A stretch of DNA of 64,000 nt from positions 1 to 64,000 of the forward strand of contig NZ_CANLZU010000006.1 of assembly GCF_947495715.1 (NCBI RefSeq), written 5' to 3'. This stretch comes from an uncultured Oceanisphaera sp. (GTDB lineage Bacteria > Pseudomonadota > Gammaproteobacteria > Enterobacterales > Aeromonadaceae). The translations under genes were made by a program, and so were the position numbers. Numbering within the stretch: position 1 is the stretch's first letter; the number at the start of each line of letters is the position of its first letter. This document shows, piece after piece, positions 1-64,000 of the stretch. The notes beneath the pieces are model-generated. The model ran no database searches. It was not told where the DNA came from and saw nothing but the letters and a program-made list of their open reading frames with translations.

Positions 1-65
1 CCAGGGTCGAACGGCCTCCCCAGTAACTGTGAAATACTCTATCAACTCATCTAACTTAAACATAC

Positions 66-134
66 AAGGGTCGAATTCATTCGACCAATGGCGTACCACG
101 GCGGTTGGGCGGGCCCATTGAAATGGACCCTACG
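66..134. repeat. composite palindromic repeat, copy 1
   Basis: Two short palindromes about 25 bp apart: GGTCGAATTCATTCGACC, then a GGNCCATTGAAATGGACC-type palindrome ending in CCCTACG. The same two-palindrome arrangement recurs near 1755-1816 and 6837-6903, and the GGCGGGC...GGTTTTTGT flank after this copy is shared with the one at 6837. It lies 3' of the ferredoxin gene. No gene was seen in positions 1-169; a partial GGGTCGAA also sits at the very start of the window. Confidence 0.75.
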
Positions 135-169
135 CGGCGGGCAGATTCGCGGTTTTTGTCGCTACTACC

Positions 170-475
<306 letters not shown>

Positions 476-574
476 TCACCACTGCCCGGTATTCTCAGTT
501 TTCGTGATCCCGCTCTGGCGGCAGCCTTCTTGCCAATCATCCACGCTCAACGCACAATAGCCACTCCCCGAACT

Positions 575-1228
575 ATGAGAGACCTGTCTATGGAACTGGC
601 CGACTACCGGCGGGAATACCTGCGAGGCGGCTTGCGCCGCAAGGATTTGCCGGATAACCCTTTGTCTCTGTTTGAAACCTGGATGCAGCAGGCGATTGCC
701 GCCAACCTGGCCGATCCCACCGCCATGGTGGTGGGCACGGTAGATGAGCGCGGGCAGCCGTATCAGCGCATCGTGCTGCTCAAGCATACCGACGAGCGTG
801 GCTTCGTGTTTTACACCAACATGGGCAGCCGCAAGGCCGGCCAGCTGGCGGGCAATCCGCGTATCAGCCTGCTGTTTCCCTGGCATACGCTGGAACGCCA
901 GGTGCACGTCACCGGTCAGGTGGAGCGTCTGTCGGCACTGGAAGTAATGAAATATTTCAGTAGTCGTCCCAAAGACAGCCAGATTGGCGCCTGGGTCTCG
1001 CAGCAGTCATCGCGCATTTCCGCTCGCGGCCTGCTGGAAGCCAAATTTCTGGAAATGAAACAGAAGTTTGCCAGTGGCGAGGTGCCGCTGCCGAGCTTCT
1101 GGGGCGGTTTCAGAGTCAAGTTCGAGACCGTCGAATTCTGGCAGGGTGGCGCCAACCGTCTGCACGACCGTTTTCTGTATCAGCGTGAAGGCGCCGACGG
1201 CTGGACCATCGATCGCCTGGCGCCATAG
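575..1228 (+). CDS. pdxH: pyridoxamine/pyridoxine 5'-phosphate oxidase
   Basis: FMN enzyme that oxidises PNP or PMP to pyridoxal 5'-phosphate, the last step of vitamin B6 synthesis and salvage. Near-universal PdxH blocks are visible: [16 protein letters not shown], [48 protein letters not shown], and the C-terminal HDRFLYQR...IDRLAP. The frame is open to a TTG at 530, but family length (about 218 residues) favours the ATG at 575 (217 residues) or the ATG at 590 (MELADYRR, preceded by GAGAGA). The choice between those two is unsettled. Confidence 0.95.
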
Positions 1229-1239
1229 GACCTGTCATC

Positions 1240-1737
1240 ATGCTGATATGCAGAACCGAGCGGCCGGGTGACGGCGACGACATCGACGAGGTGGTCTGTG
1301 CCGCCTTCGGTCGGGACGACGAAGCGGATCTGGTATGGGCCCTGCGCGAGCAGGGCGCCATCAGCCTGAGCCAGGTCGCCGAATACGAAGGCGCCATCGT
1401 CGGCCATCTGGTGATGAGTCCGGTGTTGGTGAACGGCGAGGATATCGGCTGGCTGGGACTGGCGCCGGTCAGTGTCTGGCCCGACTGTCAGCAACAGGGC
1501 GTGGCCTCGGCGATGATTCGGGAAGCGCTCGACAGCGCCAACGAACTCGACTGGGCCGGAGTGGTGGTACTGGGCGAGCCGGCGCTCTATCGGCGCTTCG
1601 GCTTTCGCCCCGCCAGCGAGCTGGGCCTGGAGTGCACCTATCCCGACGCGGGTGATGCCTTCATGGCGCTGGCACTCAAGCAACCGGCTCCCACCGGTCT
1701 GGTCAGATACCATCCGGCGTTTGATGAGCTGACGTAG
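1240..1737 (+). CDS. yhbS: GNAT family N-acetyltransferase (YhbS-like)
   Basis: A 165-residue single-domain GNAT protein. The acetyl-CoA pyrophosphate-binding segment reads CQQQGVASAM (Q/RxxGxA) after the beta-4 strand LGLAPVSVWP. The C-terminal half has the YhbS-like stretch VVVLGEPALYRRFGF. It resembles E. coli YhbS along its whole length, including the MLI start and GLVRYHPAF end. The acceptor substrate is not evident. It begins 11 bp after pdxH, so co-transcription is likely. Symbol given by resemblance only. Confidence 0.8.
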   Translation: MLICRTERPGDGDDIDEVVCAAFGRDDEADLVWALREQGAISLSQVAEYEGAIVGHLVMSPVLVNGEDIGWLGLAPVSVWPDCQQQGVASAMIREALDSANELDWAGVVVLGEPALYRRFGFRPASELGLECTYPDAGDAFMALALKQPAPTGLVRYHPAFDELT

Positions 1738-1754
1738 ATCGAATTATTTTAGGC

Positions 1755-1871
1755 AAGAGAATTTGACCGGTGGTGTTGCATTATAGGTTGGGTTGGTCCA
1801 ATGAATTGGACCCTACAAGATCGTACCCTGTTATCAGGAGCGTGGTTTACAAGGGTCGAATTTATTCGACC
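1755..1871. repeat. composite palindromic repeat, copy 2
   Basis: Contains a TTTGACCGGTGGTGTTGCA segment, a GGTCCAATGAATTGGACC palindrome with a CCTAC flank, and a GGTCGAATTTATTCGACC palindrome. The wording matches the copy at 6837-6903 closely (GGTGTTGCA...AGGTTGGGTTGGTCC). It occupies the gap between yhbS and roxA, in which no gene was seen. Confidence 0.75.
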
Positions 1872-1884
1872 ACGGCGTTTATGC

Positions 1885-1982
1885 CGTCATTCATGACGAA
1901 CGTCAGGATCTTGGGTTTGGTGCTGTGTGCAGGAAGATACTGAATCAAGTTCAGCATGACAAAGATTCAGTACCGGTATGAC
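1885..1982. repeat. CCGTCAT...ATGACGG dispersed repeat, copy 1
   Basis: About 100 bp starting GCCGTCATTCATGACGAA and ending GGTATGACGG, so its ends are inverted. It shares GTCAGGATCTTG and the AGATAC motif with the repeat at 9830-9921. Confidence 0.6.
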
Positions 1983-1984
1983 GG

Positions 1985-2033
1985 CCCCAATCCCCAATCC
2001 CCAATCCCCAATCCCCAATCCCTAATCCCTGAT
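1985..2033. repeat. CCCCAAT heptanucleotide tandem array
   Basis: Roughly seven units of a 7-bp repeat (CCCCAAT, degenerating to CCCTAAT) lie directly 3' of the convergent roxA gene. Same period, different sequence, as the CCCCTCA and TTTCAGC arrays elsewhere in the window. Confidence 0.85.
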
Positions 2034-2044
2034 TTTCCGTTTTA

Positions 2045-3187
2045 TTATTCGTCTTCTTCAAAGTACCAGTAGCCCTGATTGACCAGTGGCAGCAGCACTT
2101 CCAGTAGCGCCTCGGGCTGCTTCAGGCAGGCCACTTCGGGGCCGCAGATGCGGGCCTGATCACACAGCAGCGCGATGGCGTCGGCATCCGGCTCGTCAAG
2201 CTGGTAGCGATCCCCGTCCAGATAAAACACCTCTTCGCTGCCTTCCATATAGAAGCAGCGGGCACCGGCCAGCCGATACAGATGGTCACCATGATCCAGG
2301 CGCAATACCAGCTCTTCCAGGCTGTAGAGCGGCTCTACCGGCTCCAGATCCAGGTCGTGCTTGGCTTCCGAGATCATCTCGCCAAACCAGTCGGCCATTC
2401 GTACCGGATCGTCCAGCAGTTCGACCATCAGCGCCTTCACCTGCAGCATCGCCTGGTGGTCGATGCGACCGTGGGCCGAGCAGGGCGCCATGGCGGCATC
2501 GTCAAAGCGACGGCTGTCCGACTCGTGCGCCAGCATGTGATCGGCAAAGCCGGAAATCAGATCGCGTGCATCCGGGGCGCGAAAGCCGATGGAATAATTG
2601 AGTGCCGGGGTCTCGGCATAGCCTTCGTGCGGACAGCCGGGTGGAATATAGAGTACATCGCCGGGCTCCAGCACTTCGTCTATTTCCGCCTCGAAGGCCT
2701 CGCAGTGGCGCAGGGCCCCGTGGGCGGCAAACTGCTTCAGGCTTTGTGGCAGACCCACCCGCCAGCGGCGGCGACCGTCGCCCTGAATGATAAAGACCCC
2801 ATACTGATCGATATGAGGGCCCACGCCACCACCGGGAGTGGAGAAGCTGACCATCACATCATCGAAGCGCCAGCCGGGAATGAAGCGAAAGGCTTCCGCC
2901 ACATCTTGTACTGCCGGGTGCCACTGGTTGACGGCCTGCACCAGCAGGGTCCAGTCGGTTTCGCCCAGATGATCGTAGCTCTCGAAGGGACCGGTTTCCG
3001 CGTTCCAGCGTTGGTTTTCTCGCCAGACCCGGCGGGATTCGATGTGCGGTTCCAGCGCCAGGCCGGCCAGTTCGTCCGGGCTGAGCGGATCTTCAAAACC
3101 GGGAAAACCGGCCTTGATCAGCAAGGGCTTGCGTTGCCAGTAATTGGCCAGAAAGTCGTCGATATCCAGTTTCAGAGCGCTGTGCAT
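2045..3187 (-). CDS. roxA: ribosomal protein uL16 arginine 3-hydroxylase (YcfD/RoxA)
   Basis: 2-oxoglutarate/Fe(II) JmjC-type oxygenase; the family hydroxylates an arginine of ribosomal protein L16. The 380-residue length fits (E. coli about 373). The iron triad is visible as H125 and D127 in GPHIDQYG and H187 in CPHEGY. The N-terminal DFLANYWQRKPLLIK is the family hallmark. The C-terminal half corresponds to the dimerisation and winged-helix parts. In E. coli the homologue lies close to purB, as here. Confidence 0.93.
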   Translation of the reverse strand: MHSALKLDIDDFLANYWQRKPLLIKAGFPGFEDPLSPDELAGLALEPHIESRRVWRENQRWNAETGPFESYDHLGETDWTLLVQAVNQWHPAVQDVAEAFRFIPGWRFDDVMVSFSTPGGGVGPHIDQYGVFIIQGDGRRRWRVGLPQSLKQFAAHGALRHCEAFEAEIDEVLEPGDVLYIPPGCPHEGYAETPALNYSIGFRAPDARDLISGFADHMLAHESDSRRFDDAAMAPCSAHGRIDHQAMLQVKALMVELLDDPVRMADWFGEMISEAKHDLDLEPVEPLYSLEELVLRLDHGDHLYRLAGARCFYMEGSEEVFYLDGDRYQLDEPDADAIALLCDQARICGPEVACLKQPEALLEVLLPLVNQGYWYFEEDE

Positions 3188-3261
3188 GGGAACCTGTAAT
3201 GATGGGGATAATGCGTTAAGAATAGCGGGCTATTATGCCTAGCCGAAGTGGAGAATGATAG

Positions 3262-3489
3262 ATAGTGAGGGGTGAGGGGTGAGGCGTAGGCTTGGCGCCG
3301 TTCTGCTCCCTCCCCTGAACTCGTGGGCCACAGGATGACAGCGGGGTGTAACGCAAGGGGAGGGTTGGGGAGGGGTTTCTGTATGGAGGGTGAAATGACA
3401 CCCCCACCCAGCCTCCCCCTGGCGAAAAGCCGCAGTTATGCTTGTAACGCCGCTGCCAAGGGGGAGGAGCAAACAGCTCCTTCCCCGGC
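3262..3489. repeat. heptamer array plus paired C-rich hairpin repeat
   Basis: A short GTGAGGG tandem array (about 3265-3286) is followed by the long repeat recurring at 23712, 30056, 43392, 45447 and 47150. That repeat begins CTCCCTCCCC, reaches AACGCAAGGGGAGGG, then GGAGGGG, then a second half CCTCCCCCTGGCG ... AAGGGGGAGG. Each half can fold on itself. No gene was seen in the roxA-purB gap; short open frames here are repeat translations. Confidence 0.75.
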
Positions 3490-3495
3490 ATAAAC

Positions 3496-3526
3496 AAAAA
3501 CACCGAGCCAACCGGCTCGGTGTTTT
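3496..3526. terminator. bidirectional intrinsic terminator
   Basis: A 9-bp perfect stem CACCGAGCC / GGCTCGGTG with an AACC loop, A-run on the left and T-run on the right. It lies 42 bp 3' of purB and should end the mnmA-hflD-purB transcript leftward. Confidence 0.85.
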
Positions 3527-3568
3527 GTCTTTAACTTCCAGCTTCCAGCTTAACGCTTCCGGCTGGGT

Positions 3569-4975
<1,407 letters not shown>

Positions 4976-5599
4976 TTAATACCGCAATGCCGCCTGGGCC
5001 TGAGCCACCAGCCGCTTGCGAGAAAACAGAATATGACGGCGTTTGCCGCCGAGCTGACGCCAGAGTACGGCGCTGCGAATACCGGCCAGCAATAACGCCC
5101 GAATCTGGTGCTGCACCAGCGGCTGCTGCAGGTAGCTCGGGTTACCGGCTACCTGAATACGCGGCCCTATGGGGCTGACAATATCGCTGTACACGCTGGC
5201 CAGGTTGGCCAGTACCTGCTCGTCGAGCAGCTCGAAGTGGTGCAGCTGGCGCTTTACCTGATTGATGCGCTCGCCCAGCATCGACATCAGGTCGCGGCGC
5301 TTGGCCAGCTTGCGCTCCAGCGCGACAATGCCGACCAGATAGCGGGTCAGTTCGGCGTTCTTGCGGTTGCTGTTGTTGTCGAGCTGATCGATCAGTGTCT
5401 GATAGCCCAGACCGAGCTTTTCATGGCCACCGTAAATATCTACCGATTGTTCGGCGTCGGTGACCAGAATGCTGTTGAGGGTGGCTTCGAACAGGCTTTT
5501 ATCGTTGATGCTGCCCTCACGGGCGACCTGCTGCACCAGACTGGCGGCCTGGCAGATGCCGGCAAAGGCCAGGGTTTGGTTTTCGAGGCTGTGACTCAC
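4976..5599 (-). CDS. hflD: HflD, high-frequency-lysogenisation protein
   Basis: An all-helical 207-residue membrane-associated protein (E. coli about 213). In E. coli it affects lambda lysogeny through CII; its housekeeping role is unclear. Family blocks [27 protein letters not shown] and [18 protein letters not shown] are clear. The GTG start overlaps the mnmA stop codon by 4 nt, indicating translational coupling. The mnmA-hflD-purB order is conserved in enterics, which supports the call. Confidence 0.93.
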
Positions 5600-6702
5600 G
5601 CTTGCTCCTGACTGAAACGGGTTTCGATAATACCGCCGCCGAGGCAGATGTCGCCCTGGTAGAAGACGGCTGACTGGCCCGGTGTGACCGCCGCCTGCGG
5701 CTGGTCGAAGGTGACCTTGATGGTCTCGTCATCCAGCGGCTCGACCAGGCAGGGGATATCGGTCTGACGATAACGGGTCTTGATGGTACAGCGAAAGGCG
5801 TCCTTGACGGGCATGCGATCCACCCAGTGCAACTGGCGGGCAATCAGACCGTTGGAATACAGGCGCGGGTGATCGCCCTGGGCCACCACCAGCACATTGC
5901 GATCCAGCTCTTTATCGACCACGTACCAGGGCTCGTCGCTGGCATTTTTCAGGCCGCCGATGCCGAGGCCCTTGCGCTGACCCAGGGTGTGATACATCAG
6001 CCCCTGGTGTTCACCGATGACCACGCCATCCACCGTTTCAATTTTGCCGGGCTGGGCGGGCAGGTAGCGGGCCAGAAAATCGGTGAACTTGCGCTCGCCG
6101 ATAAAGCAGATGCCGGTAGAATCTTTCTTCTTGGCGGTGACCAGTTCCAGCTGCTCGGCGATGCGGCGCACCTCGGGTTTTTCCAGCTCGCCGACCGGAA
6201 ACAGGCTCTTGGCCACCTGCTGCGAACTCAGGGTGTAAAGGAAGTAGCTCTGATCCTTGTTGCCGTCCAGGCCGCGAAGCATGCGGGGCTGCTCGTCGAA
6301 GCTGCGGCGCACGTAGTGACCGGTGGCAATATAGTCGGCGCCCAGATCTTCGGCGGCAAACTCCAGGAAGGCCTTGAACTTGATTTCCTTGTTGCACAGG
6401 ATATCGGGATTAGGCGTGCGCCCGGCCTTGTATTCCGCCAGAAAATGCTCGAACACATTGTCCCAGTATTCGGCGGCAAAGTTGATAGTGTGAAGCTCGA
6501 TGCCGAGCTTGTCACACACCGCCTGGGCGTCACGCAGATCCTCGGCGGCGGAGCAATACTCGTCGGTGTCATCTTCTTCCCAGTTTTTCATGAACAGGCC
6601 TTCCACCTGATAGCCCTGCTGCTGCAGCAACCAGGCCGAAACCGAAGAATCCACACCGCCGGACATGCCGACAATCACTTTTAGCTGACTGTTATCGCTC
6701 AT
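5596..6702 (-). CDS. mnmA: tRNA-uridine 2-sulfurtransferase MnmA
   Basis: Cytoplasmic ATP pyrophosphatase that thiolates U34 of the Lys, Glu and Gln tRNAs (s2U) using sulfur relayed from IscS/Tus. The PP-loop is GMSGGVDSS near residue 12. The catalytic cysteines are C103 ([13 protein letters not shown]) and C199 ([11 protein letters not shown]). Length 368 equals E. coli. I chose the ATG at 6702; a GTG one codon upstream is also in frame. First gene of the mnmA-hflD-purB unit. Confidence 0.97.
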
Positions 6703-6836
6703 CACTCGCCGTTACCTGTATGCAAAACGGCCAGCATTTTACCAGACAAATGCCGCCAGCGGGAGGGAAAGAAAGCCATAAGCGGGAAGTTGGAAGCCGG
6801 AAGAAAATTCCGGGTGCGTTGCGGAGCTGTTTTTCG

Positions 6837-6976
6837 TAGGGTCGAATTTATTCGACCGGCGGTGTTGCAGTCAGGTTGGGTTGGTCCAATAAATTGGACC
6901 CTACGAGGCGGGCCAATTTGTGGTTTTTGTAGTTGTGGTCCTGTGTCGTGCCCCTTGGTCGATTGAAATCGACCCT
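6837..6976. repeat. composite palindromic repeat, copy 3
   Basis: Three palindromes in a row: GGTCGAATTTATTCGACC, GGTCCAATAAATTGGACC and GGTCGATTGAAATCGACC, the last two followed by CCTACG. A related imperfect palindrome, CTGCCGCTTCAGCTGGCAG, follows near 7000; a variant recurs near 9768. No gene was seen between mnmA and nudJ. Confidence 0.75.
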
Positions 6977-7085
6977 ACGATCGTCGGAGTCACTTGTAGC
7001 TGCCGCTTCAGCTGGCAGGCTCTGCGAAGCAGGGCAATAACGACAACGCCAAACCTGCAGACCATAAGCCATGCCAAGAAAAAGG

Positions 7086-7141
7086 AAAAAGGGGTCGGAG
7101 TCATTTTCACGCAAAGTAATAAATGACTCCGACCCCTTTTT
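7086..7141. repeat. GGGGTCGGAGTCA inverted-repeat element, copy 1
   Basis: A 20-bp perfect inverted repeat (AAAAAGGGGTCGGAGTCATT and its complement) around a 16-bp spacer. The outer ends are A and T runs, so it can also act as a terminator for nudJ. The second copy is at 42459-42505. Confidence 0.85.
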
Positions 7142-7157
7142 CTTCCGTTTCCCGCTT

Positions 7158-7613
7158 CTAACCTTGTTGCTTCAACGCACTTAACGGAAAACGCTGTCCG
7201 GCCAGGTAATCGCGGAACGAGGCCAGAATCAGCGGGCTGCGCAACCGGTCGCCCAATGCCTCTATTTCGGGAAGAGTCAGCCAGTGACAGCGGATGATGT
7301 CGCCGTCCGGATCCTGTGGATTCGTGGCCAGCGGCGCCGGTACCTCGGTGCAGAAGGTGAAGCGCACAAAATGGGTGCCGTTGTCCGGCGCCTCAAATTG
7401 ATAGATGGCCACCGCCTGCTCCAGCGGCAGGGTCAGGCCGGTTTCTTCCTGCAGTTCGCGCTGGGCGCCGTCGAGCAGGCTTTCGCCGGGTTCAAGATGG
7501 CCGGCGGGCTGGTTGAACATCACCCGGCCCTGTTGCCATTCCTCCACCATTAAAAAGCGATCACCGGCACGCACGATCACCGCCAGGGTCACCGCAAAGG
7601 GATGATGGCTCAT
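7158..7613 (-). CDS. nudJ: Nudix phosphatase NudJ
   Basis: Nudix hydrolase; the E. coli homologue releases phosphate from nucleoside tri- and diphosphates and from thiamine and HMP pyrophosphates. The Nudix box runs from G38 (GHLEPGES) to L60 (RELQEETGL), and the flanking FNQPAGHLE matches NudJ. I start it at the ATG whose first bases overlap the rluE stop (ATGA), with GGAG 8 bp upstream, giving 151 residues (E. coli 153). An ATG four codons earlier is possible. Adjacent to rluE as in E. coli. Confidence 0.9.
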
Positions 7614-8257
7614 AGCTTTCTCCATTGGCCCGAGGGCAGGTTATCCAGGGTCCAGTCACCGATGGCATAGCGGATCAGCCGCAGGGTCGGAAAGCCGATA
7701 TGGGCGGTCATGCGCCGTACCTGACGATTGCGCCCCTCGATGATCTGGATTTCCAGCCAGCAGGTCGGAATATTCTGCCGCTCGCGAATGGGCGGGGTGC
7801 GCGGCCAGACAGTCGGTGCCTCCATCAGCCGTACCCGAGCGGGCAGGGTAGGGCCATCCTTCAGCGTTACGCCCCGGCGCAGCGGCTCCAGCTCCGCCTC
7901 GGTGGGGGCGCCTTCTACCTGCACCCAGTAGGTCTTGGCGGTTTTGCGGCCGGGCTGGGTCAGGCGGGCATTGAGGGCACCATCGTTGGTCAGTAGCAGC
8001 AGGCCTTCACTGTCCCGATCCAGCCGGCCGGCGGCATAAACGCCGGGCACCTTCACGAAGTCGGCCAGGGTCTGGCGGCCATCGCCGTCGGTAAACTGGC
8101 ACAGCACCATATAGGGCTTGTTGAACAGCAGCGTGGTCGGTGGCCCGGCGGGCGTCGGTTTGGGTTTAACTCTGGCCGGCTTGGGCCTGGGACCTGATGC
8201 GGGCCGTGGTTTTCTGGCTTTCATGCGAAACGTCTTGATAAACAGGGGCTTCAGCAT
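7610..8257 (-). CDS. rluE: 23S rRNA pseudouridine(2457) synthase RluE
   Basis: RsuA/RluB/E/F-family pseudouridine synthase; RluE isomerises U2457 in the peptidyl-transferase region of 23S rRNA. The catalytic motif [18 protein letters not shown] carries the nucleophile D80. [20 protein letters not shown] near the C-terminus matches E. coli RluE closely. The first 40 residues are a basic, Pro/Lys-rich extension, as in that family. An ATG at codon 12 is an alternative start. It overlaps nudJ by 4 nt. Confidence 0.95.
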
Positions 8258-8414
8258 AACAAAATCCGCTGTTGTCGGCTAACGGGCAGCACGGTCGAAC
8301 TGTGATCGGCTCAATATCTATCGCCGTTTTTTTGTCCTATGCTGCCGAGGCTGCCTGAGGAAGAGGGCAAGCTGTGCGTAGAACACCGCCATCAATAACA
8401 AGCAGGAGAACACG

Positions 8415-9668
8415 ATGACTTCACAGGTAATGGTGCCGGCAGAAGGGCAAAAAATCACCCTGGATAACACCGGCAAGCTGCAGGTGCCCAATCACCCCAT
8501 TATTCCCTTTATTGAAGGCGACGGCATCGGTGTGGATGTGACCCCGGCGATGAAGCTGGTGGTGGATGCCGCCGTGGCCAAGGCCTATCAGGGCGAGCGG
8601 CAGGTAAGCTGGATGGAAATCTATACCGGCGAGAAGTCGACTCATGTTTACGGTGAAAACACCTGGTTGCCGGAAGAAACGCTCGAACTGATTCGTGATT
8701 ACCATGTGGCCATCAAGGGCCCGCTCACTACCCCGGTGGGGGGCGGCATTCGTTCGCTCAACGTGGCGCTGCGCCAGCAGCTTGATCTGTATGTGTGTCT
8801 GCGTCCGGTGCGTTATTACCAGGGTACACCCAGCCCGGTGAAGCAGCCCGAACTGACCGACATGGTGATCTTCCGCGAGAACAGCGAAGACATCTACGCG
8901 GGTATCGAATGGCAGGCCGGCAGCGCCGAAGCGCAGAAGGTAATCGACTTTTTGCGTAACGACATGGGGGTGCAGAAAATCCGCTTTCCCGAAGACTGCG
9001 GCATCGGCATCAAGCCGACCTCCAAAGCCGGTACCCAGCGCTTGGTGCGCGCCGCGCTGCAGTATGCCATCGATAACGACCGTGACTCCCTGACTCTGGT
9101 GCACAAGGGCAACATCATGAAGTTCACCGAAGGTGCTTTCAAGGACTGGGGCTATGAGTTGGCGCGGGAAGAGTTCGGTGCCGAATTGATTGACGGTGGC
9201 CCCTGGTGTTCGTTCAAGAACCCCAACACCGGCAAGGAGATCATCGTCAAGGACGTGATTGCCGACGCCTTTCTGCAGCAGATACTGCTGCGCCCGGCGG
9301 AATACGACGTCATTGCCTGCATGAACCTGAACGGCGACTACATCTCCGATGCCCTGGCGGCTCAGGTGGGCGGCATCGGTATCGCCCCCGGCGCCAACAT
9401 CGGCGACGGTGTGGCATTGTTCGAAGCCACCCACGGCACCGCGCCCAAGTATGCCGGGCAGGACAAGGTCAACCCGGGGTCACTTATTCTCTCCGCCGAA
9501 ATGATGCTGCGCCACCTGGGCTGGACCGAGGCGGCGGATCTTATCGTCAAGGGCATGGAAGGGACGATCGCCAACAAGACGGTCACCTACGACTTCGAGC
9601 GACAAATGACCGGCGCCACCCTGCGCAGCTGTTCCGAATTTGCCGAAGACATAGTGACCCAGATGTAA
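8415..9668 (+). CDS. icd: NADP-dependent isocitrate dehydrogenase
   Basis: TCA-cycle enzyme converting isocitrate to 2-oxoglutarate and CO2. It is 417 residues, as E. coli Icd (416). The substrate loop [23 protein letters not shown] holds S114, the residue equivalent to E. coli S113 that AceK phosphorylates. NADP-type regions around [18 protein letters not shown] and the metal-binding [15 protein letters not shown] are intact. ATG with AGGAGAA 7 bp upstream. The gene is divergent from rluE, as in E. coli, and ends before a repeat cluster and a terminator. Confidence 0.98.
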
Positions 9669-9689
9669 AAGGCTCAATGTTCGTCAAAC

Positions 9690-9760
9690 GATCGTAGGGT
9701 CGATTTCAATCGACCAGCGCTCCGGCTCGGGGCCAAAACGGTCGAATAAATTCGACCCTA
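9690..9760. repeat. GGTCGAAT-type palindromes, pair
   Basis: GGTCGATTTCAATCGACC and GGTCGAATAAATTCGACC, with CGTAGG and CCTACG flanks pointing outward, 3' of icd. A CTGCCAACTGAAGTGGCAG palindrome follows at about 9765. These and the repeat at 9830 fill the icd-yjbH gap; no gene was seen there. Confidence 0.75.
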
Positions 9761-9829
9761 CGCACTGCCAACTGAAGTGGCAGCCAGGGGGGCCGTTCGG
9801 TGTCGCACCCTATCTCAATTTACGCACTC

Positions 9830-9921
9830 CGCCGTCATCCTGACGAAAGTCAGGATCTTGCGTTGTCTGCATGAACCCGAGTCGTTTACAGAAAGATACC
9901 GGGGCAAGCCCGGTATGACGA
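9830..9921. repeat. CCGTCAT...ATGAC dispersed repeat, copy 2
   Basis: Starts GCCGTCATCCTGACGAAAG, contains GTCAGGATCTTGCG and ends CCCGGTATGACG. It resembles the repeat at 1885-1982 in its ends and in the GTCAGGATCTT block. Confidence 0.6.
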
Positions 9922-9952
9922 ACGAGTAATCCGGCGCCGATCTGCAGCCAAC

Positions 9953-9985
9953 AAAAACGGCGCTGTATCAACAGCGCCGTTTTTT
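9953..9985. terminator. intrinsic terminator, left flank of capsule locus
   Basis: Perfect 10-bp stem ACGGCGCTGT / ACAGCGCCGT, loop ATCA, preceded by five A and followed by a T run, so it works in both directions (icd and yjbH). Nearly identical, base for base and in the same orientation, to the terminator at 18406-18440 beyond wzc. Confidence 0.9.
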
Positions 9986-10017
9986 ACCTTGCTACACAGA
10001 ACCAGCCAACTAGAATT

Positions 10018-10053
10018 TTTCAGCTTTCAGCTTTCAGCTTTCAGCTTTCAGCT
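10018..10053. repeat. TTTCAGC heptanucleotide tandem array
   Basis: Five units of a 7-bp repeat directly abutting the yjbH stop codon. No interruption by unique sequence. Confidence 0.9.
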
Positions 10054-12180
10054 TCACAACCCGAAATAAGGCGAACGGGCGTCGGTTAACCCATACAAGC
10101 CGTAGCGTCGGCCCAGCATTTGGCCGCCGTCGCGGGTAAGGGGGACCCAACTGATGGTCGAACTGGTGGTGCTGGGGCTAACCGTCAGCAGGTCGAACGG
10201 AATAGACACATAAAAGCCTTTGGTGAAGCTGCCTTCGCCATAATCTTCACTCGACACATTGGTGAAAGTGGCAAAGGCGCCGGCCACTACACCGCTGTCG
10301 AACTTGTGCGAAAGCTCAAAGGTCGCCCCCTTGTCACCGGCCAGGTACTGGCCCGATTGCAGTTGCAGCAGGGTGTCGTCCAGCCAGGGCAGTTCGTAAT
10401 AGGCGCCCAGATGACCGGTGGTCACCGCATAATCCAGCATGCCGAATTGAGAGTCGAAATCCCGCTGTTTCACCCAATTGAGGTTGGCACCTAGTGCCCA
10501 GTTGGTATTTTGCGGCCGATACAGCACCTCGCCACCGGCACCGGCAAACATCAGCTCTAAATAACCGCCATAGGCCTGGGCATACCAGTTGGGGGCCAGC
10601 CGGTCCATCCAGGTAAGTTGCAGGTTTTGCAGCCGTACCGGGCTGTCTTTTATGTATTTGCGCACCAGAGTACGTACTTGCGGCAAAGTAGGATTGTCGT
10701 TGTCGGCATAACCGTTATAGGTTTCATCCAGCTTGTCGTAGTTATCCACCAGGTTTACATAGGCGGCGGTAGAGGCCAGCCAGTGATCGGCAAGGTTGGT
10801 TTCCAGATCGCCCAGCAGACCAATTTGATAAATATAAAATGACTCCGGGCCGCCAAACGACTGTTGCAGCACAGGTGATACACCAAAACGGTAACGGCTA
10901 TCTACAGCGGCCACCTCGGTGGCATCACTATAATCGCCCGGCTCGGCCTGGATCATGGCGTCGTTGAGGCTGGCGCCAATATAGGCGTTGTCTGCCGCCT
11001 GGCGCAGGGCGGTCATATCAAACTGTTGCTCGGTAAGCGGCAGGTTCTTCTTGGTTTCCACCAGCCGCACCTGCTCTATATCGGCCGGCAGCTGGTTGGC
11101 AAACAGCATGCCGGCACGGGCGTTGGCTTCGGCTCTGTCGCGGTATTTGGCCTGTTCGGCGGTCACTATGACCGTATTGTCCTGGCGCAGTACAGTGGCG
11201 TTGCGATAACCGGCGTTATTGGCCAAATCACCCTGTAACGTGCCCCAGTCCTCCTGCCCAGCATTCGGTAAAGCGTCCGGCTGATACTGGGGGTGGGGCA
11301 GGTCGTTCCAGCTAGGGGTTAATTCATTGAAGTTGGTACGCATGGTCACACCCAGGTTCATGGTGTTACCACGCTCCCACCCCGCATGTACATCCAGCCA
11401 GTCAAAGGCCCGGTATACGGCACCCACGTTCATGGGCGTGTCTACCTTCAGGGTGCCGGCAACATCGTTTACATAATCGTTGCTGTCGTATTCCAGCTTC
11501 AACCGCAATGGCTGCCAGGGCGTTTGATATTCCACCCCGCCAAACAAGGCGGCCGGACCCCGAAACATTTTATTGACATCAAATTTGCCGCCGCTGCCCA
11601 GGGTGCCTTGCGGGCGTTCGCAAAAGCCGCCGGCCACCTCACAAAACGGGTTGCTGATGTTGCCACGGGTACCTAAATAGCCCCAGCCCATGCCGAGCGT
11701 CAAGTCCAACGGGCCTATCCGTTTGCTGGCCGCGACAAATTCGGAAGCAAACAAGCCGGTGCCGCCCATATCCCGGGCGCCTACACTCAGTTCCGGCAGC
11801 CACTGGCGTTCTTTCAGCAACCGAAACTTGGCGTCTATGCCCTTGTCTTTCAGCGTTTGATCACCACTAAACTCGGTATTCTGGCTGTAAAGCCGGGTAC
11901 GCACATCCACATAGCGCACCGTGGTTTCCAGCCAGGGAAACAGCTGCAAAGACAGCGAGTAACGACGGTATTGGTCGGTGTCAAAGTAGTTGATGCTGAA
12001 CTCGCCCTCTTTGTTCATGCGGGCAGAGGGCATTTGCAACAAACCGGTCCCCCCAAAGTCGGACTGAGACGGCATGGGCACAAAGGGCGTAAGCTCGTCG
12101 GCCCGGGTGGGTGCGTGCAATATCAAGGCAACGGCGGCGGCCAGGGTGGCATAGTTAACAAAGTGAAAAGGCTGGTTCAT
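10054..12180 (-). CDS. yjbH: YjbH/GfcD-family outer-membrane exopolysaccharide protein
   Basis: Large (708 residues) predicted outer-membrane beta-barrel of the YjbH/GfcD family, encoded with capsule or exopolysaccharide genes in E. coli; its exact function is not established. A signal peptide of about 28 residues ends near PTRADELTPF. The conserved opening QSDFGGTGLLQMPSARMNKEGEFSINY identifies the family, and strands alternate aromatic and polar residues to the C-terminus. The ATG overlaps the yjbG stop (ATGA); the longer open frame upstream lacks a signal peptide. Last gene of yjbEFGH. Confidence 0.9.
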   Translation of the reverse strand: MNQPFHFVNYATLAAAVALILHAPTRADELTPFVPMPSQSDFGGTGLLQMPSARMNKEGEFSINYFDTDQYRRYSLSLQLFPWLETTVRYVDVRTRLYSQNTEFSGDQTLKDKGIDAKFRLLKERQWLPELSVGARDMGGTGLFASEFVAASKRIGPLDLTLGMGWGYLGTRGNISNPFCEVAGGFCERPQGTLGSGGKFDVNKMFRGPAALFGGVEYQTPWQPLRLKLEYDSNDYVNDVAGTLKVDTPMNVGAVYRAFDWLDVHAGWERGNTMNLGVTMRTNFNELTPSWNDLPHPQYQPDALPNAGQEDWGTLQGDLANNAGYRNATVLRQDNTVIVTAEQAKYRDRAEANARAGMLFANQLPADIEQVRLVETKKNLPLTEQQFDMTALRQAADNAYIGASLNDAMIQAEPGDYSDATEVAAVDSRYRFGVSPVLQQSFGGPESFYIYQIGLLGDLETNLADHWLASTAAYVNLVDNYDKLDETYNGYADNDNPTLPQVRTLVRKYIKDSPVRLQNLQLTWMDRLAPNWYAQAYGGYLELMFAGAGGEVLYRPQNTNWALGANLNWVKQRDFDSQFGMLDYAVTTGHLGAYYELPWLDDTLLQLQSGQYLAGDKGATFELSHKFDSGVVAGAFATFTNVSSEDYGEGSFTKGFYVSIPFDLLTVSPSTTSSTISWVPLTRDGGQMLGRRYGLYGLTDARSPYFGL

Positions 12181-12914
12181 GGCTGTCTGTTCGCTAAAAG
12201 AGTCATTATTTGCCGGTTTAGCCCGGTAAAAGCGGCGGGCAACTGCTTGAAGCCCACGTAAAGGGTGGCACCGGGCGCCACGCCAACAAATTCGGGGGCA
12301 AAGGGGTCTACGCCGCTGGTCATGACAACGCCGTCCGGCTGTATCACCCATATATTATTCGAGTCTGCTTCCGGCAGGGTACTTAGCCGTTTGCCGTAGT
12401 CATAAGCGAAGGCGCCCCCCACAAAGGGCCGCTTGCCCGGCAGGCGTATCAACCCCTGGGCCCACACAAAGTCGGGCCTGTCGCGCAGGGTGATGGTGTA
12501 ATTGCCATCCAGCAGGGGGTTCTGCTCCGGCTGCAGGCGCACCAGATCATAATCCATGCTGACGGGTTGATAGGCTGCAAGCGGTAGGGCATGCAACTGG
12601 GCCAGCAGCTCATAGGCACTGCGCAGGCCGCCCTGGTTACCCTGGCGTGCCCAGTACTGCCCCAGCCGTTCAAGCCGGTCTGTTACCTGGCGGTGCAATT
12701 CGGTCAGCTCTGCCAGCTTATCTTCTGACTGACGGGTAAGCACAGACCAGCGAGGGTCAACTCCGGCCGCATGCAGCGAGGCCAGCACCTGCTGCCAGCG
12801 TACCGGTTGCGTATATTGCTGATTGAGGGCGCTGTTGGGTAATACCGTTATTTTTACCTGGCTATAAGCAGTGGCAGAAAATAAGGCTAAAAACACAAAA
12901 AATAGTGACTTCAT
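12177..12914 (-). CDS. yjbG: YjbG/GfcC-family capsule protein
   Basis: Periplasmic protein of 245 residues with a signal peptide (MKSLFFVFLALFSATAYSQ). GfcC proteins carry two beta-grasp domains like those of Wza plus a C-terminal amphipathic helix, and are thought to help polymer export or assembly. Family features visible are the long helical segment around residues 65-110 and the repeated VTLRDRPDFVWAQGLI-like strand pattern. It overlaps yjbF upstream and yjbH downstream by 4 nt each, so the three are translationally coupled. Confidence 0.85.
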   Translation of the reverse strand: MKSLFFVFLALFSATAYSQVKITVLPNSALNQQYTQPVRWQQVLASLHAAGVDPRWSVLTRQSEDKLAELTELHRQVTDRLERLGQYWARQGNQGGLRSAYELLAQLHALPLAAYQPVSMDYDLVRLQPEQNPLLDGNYTITLRDRPDFVWAQGLIRLPGKRPFVGGAFAYDYGKRLSTLPEADSNNIWVIQPDGVVMTSGVDPFAPEFVGVAPGATLYVGFKQLPAAFTGLNRQIMTLLANRQP

Positions 12915-13576
12915 GATTGATACGGCTTGATTAGGGTGATTTCTACCTCGGGCAGACCCGGGCCAATAAACTGGCGGCTTTTTATGACTTCACCGCTGTC
13001 GGGCGACAGCCAGAATGTGTTTTGTAACTGACGATCAAATTTGGCGTAGCGCACCTGCTCGGTAAATTTAATCAGCGTGACGGGTTGGCCCAGAATATTC
13101 TGCGACTCTTCACCCTGGTATTCAAAACGCGAAAGCGAGGCATAACCGCTAATATAACCCGGTTGCCAGTCTTGCTCGCTGGCCCAGCGCATATCCTGGC
13201 GCTGTTGCAGCAAGGTCAGAAGGTGAGGCAGGGGATCGGCGGCCAGGTTGCCGGTGTAAACGAGATTCTGCTCAAAGCCCAGGGTCTTGATCAGGCGCCC
13301 ATGTTGGGTAACCAGCATTTTTTTATCCTGGGTTACCCACTTAAGCTTGTCACCTTCTGCCAGTGCCAGCACAGAAAGCACCCGTGGGCCATGGCCCCAT
13401 TTCAGTTGAATAGCGGCATAGGGCAGGGCGGTTATCTGTTGCCGGGTGAGCGGTACATCGTTATAGCCCAGGGCGGCCACACGTAGGGTATCGCTTATGT
13501 CTTGCACCTTTTGGCTGCAGCCAACAAGGGCCAGCAGGGTGGCCAGCCATAAGCCTGAACAGGAAAGTTTTATCAT
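12911..13576 (-). CDS. yjbF: YjbF/GfcB-family lipoprotein
   Basis: 221-residue lipoprotein: lipobox LALVGC with the acylated cysteine at residue 20, followed by SQKVQDI, which lacks an Asp at +2 and so predicts outer-membrane sorting. The remainder is beta-rich, as in GfcB/YjbF proteins, with the typical LKWVTQDKKMLVTQHGRLIKT segment. Its role in group 4 capsule or Yjb exopolysaccharide secretion is by family only. It follows an intrinsic-terminator hairpin separating it from the small gene upstream. Confidence 0.85.
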   Translation of the reverse strand: MIKLSCSGLWLATLLALVGCSQKVQDISDTLRVAALGYNDVPLTRQQITALPYAAIQLKWGHGPRVLSVLALAEGDKLKWVTQDKKMLVTQHGRLIKTLGFEQNLVYTGNLAADPLPHLLTLLQQRQDMRWASEQDWQPGYISGYASLSRFEYQGEESQNILGQPVTLIKFTEQVRYAKFDRQLQNTFWLSPDSGEVIKSRQFIGPGLPEVEITLIKPYQS

Positions 13577-13590
13577 TTGAGTTCAACAAT

Positions 13591-13615
13591 AAATAAAAAG
13601 GGGCCATGGCCCCTT
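13591..13615 (-). terminator. attenuating terminator between yjbE-like gene and yjbF
   Basis: Read leftward, AAGGGGCCATGGCCCCTT is a perfect 18-bp palindrome followed by TTTTATTTATTG, in the 71-bp gap after the small gene. Partial read-through would make the small protein more abundant than the YjbF-G-H proteins. Confidence 0.75.
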
Positions 13616-13647
13616 GGTGAACAATCTGCCATAAAAAAATGTGCAGC

Positions 13648-14046
13648 TTAGTTAGAACCAGAGGTAGATCCTGGAGTGGAAGAACCAGGGGTGGAACCAG
13701 GAGTAACCGCACCATTGTTGCTGTCGCTGCCGGATACACCCACGGCTACGGCGGCGGCTACGGCCACGGTTGCAGCGGCGGCCACGGCAGCGGTACCCAG
13801 ACCCACGGCGGTGCCAGCGGCAATGCCACCAGCAGCGGCACCGGCACCCACGCCGGCACCAGCAGCACCAACGCCTGCACTGGTAGCCCCTGCACCAGCT
13901 GCGCCGGTTCCAGCTCCAGCAGCGGCGGTACCGGTTGTGCCGGCACCTGCACCGCTACCTGCGGCAGCAGCACCGGTTTCGGTTTGAGCCTGCACTGGCA
14001 GTGCCAGTGCAGCCCCTATCAATAAAGCAAATGCTGTTTTTTTCAT
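13648..14046 (-). CDS. small secreted Gly/Ala-rich protein, YjbE/GfcA-like
   Basis: 132 residues: signal peptide MKKTAFALLIGAALALPVQAQ, then about 85 residues almost wholly Gly, Ala, Thr and Val, then a C-terminal tail of TPGS-type repeats. It occupies the position of gfcA/yjbE, which encode small low-complexity exported proteins at the head of the same operons. The start ATG has AAGGAGA 8 bp upstream; the longer frame does not. The alanine-rich stretch is hydrophobic enough to insert in a membrane. Function unknown; identity rests on position and composition. Confidence 0.75.
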   Translation of the reverse strand: MKKTAFALLIGAALALPVQAQTETGAAAAGSGAGAGTTGTAAAGAGTGAAGAGATSAGVGAAGAGVGAGAAAGGIAAGTAVGLGTAAVAAAATVAVAAAVAVGVSGSDSNNGAVTPGSTPGSSTPGSTSGSN

Positions 14047-14393
14047 CAGGATTCTCCTTGCAATCAATTTGTGAACCATGTAAGCATCGCAACAATATAC
14101 GCCATTGCGATAAAATAACCTCATTTTCACCACTAGAGCGGTAATTTACCACTTAAGACGGCGTTAGATAACGAAACTTAATAAATTAAAGTTAGCCAAA
14201 TCATTCATCTTTCTTTGAATTTGGGTCGTTGTAGTGCAGCAGCTACATAGTCGCACCGCGCTACACACGCCATGTTTTGTGTTACGATACGGCGCAATTT
14301 TTCATGGTCGCTTATTGCATTTTGCGACAAAGCTGAACCAGATATCAGTTCTCATATAAAGCTCAATTAAAACAAGAGCATAAATAACGGCGT
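14047..14393. other. divergent promoter region yjbE/wza
   Basis: An A+T-rich gap between divergent capsule units. It must hold the promoters for both, but I see no convincing -35/-10 pair in either direction. No open frame or repeat stands out. Confidence 0.5.
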
Positions 14394-14431
14394 TCAGCAT
14401 CGGGGGCTGTAACCCTGGGGCGGTAGCGTAC
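14394..14431 (+). promoter_or_regulatory. JUMPstart/ops element before wza
   Basis: TTCAGCATCGGGGGCTGTAA followed by CCCTGGGGCGGTAGCGTA matches the JUMPstart sequence of enterobacterial capsule and O-antigen operons. Its 3' part GGCGGTAGCGTAC (14419-14431) differs from the ops consensus GGCGGTAGCGTGC at one base. In E. coli, ops pauses RNA polymerase and loads the antiterminator RfaH. It lies about 100 bp before wza in a transcribed leader, as expected. Confidence 0.88.
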
Positions 14432-14531
14432 CTTTTTATTGCTCACAACGGCCCCTGCCGTGTTTTGGATGCTTTTTGAGCCTGGCTATTTGTATATCGT
14501 TATATTCTTAATTAATAAGCAGACTAATTAA

Positions 14532-15665
14532 ATGAAACACGTTTACCAACTACCTTGTTTAGTGTTGACCACGGTTTTGTTGGGGGGCTGCACCCTGATA
14601 CCCGGCTCTCATTTCTCCAGTTCTTACGGCACTGTGGTAGATCAGTACCATGATCAAGACGACGATCTGACCGAGTTGGTAGATATTTATCCTATCAGCG
14701 CCGCCTCTGTGTTGGCCGCACAGGCGCCAGGAGAGACCGTTGCTAGCTCTGATCTGCCACTGCGCCAGCAAATTGCACAATACGACTATCTGGTTGGCCC
14801 GGGCGATGTTTTGAGTGTAACCGTATGGGACCACCCCGAACTGACCACCCCGGCGGGGCAGTATCGCAGCTCGGAAGAAGCCGGCAACTGGGTACATACC
14901 GACGGCACCATGTTTTATCCCTACATTGGTAATATTCAGGTAGCAGGGCTAAAAGTCAGTGAAATTCGCGACCTTATCAGCAGCCGTCTGGCCCGTTACG
15001 TAGAAAGCCCGCAAGTAGACGTAACCATAGCGGCATTTCGCTCCAAATGGGTATATGTAACCGGCGAAGTAGAAAACCCCGGCACCCTGCCGATTACCAA
15101 TATTCCATTAACGCTGATTGATGCGGTAAGCAAGGCGGGCGGCGTAACCGAGTTTGCCGACTGGCAAACCGTGATACTGAACCGTGGCGAGCAACGCTTT
15201 CGTTTTTCGCTGCGCGACCTCTATAAAGACGGTGATGTAAGCCAGAACATTCTGTTGCAGCCCAACGACGTGATCAACATTAACCGCAACGACGACAGCA
15301 AGGTATTTGTGCTGGGTGAGGTGAACCGCGCTCAAACCTTGCCAATGGGGCGCAACGGCAAAACCCTAGCCGAGGCATTATCTGATGCCAACGGCATTAA
15401 TCAGATAACCGCAGACGCTACCGGCGTGTTTGTGCTGCGCAAGGCGCCAGCAAACAGTGGTCGCATCGCCGATGTGTATCAGCTGAATGCCAAAAACGCT
15501 GCCGCCCTGGTGCTGGCCGACAGCTTTCATCTGCAAGAGCGTGACATTGTGTATGTAACCGCAGCGCCCATTACCCGCTGGAACCGGGTGCTAAGTCAGT
15601 TATTACCGACCATATCCGGCCTTAACGTTGTTAGTGATGCGTCCGACTCTGTGAGTGGAAACTGA
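14532..15665 (+). CDS. wza: Wza/GfcE polysaccharide export lipoprotein
   Basis: Outer-membrane octameric translocon for capsular polysaccharide. A lipobox (VLLGGC) makes C20 the acylated N-terminus. The poly-export domain begins at YDYLVGPGDVLSVTVWDHPEL; two SLBB/beta-grasp domains follow (KWVYVTGEVENPGTLP and KVFVLGEVNRAQTLP). The C-terminal RWNRVLSQLLPTISGLN is the likely membrane-spanning amphipathic helix. 377 residues, usual for Wza. Its stop codon shares one base with the wzb start. Probably RfaH-regulated through the upstream ops. Confidence 0.95.
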   Translation: MKHVYQLPCLVLTTVLLGGCTLIPGSHFSSSYGTVVDQYHDQDDDLTELVDIYPISAASVLAAQAPGETVASSDLPLRQQIAQYDYLVGPGDVLSVTVWDHPELTTPAGQYRSSEEAGNWVHTDGTMFYPYIGNIQVAGLKVSEIRDLISSRLARYVESPQVDVTIAAFRSKWVYVTGEVENPGTLPITNIPLTLIDAVSKAGGVTEFADWQTVILNRGEQRFRFSLRDLYKDGDVSQNILLQPNDVININRNDDSKVFVLGEVNRAQTLPMGRNGKTLAEALSDANGINQITADATGVFVLRKAPANSGRIADVYQLNAKNAAALVLADSFHLQERDIVYVTAAPITRWNRVLSQLLPTISGLNVVSDASDSVSGN

Positions 15666-16099
15666 TGTTTAACAATATTCTGGTAGTGTGTGTGGGCAAT
15701 ATTTGCCGCAGCCCTACCGCCGAGTTTTTGCTGAAGGCGGCACTGCCCGGCAAAACCGTACACTCCGCCGGCCTTGGCGCCCTGGTAGATAAAGACATGG
15801 ATGCCACGGCCCGCAGCATAGCCGAAAACCATGATATTGACTGCCCCCTTCATGCGGCCCGCCAGTTAACCAAAGAACTGTGCCGGCAGGCAGACGTGAT
15901 ATTGGTCATGGAAAACAAGCACAAAGAAGGGGTAAGCCGGCTGGCGCCCGAAGTGCGGGGCAAAACCTTTTTGCTGGGCCAATGGCAGCAAAATCAGGAA
16001 ATTCCAGACCCCTACAAGAAAAGCACCGAGGCATTCGAGCATGTATACGGGCTAATAGAGCACAACTGTACGCTCTGGGCCGATAAGCTGAATAAATAA
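15665..16099 (+). CDS. wzb: low-molecular-weight protein tyrosine phosphatase Wzb/Etp
   Basis: Dephosphorylates the tyrosine tail of the neighbouring Wzc kinase, a cycle required for high-molecular-weight polymer export. The P-loop CVGNICRS gives nucleophile C9 and R15 (CX5RS). The general acid is D115 in the IPDPYKKS loop. 144 residues, typical of the family. One-base overlap with wza and a 10-bp gap to wzc place all three in one transcript. Confidence 0.95.
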   Translation: MFNNILVVCVGNICRSPTAEFLLKAALPGKTVHSAGLGALVDKDMDATARSIAENHDIDCPLHAARQLTKELCRQADVILVMENKHKEGVSRLAPEVRGKTFLLGQWQQNQEIPDPYKKSTEAFEHVYGLIEHNCTLWADKLNK

Positions 16100-16109
16100 G
16101 AGAAAACGC

Positions 16110-18308
16110 ATGACACAGCAAACCACAATCAACAACCAGCCCCAAGACGACGAAATAGACCTGGGTCGCCTGTTTGGCCTGCTGCTGGACGGCAAATGGC
16201 TGATTATCGGCATAACCACCCTTGCCATGATCATCGGCGTGACCTATGCCTTGCTGTCCACCCCGGTATACAAGGCCAATGCCCTGTTGCAGGTAGAAGA
16301 AAAGTCCAGTGGCATGCCCGCCCTGGGTGAAATGGGGGACCTGTTTTCGCAACAAAGCAATGCCGGGGCGGAGTTGGAAATTATCAGCTCTCGCATGGTG
16401 CTGGGCGCGGCGGTAGACGAGCGCAAGCGTGACATTATTGTTGAGCCCTATTATTTTCCGCTGCTCGGCAAGTTTATGGCCAGCCGCTACCAGGGCGAGC
16501 AACCGGCCGAGGCCAGCCTGTTTGACAGTTATGCCTGGGGCGGTGAGCAAATAAAAGTGAGCCAGCTGATGGTGCCAAGCTACCTGCTGGACAAGCCGCT
16601 TACCCTGCGCGCCACCGAACAGGGCTTTGTGCTGTTGAATAATGACGGCACCGAACTGCTGCGCGGCCAGGCAGGCAAGCTTGCCGAACAAGACGGCATC
16701 CGTTTGCTGCTTACCGATCTGGTGGCTCGTCCGGGTACCGAGTTTGTGCTGACCAAGGCCAGTCGGCTAAAGGCCATTGCCGACTTGAGCCAAAACCTGA
16801 ATGTGAGCGAAAAAGGCAAGGCCAGCGGTATTCTCTCTCTTAGCCTTACCGGCACCAACCAGGCCGACATTGCCGCGACCCTTAATGCGGTGGCGCGCCA
16901 GTATCTGTTGCAGAATATTCAGCGCATGTCTGCCGAGGCCGAAAAAAGTCTGTCCTTTTTAACCGAACAACAGCCAGAGCTTAAAGCGAAACTGGACCAG
17001 GCCGAAGAGCGCCTGAACGAATATCGCCAGCAGCATAAATCGGTGGATCTGGGGCTGGAAACCCAGAGCGTGCTGACGCAGATGGTGGAACTGGAAAAAC
17101 AACTCAACGAACTGTCGTTCAAAGAGTCGGAGCTAAGCCGGCTTTATACCCGGGCTCACCCCAGCTACCAGGCCCTGCTGGAGAAAAAGCAGGCTCTGGC
17201 CAAAGACAAAAAACAGTTGGCCGATCAGGTAGAAAACCTGCCGACTACGCAACAAGAAGTGCTGCGCCTGACCCGAGACATGCAGGTAAGCCAGGAGATT
17301 TATATTCAGCTGCTGAACAAGGTACAAGAGCTGAACATCGTCAAGGCGGGTACTGTAGGCAATGTGCGCATCATTGACGATGCCGTTACCGAGCCCCATG
17401 CGGTCAAACCCAAAAAGCCGCTGATAGTGGTGTTGGCCACCTTGCTGGGCGGCATGCTCAGTGTGGGCCTGGTGCTGATGCGTGGCCTGCTCAACCGAGG
17501 TGTAGAAAACCCGGAAGACTTTGAACAGGCCGGCATGAGTGTGTATGCCAGTGTGCCCTTGAGCGAGGTGCATCAGAAGAAAACCCAGTTGCTGAGCAAA
17601 CGCAAAAAACAACCAAATCAGGGCAGCCAACTGCTGGCGGCCTATAATCCAGCCGATTTGGCAATAGAATCGTTACGGGCGCTTCGCACCAGCCTGCACT
17701 TTGCCATGATTGAGGCCAACAACAACGTACTGGCCATTGGTGGCCCAAGCCCGGCCATAGGCAAGTCGTTTGTAAGCTCCAACCTGGCAGCCATTTGTGC
17801 CCAGGCGGGGCAAAAAGTGCTGCTAATAGACGCCGACATGCGTAAAGGCTATATGCACACGCTGCTTAACGTGAGTCTTGAACAAGGCCTGTCCGGCCTG
17901 CTGAGCGGTAAACACAGCCTGCAGCAAGTAGTGCAGAGCACAGAAGTAGACAACCTGCACTTTATAGCCAGAGGCCAGATACCGCCGAACCCCTCCGAGT
18001 TGTTGATGCACAGTAACTTCAGCAAGTTGGTAGAAGAGGCTGGCAAGCAATACGACCTGGTAATTATCGACACCCCACCGGTACTGGCAGTAACAGATCC
18101 GGTAATTATCAGTGCCCAGGCCGGCACCACGCTGATGATAAGCCGCTTCGCCAAAAACCCGCTTAAAGAAGTAGAAATCGCCATGCGTCGCTACCAGCAA
18201 AACGGCATTAATGTAAAAGGCATTGTATTCAACGCAGTAGAGCGCAAAGCCTCCACCTACGGTTATGGTAACTACGGTTACTACAACTACGAATACAAAA
18301 ACTCATAA
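16110..18308 (+). CDS. wzc: Wzc/Etk tyrosine autokinase and chain-length regulator
   Basis: Inner-membrane bacterial tyrosine kinase that contacts Wza and controls polymerisation and export. An N-terminal Wzz domain with a first transmembrane segment (LIIGITTLAMIIGVTYALL) is followed by a long periplasmic coiled-coil region, then a second segment near residue 435 (PLIVVLATLLGGMLSVGLVL). The cytoplasmic kinase has Walker A GGPSPAIGKS (about 544-553), Walker A' VLLIDADMRKG and Walker B LVIIDTPPV. The tail YGYGNYGYYNYEY holds seven tyrosines. 732 residues, complete. Confidence 0.96.
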   Translation: MTQQTTINNQPQDDEIDLGRLFGLLLDGKWLIIGITTLAMIIGVTYALLSTPVYKANALLQVEEKSSGMPALGEMGDLFSQQSNAGAELEIISSRMVLGAAVDERKRDIIVEPYYFPLLGKFMASRYQGEQPAEASLFDSYAWGGEQIKVSQLMVPSYLLDKPLTLRATEQGFVLLNNDGTELLRGQAGKLAEQDGIRLLLTDLVARPGTEFVLTKASRLKAIADLSQNLNVSEKGKASGILSLSLTGTNQADIAATLNAVARQYLLQNIQRMSAEAEKSLSFLTEQQPELKAKLDQAEERLNEYRQQHKSVDLGLETQSVLTQMVELEKQLNELSFKESELSRLYTRAHPSYQALLEKKQALAKDKKQLADQVENLPTTQQEVLRLTRDMQVSQEIYIQLLNKVQELNIVKAGTVGNVRIIDDAVTEPHAVKPKKPLIVVLATLLGGMLSVGLVLMRGLLNRGVENPEDFEQAGMSVYASVPLSEVHQKKTQLLSKRKKQPNQGSQLLAAYNPADLAIESLRALRTSLHFAMIEANNNVLAIGGPSPAIGKSFVSSNLAAICAQAGQKVLLIDADMRKGYMHTLLNVSLEQGLSGLLSGKHSLQQVVQSTEVDNLHFIARGQIPPNPSELLMHSNFSKLVEEAGKQYDLVIIDTPPVLAVTDPVIISAQAGTTLMISRFAKNPLKEVEIAMRRYQQNGINVKGIVFNAVERKASTYGYGNYGYYNYEYKNS

Positions 18309-18328
18309 GTGAGAACTGTTACACCACC

Positions 18329-18350
18329 GGTCAAATAAATTTGACCCTAC
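18329..18350. repeat. GGTCAAAT-type palindrome
   Basis: GGTCAAATAAATTTGACC plus CCTACG; a variant of the GGTCGAAT family, located just 3' of wzc. Confidence 0.7.
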
Positions 18351-18405
18351 GACGTATGTAAGCGCCCATTTATACGGCGCAATCCCATAGATAATGCAAT
18401 ACCAA

Positions 18406-18440
18406 CAAAAACGGCGCTGTATCAAACAGCGCCGTTTTTT
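18406..18440. terminator. intrinsic terminator, right flank of capsule locus
   Basis: Stem ACGGCGCTGT / ACAGCGCCGT with loop ATCAA and six T; preceded by CCAACAAAA exactly as the terminator at 9953. Ends wzc transcription rightward and, read the other way, map. Confidence 0.9.
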
Positions 18441-18493
18441 ATTCTGCTGCGCGGGGTCTGCCGACGGAAGGTGCCGCGACAGCTTGCCGGAGT

Positions 18494-19285
18494 TTAGCTG
18501 CCAGCCTTGATAACCCGCGGCAGCCTGTCGTCTTTGCGCAGGGTCAGTACTTCGCAGCCGTCTTCGGTTACCAGCAGGGTGTGCTCGTACTGGGCCGACA
18601 GGCTGCGATCCTTGGTGACTACGGTCCAGCCGTCGCCCAGCATCTTGCTCTGGCGCTTGCCGGCGTTGATCATCGGCTCTATGGTCAGGCACATGCCTGC
18701 TTGCAGTACTTCACCGGTGCCCGGTTTGCCGTAATGCAGTACCTGCGGCTCTTCGTGGAACTCGGCGCCGATGCCGTGGCCGCAATATTCCCGCACTACC
18801 GAGTAGTTGTGCGCCTCGGCGTGCTGCTGAATGGCGGCACCGATGTCGCCCAGGTGTACTCCGTGCTTCACCATCTTTATGCCCAGCTCCAGGCATTCCT
18901 GGGTTACCCGGCACAGGCGTTCGGCCATGATGCCGGACTTGCCGACCATGAACATTTTTGAAGTATCACCGTGGTAGCCATCCTTGATCACCGTGATATC
19001 GATATTGATGATGTCGCCTTCCTTGAGCTTCTTGTCCGCCGGAATGCCGTGGCAGATCACGTGGTTTACCGAGGTACAGATCGACTTGGGAAAACCGTGA
19101 TAGTTCAGCGGCGCCGGAATCGCCTGCTGCTCGTTCACGATATAGTCATGGCAGATCTGGTTCAGCTGGTCGGTGGTCACGCCGGCTTGCACGTGCGGTT
19201 CAATCATTTCCAGCACGTCGGCGGCCAGGCGACCGGCTACGCGCATTTTTTCTATTTCTTCCGGGGTTTTTATGACTATGCTCAT
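18494..19285 (-). CDS. map: type I methionine aminopeptidase
   Basis: Removes the initiator methionine from nascent proteins. Metal ligands are recognisable: Asp in NIDITVIKDGYHGDTSKMF, His in YCGHGIGAEFHEEP, Glu in CLTIEPMIN and Glu in QYEHTLLVTEDG. 263 residues, as E. coli (264). ATG start with an in-frame TTG one codon before. It is divergent from rpsB, the arrangement found in E. coli. Confidence 0.97.
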   Translation of the reverse strand: MSIVIKTPEEIEKMRVAGRLAADVLEMIEPHVQAGVTTDQLNQICHDYIVNEQQAIPAPLNYHGFPKSICTSVNHVICHGIPADKKLKEGDIINIDITVIKDGYHGDTSKMFMVGKSGIMAERLCRVTQECLELGIKMVKHGVHLGDIGAAIQQHAEAHNYSVVREYCGHGIGAEFHEEPQVLHYGKPGTGEVLQAGMCLTIEPMINAGKRQSKMLGDGWTVVTKDRSLSAQYEHTLLVTEDGCEVLTLRKDDRLPRVIKAGS

Positions 19286-19472
19286 CAAACTCGTCTCTGT
19301 GGGTGGGCGTCCGGTTCAGGGCTGCGTTGTCTTGCAGGGCGGCTATCGGCTATGCCAATAAGGAAGGCCGATAAGGATGGCCGACAAAAGGACAAAAAGT
19401 GTAACGCCAAGTGCCGCTAAGTTCCACCAGTAGTCAAGCCGTAGTCAGGCTGCAGACGAATAACGGCAACGC

Positions 19473-19508
19473 TGGTGCAGGGGCCGGTTTTATGGTATAA
19501 AGCGCGCC
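19473..19508 (+). promoter_or_regulatory. candidate rpsB-tsf promoter
   Basis: TATAAA (19496-19501) followed by the G+C-rich discriminator GCGCGCC, which is typical of stringently controlled ribosomal promoters. The -35 is poor (TGGTGC with a 17-bp spacer), so the assignment rests mainly on the -10 and discriminator. Confidence 0.5.
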
Positions 19509-19519
19509 GTGATAGTTGC

Positions 19520-19545
19520 ATCTGCGGGCATGCCTGCAGATTTTT
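19520..19545 (+). promoter_or_regulatory. hairpin with T-run in rpsB leader
   Basis: ATCTGCGGGC / GCCTGCAGAT can pair (one G-T wobble) around a 2-4 nt loop, followed by TTTTT, about 15 nt after the presumed transcription start and 120 nt before the rpsB ATG. It has the form of an intrinsic terminator or attenuator. Whether it belongs to S2 autoregulation is unknown. Confidence 0.5.
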
Positions 19546-19664
19546 CCATCACACACATTCACCTTCTTAATACACACACACATCGGCACATGCTCCAGGG
19601 TGCCTTCGGGTCGGAGTCATGGGATGTGTGGAGGCCTAACCCAATACACTTATTTGAGGAAATC

Positions 19665-20390
19665 ATGGCACAAGTATCTATGCGCGACATGCTGAAAGCC
19701 GGCGTTCACTTTGGTCACCAGACTCGTTACTGGAACCCCAAGATGAAGCCGTTCATTTTCGGCGCCAGCAACCGGGTTCACATCATCAACCTGGAAAAAA
19801 CCGTTCCCATGTTCAACGATGCGTTGAACTATCTGGGCAACGTGGCTTCCAAGAAGGGTAAAATCCTGTTTGTTGGTACCAAGCGCGCAGCCTCTGAAGC
19901 CGTCAAAGAAGCCGCTACCAAGTGTGATCAGTTCTACGTCAACCATCGCTGGTTGGGTGGCATGCTGACCAACTGGAAGACTGTACGTCAATCCATCAGC
20001 CGCCTGAAAGAGCTGGAAAGCCAGGCTCAAGACGGTACCTTCGACAAGCTGACCAAGAAAGAGGCGCTGATGCGTACTCGCGAAATGGAAAAGCTGGAGA
20101 AGTCCCTGGGCGGTATCAAGGACATGGGCGGTCTGCCCGACGTATTGTTCGTAGTAGACGCTGACCACGAGCACATCGCTATCAAGGAAGCCAACAACCT
20201 GGGCATTCCGGTAGTATCGATTGTTGACACCAACTCTAACCCGGACAACATCGATTACATCATTCCCGGTAACGATGACGCCATCCGTGCCGTCCAGCTG
20301 TACCTGAATGCCGCTGCCGACGCCGTGATTGCTGCCCGTGCGCAAGACTTGGCCGTGCAAGCCGAAGACAACTACGTCGTAGAAGAGTAA
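19665..20390 (+). CDS. rpsB: 30S ribosomal protein S2
   Basis: Binds late to the 30S subunit between head and body. Starts [20 protein letters not shown], the standard S2 N-terminus, with TTTGAGGAA upstream; the frame stays open 52 codons further through a non-conserved leader. 241 residues, as in E. coli. Conserved blocks [29 protein letters not shown] and [25 protein letters not shown] are intact. First gene of rpsB-tsf. Confidence 0.98.
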
Positions 20391-20443
20391 TAAAGTCGAA
20401 GCCTAGGCTTCAGCCTTTATTAACCATACGAAAGTAATGGGTT

Positions 20444-20470
20444 AACAGGGGCCTTGTGCCCCTGTTTTCT
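20444..20470 (+). terminator. rpsB-tsf attenuator hairpin
   Basis: AACAGGGGC / GCCCCTGTT stem, CTTGT loop, then TTCT, in the intergenic gap. A GAAGCCTAGGCTTC palindrome lies 40 bp earlier. A partial terminator here is also known in E. coli, where it lowers tsf relative to rpsB. Confidence 0.75.
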
Positions 20471-20497
20471 TGTAGACCAAGATCGAGGAAATTAGAC

Positions 20498-21376
20498 ATG
20501 GCAACGATTACCGCCGCCCTGGTAAAAGAACTGCGTGAGCGCACTGGCGCTGGCATGATGGATTGTAAAAAAGCCCTGACCGAAGCCAATGGTGACATTG
20601 AACTGGCCATCGAAGAGATGCGCAAGTCCGGTCAGGCCAAAGCCGCCAAGAAAGCCGGCCGTATTGCCGCCGAAGGTATCATCCTGCAGCGTCAGGCCGG
20701 CAACACCGCCGTGATGATCGAGCTGAACAGCGAAACCGACTTTGTCGCCAAAGACGCCGGTTTCCGCGCCTTCGGTGACAAGATTGTCGACATTGCGCTG
20801 GCAAACAAAATCAACGACCTGGACGCCCTGAAGGCGGCCGAGTACGAGAACGGCGAAAGCATCGAGCTGACCCTGACCAACCTGATCGCCAAGATCGGTG
20901 AAAACATGAGTCTGCGTCGTATCGTGCTGGTGGAAGGTGACAACCTGACCACTTACCTGCACGGCACCCGCATCGGCGTTATCGCCAACCTGAAAGGCGG
21001 TGACGAAGAAGTGGCCAAAGACGTGGCAATGCACGTTGCCGCTTCCAACCCGCAGTTCGTCAAGCCCGAAGATGTGTCTGAAGACGTCGTGGCCAAAGAG
21101 CGCGAAATTCAGGTCGACATCGCCATCAACTCCGGCAAGCCGAAAGAAATTGCCGAGAAGATGGTTGAAGGTCGCATGAAGAAGTTCACCGGTGAAATCT
21201 CTCTGACCGGTCAGCCCTTTGTTAAAGATCCTTCTATCTCTGTAGCCGAGCGCCTCAAGCAGGCCGGCGCCGATGCCATCGGTTTTGTCCGCTTTGAAGT
21301 GGGTGAAGGCATCGAGAAGAAAGAAGAAGATTTCGCTGCCGAAGTTCAGGCACAAATCGCTGCTTCCAAGGGTTAA
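20498..21376 (+). CDS. tsf: elongation factor Ts
   Basis: Guanine-nucleotide exchange factor for EF-Tu. N-terminal UBA-like domain [21 protein letters not shown], then the TDFVAKD motif that inserts into EF-Tu near the Mg2+ site, followed by the two core subdomains. 292 residues (E. coli 283), a slightly longer C-terminal part. The ATG giving [12 protein letters not shown] is preceded by GAGGAA. Followed at once by its own terminator. Confidence 0.98.
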
Positions 21377-21400
21377 TTCCCGCCGTTGTTAGTGCTATCC

Positions 21401-21428
21401 AGACCGCGACTTGTGTCGCGGTCTTTCT
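21401..21428 (+). terminator. tsf intrinsic terminator
   Basis: Perfect stem AGACCGCGAC / GTCGCGGTCT with a TTGT loop and a TTCT tail, 24 bp after the tsf stop. Confidence 0.88.
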
Positions 21429-21448
21429 ATGACCAGGAATAGAAAAGC

Positions 21449-22177
21449 ATGAGTACCAATCCTAAACCCGCATACAGACGCATTCTTCTTAAACTGAGCG
21501 GCGAAGCGCTGCAAGGTGAAGAAGGCTTTGGTATTGACCCCGCCGTACTCGAACGTATGGCTCAGGAAATCAAGGAACTGGTTGAACTGGGTGTTCAGGT
21601 CGGCCTGGTGATTGGCGGCGGCAACCTGTTTCGCGGTGCGGGCCTGGCCCAGGCGGGTATGAACCGCGTGGTGGGCGACCACATGGGTATGTTGGCCACC
21701 GTGATGAATGGGCTGGCCATGCGCGATGCCCTGCACCGTGCTTATGTGAATGCCCGTCTGATGTCTGCTATTACTCTGGAAGGCGTGTGCGATCCTTATA
21801 ACTGGGCCGATGCCATCAGCTTGCTGCGCAAGGGCCGCGTGGTGATTTTCTCTGCCGGTACCGGCAATCCTTTCTTCACCACCGATTCTGCCGCCTGTTT
21901 GCGTGGCATTGAAATTGAAGCCGACGTAGTATTGAAGGCCACCAAGGTGGACGGCGTCTACAGTGAAGATCCGATGAAAAATCCGGATGCCGAGCTGTAT
22001 AGTCAGCTGGATTATGATGATGTACTGGATCGCGAACTCAAGGTGATGGATCTGGCCGCCTTTACCCTGGCCCGGGATCATAACCTGCCGGTTCGGGTGT
22101 TCAACATGAACAAGCCGGGTGCGTTGCGCCGTGCCGTAATGGGGGAAACCGAAGGCACCCTCATCAGCCGGAAATAA
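21449..22177 (+). CDS. pyrH: UMP kinase
   Basis: Phosphorylates UMP to UDP for pyrimidine nucleotide synthesis. It belongs to the amino-acid-kinase fold, not the P-loop NMP kinases. Motifs: [60 protein letters not shown], and the UMP/GTP-binding VDGVYSEDP. 242 residues (E. coli 241). Upstream CAGGAATAG serves as ribosome binding site. The order tsf-pyrH-frr is standard. Confidence 0.98.
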
Positions 22178-22183
22178 TTAGCA

Positions 22184-22252
22184 GGTGAGGGGTGAAGGGT
22201 AAAAGGGGTGAGGTGTTTTACTCCTCACGCCTGACATCTCACCCCTTACGAT
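22184..22252. repeat. inverted heptamer arms between pyrH and frr
   Basis: A GTGAGGG-type arm (GGTGAGGGGTGAAGGG) and a TCACCCC-type arm (CATCTCACCCCTTA) face each other around ACTCCTCACGCC, so the transcript can fold into a long hairpin between the two genes. Confidence 0.7.
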
Positions 22253-22270
22253 AAAACAAGGATATAAACC

Positions 22271-22828
22271 GTGATTAACGAGATTAAGAACGACGCCAAC
22301 ACGCGGATGGAAAAGAGCCTTGAGTCACTCAAGGGCCAGATGAACAAGGTTCGTACCGGCCGGGCGCATCCCAGCCTGCTGGACACCATTTATGTGGATT
22401 ACTACGGTGCGGCTACCCCGCTGAAGCAGGTAGGCAACATCACCACCGAAGACTCCCGTACCCTGGCGGTGACCGTATTCGATCGCACCATGATCAAGGC
22501 GGTAGAAAAGGCCATCATGAGTTCCGATCTGGGTCTTAACCCGTCCAGCACCGGCACCATGATCCGCATTCCGCTGCCGTCACTGACCGAAGAGCGTCGT
22601 AAGGACCTGATCAAGGTAGTACGTCACGAAGCCGAGCAGGGCCGGGTGGCCATTCGCAATATCCGTCGCGACGCCAACGGTGACTTCAAGGCACTGTTGA
22701 AAGAAAAGGAAATTTCCGAAGACGACGATCGTCGTGCTCAGGACGACATCCAGAAACTGACCGATCTCTATATCAAAAAGATAGACGAAGCCCTCGCCGT
22801 CAAAGAGAAAGAGTTAATGGAAATCTGA
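22271..22828 (+). CDS. frr: ribosome recycling factor
   Basis: With EF-G splits post-termination ribosomes. GTG start ([20 protein letters not shown]) preceded by AAGGATA; 185 residues as usual. Family blocks [53 protein letters not shown] and [22 protein letters not shown] are all intact. Confidence 0.98.
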
Positions 22829-22852
22829 TACTTACATCAGGTATAGTAGCCG

Positions 22853-22887
22853 ACGCCGTGTAGCTTGCCTGCACGGCGTTTGTCTTT
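22853..22887 (+). terminator. frr terminator
   Basis: ACGCCGTG / CACGGCGT stem with an 11-nt loop and TTGTCTTT tail, between frr and uppS. The long loop suggests partial termination, consistent with some read-through into uppS. Confidence 0.7.
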
Positions 22888-22903
22888 GTGCAGGAGTGAT
22901 TTA

Positions 22904-23692
22904 ATGCCAGCGAGCCAAACCATGGCAGCATTTGACGACCCATCTCAGTTACCCCGTCACGTCGCCATCATCATGGACGGCAACGGCCGATGGGCCGAAC
23001 AACGGGGCAAGTTTCGGGTCAGCGGGCACAAGGCCGGTGTAAAATCGGTGCGCACCGCCGTCAGTTTCGCCTATCGGCTCAAGCTGGATGCCCTGACCCT
23101 GTTCGCCTTTTCCAGCGAAAACTGGCGCAGGCCAGAAGATGAAGTCAGTGCCCTGATGAGCCTCTTCATCGCCGTGCTCGGTTCGGAAGTGCGCAAGCTG
23201 CACCGCAACAACATTCGTCTGCGGGTGATCGGCGATCACCGTGGTTTCAGCGATCATCTGCAACGTAAAATTGCCGATGCCGAAGCACTTACCGCCGCCA
23301 ATACCGGACTGACCCTCAATATTGCCGCCAACTACGGTGGCCGCTGGGACATCACCCAGGCCTGCCGTCGTGCAGCCGAGCAGGTTGCTGCCGGTGAGCT
23401 CAATCCCGCCGACATCACAGAGCACCATCTGGGCAGCCTCATGAACATGGCCGATCTGGCGCAGGTCGACCTGTTGATCCGCACCGGCGGCGAGCAGCGT
23501 ATCAGCAACTTTCTGCTGTGGCAGCTGGCCTACGCCGAGCTGCATTTCACCCCCGTACTCTGGCCCGATTTCGACGAAGCCGCCTTCAGCGAAGCCATTG
23601 CCGCCTTTGTGGCACGGGAACGCCGCTTCGGCTGCACCGGCGCACAAATTCGCGCCTTGGCTGAAGGGCGGGGAATAGGGACTGGGGAATAG
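22904..23692 (+). CDS. uppS: undecaprenyl pyrophosphate synthase
   Basis: Cis-prenyltransferase making the C55 carrier lipid for peptidoglycan, O-antigen and capsule. The catalytic Asp lies in [23 protein letters not shown] and [19 protein letters not shown] are present. I chose the ATG at MPASQT, which has AGGAGTG 8 bp upstream; MAAFDD six codons on is an alternative. 262 residues, with a short poorly conserved C-terminus (GRGIGTGE) running into repeat-like sequence. Heads the uppS-cdsA-dxr-rseP-bamA series. Confidence 0.96.
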
Positions 23693-23711
23693 CTGGGCTC
23701 TGTACCGACAG

Positions 23712-23760
23712 AATGACGGCGGGGGGCAACGCAAGGGGAGGGTTGGGGAGGGGTTGCTGT
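23712..23760 (+). repeat. partial C-rich hairpin repeat
   Basis: GGGGGGCAACGCAAGGGGAG followed by GGTTGGGGAGGGG: the central part of the long repeat seen at 3301 and 43392. A GGTCGATTGAAATCGACC palindrome follows at 23796. Confidence 0.7.
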
Positions 23761-23824
23761 ACCTTTCCCGGTTTTGGTCCGGTACTAGGTTTTTTGGTCG
23801 ATTGAAATCGACCTTACGTACATA

Positions 23825-23904
23825 TAAAGACGTGAGCGTTGAGGCGTAAGGAGTGAAGAGTCAGGTGTTTACCCCTCACTCCTCACATTTCACCCCTCAC
23901 TTCA
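23825..23904. repeat. inverted heptamer arms before cdsA
   Basis: G-rich arm (GTGAGCGTTGAGGCG...GGAGTGAAG) and C-rich arm (TTACCCCTCACTCCTCACAT, TTCACCCCTCAC) ending 7 bp before the ribosome binding site of cdsA. Confidence 0.7.
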
Positions 23905-23921
23905 ATAAGAGAGGATATTTC

Positions 23922-24770
23922 TTGTTAAAGCTTAGAATCATCACGGCCCTGTGCCTGATCCCCCTGGTACTGGCCGCCATTTTTCTGTTGCCGCTGCCGT
24001 TTTTTTCGCTCTTTGCCGGCGGTGTCTTTCTGTTGGCTGGCCGGGAGTGGGGGCGTTTTATCGATCCGCGCAAGGCCAATGTGGTGATGGTATCGCTGGC
24101 CCTGGTATTGATTGGGCTGATGGCCATGGTGCCGATCGATCAGGTCTGGCGTCCGGATCTGAATGATACCGTCGCGCTGGTGCTCGGCGCCGGCGCCGCC
24201 TGGTGGCTGATTTCGCTGGTGCTGGTGCTGGTGTACCCGCGCAGCGCGGCCTTCTGGCAAGGCCGGTTGTGGCTGAAGGCGCTGTTTGCGCTGTTCAGCC
24301 TGATCCCCTTTTTCTGGGCGTTGCTGGCGCTGCGCAGCTACGAATATGAACAGAATCCCTTCTTCGGTGCCTGGTTGCTGTTGTTCGTGATGTCGCTGGT
24401 GTGGGTGGCCGACACCGGTGCCTATTTTGCCGGCAAGGCGTTCGGCAAGCACAAGCTGTGCCCCCGGGTCAGCCCGGGCAAGACCATAGAAGGCATGATC
24501 GGCGGTGTGGTGGCGGCCAGCCTGCTGGCACTGGTGGTCACGCAGACCATGGCGCTACCGATGCAACAGAGCGTGGTGCTGCTGGTGGCCTCCGTGGTGG
24601 CGGTGTTTGCGTCCGTGCTGGGCGATCTGGTCGAGAGCATGTTCAAGCGCGAAGCGGGCATCAAGGACTCGGGCAGTATTCTGCCGGGTCATGGTGGCAT
24701 TATGGACCGCATCGACAGCCTCACCGCCGCCCTACCGGTATTTATCGTCGTCGTCCGGGTGTTGAGCTGA
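23922..24770 (+). CDS. cdsA: phosphatidate cytidylyltransferase (CDP-diacylglycerol synthase)
   Basis: Inner-membrane enzyme making CDP-diacylglycerol from CTP and phosphatidic acid, the branch point of phospholipid synthesis. About eight hydrophobic helices; the CdsA signature KREAGIKDSGSILPGHGG followed by IMDRIDS is complete. I start it at a TTG (MLKLRIITALCLIPLVLAA), which aligns with E. coli MLKYRLISAF and has AGAGAGGA upstream. A longer frame beginning at GTG 23853 only translates the heptamer repeat. 282 residues. Confidence 0.95.
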   Translation: MLKLRIITALCLIPLVLAAIFLLPLPFFSLFAGGVFLLAGREWGRFIDPRKANVVMVSLALVLIGLMAMVPIDQVWRPDLNDTVALVLGAGAAWWLISLVLVLVYPRSAAFWQGRLWLKALFALFSLIPFFWALLALRSYEYEQNPFFGAWLLLFVMSLVWVADTGAYFAGKAFGKHKLCPRVSPGKTIEGMIGGVVAASLLALVVTQTMALPMQQSVVLLVASVVAVFASVLGDLVESMFKREAGIKDSGSILPGHGGIMDRIDSLTAALPVFIVVVRVLS

Positions 24771-24832
24771 TGACTCATCTTGTTTTTTTTCAGGCTCTGA
24801 GTCGGTGTACTCCCAGCCTGCAGCCACCAGGG

Positions 24833-24934
24833 CAGAAGCAGAGAGGCGATAAACAGACCCTCCACATCAGGGATGATGTGGCGGAGCCCCCATGGATGGG
24901 TTTATGGCGAGTCTGTGTTCGTTCTCTGCTTCTG
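24833..24934 (+). ncRNA. structured GGA-loop module, copy 1
   Basis: Nested inverted arms: outer 12-bp perfect stem CAGAAGCAGAGA (24833) / TCTCTGCTTCTG (24923) and inner ACAGAC (24853) / GTCTGT (24911). Inside lie hairpin CCACATCAGGGATGATGTGG and core GAGCCCCCATGGATGGGTTT, whose CCCAT-GG-ATGGG can also fold. Both loops hold CAGGGATG or CATGGATG, close to the CsrA-binding consensus. The module at 47531-47637 has the same core and plan but different stem sequences. It lies between cdsA and dxr on their strand; an RNA role is inferred. Confidence 0.6.
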
Positions 24935-24975
24935 TCGGGATACTCAACCTTTTTCGCGTCGACCAGGAGTGCCAA

Positions 24976-26166
24976 GTGGAGTTGTTAACCATACTCGGGG
25001 CCACCGGCTCCATCGGTCAGAGCACGCTGTCGGTGGTGCGTCGGCACCCCGAGCGTTTTCGCGTTTTTGCGTTGACCGCCAACCGGCAGGTTGAGCGCAT
25101 GCTGGCCGACTGCCTGGAATTTTCGCCGCGTTATGCGGTGATGGTGGATGAGGCGGCGGCGCGGGAGTTGCGTCGGCAACTGGCCGAGCAGGGCGCTAAA
25201 ACCCAGGTGCTGAGCGGGGCCGACGCCTTGTGCGAGGTGGCCGCCGAGCCGGAGGTTACCACAGTGATGGCCGCCATCGTCGGGGCTGCCGGTCTGTTGT
25301 CTACTCTGGCGGCGGTGAAGAGTGGCAAGCGGGTCTTGCTGGCCAACAAGGAAGCGCTGGTGATGAGTGGCGAGCTGTTCATCGACTTGGTGCACCGCAG
25401 CGGTGCCGAGCTGTTGCCGATCGACAGCGAGCACAACGCCATTTTTCAGTGCCTGCCTGCCGAATTGCAGCAAAATCCGGGGCGGGGCAGTCTGACGGAG
25501 GCGGGGGTCGGCAAGATACTGCTTACCGGATCCGGCGGTCCCTTCCGTTATACCCCGGTGAACCAGCTGGCCGGTGTGACGCCGGCTCAGGCGGTGGCGC
25601 ACCCCAACTGGTCGATGGGGCCGAAAATTTCGGTCGACTCCGCCACCATGATGAACAAGGGGCTGGAATACATAGAGGCGCGCTGGCTGTTCAATGCCGC
25701 GCCGAGCCAGCTGGAGGTGTTGGTGCATCCCCAGTCGGTCATTCACTCCATGGTGCAGTATTCGGACGGTTCGGTATTGGCCCAGCTCGGCCAGCCGGAT
25801 ATGATGACCCCCATAGCGCATGCGCTGGCGTATCCGGCGCGCATCGCCTCCGGGGTGGCACCTCTGGACTTCTGCAAGCTGGGTGAACTGAGTTTTATGG
25901 CGCCGGACATGGCGCGTTACCCCTGTCTGCAGCTGGCCATCGACGCCTGTGCCAGCGGCCAGGGCGCCACCACGGCACTGAATGCGGCCAATGAAGAGGC
26001 GGTCGCGGCCTTTCTGGCCGGCTCGCTTGATTTTATGGCCATCGCTTCGGTCAACGACGCTGTGATGCAACAGCTGGGCAGCACCCGGGCGGCCAGCCTG
26101 GACGAGATCATCGCGCTGGATGGCGCCGCACGCCGCTGTGCCACCGCTTTGATACAGAATCAATAA
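24976..26166 (+). CDS. dxr: 1-deoxy-D-xylulose 5-phosphate reductoisomerase
   Basis: Second enzyme of the MEP isoprenoid pathway; converts DXP to MEP with NADPH. The GTG start has CAGGAGTGCC upstream and gives [18 protein letters not shown], the expected dinucleotide-binding N-terminus. Metal and substrate residues lie in [12 protein letters not shown] and [21 protein letters not shown]. 396 residues (E. coli 398). A longer open frame from an ATG at 24892 begins inside the structured module upstream and is not supported. Confidence 0.96.
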
Positions 26167-26173
26167 GGAAAAC

Positions 26174-27526
26174 ATGATGGGCGACATACTGTGGAATCTG
26201 GGCGCCTTTATTGTCGCCCTCGGTATTCTGGTGGCGGTACACGAGTACGGCCACTTCTGGGTGGCGCGGAGCAATGGCGTCAAGGTGGAGCGCTTTTCCA
26301 TCGGCTTCGGCAAGGCCATCTGGCGACGCATGGGTAAGGACGGCACCGAATATGTGCTGGCGCTGATCCCGCTCGGCGGCTACGTCAAGATGCTCGACGG
26401 CCGGGTGGACGAGGTGCCGGCCCATTTGCAGGATCAGGCGTTCGACCGCAAGTCGGTGTGGGCGCGCATGGCGATCGTGGTTGCCGGCCCCATGGCCAAC
26501 TTTGCCTTTGCCATTTTCGCCTTCTGGCTGATGTTTCTGATTGGCGTGCCGGCGGTGAAGCCGGTGCTGAACGACGTGACCCTATCCTCACCGGCGGCCG
26601 AGGGCGGCCTGGCGCCGGGCATGGAAATTCTGGCCATCGACGGCAAGGCGGTGCGTACCTGGGAAGAAGTCAACTTTGCATTGCTTGGGCGTATTGGTGA
26701 TGACGAAACCCGGTTCGAGGTAGCCGACGGCACCGGGCAACGGCGAGAGGCCATTATCCCGCTGGCCGAGTGGCAGTTTGACCCGGATGAAATGTCGCCG
26801 ATCAGAGCCCTGGGGCTGGAGCCGGTCGGTCCCGAACTCACGCTGACCGTGGCCGAGGTGGTCAATAATGGCCCCGCCGCCGCGGCCGGTGTGCAGTCAG
26901 GTGATACCCTGCAGGCCATCGATGGTGAGCCGCTGGCCGACTGGCGGCAACTGGTGTCGCTGGTTCAGGCTTCTCCCGAGATTCCTGTGGAACTTCAGCT
27001 GATGCGTGAGGGTCGAAGCCTGACGCTGACGCTGACCCCGGAGCGGCGTGAAAGCCGCGACCGGGTCATCGGTTATGCGGGCGTGGCGCCCGAGGTGCTG
27101 CCGGTAGACGAAGCGTATCGCTTCGAGCTCACCTATGGCCCGTTGGCGGCCATCGGAGCCGGTATCAGCCGAACCTGGGATCTGACGGTGCTGACCTTCC
27201 AGATGCTCGGCAAGCTGCTGACCGGCATCGTCTCGGTAGACAACCTGAGCGGCCCCATTTCCATTGCCAAGGGCGCCGGCGCGACCGCCGAGTTCGGCCT
27301 GGTTTATTTTCTCGGTTTCATGGCGCTGGTCAGCGTGAACCTCGGCATCATCAACCTGTTACCATTGCCGGTGCTCGACGGCGGGCACCTGCTGTTTTAT
27401 GTGATAGAAGCGGTGACCGGACGACCGGTACCGGAAAAAATACAGGAAATCGGTTTCAGGATTGGCGCTGCGCTCTTGATAATGCTGATGGGACTGGCGC
27501 TGTTTAACGATTTTGCTCGCCTCTAG
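26174..27526 (+). CDS. rseP: RseP site-2 intramembrane zinc protease
   Basis: Cleaves anti-sigma factor RseA within the membrane during the sigma-E envelope stress response. The zinc motif HEYGH (H23, H27) lies in the first transmembrane helix; the third ligand is in NLLPLPVLDGGHL near residue 400. Two PDZ domains occupy roughly residues 125-300 (GLAPGMEILAIDGKAV, GVQSGDTLQAIDGEPL). 450 residues as E. coli. TAAGGAAAA precedes the ATG; a second ATG follows one codon later. Confidence 0.97.
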   Translation: MMGDILWNLGAFIVALGILVAVHEYGHFWVARSNGVKVERFSIGFGKAIWRRMGKDGTEYVLALIPLGGYVKMLDGRVDEVPAHLQDQAFDRKSVWARMAIVVAGPMANFAFAIFAFWLMFLIGVPAVKPVLNDVTLSSPAAEGGLAPGMEILAIDGKAVRTWEEVNFALLGRIGDDETRFEVADGTGQRREAIIPLAEWQFDPDEMSPIRALGLEPVGPELTLTVAEVVNNGPAAAAGVQSGDTLQAIDGEPLADWRQLVSLVQASPEIPVELQLMREGRSLTLTLTPERRESRDRVIGYAGVAPEVLPVDEAYRFELTYGPLAAIGAGISRTWDLTVLTFQMLGKLLTGIVSVDNLSGPISIAKGAGATAEFGLVYFLGFMALVSVNLGIINLLPLPVLDGGHLLFYVIEAVTGRPVPEKIQEIGFRIGAALLIMLMGLALFNDFARL

Positions 27527-27555
27527 GGCGACCGACACAAGGATAAAGTCACACC

Positions 27556-30018
27556 ATGTCTGTTAAAGAAAGGTCTGCCAAAGAAAGGGCAATTAAAAAA
27601 AGATCGGTTCAAAATACGCTGGTGGCGTCCTGCCTGCTGGGCGCCAGTATGCTGGCCCATGCTCAGGGTGGCATAAGCCCCTTTGTGGTGCAGGACATTC
27701 AGGTCAAGGGTCTGCAGCGGGTCACCCTGGGGGCGACCCTGCTCAGCCTGCCGGTGCGAGTCGGTGAAGAAGTGGACTCCGCTCGCCTGGCCGAGGCTAT
27801 CAAGAGCCTGTATGCCTCCGGTAACTTCGAAGATGTACAGCTGCTGCGCGACAACGGCATTCTGGTGGTACAGGTGACCGAACGGCCGACCATTGCCGGT
27901 ATCAGCTTCAGCGGCAACGAGGAAATCAAGGAAGAGCAGCTAAAGCAGAGTCTGGAAGGGGCGGGGGTACGCATTGGCGAGCCACTGGATCGCACCACCC
28001 TGAGCTCGCTCGAACAGGGACTGGAAGACTTTTACTACGGCGTGGGCAAATACTCGGCCCAGGTCAAGGCGGTGCTGACGCCGCTGCCGCGCAATCGGGT
28101 CGATCTTAAATTCGAATTCGTGGAAGGTCCGGCGGCGGAGATCAAGCAGATCAACATCGTCGGCAACAAGGCGTTCAGCGAAGAACAGTTGCTGGGTCAG
28201 CTGCAGCTGTCAGACAGCGTGCCCTGGTGGAACTTCATGGCCGATCAGCGCTATCAGAAGCAGAAGCTGGCCGGTGACATCGAAACCCTGCGCTCCTACT
28301 ACCGGGATCGGGGTTATCTCAAGGCCGAGGTGACCTCGACCCAGGTGTCCATGTCGCCGGACAAGGAAGGGGTCTATATCACCCTCAACGTTTCCGAAGG
28401 GGAACGCTATACGGTGTCTGGCGTCAAGCTGCGCGGCAATCTGATCGACCGCCAGTCCGAGCTGGAAGCGCTGGTGCCACTGCGTGCCGGTGATCTCTAT
28501 TCCGCCGCCGATGTGGCCCACATGGAAGAGGTGCTGTCCAAATTCCTCGGCCGCTTCGGCTACGCCTACCCCAAGATTGCCACCTTTCCGCAGATCGATG
28601 AAACCGGCAAGAAAGTGGAGCTGGTGGTCAATATCGATCCCGGTAACCGGGTCTATGTGCGCCGCATCAACTTCGGCGGTAACACCATCACCAAAGACGA
28701 GGTGCTGCGCCGTGAAATGCGCCAGATGGAAGGCGCCCGGCTGTCAACCGAAGACGTGGAGCAATCCCGTACCCGCCTGAACCGATTGGGTTTCTTCGAA
28801 ACCGTCGAGGTGGAAACCCGCCGCATTCCCGGTGAAGACGATCAGGTGGATCTGGACGTCAACGTCAAGGAGCAGCCAGCCGGCTCCATCAACTTCGGCA
28901 TCGGCTTCGGTACCGACTCGGGTTTCAGCATTCAGGCGGGCCTGCAGCAGGACAACTTCCTCGGTACCGGCAACCGGGTGGGCATCAACTCCCAGATGAA
29001 CGACTACTCCAAGGATGTGTCGCTGGAGTACACCGACCCTTATTTCACCGTCGACGGCGTCAGCCTCGGAGGCCGGGTTTACTACCGCCAGTTTGAAGCC
29101 GACGACGCCAACCTGGCCGACTACGACAGCACCCTCTACGGCGTGCGTGCCCTGAGCGGCTTCCCGATTGACGAAGACAACCGGCTGAACTTCAGTGCCG
29201 GCTTCGAGCACAACAGCCTGGGCAAGCCGAGCGACAGCTATGTGCAGCTGGACGACTTCTGGAGGCTGCATGGCGAGAATGTATCGGCCAATGACGAAAT
29301 CAGCTTCAACACCTTTGACGTGACCGCCGGCTGGACCCGCAATACCCTGAACCGGGGTTACTTCCCCACCGCCGGTAATCGCCAGAACCTGTCGCTCAAG
29401 GTCACGGTACCCGGGTCGGATCTGCAGTATTACAAGACCAGTTTCGACGATGCCCATTACTTCCCGCTCGATCGGGAGCATAACTGGGTGCTGACCGGCA
29501 AGTTTCGCGCCTCTTACGGTGACGGTTATGGCGATGCCACCAACGGCAGCCAGGGCTTGCCCTTCTTCGAGAACTACTACGCCGGTGGCTTCAGCACCCT
29601 GCGTGGCTTCAAGAGCAACTCGGTGGGGCCGCGGGCTGCATATGAAAGAAATGGCAAATTTGAAGGCGACGACAGCACCATCGGCGGCAACGCCCTGGTG
29701 GCGGCCTCGGCCGAGCTGATTGTGCCCACGCCGTTTGCCGGTGAAGATCTGCAGCGCTCGCTGCGGACCAGCGTGTTCATGGACGTCGGTAGCGTGTGGA
29801 ACACCAATTTCTCGGCGGACTATGCCGCTAACTGTGTAAGCCAATGCGACCTGATCTACGACTTCGGCGATCCGTCCAACATTCGCGCTTCGGCCGGCGT
29901 CAGCATGCAGTGGCTGTCACCGCTGGGCCCGCTGGTGTTCTCGCTCGCCAGCCCGCTGAAAGAAGTGGAAGGCGACCGTACCGAAGTGTTCAACTTCAAC
30001 ATCGGCCGGACATTCTAA
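27556..30018 (+). CDS. bamA: outer-membrane protein assembly factor BamA
   Basis: Central subunit of the BAM complex that inserts beta-barrel proteins. Signal peptide ends at MLAHAQGG; five POTRA domains span about residues 35-435; a 16-strand barrel follows. The conserved loop-6 motif LRGF (about 682-685) sits in [16 protein letters not shown], and the protein ends in aromatic F (FNFNIGRTF). 820 residues, similar to E. coli 810. The N-terminus before the signal core is unusually long and basic ([14 protein letters not shown]). Confidence 0.97.
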
Positions 30019-30022
30019 AAAA

Positions 30023-30268
30023 CCGTGAGGGGTTAGGGGTTAGGGGTGAGGGAAGTACAGCAACCCCACCCTGACCCTCCCCTTGCGTTGCACCCCGCAG
30101 TTATTCTGATAATGCGGGGGTAAAGGGGAGGGGATCACAAGCTCCTCCCCCTTGGCTGCGGGAAGGCAGACATCACGGCGACTTCTCGCCAGGGGGAGGT
30201 TGGGTAGGGGTGTCAGAGGCTTTCCCCTCACCCCTCACCCCTCACCCCTCACCCCTCACCCCTCACAT
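30023..30268. repeat. heptamer arms around an inverted C-rich hairpin repeat
   Basis: Between bamA and skp: a GTGAGGG-type arm (30023-30053), the C-rich repeat in reverse orientation (30056-30215, CCCTCCCCTTGCGTTGCACC), then at least six TCACCCC units (30224-30267). The G and C arms are complementary across about 200 bp. Confidence 0.75.
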
Positions 30269-30290
30269 TTACTTAATACAGGAGATTATT

Positions 30291-30794
30291 TTGAAACAAA
30301 TGATGAAAATGATGGGCGTACTGGCCCTGATGCTGACCGCGACTCTGGCCCAGGCTCAGAGTGGCAAGATTGCGGTAGTGGATACCGGTGCCGTATTCCA
30401 GAACATGCCCCAGCGTCAGGCGGTAGCCAGGAAACTGGAAAGCGAGTTCGGTGCCCGGGTCAAGGAAGTACAGAAGATGGAAGCCGATGGCCGCAGCTTT
30501 ATCGAAAAGCAGCAAAAGGACATGGCGTTCATGAACGATCAGCAAAAGGCCGAGGCCCAGAAAAAGCTGAACGAGATGCAGAGCGCCTATGTGCAGAAGC
30601 GTCGCAAGCTTGAAGAAGATCAGGCTCGCCGCGAGAGTGAAGAGCGCAAGAAAATGCTGGCGCGTATTCAAACCGCCATCGACGAGATCACCAGGGCCCA
30701 GGGGCTGGATCTGGTGATCGAGCGGGGCGCCGTCGTCTATGTTTCACCGGCCCTCGATATCACCAAACAGGTGATCGGCAAGGTCAGCAAGTAA
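30291..30794 (+). CDS. skp: periplasmic chaperone Skp (OmpH)
   Basis: Trimeric periplasmic holdase for unfolded outer-membrane proteins. I choose the TTG at 30291 ([31 protein letters not shown]), preceded by CAGGAGA; it gives a proper signal peptide cut after AQA. The longer GTG-started frame merely translates the TCACCCC array. The long Lys/Glu/Gln-rich helical hairpin (about 45-120) forms the tentacles. 167 residues (E. coli 161). Between bamA and lpxD as in enterics. Confidence 0.95.
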
Positions 30795-30820
30795 AGCCCG
30801 GTTTTGATGAGTATTTGATT

Positions 30821-31858
30821 ATGACTAGTAGGTTGCAAGAGATCACGTTACAGGAACTGGCCCGGCAGCTGAATGCCGAACTCAAGGGTGACCCGACCCA
30901 GGTTATTCGTCGGGTCAACACCCTGGACAAGGCAGGCCCGGACGAGGTGGCCTTTTTGTCGGACAGCAAGTATCACTCCCTGCTGGAAAACACCAGGGCC
31001 GGGGCGGTGATCGTCACGAGTGCCGATCAGGCACTGTGCCCGGTGGCCAGCCTGGTGATGACCGACCCGTATCTGGGCTTTGCCCTGGCCGCCCAGGCGC
31101 TGGACACCACGCCGCAACCTGCGGTGGACATTCATCCCTCGGCGGTGATTGCCGACGACGTTGTTCTGGGTGAGGGCGTGGCCATCGGTGCTAATGCGGT
31201 GATTGAGTCCGGTGTTGTGCTGGGCGATGGCGTGGTGATTGGCGCCGGTTGCTTTATCGGTAAAGGCGCTCAACTTGGGGCCAATAGCCGCCTGTGGGCC
31301 AACGTGACTCTGTATCATAGAGTCGAGCTGGGCGAACGCTGCCTGGTGCAGTCGGGTGCCGTTATCGGCGGCGACGGTTTTGGTTATGCAAATAATAAGG
31401 GCGAGTGGGTCAAGATTCCGCAGCTGGGGACCGTGATTATCGGTAACCGGGTCGAAATCGGTGCCGGCACGACCATAGACCGCGGTGCATTGGGCGATAC
31501 TTGCATTGCCGATAATGTGATAATCGACAATCTGTGCCAGATCGCCCACAACGTCAGCATCGGTTACGGCACCGCCATTGCCGGTGGTACCGTGATGGCG
31601 GGTAGTCTCAAAGTCGGTAAATATTGTATTATTGGCGGCGCCGTGGTGATCAATGGTCACATCGAGATCTGTGATGGAGTGACCATCACCGGCATGAGCA
31701 TGGTAATGCGGCCCATTACCGAGCCGGGTCTCTATTCTTCCGGTATTCCGTTGCAGCCCAATAAAGAATGGCGTAAAACGGCGGCGCGGGTGATGCGCAT
31801 CGACGATATGCACAAGCGGTTAAACCGGCTTGAAAAGCAGTCAGACAAAAAAAATTAA
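30821..31858 (+). CDS. lpxD: UDP-3-O-(3-hydroxyacyl)glucosamine N-acyltransferase
   Basis: Third lipid A enzyme; N-acylates UDP-3-O-acyl-glucosamine from acyl-ACP. N-terminal uridine-binding domain (about 1-105) then left-handed beta-helix hexapeptide repeats. The catalytic His lies in [37 protein letters not shown] is diagnostic. C-terminal helix [18 protein letters not shown] at 30821 chosen; a TTG two codons before is in frame. 345 residues. Confidence 0.97.
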
Positions 31859-31880
31859 GCAAAATTGGTAGGGTTACATT

Positions 31881-32354
31881 TTGAACAATGAACTGAATAA
31901 CGAACAGAATCAGTTGGATATCCAGGAAATTCTGGAACTGCTGCCGCACCGCTACCCGTTTTTGATGGTAGACAAGGTGGCACATTATGAAATTAGCCCT
32001 GAGCGCAAGACCCTGAGAGGCATCAAGAATGTGTCTTTCAATGAGCCGATGTTCACCGGCCATTTTCCGAACAAGCCGGTGTTTCCGGGGGTATTGATCC
32101 TGGAAGCCATGGCCCAGGCCACCGGCATTCTGGCATTCAAGATGGTGGGCAAGCCCAAGCCCAACGAGCTGTATTATTTCGCCTCCATCGACAACGCCCG
32201 CTTCAAGCGCCCCGTGGTGCCGGGAGACCAGCTGGTGCTGGACGTGGTCTATCTTAAAGAACGTCGTGGCATCGCCAAATTTACCGGTGTTGCCACCGTC
32301 GACGGCGAAGTGGTTTGTACCGCCGAACTGATGTGTGCCAAACGCGAGGGTTGA
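31881..32354 (+). CDS. fabZ: 3-hydroxyacyl-ACP dehydratase FabZ
   Basis: Hot-dog-fold dehydratase of fatty acid elongation. The catalytic His is in [19 protein letters not shown], with the Glu in the same helix; [17 protein letters not shown] is the family N-terminus. The only start giving family length is a TTG (E. coli fabZ also uses TTG), 157 residues (E. coli 151). GGTAGGG upstream may be the ribosome binding site. The gene lies between lpxD and lpxA, balancing fatty acid and lipid A flow. Confidence 0.96.
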
Positions 32355-32356
32355 GT

Positions 32357-33148
32357 GTGACAGAACCAAGTGCAGTAATTCATGAAACCGCCATCGTCCA
32401 TCCGGACGCCAAAATAGGCAAGGGGGTCGAAATCGGCCCCTGGACCCTGATTGGCCCGGAAGTGGAAATCGGCGACGACTGCTGGATAGGCCCCCATGTG
32501 GTGATCAAGGGGCCCACCCGTATCGGCCAGCGTAATCGCATCTTTCAGTTTTGCTCCATCGGAGAAGACTGCCAGGACAAGAAATACGCCGGCGAGCGTA
32601 CCGTGCTGGAAATCGGCGACGATAACGTGATTCGCGAGTCCTGCACTTTTCATCGGGGTACTTCTCAGGATGAAAGCCTGACCCGGGTCGGCAGCCGTAA
32701 CCTGTTCATGGTAAACGTGCACGTGGCGCACGACTGCCGCATCGGTGACGATTGCATCTTCGCCAACAACGCCACTCTGGCGGGCCATGTGCACATCGGC
32801 TCTCACGTGATTTTCGGCGGTCATGCCGCCATTCACCAGTTTGGCCGGGTTGGCAGCCACGCCTTTATCGCCGGCTGCGCCGCGCTTAACAAGGACGTGC
32901 CGCCCTATGTCATGGCCGCCGGTCTCTACGCCAAGCCCTTTGGCGTCAACTCCGAAGGCCTGCGCCGCCGGGGCTTTTCCCCCGAGGGTATTTCGGCCAT
33001 CAAGAAAGCCTACAAGATCATCTTCAGAAGCGGAAAAACCGTGGACGAAGTGATTCCCGAGCTGGAAGCGCTGAACCAGCAGCAGCCGGAAGTGGGCATC
33101 ATGATCGAGTTTCTCAAGCAAAACGAGCGCGGTATCATTCGTGCCTGA
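32357..33148 (+). CDS. lpxA: UDP-N-acetylglucosamine acyltransferase
   Basis: First lipid A step: transfers a 3-hydroxyacyl chain to the 3-OH of UDP-GlcNAc. Hexapeptide-repeat helix with catalytic His in NVHVAHDC, and [29 protein letters not shown] in the C-terminal helices. The residue aligned with E. coli ruler G173 is also Gly (FIAGCAAL), which predicts C14 selectivity. GTG start 2 bp after fabZ, with GAGGG upstream; 263 residues. The wider open frame upstream lies inside fabZ. Confidence 0.95.
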
Positions 33149-34289
33149 GGCTAGGCCCCTGCGTATCGGTATCGTCGCCGGCGAAGTGTCCGGCGACACC
33201 CTGGGTGCCGGCCTGATTCGCGAGCTGCGGGCGCGCCATCCGAATGCGGTGTTCGAAGGCATTGCCGGCCCCCAGATGGTGGCCGAGGGCTGTACCGCCC
33301 TGTTCGAGATGGATGAGCTGGCGGTGATGGGGCTGGTCGAGGTGTTGGGCCGACTGCCGCGCATTCTGACCATTCGCAAGCAGATCATCCGCCACTTCAT
33401 CGAGAATCCGCCCGACGTGTTCGTGGGCATCGACGCCCCGGACTTCAACATCGGTGTCGAACTTAAATTACGCAAGAGTGGCATTGCCACCCTGCATTAC
33501 GTCAGCCCCTCGGTATGGGCCTGGCGGCAAAACCGAATTCACAAGATCAAGGCCGCCACCGACATGGTGCTGGCCTTTCTGCCGTTTGAAAAAGCTTTCT
33601 ACGACCGCTTCGATGCCCCTTGTCGCTTCATCGGTCATACCCTGGCCGATCAAATGCCGCTGGTGCCCGACACTCAGGGCGCCCGTGAGCGGTTAGGGCT
33701 AAAGCCCGATGGCCGTTACCTGGCGCTGTTGCCCGGCAGCCGCCATGCGGAAGTGACCCTGCTCAGCCCCGTGTATCTGGAAGCCTGTAAACAGCTCAAG
33801 GTGCGCCACCCCGAGCTGGAATTTGTGGTGCCATTGGTCAGTGCCAAACGGCGCGAAGAGTTTATGGCCATCAAGCTGCAGGTGGCGCCCCATCTCGATA
33901 TCACCCTGATCGAAGGCCGGGGGCGGGAAGTGATGACCGCCGCGGATGTGATTCTGCTGGCCTCCGGCACCGCCACCCTGGAGGCCATGCTGGCCAAGAA
34001 GCCGATGGTGGTGGGCTACAAGTTCAAGCCGCTCAGTTACTGGCTGGCCAACAAGCTGGTGAACACGGCCTATGCCTCGCTGCCCAACCTACTGGCGGAT
34101 CAAATGCTGGTGAGCGAGCTTATTCAGCACGATTGTACCCCCAGCCATATCGTGGACGAAGTGGGCAAGCTGCTGGATAACGACACCAGCGGGCTGGTAG
34201 CGCAATTTACCCAACTGCATAAAAAAATCCGCTGCAACGCCGACGAGCAGGCGGCACTGGCGGTGCTGGAACTGGCCAATAGAATATGA
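33141..34289 (+). CDS. lpxB: lipid-A-disaccharide synthase
   Basis: GT19 glycosyltransferase joining UDP-2,3-diacylglucosamine and lipid X. Motifs: [45 protein letters not shown] and [26 protein letters not shown] start overlapping lpxA by 8 nt; 382 residues as E. coli. Its stop overlaps the rnhB start (ATGA). Confidence 0.97.
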
Positions 34290-34897
34290 CAGACATTGTT
34301 TATCCCCAGGGCGTGCTGGTGGCGGGCGTCGATGAAGTGGGCCGCGGCCCGCTGGTCGGTGATGTGGTCACCGCCGCGGTGATCCTGGACCCTAATAATC
34401 CCATTCCCGGCCTCAATGATTCCAAGAAACTGAGCGAGAAAAAACGCGAGTTACTGGCGCCGCTTATTCGCGAACGCGCCCTGGCCTGGGCCATCGGTCG
34501 CTGCTCCCCGGCCGAAATCGATGAGCTGAATATTCTGCAGGCCACCATGCTGGCCATGAGCCGGGCCGTTGCGGCACTCGCCGTGCAACCCGGCTTCGTG
34601 TTTATCGACGGTAATCGCTGCCCCAGCCTGCCGATGCCATCTCAGCCGGTGGTCAAGGGCGACAGCCGGGTGGCCGAAATCAGTGCCGCCTCCATTCTGG
34701 CCAAGGTGGCGCGGGATCAGGAGATGATCGCGCTGGATGCCCTGCACCCCCAGTACGGCTTTGCCCGCCACAAAGGCTATCCGACCAGGGATCACCTGGC
34801 GGCGTTGGCCGAGCATGGCGTGCTGCCGGAATACCGTTGCAGCTTCAAGCCGGTGGCGGCGCTGCTGGCCTCGGCGTCCGAGGCGGCAGGCAAATGA
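34286..34897 (+). CDS. rnhB: ribonuclease HII
   Basis: Cuts RNA-DNA hybrids 5' of single ribonucleotides. Catalytic carboxylates: the D-E pair in [17 protein letters not shown], the Asp in [10 protein letters not shown], and the C-terminal Asp in [21 protein letters not shown]. 203 residues. Overlaps lpxB and dnaE by 4 nt each, so lpxB-rnhB-dnaE are translationally coupled, as in E. coli. Confidence 0.97.
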
Positions 34898-37800
34898 GTA
34901 CCTCCTTCGTTCATCTGCGTATTCACTCGGACTTTTCCATGGTGGATGGGGTGGCCAAGATAGGCCCCATCAACAAGCGTGCGAGCGAGCTGGGCTATCC
35001 GGCGCTGGCGCTGACCGATCAGATGAACCTCTGCGGCCTGGTCCGCTTTTACGGCGATGCGCACCGCAAGGGGCTCAAGCCCATCGTCGGCACCGACATC
35101 TGGGTACAGAGCGACGAGCTGGGCGAGCAGCTGTTTCGCCTCACCCTGCTGGCGATGGATAATACCGGCTACCAGAGTATTACCCGCATCATTTCCAAGG
35201 CCTACGAGCGCGGTCACGTACAGCACAGGCCGCTGGTGGACAAGGCCTGGCTGGCGGAGTTCAGCGAAGGCATTATCGTGCTGTCCGGCGGACGCGAAGG
35301 CGATGTGGGCATCGGTCTGCTCAAGGGCAACGAGGTGTTGGTCAGCCAGTGCCTCGGTTTTTACCGGCAGCACTTTCCGGATCGTTATTATCTGGAGCTG
35401 CAGCGTACCGAGCGACCGGACGAAGAAAGCTACCTGCACATGGCGGTGGCGGTGGCCGAGCGCGGCGGCCTGCCGGTGGTGGCCACCAACGAGGTGGTGT
35501 TTCTCGATAAAAGCGACTTTGACGCCCATGAGATCCGGGTGGCCATTCACGACGGTTACACCCTGGACGACAAGCGCCGCCCCCGGCGTTACAGCCCGGA
35601 ACAGTACCTGAAAAGCCCGGCCGAGATGGCCGAGCTGTTTGCCGACATTCCCGAGGCGCTGGAAAACAGCGTGGAGATCGCCAAGCGCTGTAACGTGACG
35701 GTGCGGCTGGGTGAGTACTTTTTGCCGGACTTTCCTACCGGCGACATGAGCATCGAAGACTTTCTGGTCAAATGCTCGCAAGACGGGCTGGAAGAGCGAC
35801 TGGCGTTTCTGTTTCCCGATCCGGCCGTGCGCGCTGAAAAACGGGGCGAGTACGACGAGCGCCTGAAGATTGAGCTGGAAGTGATCAACCAGATGGGCTT
35901 TCCCGGTTACTTCCTGATCGTGATGGAGTTTATCCAGTGGTCCAAGGATAACGGTATTCCGGTCGGCCCCGGCCGGGGCTCGGGCGCCGGATCCCTGGTG
36001 GCCTATGCGCTCAAGATCACCGACCTGGACCCGCTCGAATTCGATCTGCTGTTCGAACGCTTCCTGAACCCGGAGCGGGTGTCGATGCCCGACTTCGATA
36101 TCGACTTCTGCATGGACCGCCGTGACGAGGTGATCGACCACGTGGCCGAGCTATACGGCCGGGATGCGGTAAGCCAGATCATCACCTTCGGTACCATGGC
36201 CGCCAAGGCGGTGGTACGCGACGTGGGTCGGGTGCTGGGGCATCCTTACGGGTTTGTCGACCGTATCTCCAAGCTGATACCGCCGGATCCGGGCATGACC
36301 CTGGCCAAGGCCTTCGAGGTCGAGCCCAAGCTGCCCGAAATGTACGATCAGGACGAAGAGGTCAAGGCGCTGATCGACATGGCGCGGGCGCTGGAAGGGG
36401 TGACCCGTAACGCCGGCAAGCACGCCGGGGGCGTGGTCATCGCGCCCACCCGCATCACCGATTTCTCGCCGCTCTATTGTGACGAACACGGCCGCAACCC
36501 GGTGACCCAGTTCGACAAGAACGATGTGGAAGAAGCGGGCTTGGTGAAGTTCGACTTCCTCGGCCTGCGCACCCTGACCATCATCGACTGGGCCCTGGGC
36601 ATGATTAACCCCAGGCTGGCGAAAGAAGGCAAGCCGCCGGTCGATATTGCCGCCATTCCCATGACGGATCAGGCTTCGTTCAAGGTACTGAAGCGGTTCG
36701 AGACCACGGCGGTGTTCCAGCTCGAATCCCGCGGCATGAAGGATCTGATCAAGCGGCTGCAGCCCGACTCGTTCGAAGACATGATCGCCCTGGTGGCCTT
36801 GTTCCGGCCCGGGCCGCTGCAGTCGGGCATGGTGGACAACTTCATTGACCGTAAGCACGGTCGCGAGGCGGTGTCCTACCCGGATGCCACCTGGCAACAC
36901 GAGTCGCTCAAACCCATTCTGGAGCCCACCTACGGCATCATTCTCTATCAAGAGCAGGTGATGCAAATCGCCCAGGTGCTGGCGGGCTATTCGCTCGGCG
37001 GCGCGGATCTGTTGCGCCGGGCCATGGGCAAGAAAAAGCCGGAAGAAATGGCCAAGCAGCGTGCCGGTTTCGAGGCCGGGGCGACAGAAAACGGTATCGA
37101 TGGCGAACTGGCGATCAAGATCTTCGATCTGGTGGAAAAGTTTGCCGGCTACGGCTTCAACAAATCCCACTCCGCCGCCTACGCCCTGGTGTCGTACCAG
37201 ACCCTGTGGCTGAAAACCCACTACCCGGCCGAGTTTATGGCGGCGGTGATGACCGCCGACATGGACAACACCGACAAGGTGGTGACCCTGGTCGACGAAT
37301 GTCAGCGCATGGGGCTGAATTTGCTGCCGCCGGACGTCAATTCCGGCCGTTATCGCTTCACCGTCAACGAAGACGGCCATATCGTCTACGGCATCGGCGC
37401 CATCAAGGGCGTGGGTGAGGCACCGATAGACTCGATTCTGGCGGCGAGAGAGCAGGGCGGCCCCTTCCGGGATCTGTTCGACTTCTGCAACCGGGTCGAT
37501 CTGAAAAAGCTGAACAAAAGGGTGATGGAAAAGCTGATCCTGTCCGGCGCCATGGACCGACTCGGCCCGCATAGGGCCTCGCTGATGGCGACCCTGACCG
37601 AGGCGATGAAGGCGGCGGAACAGCATGCCAGGGCCGAGTCGTTGGGTCAGAGCGACATGTTCGGCGTGCTGGTGGAAGAAGCGCACATAGAGCATGCCTT
37701 CGTGGATGTGCCGGCCTGGCCCGACAACGTCTGGCTGGACGGCGAACGGGACACCCTGGGGTTGTATCTGACCGGGCACCCGATCAACCAGTATGCGAAA

Positions 37801-38367
37801 GAGCTGCGCCATTACACCACGGGGCGGCTGATAGAATTGCAGGCCACCAGCCGCGATAAAACCACCACCGCCGCCGGCCTGGTGATTGCCGCCCGGGTGA
37901 TGACCACCAAGCGGGGCAACCGCATGGGCATACTCACCCTGGATGACAGATCCGGCCGCCTGGACGTGACCCTGTTCTCGGAAGCACTGGAACGCTATGA
38001 GTCTTTGCTGGAAAAGGATAAAATCCTGGTCATCAGCGGACAGGTCAGCTTTGATGACTTCTCCGGCGGCCTTAAAATGTCGGCACGAGAAGTGCTTGAT
38101 ATCAGTGACGCCCGCGAGCGCTTTGCTCGTGGTTTGGCGTTGAACATCGATAAAAGTCAGGTAGATCAGGACTTTTTTACCCAATTGCTGGACATACTCA
38201 CCCCCGTGCGGGCGGGAGTCTGTCCTGTTCGAGTGACCTATTGCCGACCAGGAGCGCGGGCGCAGCTGACTCTGGGCACCGAGTGGCGGGTAACCCCCAC
38301 CGACCAGATGCTGGCGTCGTTAAAGCAGTTGCTGGGTCAGGATAAAGTCGAACTAATTTTTGAATAG
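34894..38367 (+). CDS. dnaE: DNA polymerase III alpha subunit
   Basis: Replicative polymerase, 1157 residues (E. coli 1160). N-terminal PHP domain ([15 protein letters not shown]); palm with catalytic D400 and D402 in PDFDIDFC and the [14 protein letters not shown] loop; C-terminal OB fold ([29 protein letters not shown], about 990-1080) and tau-binding tail. The ATG giving [13 protein letters not shown] overlaps the rnhB stop; the longer frame lies within rnhB. Large antisense open frames beneath it are codon-bias shadows. Confidence 0.98.
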
Positions 38368-38379
38368 AAGGTATCTTTG

Positions 38380-39333
38380 ATGAGCCACCATTTCCTGGAT
38401 TTTGAACAACCGATTGCCGAGCTGCAGGCCCAGATTGAAGAACTTCGCCATGTCAGTGAAGGCGAAATGGAGATCGACCTGGGTGAAGATATCAAGCGTC
38501 TTGAAATCAAGCGCGACGAGCTCACCAAAAAGGTCTTCAACAACCTGGGCCCCTGGCAGATCTCCCAGCTGGCCCGCCATCCGCGTCGCCCCTACACCCT
38601 CGATTATCTCGAGATGATGTTTGGCGAGTTCGACGAGCTGGCCGGTGACCGCGCCTATGCGGATGACAAGGCCATTGTCGGTGGCGTTGCCCGCTTCGAA
38701 GGTCGCCCCGTGATGGTGATTGGCCAGCAGAAAGGCCGTGAAACCAAAGAGAAGATCAAGCGCAACTTCGGTATGCCGCGCCCCGAGGGTTACCGCAAGG
38801 CGCTGCGGCTGATGGAAATGGCCGAGCGTTTCAAGATGCCGATCCTGACCTTTATCGACACCCCCGGCGCCTACCCGGGTGTGGGTGCCGAAGAGCGTGG
38901 CCAGTCTGAAGCCATTGCCCGTAACCTGAAAGTCATGGCCGGTCTCAAGACCCCCATCATCTGTACCGTGATTGGTGAAGGCGGCTCCGGCGGCGCCCTG
39001 GCCATTGGCGTGGGCGACCGGGTTAACATGCTGCAGTATTCCACCTATTCGGTGATCTCGCCCGAAGGTTGCGCCTCCATTCTGTGGAAGAGCGCCGACA
39101 AGGCCTCATTGGCCGCCGAAGCCATGGGCATTACCGCAAGCCGTATACACGAGCTGAAGCTGATTGACAACGTGGTGGAAGAGCCGATGGGCGGTGCGCA
39201 CAGCAATCCGTTGCTGATGGCCGAAAACCTGAAAGCGCGGCTGATTACCGATCTGAACGATCTGGAGCAGCTGGATACCGACACCCTGCTGGAACAGCGC
39301 TACCAGCGTTTGATGAACTACGGTTACTGCTGA
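38380..39333 (+). CDS. accA: acetyl-CoA carboxylase carboxyltransferase subunit alpha
   Basis: With AccD forms the carboxyltransferase that makes malonyl-CoA. Starts [22 protein letters not shown] after GAAGGT; 317 residues (E. coli 319). Active-site segments [25 protein letters not shown] and [17 protein letters not shown] are intact. Directly after dnaE, the usual gammaproteobacterial position. No dedicated terminator, but a heptamer hairpin follows. Confidence 0.98.
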
Positions 39334-39340
39334 TTCTGTT

Positions 39341-39428
39341 GTGAGGGGTGAGGGGCAAGGCGTCTCACTCCTCACCCCTCACCCCTCACCCCTCACCCCT
39401 CACCCCTAACATCTCACTCCTCACATTT
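39341..39428. repeat. inverted heptamer arms after accA
   Basis: Short G arm (GTGAGGGGTGAGGGG) and long C arm of TCACCCC units, separated by CAAGGCGTC. The RNA would form a stable hairpin 3' of accA, possibly replacing a terminator. Confidence 0.75.
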
Positions 39429-39525
39429 TTTAGCTGTTTGTTTTTTAAACCGGCTATGGCAGGATCTGTCGCTTCTCAATTGGGTACCATTGTTACGCCT
39501 CACATCATAAAGGCCAACCACACGG

Positions 39526-42480
39526 ATGAACGCGCTATTTAACCGCTTACGCCAGCATGACGGATGGCGAATTTTCGGGATTGCCATGCTGCTGATGTGC
39601 TGCCCGCCACTGTGGGCCGCTCAGGCGCCGCTGGCGCATTTTTATCAGGATCACTGGTCTACCCGCGACGGGTTGCCGCACAACTCCATCAATGCCATGG
39701 CGCAGACGGAAGAAGGTTACCTCTGGTTTGCCTCCTGGGAAGGGGTGTCCCGCTACAACGGGCAGACGTTTCGCGTTTTTAGCCGCGGCGAAGAAACCGG
39801 CCTGCCCGACTCGGGAATACGCAGCCTGGTCAGTGATGGTAAAGGGCTCTTGGTCGCCGGGGCGCGAGGCGGGCTCAGCCGTTATCAACATCAAGGCTGG
39901 GCGCCACAGCCCGATGCGCCGGCGATGATCAATCACGTTTTGCGTGACCGCAACGACCGACTCTGGCTGGCCACTCAGGACGACGGCATTTATGTGCGTG
40001 ACGGCGAACTGACCGTGGCCCATTACGACGAGGAGGACGGCCTGCCCGGTGCCGGGGTATATCGATTGCTGCAGGATGATAGCGGCCGAATCTGGGCCGG
40101 TACCAGTCATGGCCTGGTATGGATTGACCAGGGGCAGATACATTCGGTTGACCAAGTGCCGGCGGTGCCGGTGCTGGCCTTGCTGCGCGATAACCGCGGG
40201 CGGGTGCTGATAGGCTCGGAGCGAGGCATGTATGTGGCCGAGCCGGTGACCGAATCTTCTGGCAAACAACCAGAGGTTCGCACTCTGTATCCGAAGCTGG
40301 CCGGGGAGTCCATCAGCAGCCTGCTGCAGGATGATGCCGGTGACCTGTGGCTGGGCACCATAGATCGAGGCCTTATCCGCATCAGCCGCTTTGGCATAGA
40401 ACGCATGGGGCTGGCCGAGGGGTTACCGGATCAGCGGGTGGTGTCGTTGCTGCAGGATGCCGAGCACAGCATCTGGGTCGGCACCAATGGCGGCCTGATG
40501 CGGCTGCGCGATGCTCCCTTCAGCAGTTATACCGAGCAGGATGGTCTGGTGGGTGACTATGTGCGTACCGTGCTGGCGCACAGCGATGGTTCCTTATGGG
40601 TGGGTACCAGTAATGGTCTGGGCCATATTCGGGAGCAACAGATCGGCACTCTGCCATTGACCATGCCCGGTGGACTTGCCCCCTCGGTACTGAGCCTGGC
40701 GGAAGGGAGGACCGGTGAGCTGTGGGTCGGCACCTACACTCATGGCCTGTTACGGCTGATGAATGGCAACATGATTGCGCGTTACGAGCGGGAGCAGGGG
40801 CTGGCGGCCAACGAAGTGCGAGCGGTATTGCCGGCCGGCGACGGTCGCCTCTGGGTGGGAACGTCGGAAGGGCTCAGTCTCTTTGATAATGGGTATTTTC
40901 GGACCTTTACCCAGCAGGACGGGCTGCCGGGCTCTTTTGTGATGAACTTGTTTGAAGCGAGCAACGGCGATATCTGGGTGGGGACCGGTGTTGGCGCGGC
41001 CATAGTGCGACAGGGCCGTATCATACCCGTGTATCTGAACAGCCAGGACAATGCCGAATATGCCTTTGGTTTTTATCAGGATCCCGAGGACGATCGTTAT
41101 GTGTGGCTGACGACCGACCGGGGGCTGCTGCGTTACCGCTATGCGGATGGCAGCCTGGCATCGGTGGGGAAAAAGCACGGCCTGCCTATCGAAAAAATGT
41201 TTCAGCCGGTGGTGGACCACCTGGGTGGCATGTGGCTGACCACCAATCGGGGCGTGATCCGGATCAGTCTGGCACAGGCGCACCTGGTGGCCGATGGAAC
41301 GCGCTCAAAGATTGACTTCGAACTCTTTGGCGAGGGAGACGGCATGGTCAGCAGTCAGGCCAACGGTGGCTCCGGCCCGGCGGCCACACTGGCGAAGGAT
41401 GGCAGCGTGTGGATAGCCACGGCGCGAGGGGTGGCCCGAACCCAGCCACGGCGCCTGGTTGAATTTTCCGATAATGATCTGCCGGTGGTACTGGAGTCAC
41501 TGGAAGTCAATGGAGAAGCCGTTGCCATTAGCGATTTGCTCTCGCTGGCACCGGGCAGTAATCGGCTGTTGCTGCATTTTGCGGGGCTGGGGTTTGTGAT
41601 GCCGGAGCGCATTCAGTACCGTACCCTGCTGCAAGGTTTTGATCAGGACTGGGTCGAGCGTGGTCGGCAAAACCTGGCCGAATATACCAATTTACCGCCG
41701 GGAGACTATGTGTTTCGGGTGACGGCAGCTTATCCCTACGGTGACTGGAGCGAACAGGAAGCGAGCCTGACGCTGACCATAGCGCCTTTTGTGTGGCAGC
41801 GGCCGCTGTTCTGGGTCGGGATTGGCAGCCTGGCGTTGCTGGGGCTGTGGCTGCTGATGCGACTGCGGGTACGGCTGTTGAAATCCCGAGCCGTTGAGCT
41901 GCAACGGCAGGTGGCCGAAAAAACCGATGAGCTGAGGCGTCAGGCCCTGGCGTTTGAACGTCAGGCGCGGGAAGACAAACTGACCGGCCTGCCCAATCGC
42001 CGTGCCTTTGATGAGGCGCTATTCGACGCACTGGCTCGCGCCAGAAGAAGCGGGCAGCCGTTAAGCCTGGTGATCGTCGATATCGACCACTTCAAGCGGG
42101 TGAACGATACCTGGTCGCATGCGGTCGGTGATGAGGCGATTAAACTGATTGCCGACACCCTTCGGCAACAGTTGCGCGTGACCGATACGCCGGCGCGCTG
42201 GGGAGGAGAAGAATTCACCCTGCTATTGCCCGATACCGATGCCGCCGATGCGTTTACACTGTGCGAACGGGTGCGTCTGGCCATTGCCGAGTGCGACTGC
42301 CGGCATATCGCGCCGGGGTTGAGCCTGACCGTGAGCATGGGGCTGGTACAGGCCGATCTCTTTGCGGAAGAAAGTCTGCTGTTTCAGGCAGACAAGGCGC
42401 TGTATCAGGCCAAAAATCAGGGCCGAAACCAGGTGGTGGTGTTTCAACATAAAAGCATAAAAGGGGTCGGAGTCAATTAA
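39526..42480 (+). CDS. diguanylate cyclase with periplasmic two-component-type propeller sensor
   Basis: Predicted c-di-GMP synthase, 984 residues. Signal peptide to about residue 31 (PPLWAAQAP); many Reg_prop beta-propeller repeats (DGLPHNSINAMAQ, GYLWFASWEGVSRY, RLWVGTSEGLSLF) to about 650; a Y_Y_Y domain (EYTNLPPGDYVFRV); one transmembrane helix (about 760-782); a coiled coil (VELQRQVAEKTDELRRQALAFERQ); and a GGDEF domain. The active site is GGEEF (893-897) with an I-site RVTD (884-887) five residues before it. Ligand unknown. The last six residues and stop codon come from an inverted-repeat element. Confidence 0.93.
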   Translation: MNALFNRLRQHDGWRIFGIAMLLMCCPPLWAAQAPLAHFYQDHWSTRDGLPHNSINAMAQTEEGYLWFASWEGVSRYNGQTFRVFSRGEETGLPDSGIRSLVSDGKGLLVAGARGGLSRYQHQGWAPQPDAPAMINHVLRDRNDRLWLATQDDGIYVRDGELTVAHYDEEDGLPGAGVYRLLQDDSGRIWAGTSHGLVWIDQGQIHSVDQVPAVPVLALLRDNRGRVLIGSERGMYVAEPVTESSGKQPEVRTLYPKLAGESISSLLQDDAGDLWLGTIDRGLIRISRFGIERMGLAEGLPDQRVVSLLQDAEHSIWVGTNGGLMRLRDAPFSSYTEQDGLVGDYVRTVLAHSDGSLWVGTSNGLGHIREQQIGTLPLTMPGGLAPSVLSLAEGRTGELWVGTYTHGLLRLMNGNMIARYEREQGLAANEVRAVLPAGDGRLWVGTSEGLSLFDNGYFRTFTQQDGLPGSFVMNLFEASNGDIWVGTGVGAAIVRQGRIIPVYLNSQDNAEYAFGFYQDPEDDRYVWLTTDRGLLRYRYADGSLASVGKKHGLPIEKMFQPVVDHLGGMWLTTNRGVIRISLAQAHLVADGTRSKIDFELFGEGDGMVSSQANGGSGPAATLAKDGSVWIATARGVARTQPRRLVEFSDNDLPVVLESLEVNGEAVAISDLLSLAPGSNRLLLHFAGLGFVMPERIQYRTLLQGFDQDWVERGRQNLAEYTNLPPGDYVFRVTAAYPYGDWSEQEASLTLTIAPFVWQRPLFWVGIGSLALLGLWLLMRLRVRLLKSRAVELQRQVAEKTDELRRQALAFERQAREDKLTGLPNRRAFDEALFDALARARRSGQPLSLVIVDIDHFKRVNDTWSHAVGDEAIKLIADTLRQQLRVTDTPARWGGEEFTLLLPDTDAADAFTLCERVRLAIAECDCRHIAPGLSLTVSMGLVQADLFAEESLLFQADKALYQAKNQGRNQVVVFQHKSIKGVGVN

Positions 42481-42505
42481 CCCTTAATTGACTCCGACCC
42501 CTTTT
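42459..42505. repeat. GGGGTCGGAGTCA inverted-repeat element, copy 2
   Basis: Perfect 22-bp inverted repeat (AAAAGGGGTCGGAGTCAATT, AA) around CCC, with a T run at the right end, so it doubles as an intrinsic terminator. Its left arm encodes the last residues and the TAA stop of the diguanylate cyclase. Matches the copy at 7086 in the GGGGTCGGAGTCA arms. Confidence 0.88.
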
Positions 42506-42549
42506 TCCTTTCTGATATTGCCATTGTGAATGTACTTATCGGGATCAAC

Positions 42550-43299
42550 ATGAAAAAAACACTGATAGCCGCGCTACTGGCCGGCCTGGGTCTGAGTGGT
42601 TGTGCGTCCGGCGATAGCGGTGCTCTGCTCGGCGCCGGGCTGACGGCACTACAGGGATTTACCCTGAGCAAGAGTCAGCTGCAGGCCGAGGCCAGCCTGT
42701 CCGCCAAACAGATGGATGAAGAAAACCGGCTGGCTCCGGCCGGCAATGCCTACAGCCAGCGACTGGCCAGGTTGACCCGTGGCCTGACCAGTATCGACGG
42801 CACGCCGCTGAATTTTCAGGTCTATCTGGCCGACGAAATCAACGCCTTTGCCATGCCCGACGGCACGGTGCGGGTGTATTCCGGCCTGATGGACGTGATG
42901 AAAGATGACGAACTGATGGCGGTGATTGGTCACGAAATTGGTCATATCAAGTTTGATCATTCGCTGAACCAGTACAAAAACGCCTATCTGACCAGCGCCG
43001 CGCGTCAGGCGGCAGCGGCCGCTGGTGGCACCGTAGGCGCGCTGGCGGCCTCCCAGTATGGCGATATCGGCACCAAGTTCCTCAGCGCCCAGTTCTCCCA
43101 GAAAGACGAGCTCGAGTCTGATGCCTATGGCGTAGAAGTGCTGTGCCAGCTGAAGATGGATCCTTACGCCGCCATGCGCGCGCAACAAGTACTGATGAAG
43201 CATGCCGGTAGCGGCGGCGGCCTTTTCTCCAGCCATCCGTCCACCGCCAAGCGTATCGAACTGGCCCGGGAAGCGGCGGCAAACTCCAGCTGTCGGTAA
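42550..43299 (+). CDS. M48 family metalloprotease lipoprotein (LoiP-like)
   Basis: Zinc protease anchored by a lipobox (LGLSGC, C18) with signal peptide MKKTLIAALLAGLGLSG. HEIGH at 128-132 binds zinc, with the third ligand Glu in DELESDAYG (about 187). Length 249, the NAFAMPDGTVRVYSGLMDVM block and FSSHPSTAKRIELAREAA tail match E. coli LoiP/YggG-type outer-membrane proteases. ATG at 42550 chosen because the eight codons before it spoil the signal peptide. Role likely envelope quality control; substrate unknown. Confidence 0.9.
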   Translation: MKKTLIAALLAGLGLSGCASGDSGALLGAGLTALQGFTLSKSQLQAEASLSAKQMDEENRLAPAGNAYSQRLARLTRGLTSIDGTPLNFQVYLADEINAFAMPDGTVRVYSGLMDVMKDDELMAVIGHEIGHIKFDHSLNQYKNAYLTSAARQAAAAAGGTVGALAASQYGDIGTKFLSAQFSQKDELESDAYGVEVLCQLKMDPYAAMRAQQVLMKHAGSGGGLFSSHPSTAKRIELAREAAANSSCR

Positions 43300-43303
43300 C
43301 AGC

Positions 43304-43386
43304 GTGAGGGGTGAGGTGTGAGGGGAAAAGGGTGAGGAGAAAGGCGTGAGGAGTGAGGGGTAAAACGTGAGGAGTGAGGGGTAAAA
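43304..43386. repeat. GTGAGGG heptamer array
   Basis: Degenerate G-arm units (GTGAGGG, GTAAAAC, GTGAGGA) 3' of the M48 protease gene. No facing C arm before the next repeat. Confidence 0.75.
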
Positions 43387-43391
43387 CACTC

Positions 43392-43716
43392 GCCGGTTTG
43401 CACCCTCCCCTTGACTTCGTCGTTGGCAGAACCGTGGCGGGGTGCAAGGCAAGGGGAGGGCTGGGGAGGGGTTACTGCAGAGTATTTGCATGTTGCGCCG
43501 GTTCGATGCCTTGGCCGAAATGACACCCCCTCCCAACTTCCCCCTGGCGAGAACCCGCGGTTAAGCCTGCATCCCCGCAGTCAGGGGGAGGGGCAGATCG
43601 GCGCCGAGCTTCAAACTGGGCGCCGGTTTGCTCCCTCCCCTTGACTTAGAATTTGCAGAACGCCAGCGGGGTGCAACGCAAGGGGAGGGTTGGGGAGGGG
43701 TTACTGCACCGCACTT
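43392..43716 (+). repeat. C-rich hairpin repeat, one full and one partial copy
   Basis: A full copy (43392-43600; CCCTCCCCTTGACTTCG, GCAAGGGGAGGGCTGGGG, then CTTCCCCCTGGCGAG and GTCAGGGGGAGG) followed by a first-half copy (43617-43716). They fill the gap before tilS, where no gene was seen. Confidence 0.75.
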
Positions 43717-43757
43717 TCAGCTTATTCTCTATTTACCGTTTTCTTCAGAGCCTGATC

Positions 43758-45065
43758 ATGAACTTGTACACCGAGTTTTGCCGACATACCGCCGACCTGA
43801 CACCCGACACCGGCCTGCTGGTGGCCTTTAGCGGTGGGCTGGACTCAACGGTGCTGCTGGCGCTGGCCGCACGCCAGGCCCGGGAGCAGGGCAGAGCGGT
43901 GCGGGCGCTGCACATTGCCCACGGTCTGCAGGCGGCGGCAGAAGACTGGCCGGCCCACTGTGTGCAGGTGGCCGCGTCATTCGGCATTCCCTGTCAAACC
44001 ATCAGGGTGCAGGTGGCGCTGGGGCCCAGAGTCAGCCTGGAAGCGGCGGCGCGTGAGGCCCGTTATAAAGCGCTGGCCGAGGCCATGCAGCCCGGCGAGA
44101 TCCTGCTGACCGGCCATCACCTGGACGATCAGGCCGAAACCCTGCTGCTGGCGCTGAAGCGGGGTGCCGGCGTGGCGGGGCTGTCGGCCATGCCTATGCG
44201 CAAGTCGTTTGGCCCGGGCCAACAATGGCGGCCTCTGCTGGCCTGTTCTCGGCAACAGCTGGAAACCTTTGCGCGTGAGCAAGGCTTGAGCTGGGTGGAA
44301 GATCCCAGCAACGCCGATGATGATTTTGACCGCAACTTCTTGCGCAACCGCATTCTGCCACCCTTGCTGCAGCAATGGCCTTCCTTCAACCGTACTCTGG
44401 CCCGTAGCGCCGAGCTGTGCGCCGAGCAGGTGGAGCTGGCGCTGGAGCTGGCCGAGCAGGATCTGCCCGGGCTGCTGAACCCGGCCGGTGGCCTGTCGAT
44501 TACCGGTCTGCAGTCATTGAGTCGTGCCCGGCGAAATAACGTGCTGCGCCACTGGCTGCAGCGGCATCATATTCACAGCAGCCGCAGTCAGCTGCAGGCG
44601 ATCTGGCAGGAGCTGGCGCTGGCCCGGCCCGATGCCGATCCGGAAGTTCGCCTTGGTCAACACAGCATTCGTCGTTATCAGGGAAGTCTCTACCTGCCGA
44701 ACGAGCAAGCACAGTCCCTGCCGCTGGTCAGCCTGAATGCCGGCGAATGGTTGCATTGTGGCGTAGGCCGGCTGCGACTCAGTCCGGTGACAGAGGGCGC
44801 GGACCTCATCGCCGGGCTGGAGCCGGAGCAATTGCACATCGCCTTTCAGCTGCCGGGCCTGCGTGCTCGCCCGGCGGGCCGCTCCGGCTCTCGACCGCTG
44901 AAAAAACTGTTGCAGGAATACGGCATTCCGCCCTGGCAACGTCCCAATATACCGTTGCTGATGCAGGGCAGTGAACTGGTCGCCGCGATCGGCCTGTTCG
45001 TGTGCCAGGCCTATACACCGGATCCCGAGCAACCTGGTTGGAAGCTGGAGTGGCAGGCGGAGTGA
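43758..45065 (+). CDS. tilS: tRNA(Ile)-lysidine synthase
   Basis: Converts C34 of tRNA-Ile(CAU) to lysidine so it reads AUA. The ATP-binding PP-loop is SGGLDSTVLLALAAR; the family block GHHLDDQAETLLLALKRGAGVAGLSAMP and C-terminal domains (GLRARPAGRSGSRPLKKLLQEYGIPPWQRPNIPLL) are complete. ATG at 43758 chosen (MNLYTEFCRH); the upstream frame only translates the repeat. 435 residues (E. coli 432). Confidence 0.96.
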   Translation: MNLYTEFCRHTADLTPDTGLLVAFSGGLDSTVLLALAARQAREQGRAVRALHIAHGLQAAAEDWPAHCVQVAASFGIPCQTIRVQVALGPRVSLEAAAREARYKALAEAMQPGEILLTGHHLDDQAETLLLALKRGAGVAGLSAMPMRKSFGPGQQWRPLLACSRQQLETFAREQGLSWVEDPSNADDDFDRNFLRNRILPPLLQQWPSFNRTLARSAELCAEQVELALELAEQDLPGLLNPAGGLSITGLQSLSRARRNNVLRHWLQRHHIHSSRSQLQAIWQELALARPDADPEVRLGQHSIRRYQGSLYLPNEQAQSLPLVSLNAGEWLHCGVGRLRLSPVTEGADLIAGLEPEQLHIAFQLPGLRARPAGRSGSRPLKKLLQEYGIPPWQRPNIPLLMQGSELVAAIGLFVCQAYTPDPEQPGWKLEWQAE

Positions 45066-45071
45066 AAATGT

Positions 45072-45437
45072 ATGGGGCGTATATTTAATCGTTCAGGACA
45101 GAAGGCATTTAGACGTAGCTTGCGACGAGAACCTACCGCGCCCGAACAAAGGCTCTGGTGTCGCCTGAGGGCCGGGCAGCTTGGCATCAAATTTCGTCGT
45201 CAGCATGGTATCGGCTCTTATATCGCGGATTTTTACTGCGCCCGGTTGAAGCTGGTAATAGAAATAGACGGTGACAGCCACTTTGCTGACGTTGATGCCC
45301 TCAGGCACGATCGGCAACGTGATGATTATTTTTACTCGCTGAATATCCGGGTGTTACGCTTTACCAATCGAGAGGTGATGACCAACATCGATGGCGTATT
45401 GGCGGTGATCCTCTCACATATCCGCGATATACCATGA
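45072..45437 (+). CDS. DUF559 (Vsr/endonuclease-like) protein
   Basis: 121 residues of the DUF559 family, distant relatives of the Vsr mismatch endonuclease with a PD-(D/E)xK fold. Visible: RREPTAPEQRLWCRLRAGQ, FRRQHGIGSYIADFYC, KLVIEIDGDSH, and VLRFTNREVMTN. The Asp in IADF, Glu in EIDG and nearby residues are the likely catalytic set. It begins 6 bp after tilS. Members are commonly small solitary genes between repeats, suggesting mobility; biological role unknown. Confidence 0.85.
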   Translation: MGRIFNRSGQKAFRRSLRREPTAPEQRLWCRLRAGQLGIKFRRQHGIGSYIADFYCARLKLVIEIDGDSHFADVDALRHDRQRDDYFYSLNIRVLRFTNREVMTNIDGVLAVILSHIRDIP

Positions 45438-45446
45438 TCTGCACCA

Positions 45447-45913
45447 GTTACTCCCTCCCCTTGACTTCAAATTTGCAGAACGCCAGCGCGGTGCAACGCA
45501 AGGGGAGGGTTGGTGAGGGGTTTCTGCAGAATATTCACATGTTCCTCAGGTTCGATGCCTGAAGCGAAGCAACACCCCCACCCTTCCTCCCCCTGGCGAG
45601 AAGCCGCCACCGGTTTGCTCCCTCCCCCTTAACTTCAAATTTGCAGAACGCCAGCGGGGTGCAACGCAAGGGGAGGGTTGGGGAGGGGTTACTGCAGAAT
45701 GTTTACATGTTCCGCTGGTTCGATGCCTGAAGCGAAGTAACACCCCCTCCCAGCCTCCCCCTGGAGAGAAGCCGCCGCCGAGCCTGCATTCCCGCAGTCA
45801 GGGGGAGGGGCAGTCTGGCGACGACTTTCAAGCACGGCACGGGCTTGCTCCCTCCCCTTGACTTCGAATTTGCAGAACGGCAGCGGGGTGCAATGCCAGG
45901 GGAGGGGTTACTG
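45447..45913 (+). repeat. C-rich hairpin repeat, three successive copies
   Basis: Copies at about 45447-45600, 45605-45825 and 45838-45913 (the last truncated). Each has CTCCCTCCCC...ACTTC, AATTTGCAGAACG(C/G)CAGCG, GGTGCAA; the complete ones continue to CGCAAGGGGAGGGTTGG and a CCTCCCCCTGG second half. The final copy ends at the patatin gene's stop. No gene in this gap. Confidence 0.8.
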
Positions 45914-45916
45914 AAC

Positions 45917-47068
45917 TCACCCGGTCTTTTTCAATCTCGGCTCTACCGCCAGAAAATGGCAGATCTCTTCCAGCCGGGGCAGGGTGTCCTGATAGCCGAG
46001 CTCTATCAGCTCGCGGCAATAATCCTGCTCGAACAGCAGAAAGCTGGCCAGACCGGTGGCGTCACCGGCGTCGACGCCAAACAACCGCAGCAGGGCGCGA
46101 ATATTGAACGGCAGCTTGTGAAAGTGCTTGTGGGTCAGATCGTCCAGGTTAAGGCTGGGTTTCAGCACCAGATTGTCGATATGGCGCAGCGACAGTTGCG
46201 CCCGCTTGCGCTCCGGCACCAGCCGTATGGTGCTGTTGATACGCTGCAGTCGTTCAATATCCGAGGTGAGTGCGTCGGTGAATACGGTATCAAGTAAATG
46301 ACCGGCAATGTCCGAGCTGCTGGGATCGCTGGGCAGGGTACCGGAGTCGGTTTCGTCCGGTGCCAGGCTGATGATCAGAATGCGGTTGGCGCCCAGATGA
46401 ATAGCCGGGCTCAGCGGATTGAGCTGGTGAATGGAGCCGTCGCCATAGTGGTGGTTTTGTAGTTGACTGGGCTGAAAGATAAAGGGCAGGGCGCTGCTGG
46501 CCAACAGGTGCGGTGGTGTAATAATGGCCGAGCGACCGGAACGGCCGGCCCGGGCCCAGGGCTGATGATAGGGCCGGCCCTGAAAAAAGGTGGTGGAGTC
46601 GCCGGTATTGTAGTTGGAGGCGGTGACGGCCAGCACTTCCAGCGCGCCGTAGAGCAGGTTGTTGTCGATGCGCTGAAAGTCGATCAGCTTTTCCAGCAAG
46701 CGCTCCAGCGGGCTGTTGTCGAACAGCGGCAGGGCCATCTGGGTGGGGCGGCCCAGCAGTCCGGAAACCAGGCTTTTCAGGGAGTGGCGAACGATTCTGC
46801 CAACCTGCAACCGCAATACGTCTTCGGTATGCAAATGGCGCCAAACGTATTCCAGCTTGCGCACCCCAAGATGAAAACAGGAGGCGTAGCAGGCGAGGGC
46901 AGTGGCGTTGATGGCACCGGCCGAGGTGCCGCACAGAATGGGGAAGGGAATGGGCTGGCCACGGGGATAACACTCGGAAATGGCCTTGAGCACGCCCACC
47001 TGATAGGCCGCCCGGGCGCCACCGCCGGTCAATACCATGGCGCAGGCGTTGCTTTCTTCTTGCTCCAT
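45917..47068 (-). CDS. patatin-like phospholipase
   Basis: 383-residue patatin-fold lipid acyl hydrolase. Oxyanion loop GGGARAAYQVGVLKA (residues 15-29), nucleophile S49 in GTSAG, catalytic D210 in HYGDGS. These form the Ser-Asp dyad of bacterial patatins, some of which are effectors and others housekeeping lipases. No signal peptide, so probably cytoplasmic or membrane-associated. The C-terminal 150 residues (ERLQRINSTIRLVPERK onward) match a conserved extension of proteobacterial patatins. Stands alone between repeat blocks. Confidence 0.9.
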   Translation of the reverse strand: MEQEESNACAMVLTGGGARAAYQVGVLKAISECYPRGQPIPFPILCGTSAGAINATALACYASCFHLGVRKLEYVWRHLHTEDVLRLQVGRIVRHSLKSLVSGLLGRPTQMALPLFDNSPLERLLEKLIDFQRIDNNLLYGALEVLAVTASNYNTGDSTTFFQGRPYHQPWARAGRSGRSAIITPPHLLASSALPFIFQPSQLQNHHYGDGSIHQLNPLSPAIHLGANRILIISLAPDETDSGTLPSDPSSSDIAGHLLDTVFTDALTSDIERLQRINSTIRLVPERKRAQLSLRHIDNLVLKPSLNLDDLTHKHFHKLPFNIRALLRLFGVDAGDATGLASFLLFEQDYCRELIELGYQDTLPRLEEICHFLAVEPRLKKTG

Positions 47069-47149
47069 AAATACCTCTCCCTTTTTGCTCAGTATAAGTG
47101 GCCGGTTTCCGGGCAGGAAGGGAAGTCACAGAGAAGTGTGAGATGAGAG

Positions 47150-47353
47150 GCGCCGGTTTGCTCCCTCCCCTTAGCCTCGAATTTGGCTGGATGACGACGG
47201 GGTGCAACGCAAGGGGAGGGTTGGGGAGGGGTTACTGCAGAATGTTCACATGTTCCACAGGCCTGATGTCTTGGTCGAAGTGACCCCCCACCCAGCCTCC
47301 CCCTGGCGAAGCCCCCCTGTTTTGTCTGTAACCCGGCTGCCAAGGGGGAGAGG
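47150..47353 (+). repeat. C-rich hairpin repeat
   Basis: One complete copy: CTCCCTCCCCTTAGCCTCG, CGCAAGGGGAGGGTTGGGG, GCCTCCCCCTGGCGAAG, CAAGGGGGAG. Lies upstream of the patatin gene. Confidence 0.78.
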
Positions 47354-47359
47354 CTGAAC

Positions 47360-47398
47360 AAAAAAAACGGCGCCGAGCTTTAAACTCGGCGCCGTTTT
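47360..47398. terminator. bidirectional intrinsic terminator
   Basis: AAAACGGCGCCGAG / CTCGGCGCCGTTTT, 14-bp perfect stem around CTTTAAA, with A and T runs. About 450 bp 3' of proS; a likely end for leftward transcripts running past the proS-side mobile element. Confidence 0.85.
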
Positions 47399-47434
47399 AC
47401 TGTCATCGGAAGCAGAAGCCGAGTTACCGGGTTT

Positions 47435-47484
47435 TACTCCTCACCCCTCACCCCTCACCCCTCACCCCTCACCCCTCACCCCTT
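47435..47484. repeat. TCACCCC heptamer array
   Basis: Six to seven near-perfect units abutting the left end of the 361-bp element. Confidence 0.85.
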
Positions 47485-47530
47485 ATACCAATCTAAGTAA
47501 AAATATGATCTAGTTTAAAACTGAATACTC

Positions 47531-47637
47531 GAGGAAACAGAGTCACCTCCCGCGACACGCCATAAACCCATCCATGGGGGCTCGGAAAATGCCATCCCTG
47601 GCATTTCACGGTCGTGGGAGCCGATCTCTGTTGCCTC
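47531..47637 (-). ncRNA. structured GGA-loop module, copy 2
   Basis: Read leftward it has the plan of the 24833 module: outer stem GAGGCAACAGAG / CTCTGTTTCCTC (one mismatch), inner stem CTCCCACGAC / GTCGCGGGAG (one A-C mismatch), hairpin AAATGCC-AGGGAT-GGCATTT, then core GAGCCCCCATGGATGGGTTT plus ATGGCG. Stem sequences differ from copy 1 while pairing and the GGA-containing loops are kept. Transcription is not shown by sequence; it could be read from proS. Confidence 0.6.
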
Positions 47638-47700
47638 TCCTTAAGCACCGAGTTGTCTGCAGGAAGCTCCCACAGGCGACTCCGCAGCAGAGGGGCGGAT

Positions 47701-47794
47701 GAAGGGTTCAACTCTACCGACCATCACATGACAGGACGTCATGTGCTGAGCGTCGCAGGGATGCGGTTCAGCGTGTCGGTGGAGTCGACCCTTC
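47701..47794 (+). ncRNA. structured GGA-loop module, rightward
   Basis: A long basal stem (GAAGGGTTCAACTCTACCGA.. at 47701 with GTCGGTGGAGTCGACCCTTC at 47775, small bulges) encloses two hairpins: CACATGAC-AGGAC-GTCATGTG and CTGAGC..CGCA-GGGA-TGCG..GTTCAG. Both loops present GGA, as in CsrA/RsmA sites. A third hairpin, AGTTGTCTG / CAGGCGACT (47651-47681), encloses AGGAAG. Related in style but not in core sequence to the other two modules. Confidence 0.55.
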
Positions 47795-47846
47795 GTTCGA
47801 CCTTTTCGGGGCAGCCAAACTGATCAGTTAGTTTTACAGATTGGTA

Positions 47847-49565
47847 TTACGCTTTAATGGCCTGGGTCAGCTTGGCGACTACATCGTCGATAGCCAATTC
47901 TGACTTTTCGCCACCGCGGCGGGTCTTGTATTCCACCACGCCGTTGTCCAGGCTGCGCTCGCCGATGACGATGCTGTGGGGCACGCCCAGCAGTTCCATG
48001 TCGGCAAACATCACGCCGGGGCGCTCTTTGCGATCGTCGAACAGCACTTCGATACCGGCGGCGGTCAGCTCGTTATACAACTGCTCGGCCACTTCCTTCA
48101 CCCGGGCAGACTTGTGCATGTTCATCGGAATGATGGCGACCTGGAACGGCGCCAGGGCCTCCGGCCAGATAATGCCGCGGTCGTCGTGGTTCTGCTCGAT
48201 GGCAGCGGCCACGATGCGTGATACGCCGATGCCGTAGCAACCCATTTCCAGTACGGTGGACTTGCCTGCTTCGTTCAGCACGGTGGCGTTCATCTTGCTG
48301 GAGTAGTTGTTGCCCAGCTGGAAGATGTGGCCCACTTCGATGCCGCGCTTGATTTGCAGCACGCCCTTGCCGCAGGGGCTGGGGTCGCCTTCCTTGACGT
48401 TACGTAGATCGGCCACGTCCGGCAGGGGCAGATCCCGGCCCCAGTTGATGCCAAAGTAGTGCTTGTCTTCGATATTGGCACCGGCGCCAAAGTCGTTCAT
48501 TACCGCGACGGCGCGATCAACTACCACCGGCAGCGGCATGTTCAGCGGGCCCAGCGAGCCCGGGCCGGCGCCGACGAGGGCGCGAATTTCTTCTTCGGTG
48601 GCGAAGGTCAGCGGGCTGGCCACCATCGGCAGCTTCTCGGCCTTGATTTCGTTCAGCTCGTGATCACCACGTACCATCAATGCCACCAGCGGGGCATCCT
48701 GATCGTCGGCAGCTTTCACCAGCAGGGTCTTGACGGTGCTTTCGATAGCCAGTCCGAATTGCTCGACCAGCTCGGCGATGGTCTTGGCATTGGGAGTATC
48801 GACCAGGCTCAGTTCCTGAGTGGCGGCATCGGCGCTGGCCTTGGGCGCAACGGCTTCGGCCATTTCGATGTTGGCGGCGTAATCGGACTCGGTAGAGAAG
48901 GCGATATCATCTTCACCGCTCTGGGCCAGCACGTGGAATTCGTGCGAGGCGCTGCCGCCGATGGCACCGGTGTCGGCCAGCACGGCACGGAAGTCCAGAC
49001 CCATGCGTTCGAAGATTCGGCTATAAGCCTGATACATGTCGTCGTAGGTCTGCTCCAGACTCTGCAGGCTGGTGTGGAAGGAATAGGCATCCTTCATGAT
49101 GAATTCGCGCGAGCGCATTACGCCGAAACGGGGGCGCACTTCATCACGGAACTTGGTCTGAACCTGATACAGATTCAGCGGCAACTGCTTGTAGGAAGAG
49201 ACTTCGTTGCGCACCATGGAGGTAATCACTTCTTCATGGGTCGGGCCCAGCACAAAGCCGCGATCGTGACGGTCTTTAATACGCAGCAGCTCGGGGCCGA
49301 ATTTGTCCCAACGGCCGGTTTCATGCCACAGCTCGGCGGGTTGCACCACCGGCATCAGCATTTCTACCGCACCGGCGCGGTTCATTTCTTCCCGCACTAT
49401 GGCGGCGACCTTGTTCAATACCCGCAGGCCACTGGGCAGCCAGGTGTACAGGCCGGACGCCAGCCGGCGGATCATGCCCGCACGCAGCATCAGCTGGTGG
49501 CTGATCACCTCGGCATCGCTCGGGGTCTCTTTGAGGGTGGAAAGCAAGTATTGAGTGGTACGCAT
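47847..49565 (-). CDS. proS: prolyl-tRNA synthetase
   Basis: Bacterial-type class II synthetase, 572 residues as in E. coli. [26 protein letters not shown] start; motif 2 in [26 protein letters not shown]; the editing (INS) domain about 225-405; motif 3 [20 protein letters not shown]-terminal anticodon-binding domain. Its TAA lies at the junction with the 361-bp element, yet the C-terminus ([15 protein letters not shown]) looks complete. Neighbours trmO and rcsF match the E. coli order. Confidence 0.97.
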
Positions 49566-49649
49566 GCGCTTAAACCTTGTTGATTTTTAAAATCCGTTAA
49601 AGAAGGCGATTGTAGCAGGGGGGGCGGAGAGCGTGAAGCGCGGCGCTTA

Positions 49650-49772
49650 ACATGTGAGGGGTGAGGAGCAGGCAGCGTGAGGGGTGAATAGTGAATAGTG
49701 AGGGGTGAGGGGTGAGGGGTGAGGGGTGAGGGGTGAGGGGTGAGGGGTGAGGGGTGAGGGGTGAGGGGTGAG
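49650..49772. repeat. long GTGAGGG heptamer array
   Basis: The longest array in the window: about ten to eleven perfect 7-bp units (49698-49772), preceded by degenerate units from 49650. The perfect stretch makes copy-number slippage likely. It lies between proS and the four-helix-bundle gene. Confidence 0.92.
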
Positions 49773-49790
49773 TTTATTCCAACTTGTGCC

Positions 49791-50150
49791 TCATCGGTTG
49801 TTTTTTGACTTCAGATGCCTGATCAAGCCACCCAGGCGGGTAAACACCTTGTTGATATCTTCAAGAATCTGATAAATATCATCGGTAAAGTTCAGTTGAG
49901 CTGTGAGTAAAACCTGTGTTTCTAGCTCACTCAATGAGCCACGAGCAATATACAGAAAGCGTATGAAGTCAGCTGTACTGCCTCTGGCCGCACCTTCGGC
50001 GATATTACTGGGTACAGAGACCGCAGCCCGCCGCATCTGACTGATTAATCCGAAACGTTCATTATCAGGAAAATCAGCCGTTAACCGGTAAATATCAGTG
50101 ACCAATTGCATGGCGCCTTGCCATACCTCCAGTTTTTGATGACAGCGCAT
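49791..50150 (-). CDS. four-helix-bundle protein (S23/IVP family)
   Basis: 119 residues. RCHQKLEVWQGAMQLVTDIYRLTADFPDNERFGLISQMRRAAVSVPSNIAEG is the typical opening of the four-helix-bundle family, first found in intervening sequences of 23S rRNA genes but often free-standing. Function unknown. I start it at the ATG giving MRCHQKLEVWQ (GGGG 6 bp upstream); an ATG seven codons earlier is possible. The gene sits between a G-rich heptamer array on one side and a C-rich one on the other. Confidence 0.88.
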   Translation of the reverse strand: MRCHQKLEVWQGAMQLVTDIYRLTADFPDNERFGLISQMRRAAVSVPSNIAEGAARGSTADFIRFLYIARGSLSELETQVLLTAQLNFTDDIYQILEDINKVFTRLGGLIRHLKSKNNR

Positions 50151-50216
50151 ACGAACCCCATGAAATGGCATATATCACGAAGAGTATAGCCACTTCCGAT
50201 CGTTCAGATATTTGTT

Positions 50217-50267
50217 TTACCCCTCACCCCTCACCCCTCACATCTTTTCCTCACCCCTCACGTTCAA
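50217..50267. repeat. TCACCCC heptamer array at the trmO 3' end
   Basis: Several C-arm units (ACCCCTCACCCCTCACCCC, then TCCTCACCCCTCACG) that run over the trmO stop codon at 50251, so the array encodes the last residues of TrmO. Confidence 0.8.
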
Positions 50268-50955
50268 TCTCAAGCACCCGCGTCAGTTGGCCCAGCACTT
50301 CGTAACGCACATTGTAGTGATAGAGCCGTACCCCATATTGCTGCCACTGTTCACCGTTGCGCTTGTAGGCCGGGCGCGGATCCTGCACCAGCACTTCGGT
50401 AATAAATTGCTGCAGGTCGGGAATGTCGGAGCGGGCGCAGGCCTGCTCGGCGGCGGGACTGAAATGTACTTCCATGCTGATATCCGGCGGCGCCGGCGCA
50501 AAGCCGCCGTGGGCATTTTGCACACAGTCGGCCCAGGGCAGATAGGGTTTAATGTCGACGATGGGCGTGCCGTCGACCAGATCGACGCCGCCCAGCTCCA
50601 GCCATACCTTGTTGCCTTCCTTGCACATGTCGTGCAGCTTCACCACAGAGAGCCCGAGCGGATTGGGCCTAAAGGTGGAGCGGGTGGCAAAGACGCCCAC
50701 CCGCTCGTTACCGCCCAGGCGCGGCGGTCGCACAGTAGGATTCCAGCCCTTGTCCTGCGTCTGGTGAAACACGAATACCAGCCACAGGTGGCTGAACTCG
50801 GCCAGGCCGCGAAAGGCGCTGGGCTCGTTATAGGGCGGCAGCATTTCCAGCCGGGCCCGGGCACTGGTCACCAGCCCCGGCTGGCGCGGCACCGCAAACT
50901 TCTCTTTATAAGGCGAGCGAATAACACCGATGGGATCCAGATTGATGGCGGACAT
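50251..50955 (-). CDS. trmO: tRNA (t6A37)-N6-methyltransferase TrmO
   Basis: Makes m6t6A37 in tRNA-Thr with S-adenosylmethionine; formerly YaeB/TsaA. Single beta-barrel TsaA domain: PIGVIRSPYKEKFAVPRQPG, RVGVFATRSTFRPNPLGLSVVKL, VDLVDGTPIVDIKPYLP. 234 residues (E. coli 235). ATG at 50955 has GGAAG 7 bp upstream; the 15-codon extension is unsupported. The last codons (VLEIEREG) fall in heptamer repeat, so the original tail may have been altered. Confidence 0.93.
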   Translation of the reverse strand: MSAINLDPIGVIRSPYKEKFAVPRQPGLVTSARARLEMLPPYNEPSAFRGLAEFSHLWLVFVFHQTQDKGWNPTVRPPRLGGNERVGVFATRSTFRPNPLGLSVVKLHDMCKEGNKVWLELGGVDLVDGTPIVDIKPYLPWADCVQNAHGGFAPAPPDISMEVHFSPAAEQACARSDIPDLQQFITEVLVQDPRPAYKRNGEQWQQYGVRLYHYNVRYEVLGQLTRVLEIEREG

Positions 50956-51074
50956 AATGAACTTCCAGTTACAGGCCCGGATGTATTCAGGGCCAATCAT
51001 GTATTGATGGGCTTAGCTGCCTTTCTTGAAGCGGAGTCTATATGGTTGCGACGCTCCGGCGGGGAGGCGAGTCA

Positions 51075-51152
51075 CCTCACCCCTAACACCTCGCGTCTTT
51101 TCACCCCTCACCCCTCACATCTTTTCCTCACCCCTCACGATTCACCCCTCAC
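51075..51152. repeat. TCACCCC heptamer array, degenerate
   Basis: C-arm units with variants (CACCTCACCCC, TTTTCACCCCTCACCCC, GATTCACCCCTCAC) ending 6 bp before the rcsF stop. Occupies most of the rcsF-trmO gap. Confidence 0.78.
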
Positions 51153-51157
51153 AATAA

Positions 51158-51526
51158 TTACTCCCCAACCTTCAACGCCTGACCACTGCACAGCACCTGC
51201 TCCAGGCAACCGGGCATGTCATCGAAGCGAATACAGCGATCCATCAGAATACCGTTGGCACCCATGTCCGCCGCCCGGCGACGCACGCTGGCGCGGGCAT
51301 CCGCTTCTTTCGGTGGCGCCTCGTCGGCTTTAATCTGGCAGGCTTCGCCTTCCACCGAGCCCAGGGTGACATAATTCACGCCTTCCAGCTCAGCCTTGCT
51401 GTACAGCCGCACGCCATCGCCCTTGTAGTAATCCTTGATACCATCCGGCGACACATTGCTGTTAAAGCCCCAGCCCGCACAACCCGATAACGTAACCGCC
51501 AGCAGAGAAACCCCGAGAAGACGCAT
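51158..51526 (-). CDS. rcsF: Rcs stress-sensor lipoprotein RcsF
   Basis: Outer-membrane lipoprotein that signals lipopolysaccharide and peptidoglycan damage to the Rcs phosphorelay, a main regulator of capsule genes in enterics. Signal peptide MRLLGVSLLAVTLSGC gives the acylated Cys at 16. The mature domain keeps four cysteines (EACQIK, DRCIRF, GCLEQVLC) that form the non-consecutive disulfides of RcsF. 122 residues (E. coli 134). AAGGAC upstream of the ATG. The rest of the Rcs system is outside the window. Confidence 0.9.
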   Translation of the reverse strand: MRLLGVSLLAVTLSGCAGWGFNSNVSPDGIKDYYKGDGVRLYSKAELEGVNYVTLGSVEGEACQIKADEAPPKEADARASVRRRAADMGANGILMDRCIRFDDMPGCLEQVLCSGQALKVGE

Positions 51527-51619
51527 AAGACAAGTCCTTAAGTCAGAAAAAGAAGCTGACCTTATTCTGCACAAGGCATGGCAGAAGATCGAATGAAATC
51601 GGGGTAATGCCCGGCTGCA

Positions 51620-51797
51620 AGGGTCGAATTCATTCGACCAGGGTGCCCCTCCTTTTACCTTCAGGCTGCCAGAATACCAGCGGGCTGCTGCATACTTCGG
51701 AACGACGCCGAACTTCTCCTCCCCCCTGGCAGCGGAGCCACAGGCATAACCGCAGATTATCCCCAGGGGGAGGCAGGGAGGGGGTGTTGCTACACAC
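51620..51797. repeat. palindrome plus C-rich repeat remnant
   Basis: GGTCGAATTCATTCGACC (51622-51641 with flanks), then a diverged C-rich hairpin repeat in mixed order (CTCCCCCCTGGCAGCG, CCCAGGGGGAGGCAGG). No gene in the rcsF-wzz gap; a long upstream extension of the wzz frame here is not protein-like. Confidence 0.65.
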
Positions 51798-51961
51798 TCC
51801 GGATCAACGCCCCCATACCCATGTTATTAGAAAGGTTTTATCCCCTCGCCAAATCCAGTAGACTTGGTCGCCGTTATTTGCAAGGTGCCAGTGGTTTGCA
51901 GAATGCAATTTTTTGGCGCTTTGACAAACAGATAGAGCAGAAACACCAATGCAGACATGTG

Positions 51962-52004
51962 CCGTGGGGGAATGGCCAATTGAACCCCACGGGCGGTAGC
52001 GTGC
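51962..52004 (+). promoter_or_regulatory. ops (RfaH-loading) element before the sugar operon
   Basis: GGCGGTAGCGTGC at 51992-52004 is a perfect ops core. A CCGTGGGG / CCCCACGG hairpin (51962-51992) lies immediately before and partly overlaps it. It sits 51 bp before the wzz-like start. A TTGACA at 51921 may be a -35, but no good -10 follows it. Confidence 0.88.
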
Positions 52005-52054
52005 CTACAGCAAAAAAACATCATAAATACAACAAGATAATCAGAAGAAGCAAT

Positions 52055-52852
52055 ATGAGCCAACGATCACTCCCGCAAGACGCGCATTTTAGTCAACCTG
52101 TGCCATCCTATTCCTACCGGGACGATGAAATCTCCCTCGTCGATATAGCCAAAACCTTGATCAAACGCCGCCGGCTGATGGCGCTGGTGTTTGTGCTCAC
52201 CGTGGCTGCCGCTACTTTAGTGGCCTTTATGCTGTCGCAAAAATACGAATACACCACCATTTACACCATTGCCCAGGCCGATGCCGAGCATCCGCTGGAA
52301 AGCGCCGCCGGCCTGCAGACCAAGGTAAACAGCCTTTACATTCCTGCCGTGGTGCGCGAGTTTTTACCGCGCCACCAGCTTGAAGCCGTGCCCTTCGCTT
52401 TAAGCATTAGTAACCCCAGAGGCTCCAGTCTGATTTCCATCACCAGCCAGACAACAGAAGACGCAGAGCCCCTGGTGCAGGAGCTGCACGGTGCCATAGC
52501 CAAACGGCTGAAGGCGGAGCAAAACGCCAACATCTACCGCCGCACTGAGCTGCTGCAGCAACAAATAGATGCTGCCAGAGCGCAGATTGATCTGGTGAAA
52601 AACGCCGAACTGGCCAAAGCCGGTGAGCTGATTGCCAGCTACACCAGCACCATTAACGACCTGCAGGCCCAGGCCAACAGCTTTCAACCTGGCAGCATCT
52701 CCGCCATTGCCAACCAGAGCCTGCAACCCCAAGGCACCAGCAAAAAACTGGTGCTGGCGCTGGGCTTGGTGCTGGGCGCCATGCTGGCGGTAATGGCCGT
52801 GTTTGTGCGGGAGTTTATTAGCCAGCTGTGTGCGAGTTTGCAGGAAGAATAA
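52055..52852 (+). CDS. Wzz-family chain-length determinant protein
   Basis: Inner-membrane polysaccharide co-polymerase without a kinase domain, expected to set O-antigen or capsule chain length. [38 protein letters not shown] holds the Wzz N-terminal motif and first transmembrane helix (about 45-62); the C-terminal helix is [20 protein letters not shown], with the usual Pro-rich turn reduced. 265 residues, shorter than WzzB. The ATG ([12 protein letters not shown]) is preceded by AGAAGAAG. First gene behind the ops element. Confidence 0.85.
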
Positions 52853-52913
52853 AAAATCTAGGCCGTGGCTTAAGTACGGCAAAAGTTCATACGCATTGGA
52901 AACGATTGAAAAT

Positions 52914-54008
52914 ATGAAAATCCTTGTTACCGGTGGCGCCGGCTTTATCGGCACGGCCGTAATTCGCTATATTATCCAGCATACCGCTGACAGTGTGGTG
53001 AACGCAGACAAGCTCACTTACGCCGGCAATCTGGAAAGTCTGGCAGAAATCAGTGAAAGCGACTGTTACGCTTTTGAGCAGGTAGACATCTGCAACCGCA
53101 CCGAACTTGGGCGCGTGTTTGCCAAGCACCAGCCGGATGCCATTATGCACCTGGCAGCAGAAAGCCATGTAGACAGATCCATCGACGGCCCCGCCGAGTT
53201 TATTCAAACCAACATAGTAGGCACCTACACCCTGCTGGAAGTGGCGCGTAATTACTGGAACCGCCTAAGCATAGAGCGTAAACAGGCATTTCGTTTTCAT
53301 CACATTTCTACCGACGAAGTGTACGGTGACCTGCCGCACCCTGATGAAGACGAGAACGCGCACCAAGCGTTGTTTACTGAAAACACCGCTTACGCGCCCA
53401 GCAGCCCTTACTCCGCTAGTAAGGCCAGTTCCGATCACTTGGTGCGAGCCTGGCAACGTACCTACGGCCTGCCAACCCTGGTGACCAACTGCTCCAACAA
53501 CTACGGCCCCTACCATTTTCCGGAAAAGCTCATTCCGTTGGTGATCCTCAATGCCCTAGAAGGCAAGCCGCTGCCCATTTACGGCAAAGGTGACCAGATC
53601 CGCGACTGGCTCTATGTAGAAGATCACGCACGTGCGCTCTACAAAGTAGTGACCGAAGGCAAGGTGGGCGAGACCTACAACATCGGCGGTCACAACGAAA
53701 AAACCAACCTGGAAGTTGTACAAACCATCTGCACCCTGCTGGATGAATTGGCTCCCAAGGCGGGTCATTCCGCATTTGATGCGGAATCTTCCTACAAGCA
53801 GTTGATCACTCATGTGAGTGATCGTCCCGGCCATGATCGCCGTTACGCCATAGACGCCCGTAAAATCGAACAAGAACTGGGCTGGAAGCCGGTTGAGACC
53901 TTCGAATCCGGCATTCGCAAAACCGTGCAGTGGTATCTCAATAATCAAGAGTGGTGCCAACGGGTGCAGAATGGTAGCTATCAACGTGAACGCTTGGGAG
54001 TGATGTAA
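52914..54008 (+). CDS. rfbB: dTDP-glucose 4,6-dehydratase
   Basis: Makes dTDP-4-keto-6-deoxyglucose, precursor of many deoxysugars. Short-chain dehydrogenase fold: NAD loop [20 protein letters not shown], catalytic STDEVYGDL (Thr-Asp-Glu) and [10 protein letters not shown] (Tyr/Lys). 364 residues. Followed by rfbA with one-base overlap; rfbC and rfbD are absent from the window, so the product is probably not rhamnose here. Confidence 0.97.
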
Positions 54009-54880
54009 TGAAGGGAATTATTCTTGCCGGAGGAAGCGGCACCCGCCTTTATCCCATTACCATGGGTGTGTCCAAGCAGCTGCTGCCGGTTTACGACAAA
54101 CCCATGATCTATTATCCGCTGTCTGTGCTGATGCTGGCGGGAATTCGTGAAGTGCTGATCATCACTACCCCCGAAGACAGTGACAGCTTCAAGCGGCTGC
54201 TGGGTGACGGTAGCCGCTTTGGTATTGAACTCAGCTACGCAGTGCAGCCCAGCCCGGATGGTCTGGCCCAAGCCTTTATCATTGGTGAAGAGTTTATTGG
54301 CGACAGCAATGTCTGCCTGGTACTGGGTGACAATATTTTCTACGGTCAGGGTTTCACTCCTATGCTGCGTGCTGCGGCTGCTCGGCCTGCCGGCGCCACG
54401 GTATTTGGATATCAGGTAAAAGATCCCGAACGCTTCGGGGTAGTGGAGTTTGATGAAAACAAGCGTGCCATTTCCATCGAGGAAAAACCCCTGAAGCCCA
54501 AGTCTCACTTTGCGGTAACCGGCTTGTATTTTTACGATAATAATGTGGTGCGTATTGCCAAAGACGTTCAGCCCTCGCAGCGCGGTGAGCTGGAAATAAC
54601 CAGCATTAACCAGGCATATCTTGAACGTGGCGAACTGAACGTAGAGCTGCTAGGTCGTGGCTTTGCCTGGCTGGACACAGGCACTCACGAAAGCCTGCTG
54701 GAAGCCGCCCAGTTTGTGGAAACCATTGAAAAGCGCCAGGGATATAAAATTGCCTGTCTGGAAGAAATTGGTCTTAACAATGGTTGGTTGAGTAAAGAGC
54801 AATTACTTGGACAGGCCGAATATCTGAAAAAGAATGGCTATGGCCAATATCTATTGGAACTGGCCGGAGAGCATGTATGA
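54008..54880 (+). CDS. rfbA: glucose-1-phosphate thymidylyltransferase
   Basis: Activates glucose-1-phosphate with dTTP to dTDP-glucose, supplying RfbB. Nucleotide-binding N-terminus [38 protein letters not shown], catalytic [12 protein letters not shown], and [17 protein letters not shown] are all present. 290 residues. Overlaps the next gene by 4 nt (ATGA). Confidence 0.97.
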
Positions 54881-55968
54881 TCCCTGTTACCAAGCCTTAT
54901 TTTCCCAGCCGAGAAAAACTCAATAAATATATCGACGGCATTTATGAGCGCCAGTGGCTCACCAACAACGGTGAGCTGGTGCAGGAACTTACCCGTCGGC
55001 TGGAAAGCTACCTGGGGGTGGAAAACCTGCTGCTGGTTTCTAACGGCACATTGGCACTGCAAATTGCCTATCGTGCCCTTGGCCTGTGTGAGAGCACTGA
55101 ACACCGCCCGGAAGCCATCACCACGCCTTTCACCTTTATCGCCACGGCCAGCTCGCTGAAGTGGGAAGGAATAGAGCCAGTATTCGCAGACATAGACCCA
55201 CACACCTGGTGCCTGGACCCAGCCAATATTGAAGCGGCCATTACACCTAACACCAAGGCGATTGTGCCCGTGCATGTGTTTGGCAACGCCTGTAATGTGA
55301 AAGCCATCCACGCCATTGCGCAAAAGCATAATCTCAAGGTGATTTACGATGCTGCTCATGCCTTTGGCGTAAAGTACAAGGGTGAGAGCCTGCTCAAGCA
55401 CGGCGATGCCGCCACGCTCAGTTTTCATGCCACCAAGCTGTTCCACACCGGTGAGGGCGGAGCCATTATCTTCAAGCGCAAGGAAGATCTGGAGCGGGCC
55501 AAAAAGATGATCAATTTCGGCATGTCCGGGCCGGAATCCATTGAAGAGTTGGGTATTAACGCCAAAATGAACGAGCTGCAAGCCGCCATGGGCCTGTGCG
55601 TACTGGATGAAATAGAAGAAAACCTGGCAGCCCGTGAAAAAGTGTGGCACCGCTATGAACAAGCCCTAGCCAGCAGCCTGCAACTTCAAGCCAGGCCAGA
55701 TGCGCTGGATTACAACTACGCCTACTTTCCGACCGTGTTTGAAAGTGAAGAGCAGAGCATGTGTGTGGCTGACACACTAAAAGAAAATGGTGTGCTCGCC
55801 AGACGATATTTTTATCCGTCACTGGATTCGATGGGTTTCTTGGAGAGTAAACAAGAACAACCTATTTCAAAAGATATTGCCAGCCGGATATTATGCCTGC
55901 CGATTTACTTTGGGTTGAGCACTAAAGAGGTTGACGGTATTTCAGAAAAAGTTATGGAGGGTATATAA
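54877..55968 (+). CDS. vioA: DegT/DnrJ/EryC1 sugar aminotransferase, VioA-like
   Basis: PLP aminotransferase probably adding an amino group at C4 of dTDP-4-keto-6-deoxyglucose to give dTDP-viosamine (Qui4N). PLP lysine K187 in [16 protein letters not shown]; the phosphate-binding [14 protein letters not shown]; and [11 protein letters not shown]. 363 residues. No 3,4-ketoisomerase (FdtA-type) gene accompanies it, which favours direct C4 amination (VioA) over a C3-amino product (FdtB), though close homologues overlap. Base composition turns A+T-richer over its last fifth. Confidence 0.82.
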
Positions 55969-56916
55969 ATGAAAGCTTCATCGTTTGGTGCCTTCTTCAG
56001 GAATCCAGTTTCCTCTTCTCAAATAATTTCTTTCCTTGAGAAAAAGTATTCTTTTGAAGCAAAACTTGCCGGTTTTCTCGAAGTGTTATTAGAAGGTACT
56101 TGTGATTCGCGCAGCGGGGGCCGTAGGCAGTTAGTTTTTTCTACACAGGAACTGTTTTCTAAAAGCAAGCCATTGAGTGAGTCGTTAGTCCTGATTGACG
56201 AGATTCCGAATGAGACGGTTCAGGGATCTAATCAGTTCTGCAAGGTGCCTGACCCAAGAGCTGCGTTCATAGAAGTATTGGAATGGCTGGTTGAGTCCGA
56301 AGGTTTCGATGCCCATCGCCGTGGTTTCACTAAAGTAGCAACTATATCAAACGATGCTCAGGTGGCAAGCAGCGCAGTCATTGAGCCGGGAGTCGAAGTC
56401 GGAGCCGGTAGTATCATCTGTGCTGGTGCTGTTTTGAAAGCGGGGACTCGTATAGGCGAAAATACAGTCGTTCGGGAAAATGTGGTGATTGGCAGTGATG
56501 GTGTCACTGTCTACCGGGCCGAAGATGGTCGGCTACTTAAATTTCCACATGTGGCGGGAGTATTTATTGGTGATCATACCGAGATAGGGGCTAATGCCGT
56601 CGTTGCTGGAGGTATCTTGACGCCAACATTTATTGGCAATGAGGTTATTATTGGCAACCTGTGTAACATTGGTCACGGTGCGGTGGTGGACGATGGTGTT
56701 TGGATGTCGGTTGGTACTTTGCTGGGCGGGCACACGACGGTTAATGCCGGTGCCACCATAGCGATGGGGGTGACTATTCGCGATAACCTGGTGATTGGAG
56801 AAAAAGCTTCACTGGGCATGGGGAGTGTCGTGGTCAAAAGTGTCGATGCAAGGCATGCGATGTTCGGGAACCCCGCCAAGCGAATGGTTGGCTTGAAAAC
56901 CGGTCCAAAGCGATAA
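55969..56916 (+). CDS. LpxD-like hexapeptide acyltransferase for an amino sugar
   Basis: 315 residues: N-terminal mixed domain (about 1-115), then hexapeptide-repeat beta-helix (ATISNDAQVASSAVIEPGVEVGAG to RDNLVIGEKASLGMGS). The probable catalytic His is in NIGHGAVVDDG, aligned with the LpxD IAHN position. LpxD relatives N-acylate amino sugars from acyl-ACP. With an ACP and a KAS III in the same operon, I infer acylation of the C4 amine of dTDP-viosamine. GGAGG 9 bp before the ATG. Distinct from the housekeeping lpxD. Confidence 0.78.
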   Translation: MKASSFGAFFRNPVSSSQIISFLEKKYSFEAKLAGFLEVLLEGTCDSRSGGRRQLVFSTQELFSKSKPLSESLVLIDEIPNETVQGSNQFCKVPDPRAAFIEVLEWLVESEGFDAHRRGFTKVATISNDAQVASSAVIEPGVEVGAGSIICAGAVLKAGTRIGENTVVRENVVIGSDGVTVYRAEDGRLLKFPHVAGVFIGDHTEIGANAVVAGGILTPTFIGNEVIIGNLCNIGHGAVVDDGVWMSVGTLLGGHTTVNAGATIAMGVTIRDNLVIGEKASLGMGSVVVKSVDARHAMFGNPAKRMVGLKTGPKR

Positions 56917-56929
56917 TTTAGGAGTCTTC

Positions 56930-57502
56930 ATGTCTGAAATGCTGAAGTTTGTTTTTAAAGGCAGCAGAAGTTATGTCCAGGGCACTAGTCTGTTTAATGC
57001 GCTGGTGCAGTCGGCAGATCAACGAGGCCTGGCTGAAGGTAAGATCAATGTTTATTTTAAAAAGATGATTCATAACCCTCTCTGTACCTTGGAGGAACGA
57101 ATACCAACTACAGAAGACTCTGTAATTGGAGAAATTACCAGCAGTAATGGTGTTACTATTACGTTATGTGTTAATGAAGCGACAGATGTTGAGATAGCAG
57201 ATCGGCAAGAGTTTGATGAGAAAGAAGTTTTCAGAGGGGCAGTGTTGGGGGAAAAGAGTATTGTGCAAGAAAACCCTCATCACGGGGATCTAATTGAACT
57301 GTTGGTGTCACTCTGTAAAAAGATGCACCAGGCATGTATTGATGATACAAAAAAATGGGTGTTCTCTCGATATGATGGTTGTTTTCCCATTCCTGTCCCA
57401 CATAAGGTAGAGCTTCGTATTACCAAACAGGTAGGAGCTCGCCTGACATGCAGTGATGTACTGGTTAATGACCAGAAAATTGGAGATATGTACTTCTCAT
57501 GA
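56930..57502 (+). CDS. uncharacterised protein of the acyl-sugar operon
   Basis: 190 residues, not recognised. No signal peptide, transmembrane helix, cysteine cluster or nucleotide-binding motif. It looks like a soluble mixed alpha/beta protein; the C-terminal strands (KVELRITKQVGARLTC, DVLVNDQKIGDMYFS) faintly resemble the closing strands of hot-dog dehydratases or thioesterases, but I see no catalytic motif. Its position between the acyltransferase and KAS III, with a 4-nt overlap to the latter, suggests a role in making or transferring the acyl group. A+T-rich. Confidence 0.7.
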   Translation: MSEMLKFVFKGSRSYVQGTSLFNALVQSADQRGLAEGKINVYFKKMIHNPLCTLEERIPTTEDSVIGEITSSNGVTITLCVNEATDVEIADRQEFDEKEVFRGAVLGEKSIVQENPHHGDLIELLVSLCKKMHQACIDDTKKWVFSRYDGCFPIPVPHKVELRITKQVGARLTCSDVLVNDQKIGDMYFS

Positions 57503-58452
57503 CAAACTCAGCACCCAGACGAACAGCTATGCTAGGAATCCAGTCTGTCGCCAGTTATCTTCCGAGGGGGCGGGTTGACAACTTGCTGCAAGCGGAGAAA
57601 TTTGAGACAGAGCGCGAGTTTGTGGAGCAGAAAATTGGAGTCTCTACACTGCCGAGGTTTGAGGCTGAGGATTCAGTCGTCAGTGCAAGCGTGGCAGCTT
57701 TCAAGAGATTATGTGAAAAAGAAAACATTGATCCGGCCGAAATTGAATGTGTGGTTTTATGTACCCAAAATCCGGATAAAGGCGGATTACCTCATAACTC
57801 TGCGCTGATTCATGCTGAGCTAGACTTATCTGAAGACTGTGCTTGTTTCGATATTGGCTTGGGCTGTTCTGGATACGTGTATGGGTTGAGTGTTATCCAG
57901 TCTTTTATGGCAGTAAATGGTATGAAAAAAGGTCTGCTTTTCACTTGTGATCCTTACTCCCGAATTCTGAATCCAGAAGATAAAAACACCTGCTTGCTCT
58001 TCGGCGATGCGGCTTCAGTGACACTGGTCAGTGATACGCCTCGCTATACCTTGTCTAGCGCCAAGTTCTCTACCAAAGGAGCGGGTAGTGAGGCACTGAA
58101 GAAAAATAATAACCTTCTTGAAATGAATGGTAGAGCTGTTTTTAATTTTGCTTTGCAAGACGTACCTAAACAGATTAAGAAGGTGCTGGAAAGTGCAGAG
58201 TTGGAGGCAGATGATATTGAGCTTTTTCTTCTGCATCAGGGAAGTCGTTTTATGTTGGAAAACACCATCCAGAGAGCAGGAATTCCAGCTGAAAAAGCCC
58301 CTATAAAACTGTCTGAAACAGGTAATACAGTTTCTTCATCTATCCCGTTGCTGTTGGAACAAGAGATTGATAATTTGCCACAGGTGATTCTTATGTCAGG
58401 GTTTGGCGTGGGGTTGTCCTGGGGCACAGCAATTTATAAATATGTAAAATGA
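57499..58452 (+). CDS. beta-ketoacyl-ACP synthase III-like (FabH-family) enzyme
   Basis: 317-residue KAS III fold with catalytic triad C123 (GLGCSGYVYGL), H246 (FLLHQGSRFML) and N276 (ETGNTVSSSIPLL). FabH-type enzymes condense acyl-CoA with malonyl-ACP, so an acetyl starter would give acetoacetyl-ACP. It is not the housekeeping fabH (no plsX/fabD/fabG neighbours) and is diverged and A+T-rich. Upstream overlap ATGA. With the downstream ACP and the LpxD-like acyltransferase it forms a plausible sugar-acylation set. Confidence 0.87.
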   Translation: MTNSAPRRTAMLGIQSVASYLPRGRVDNLLQAEKFETEREFVEQKIGVSTLPRFEAEDSVVSASVAAFKRLCEKENIDPAEIECVVLCTQNPDKGGLPHNSALIHAELDLSEDCACFDIGLGCSGYVYGLSVIQSFMAVNGMKKGLLFTCDPYSRILNPEDKNTCLLFGDAASVTLVSDTPRYTLSSAKFSTKGAGSEALKKNNNLLEMNGRAVFNFALQDVPKQIKKVLESAELEADDIELFLLHQGSRFMLENTIQRAGIPAEKAPIKLSETGNTVSSSIPLLLEQEIDNLPQVILMSGFGVGLSWGTAIYKYVK

Positions 58453-58470
58453 AAAATAAAAGGTAAAAAT

Positions 58471-58704
58471 ATGAACCGTGAAGAAGCTATAAAGATTGTT
58501 AACTCTAAACTGGAGAAAAATGTTTTAGGGCTACAGATGTCCGAAAGTAAAATGGACCAAAAATTAGTCGACCTGGGGGTTGATTCATTAGAGCTTATGT
58601 TGTTGATCATGGATGTAGCCGAAGCAGCGGAAGTGACAATCTCGGATGATCAGGCCGATGAGCTGGATACACCGAAAAAAATTGTAGACTTCATAATTTC
58701 TTGA
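58471..58704 (+). CDS. acyl carrier protein
   Basis: 77 residues, acidic four-helix ACP. The phosphopantetheine serine is S39 in DLGVDSLELMLL, matching the usual DSLE motif. The rest is diverged from AcpP (MNREEAIKIVNSKLEKNV), as in dedicated ACPs. Presumed carrier for the KAS III product and donor to the LpxD-like acyltransferase. Last gene of the operon; its terminator follows at once and is split by a MITE. Confidence 0.9.
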   Translation: MNREEAIKIVNSKLEKNVLGLQMSESKMDQKLVDLGVDSLELMLLIMDVAEAAEVTISDDQADELDTPKKIVDFIIS

Positions 58705-58707
58705 ATG

Positions 58708-58980
58708 ACTTACTTGAGCATGGATGCTCAAGTCAGGGCAAGATTACGAAAGCCTGCGGATTTACTGGGTTTGCGAGAAATATCGCTTCCAAATTAGGAC
58801 CCCAAAGGGGCAAAAGTTTTAGAATTCCTTGCGATTCACCGTTATGAGCAGTTTATGGACAGAAAAAGCTCTAAAAAGAACACTTTCAACATGATTTGGT
58901 TGTCAGGAAGTAGCTGAAAGCCCTTATTTGGCCCGGTTCTTCGTAATCTTGCCCTGATGCTCAAGTAAGTTTACTTATAA
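58708..58980 (+). terminator. operon terminator split by MITE insertion
   Basis: Removing the MITE and one target copy restores a 14-bp perfect stem ACTTACTTGAGCAT / ATGCTCAAGTAAGT (GG loop) followed by TTACTT, directly 3' of the ACP stop. At present the 5' side plus the left target copy still pair over 10 bp (ACTTGAGCAT / ATGCTCAAGT) but lack the T-rich tail. Confidence 0.75.
58734..58956. mobile_element. 223-bp MITE with 17-bp inverted ends and 10-bp target duplication
   Basis: Both ends are CAGGGCAAGATTACGAA as perfect inverted repeats (58734-58750 and 58940-58956). The direct repeat ATGCTCAAGT flanks it at 58724-58733 and 58957-58966. No transposase inside. CAGGG ends with an 8-10 bp duplication recall the ISAs1 family, which would have to act in trans; that assignment is inference. 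Confidence 0.88.
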
Positions 58981-59045
58981 AAGCAATTTGTAGATAAAAA
59001 GCACCCGGGAAGTTATTCTTAATTATAATATTTAAAAGAATAATA

Positions 59046-59309
59046 GAAATTATCCATCGTTCGGTAGAGCAGATTATCTTTGACTTATCAGAGCATAAAA
59101 AGGTGGTGGTGCAATATGAGGACTTCTGTCAGCGCCCTGAACACTACTACAACGAAATTACCCGCCGCCTGGTTGAACAGGGTGGAATAAGCGAAGATAA
59201 GATCCCTGCATATACAGGTGAAGCAAGCTTCTCCAGCACCAACCGCTGGCGCTTGAAAGAATACACGCAGGCAGAAGCTGAACGGGCATATCACAAATGG
59301 GAGAGCTAA
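59046..59309 (+). pseudogene. C-terminal remnant of a sulfotransferase-like gene
   Basis: An open stretch without a proper start or ribosome binding site encodes the end of a sulfotransferase-type protein: VVVQYEDFCQRPEHYYNEITRRLVEQG, then NRWRLKEYTQAEAERAYHKW. The frame runs back to a stop at 58997, but the first codons look non-coding. The P-loop half that binds PAPS is missing. Identity from the YEDFCQRPE-type motif, moderate certainty. Next to cysDNC, which make PAPS. The rest of 58981-59544 shows no gene, only A+T-rich DNA. Confidence 0.55.
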
Positions 59310-59544
59310 CTCTCTTTTACTTTGATATAAACTGCGAGTTACAGCATTAAATGAGTTTTTTAAATAATGAAATAGGTGTTGGTGTTTTCTGAAATGTTGC
59401 CAGTGTGTTTATGAGTAGAGGAGTCTGTACCTTATTTATGCTGTCAGCCAGTCTAGTTTTGCTAAGTTTTTAAGTTTGCTATAAAAAGATATCTTGAGGT
59501 TTAGCTTTTAATTTTTCTTTTGTTTTTTAATCTGGATTTCTGTT

Positions 59545-60444
59545 ATGAATCTGACGCACCTGCAACGGCTGGAAGCCGAAAGTATTCACATCATGCGGGA
59601 AGTGGTGGCCGAGGCCGACAACCCGGTCATGCTCTACTCCATCGGCAAGGACAGCGCGGTCATGCTGCACCTGGCGATGAAGGCCTTCTACCCCTCGGTA
59701 CCGCCCTTTCCGCTGCTGCATGTGGACACCCGCTGGAAATTCCGTGAAATGTACGAGTTCCGCGATCACATGGCCAAGAAGCTGGGCATGGAGCTGCTGG
59801 TGCACGTCAACCCGGAAGCCATTGAGAAGGACATCAACCCCTTCACCCACGGCTCCGCCATTCATACCGACATCACCAAGACCGAAGGCCTCAAGCAGGC
59901 CCTCGACAAGTACGGCTTTGACGCCGCCTTTGGCGGTGCCCGCCGCGACGAGGAAAAGTCCCGCGCCAAGGAGCGTATTTTCTCCTTCCGTACCGAGCAG
60001 CACCGCTGGGATCCGAAAAACCAGCGTCCCGAGCTGTGGAAGCAGTACAACGCCCGCAAGCACAAGGGCGAGTCCATTCGCGTGTTCCCGCTGTCCAACT
60101 GGACCGAGCTCGACATCTGGCAGTACATTCACCTGGAAAACATTCCCATCGTGCCCCTGTACTACGCCGCCCAGCGTCCGGTGGTCGAGCGCGACGGTAC
60201 CCTCATCATGGTGGATGACGAGCGCATGCCGCTGAAAGACGGCGAAGTGCCCATGATGAAGCACGTGCGCTTCCGTACCCTCGGCTGCTACCCGCTCACC
60301 GGCGCCGTCGAGTCCGAGGCCGATACCCTGCCCGCCATTATTCAGGAGATGCTGCTGACCAAGACCTCGGAGCGTCAGGGCCGCATGATCGACCACGACT
60401 CCGCCGCATCCATGGAAAAGAAAAAACAAGAGGGCTACTTCTGA
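59545..60444 (+). CDS. cysD: sulfate adenylyltransferase small subunit
   Basis: ATP sulfurylase catalytic subunit, making adenosine 5'-phosphosulfate from ATP and sulfate. PP-loop [10 protein letters not shown] (about 31-40), [29 protein letters not shown] and C-terminal [21 protein letters not shown] are standard. 299 residues (E. coli 302). G+C-rich again after the A+T-rich sugar genes. Stop overlaps the cysNC start by one base. Confidence 0.97.
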
Positions 60445-62363
60445 TGGCGCACCAATCCGATCTCATCGCCTCCGATATCGAGCAATACCTGCAACAACAC
60501 GAGCACAAGAGCCTGCTGCGCTTCATCACCTGCGGCAGCGTGGACGACGGCAAGAGCACCCTGATCGGCCGCCTGCTGTTTGAATCCAAGATGCTGTTTG
60601 AAGATCAGCTCGCCGCCATGGAAGCCGACTCGAAAAAGTACGGCACTCAGGGTGAAGACATCGACTTCGCGCTGCTGGTCGACGGCCTGGCCGCCGAGCG
60701 CGAGCAGGGCATCACCATCGACGTGGCCTACCGTTTCTTCTCCACCGACAAGCGCAAGTTCATCGTGGCCGACACCCCCGGACACGAGCAGTACACCCGC
60801 AACATGGTGACCGGTGCTTCTACCGCCGATGCCGCCATTCTGATGGTCGACGCGCGCAAGGGCATCCTCACCCAGACCCGTCGCCACAGCTACCTGATGT
60901 CTCTGCTGGGTATTCGCCACGTGGTGGTGGCCATCAACAAGATGGACCTGGTGGATTACTCCGAAGACACCTTCAACAGCATCAAGGAAGACTACGCCCA
61001 GTTCGCTGAACAGCTGAACCTGGAGAGCATCACCTACATTCCGCTGTCCGCCTTCAAGGGCGACAACATCGTTGAGCCCAGCCCGAACATGACCTGGTAC
61101 CACGGCACCACCCTGATGGGCTATCTGGAAACCGTGGAAGTGGACGACACCCGCATGCAGCGCGCGCCGTTCCGTCTGCCGGTGCAGTGGGTAAACCGCC
61201 CCAACCTGGACTTCCGCGGCTTTGCCGGCACCATCGCCAGCGGCGTGGTCAAGCCCGGCGATCGCATTCGCGTGCTGCCTTCCGGCAAGGAAAGCACCGT
61301 CGACCGCATCGTAGTGCACGGCGGCGAGCTGCCCGAAGCGGTGGCCGGTCAGTCGGTGACCCTGACCCTGAAAGATGAAATCGACATCTCCCGGGGGGAT
61401 GTGATCTCCACCGCCGAGGTGCCGGTGGAAACCGCCGATCAGTTTGAATCCACCCTGGTGTGGATGCACGAAGACGCCATGCTGCCGGGCCGCCCCTATC
61501 TGCTGAAAATCGGCACCAAAACGGTCACCGCGTCTATTACCGATATTAAATATCAGGTCAACGTGAACACTCTGGAGCATGTGGCCGCCAAGAAGCTGGA
61601 TTTGAACGGCATTGCAGTGTGCAACATCAGTCTGGACCGGGCCATTGCCTTTGATGACTATCAGAGCAACAAAGACACCGGCGGCTTTATTCTGATTGAC
61701 CGCCTGAGCAACAATACCGTGGCCGCCGGCATGCTGAATTTCTCCCTGCGCCGCAGCCAGAACATTCACATGCAGCATGTGGATGTGAACAAGGACGCCC
61801 GCGCCCTTGCCAAAAACCAGAAGCCGGCGGTGCTGTGGTTTACCGGCCTGTCTGGTGCCGGCAAGTCCACCATTGCCAACCTGGTGGAGAAAAAGCTGCA
61901 CGCTCAGGGTAACCACACCTACCTGCTGGACGGCGACAACGTGCGCCACGGCCTGAACAAGGATCTGGGCTTTACCGATGCCGACCGGGTGGAGAACATT
62001 CGCCGGGTGGCGGAAGTATCGAAGCTGATGGTCGACGCCGGCCTGCTGGTACTCACTGCCTTTATCTCACCGTTCCGCGCCGAGCGCCGCCTGGCCCGGG
62101 AAATGCTGGATGACGGTGAATTCATTGAAGTGCACGTGGATACCCCGCTCAATGTGGCGGAAGAGCGCGATGTGAAAGGGCTGTATAAAAAAGCCCGCCG
62201 CGGCGAGCTGAAGAACTTCACCGGCATCGACTCTGCCTATGAGCAGCCCGAAAACCCGGAAATTCGCCTCGACACCACCAGTCTGAGTGCCGATGAGGCC
62301 GCCGACGCGGTGATCAATTTACTGAGAGAAAAGGGGATTTTGTCGGGCTTTGTTGCTGAATGA
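60444..62363 (+). CDS. cysN: bifunctional sulfate adenylyltransferase GTPase / APS kinase (CysN-CysC fusion)
   Basis: 639 residues in two parts. Residues about 1-445 are CysN, an EF-Tu-like GTPase (P-loop [10 protein letters not shown] near 31, [21 protein letters not shown]) that drives ATP sulfurylase. Residues about 455-639 are CysC, adenylylsulfate kinase (P-loop GLSGAGKST near 469-477, [14 protein letters not shown]). The product is PAPS, the donor for assimilation and for sulfotransferases. Separate genes in E. coli; the fusion (NodQ-like) occurs in many other proteobacteria. Overlaps the permease by 4 nt. Confidence 0.96.
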
Positions 62364-64000
62364 ATGCAGCTGTTGTTGCCTGTGTGCTGACCGGCCTGAT
62401 TGGTACGCTGGTGTTTACCCGCATCAGGCCGCTGTATGCCTTTGGCGGTGCCGTGCTGATTTTTTACTTCGGTGGTCTGCTCAGCAAAGAGCAGCTGTTG
62501 CTGAACTTTGTGAATGAATCACTGGCCAGCCTCTTTCTGCTGTTGATCGCTTCACTGGCACTGGAGAAAACCAGTCTGGTGCATGGCCTGGCCGGCTGGC
62601 TGCTGAAGGGCAGTGAACGCACTGTGCTGCTAAAGCTGATGAGCGGGGCTGGGCTGTTGTCTTCCGTTACCAACAACACGGCCGTGGTGGCTACCCTGAT
62701 GGGGCCGATAAAGCGTAACAAGGCAATAGCACCCAGCCGCTTGTTGATCCCGCTGTCTTATGCCGCCATTCTGGGCGGTGTGCTGACACTGGTGGGCACC
62801 TCAACCAACCTGATTATTGATGGCCTGGCCAGAAATGCCGGCCTGCCGGGATTTTCGTTTTTTGATTTTACTCTGGTGGGTGCTCCGGTATTTGTGGCCG
62901 GCCTGCTGGCGGTGCTGCTGTGCTACAAGCTGCTGCCTGAAAATGGTGTATCGGAGCACAGCAGCAAGGCGCATTACTTTACCGAGTTCAGACTGTGCGC
63001 CGGCGCACCCGTGGCAGGAAAAACCGTGGCCGAGGCCGGGCTAAGACAACTTGAAGACTTGTTTCTGGTTGAACTGGTGCGAAACGGAAGCCTGATCTCA
63101 CCCGTAAAGCCCACCGAAATATTGCAGGCGGAAGACCGACTGGTGTTTTCCGGCAATATGGCCGAAGTGCATAAACTGCTGGCACTACCCGGCCTTGAAC
63201 TTGCTCATACTCCATCCCGCTTGCTGCAGCGTAATCTGGTAGAAGTGGTGTTAAGCCCGTCTTCAACTCTGGTTAACGGCACCATTCGGGATGCGGCCTT
63301 TCGCAGCCAGTTCGACGCCGCCGTGGTGGCGGTGCGCCGGGGCAGCCAACGGCTGGCAGGAGGGTTGGGCAATCTGGCATTACGCCCGGGGGATGTATTG
63401 GTGCTGGCGGTTGGAGACGACTTTAATGCCAGGCCCAATATTGCCCGCAACTTTGTTATGGTCAGTGGTGTGGCAGATAACAAGCAGAGCAATGGATGGC
63501 GTGGTGCTTGTACAGTAGCGGGGTTCTTTTCAGCACTGTTGCTGGCTGCTGCCAATGTACTCAGCCTCTTGGACGCCATGTTGCTGCTGTTGTTGGCCTA
63601 TCTTGCATTTGGCGTATTATCTGCATCGGAAATTCGCCGGCGAGCACCGGTAGAGCTTGCGCTCATCATTGGCTGTGCCCTAGGTGTCGCTCAGGCCATG
63701 CTGAACTCCGGGCTGGCAAACAGCATGGCCACATATATTGTGGCGCTGTTTGAACAATGGGGAGTATGGGGTGCTCTGGTAGGGCTGTATTTCACCACCT
63801 GGCTGCTGACTGAGCTGATTACCAATAATGCCGCCGCTGCACTGGCATTCCCCATCGGCATAGCCATAGCCGAGCAATATCAGGTAGATGCCAAACCCCT
63901 GCTGCTGGCCACTGCGTTTGCCGCCAGTGCATCATTTCTGACTCCTTACGGCTACCAGACCAACCTGATGGTATACAGCGCCGGTAATTACCGTTATATG
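62360..64000 (+). CDS. SLC13/DASS-family permease, probable sulfate transporter (partial)
   Basis: Cut by the window end after 547 codons. Multi-helix protein with two RCK_C/TrkA-C domains in the middle (about 207-275 and 292-355). The DASS hairpin motifs are seen as [34 protein letters not shown] and [13 protein letters not shown]. Members of this subgroup include sulfate transporters; position 4 nt inside cysNC supports sulfate uptake feeding CysDN. Only its first 1641 bases are present. Confidence 0.88.

Follow-up and report, generated by a model that had tools for sequence, protein, structure and literature searches.

The segment between cdsA and dxr in the genome of an uncultured Oceanisphaera sp. 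can be folded into a compact and extensively paired structure, which raises the question of what kind of element it is and what it might do between two housekeeping genes. The initial annotation of the window (the whole stretch of 64,000 nucleotides that was analysed) had connected the segment to a second copy on the opposite strand and had put forward two readings: a CsrA-binding RNA module, or a structured DNA repeat, placed in a housekeeping transcript. The features that are relevant to the question are collected in Table 1.

Table 1. Coordinates (positions in the window) of the modules, the enclosing MITE and the neighbouring genes
Feature	Position	Strand	Remarks
cdsA	23853..24770	+	PF01148
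cdsA-dxr spacer	24771..24975	+	made by insertion; 208 nt including the cdsA stop codon
Module between cdsA and dxr	24833..24934	+	three-way junction: outer stem and two hairpins
Hairpin 1 of this module	24862..24881	+	hexaloop AGGGAT at 24869-24874, C-G closing pair
Hairpin 2 of this module	24886..24908	+	loop ATGGAT at 24892-24897, 5-nt 3' bulge TTTAT
AGGAG, likely dxr ribosome-binding site in the filled site	24965..24969	+	from sequence
dxr	24976..26166	+	PF02670, PF08436, PF13288
Complete MITE, 361 bp	47486..47846		ends TACCAATC..GATTGGTA, TTA flanks at 47483-47485 and 47847-47849
Left module of the MITE	47535..47630	-	second copy of the initial annotation (47531-47637)
Right module of the MITE	47702..47796	+	head to head with the left module; hairpin 1 loop AGGAC (N omitted)
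Prolyl-tRNA synthetase-like ORF	47847..49565	-	named by eye; terminated by the TTA/TAA at the junction with the MITE

Architecture of the module and selection on its structure

The modules share one layout: a variable outer stem, hairpin 1, the letters GAGC, and hairpin 2 with a conserved 3' bulge. In the cdsA-dxr copy, which is matched by the second of our covariance models (R2, see below) at positions 24839-24931 with 82.1 bits, the two loops are 17 nt apart (24875-24891). Among 34 copies from the host genome the letters GAG that precede hairpin 2 are invariant (GAG or AAG in other genera) and those that precede hairpin 1 are mostly GACC. The comparison of the two original copies was reproduced in full: the core GAGCCCCCATGGATGGGTTTATGGCG is identical and the hairpin 1 loop reads AGGGAT in both segments (24833-24934 and 47531-47637), and the outer, inner and hairpin stems are unlike in their letters with the pairing kept.

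On the strand that had been chosen initially these segments yielded RNA fold z-scores of -6.1 and -5.3, respectively, and none of 200 shuffled sequences was equally stable; the corresponding DNA z-scores were -6.2 and -5.8, and the opposite strands folded comparably (-6.7 and -6.2). An alignment of the 34 host-genome copies, made by MAFFT alone, contained double (compensated) changes at 18 of the 29 predicted pairs. In the alignment of 33 matches from several genera such changes were found at 25 of the 29 pairs (shuffled mean 21.3), 92.7% of the cells are paired, with a covariation score of 0.78 (0.20 for shuffles, 0.09-0.13 for slid partners), figures that lean towards structure because this alignment was fitted to it. 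The selection on structure that had been proposed from two copies is strongly supported.

Copy number, insertion sites and composite forms

A covariance-model search of this genome and its relatives, and a comparison with Rfam, had been suggested in the initial annotation. By blastn with the cdsA-dxr segment at least 40 places were recovered in the host genome (the best 40 of 79 candidates); a first covariance model (A1), built from the 34 host-genome copies, gave at least 150 matches there (the best 150 of 2036 candidates), and further copies were found in relatives. A second model, built from the 33 matches that include several genera, identified 90 modules in 825,417 bases (five host contigs), 85 of them scoring at least 47 bits and 5 below 29 bits, which for a genome of 3.65 Mb extrapolates to about 400 modules. 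Both original copies are real and belong to a genome-wide family; this family, the module next to the second copy (47702-47796) and the MITE that encloses the two had been overlooked.

Four loci, three from Zobellella (L187, L220 and L239) and one from Oceanisphaera (L225), align to the host genome over 2.2-3.1 kb with 82-89% identity, which would place it in the Aeromonadaceae, near these two genera. In a sample of the order, using strict filters, 34 of the 148 genomes, from 12 of the 65 genera, had module matches, and none was found in the five genomes of the sister genus g10. The phylum sample gave matches in 36 of 398 genomes: 34 in the same class, five of which are weak and all in one family, and two weak single matches outside it. 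An exact scan of named genomes for the hairpin 2 pattern returned at least 117 stretches, and the genera among the 80 matches listed include Stenotrophomonas, Xanthomonas, Microbulbifer, Rheinheimera, Marinobacter, Halopseudomonas, Alcanivorax, Alteromonas, Moritella and others. No match was found in plasmids and phages (blastn with the module) or in the viral contigs of IMG/VR (exact hairpin 2 pattern). The comparison with Rfam yielded no family that matches the modules: within the 64-kb window no Rfam 15 family lay on the module at or above its gathering threshold, the module alone gave a best hit of 18.7 bits (cut-off 70) at E-values up to 10, and 20 further module loci gave three hits, none of them on a module. 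A t44 RNA (RF00127) match was seen at 19555-19640 of the window (70 bits).

How the module arrived between cdsA and dxr can be read from 22 congeneric cdsA loci (23 genomes were searched, one without a match). The spacer measures 2-12 nt in 18 of these, 85 nt in two, 208 nt in the host genome and 229 nt in genome G158, and the latter two are the only loci with a module, which in G158 has the opposite orientation and carries an arm (see below). In the nearest empty sites cdsA and dxr overlap as TGATG; by this comparison the module was inserted, specifically in this lineage, where the stop and start codons overlap. At a second site (contig C3, 71.5 kb) the module is present in three species and absent in two, and the flanks suggest, in this one case, a duplication of roughly 18 nt; at a third (64.5 kb) it is present in the host genome and absent in G158. 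The wording 'placed in a housekeeping transcript' misleads: the repeat is dispersed, its insertions are polymorphic, and it landed by chance between the two genes. The modules form a real and large family of mobile structured repeats, of which no published description was found in the literature that was searched by sequence and topic (a coverage mostly without subscription journals).

We infer from comparison with relatives that dxr starts at GTG 24976. The ATG at 24892, in the loop of hairpin 2, opens a frame in phase with dxr (24892-26166), and an annotation pipeline could wrongly begin dxr there and not at the GTG.

The modules are often paired: 52 of the 90 census modules are arranged in 26 head-to-head (-,+) pairs and 38 are single. 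This order was found for 26 of the 27 neighbours within 170 nt in the host census and for 35 of the 42 neighbours less than 400 nt apart among the matches listed for the named genomes. The linkers of the 26 close pairs measure 69-72 nt in 23 cases and 118, 132 and 165 nt in the others; among the matches listed for the named genomes the sequence of the linkers between inverted modules was varied, and no ORF or gene common to them was seen by eye. TACCAA..TTGGTA ends delimit 11 of the 26 head-to-head pairs (356-361 bp), with identical TNA on both flanks in ten and unequal flanks in one. The combination of inverted ends and target duplication that characterises a MITE was thereby found in 10 of 26 pairs, as compared to 8 of 2000 random intervals, and in 4 of the 38 singles, for which wider flanks were used and which have no matching control. 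The cdsA-dxr copy has no MITE ends, and a search of the 825 kb for longer MITEs, with 0.85-2.6 kb between the ends and the same TNA flanks, found none. Duplications of TNA are typical of some IS5-like and ISAzo13 elements. Tandem heptamers of the GGGTGAG type adjoin the MITE in the window (about 47435-47482).

A 50-nt arm consisting of two hairpins was found in 14 copies within the 825 kb, by eye always in the loop of hairpin 1 and after GG. The possibility that it represents an independent insertion element was rejected, and the arm is treated as a long form of the module, because all 14 copies lie in hairpin 1 loops. The loop of hairpin 2 can be expanded as well, by long arms that start with a REP-like GGGGC..AGCTTGC hairpin (C1 236013, C1 287072 and L236 2411-2634), and such an expansion was also noted by eye in 8 of the 14 copies with the hairpin 1 arm. 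Arrays of alternating modules with a regular period, as in a BIME-like amplification, occur in L093 (genome G109, 1367-2362) and in L262 of Xanthomonas hortorum (2492-3354).

Conserved loops, genomic setting and candidate functions

In the 90 host modules the loop of hairpin 1 reads C-ANGGAX-G in 72, C-AGGAX-G (N omitted) in 11 and otherwise in 7, the loop of hairpin 2 reads C-ANGGAX-G in 85 and otherwise in 5, and all four letters occur at both N and X. When all hairpins with a stem of at least 7 bp and a 6-nt loop were collected from the 825 kb, ANGGAX was present in 61 of the 65 in or beside modules versus 2 of the 146 elsewhere, one of which resembles an unlisted module. One of these two exceptions, an isolated hairpin of 8 bp with a C-ATGGAT-G loop, lies in the window at 58712-58733, just downstream of a frame that resembles an acyl carrier protein (named by eye). 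Among the matches listed for the named genomes, hairpin 1 has ANGGAX in 92 and AGGAX in 9 of 134 cases, the remaining 33 being divergent, cut, misaligned or armed; a count of hairpin 2 would be unfair there, since the search pattern fixed its letters in one hairpin 2 per fetched locus.

According to the available text of Duss et al. 2014 (PMC4005645), the high-affinity RsmE/CsrA site is an ANGGAX hexaloop directly on a stem, in which N can be omitted at lower affinity. The consulted part of a review (PMC7652899) gives the CsrB repeat as CAGGA(U/A/C)G and lists 44 six-nucleotide loops among the hairpin loops of 55 SELEX RNAs. The likeness to the CsrA consensus that had been pointed out initially is closer than was claimed, both loops of the host modules being almost always the published high-affinity hexaloop with N and X free (PMC4005645, same text). 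It is mainly because the fixed and the free loop positions both agree that CsrA is preferred here. One CsrA is encoded in the host genome, and each of the 34 order-sample genomes with modules has a CsrA match; this co-occurrence is uninformative, as 141 of the 148 genomes have CsrA.

A bivalent CsrA-binding RNA would be the best single account of the conserved letters, and the best explanation that we can offer, tentatively and at somewhat less than an even chance, is a mobile structured repeat with a two-site CsrA-binding RNA as its conserved cargo. The two initial readings would then be compatible: the module certainly is a DNA repeat, with copies dispersed over the genome, and it may also act as an RNA. 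It would fold as RNA when read through from neighbouring genes, and one CsrA/RsmA dimer would bind or bridge both hexaloops. As a set, the hundreds of copies would be CsrA decoys dispersed over the genome, a single copy could link the mRNA that carries it to CsrA, and in a head-to-head pair one module would always be in sense, whichever strand is transcribed.

Two aspects of the genomic setting count in favour of the RNA/CsrA explanation: the extragenic placement with its avoidance of divergent spacers, and the lack, in most cases, of a terminator-like site in front of the element. No module out of 90 has its midpoint in a called gene (host genome, custom codon-based caller); four reach 23-39 nt into the end of a called ORF, including the cdsA-dxr copy, where the called start behind the overlap is the doubtful ATG 24892. 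Divergent spacers account for 1 of 64 module loci versus 85 of 348 host spacers of at least 80 nt. In 63 of 82 cases no intrinsic-terminator-like site separates the arriving transcript from the element; such a site precedes the element in 19 and follows it in 8, and 86 of 259 module-free spacers contain one.

Several other observations count against a role of CsrA. There is no significant sense bias (16 sense and 11 antisense among the host singles in co-directional spacers); in a cross-genus comparison 9 sense and 20 antisense were counted from the unreliable gene calls of a crude caller, a result that is not relied upon since 49 of 164 modules fell inside its ORFs. About a quarter of the hairpin 1 loops among the matches listed for the named genomes are not A(N)GGAX, 14 copies in the 825 kb have the arm in place of the hairpin 1 loop, and CsrA leaves the conserved GAGC junction and the hairpin 2 bulge unexplained. 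An excess of G.T over A.C, taken as an indicator of which strand folds, amounts to 87:19 (census alignment) and 40:10 when the pairs are taken from the + strand, and is weak or absent on pairs common to the folds of both strands (10:4) or derived from the reverse fold (10:10), so that this test is only suggestive. Finally, the stems are longer than those of most SELEX ligands, which mostly have four or fewer contiguous pairs (PMC7652899, consulted part).

The main rival, in our estimate rather unlikely, is a REP-like DNA hairpin: a folded single strand that serves mobility and is recognised by a trans-acting transposase or other enzyme, with the loops as recognition letters and without an RNA function. 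It fits with the extragenic position, the at least 150 copies, the alternating orientation and arrays, the presence or absence at the same site among relatives and the lack of a significant sense bias, and G.T pairs are tolerated in single-stranded DNA too. Co-orientation with the replication fork, determined for 150 of 152 matches listed (at most 150 candidates scored per genome) and a terminus assumed opposite dnaA, is notable only in the singles of genus g6 (32 of 45), with no fork bias in genus g1 (23:27) or in the five genomes together (58 with, 46 against). The enzyme itself was not found: Y1 transposase matches occur in 17 of 34 genomes with modules versus 48 of 114 without a module match, and genome G010, with at least 28 modules, has none. 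Transposition of the MITE would moreover be expected to use its terminal repeats and not the hairpins, and it would be by coincidence that the loops agree with the CsrA site in both their fixed and their free letters.

A structured RNA that serves a different purpose (protection of mRNA 3' ends, processing or attenuation), the GGA loops of which make a tertiary contact or bind another protein, we consider improbable: the selection on structure, the location after genes and the junction and bulge letters that CsrA does not explain would suit it, whereas the modules match no Rfam family and again the sense bias is not significant. A chance or compositional palindrome, for which nothing speaks except the GC-rich stems, is practically negligible in view of the fold z-scores of -5.3 to -6.7 and is already refuted by the at least 150 genome matches and the double changes in 25 of 29 pairs.

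As the two conserved loops of the module resemble a CsrA landing site, genomes of this kind may contain a large number of dispersed decoys for a global regulator. Should CsrA bind the modules, there would be about 800 high-affinity-type hairpins in such a genome (about 400 modules, extrapolated), as compared to the 22 GGA sequences given for E. coli CsrB in the consulted part of PMC7652899, and transposition would be a route for reshaping a global regulatory network. It is conceivable, and put forward with reserve, that a mobile family has spread hundreds of two-site CsrA-binding modules across the genomes of gammaproteobacteria. Its spread, selfish or favoured by the host, would rewire or buffer a global post-transcriptional regulator, and paired decoys would work in either direction of transcription. 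Even without CsrA, a repeat family that is large, structured and strongly covarying and that Rfam does not list is useful for RNA-family libraries and for annotation.

Comparison with known repeat and RNA systems

ERIC and other long palindromic repeats are long imperfect palindromes between genes. The module is a long imperfect intergenic palindrome as well and is set apart from ERIC, compared here by general description only, in that its stem letters vary with pairing and loop letters kept.

REP sequences are defined by a GT(A/G)G head before the palindrome and by a cognate Y1 (RAYT) transposase (PMC2817692, in the part available). The modules resemble the REPs and BIMEs described there in being extragenic palindromes with more than 100 copies, alternating orientation and stems kept by complementary changes, and the BIME-like arrangement, alternating orientation with short regular spacing, was indeed found. 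They differ, on the same partial description, in that they have no GT(A/G)G head, form a three-way junction of about 100 nt and not a single short palindrome, keep their loop letters and have no link to Y1 transposases. The host genome encodes one IS605 TnpA and one broken Y1 ORF, and no significant module match was found in the loci of about 3 kb around these ORFs (one 24-nt match, E 0.34). Membership of REP/RAYT was rejected on these grounds: no head, no transposase link and no significant module match at the host Y1 loci. The host locus L115 (G000 contig C2, about 27 kb) contains an IS605-like element with TnpA- and TnpB-like ORFs; beyond tnpA lie a CCCCG..CGGGG hairpin and CTTTACGG, faintly like hairpin 2, and downstream of the element a CCGAGTC heptamer array that is unlike the GGGTGAG type.

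With prokaryotic MITEs, such as QMITE1/2 of Coxiella (PMC5896051 and PMC10969869, in the excerpts available), the family shares the terminal ends, the TNA flanks in some pairs and the intergenic position. Unlike in those descriptions, the module also occurs outside the MITE and in many genera, and its hairpins are conserved cargo and not terminal repeats; membership of the MITE class holds for part of the copies.

CsrB/CsrC and RsmX/Y/Z, as far as the consulted parts of PMC7652899 and PMC4005645 describe them, likewise present GGA loops on stems with several sites per RNA. The module differs in having two sites, in being dispersed as hundreds of DNA copies (by extrapolation) and in having no known promoter of its own or Gac/UvrY control. 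In its sequence and predicted structure it nevertheless displays what marks a Csr/Rsm decoy: an ANGGAX hexaloop on a stem, and more than one of these per putative RNA.
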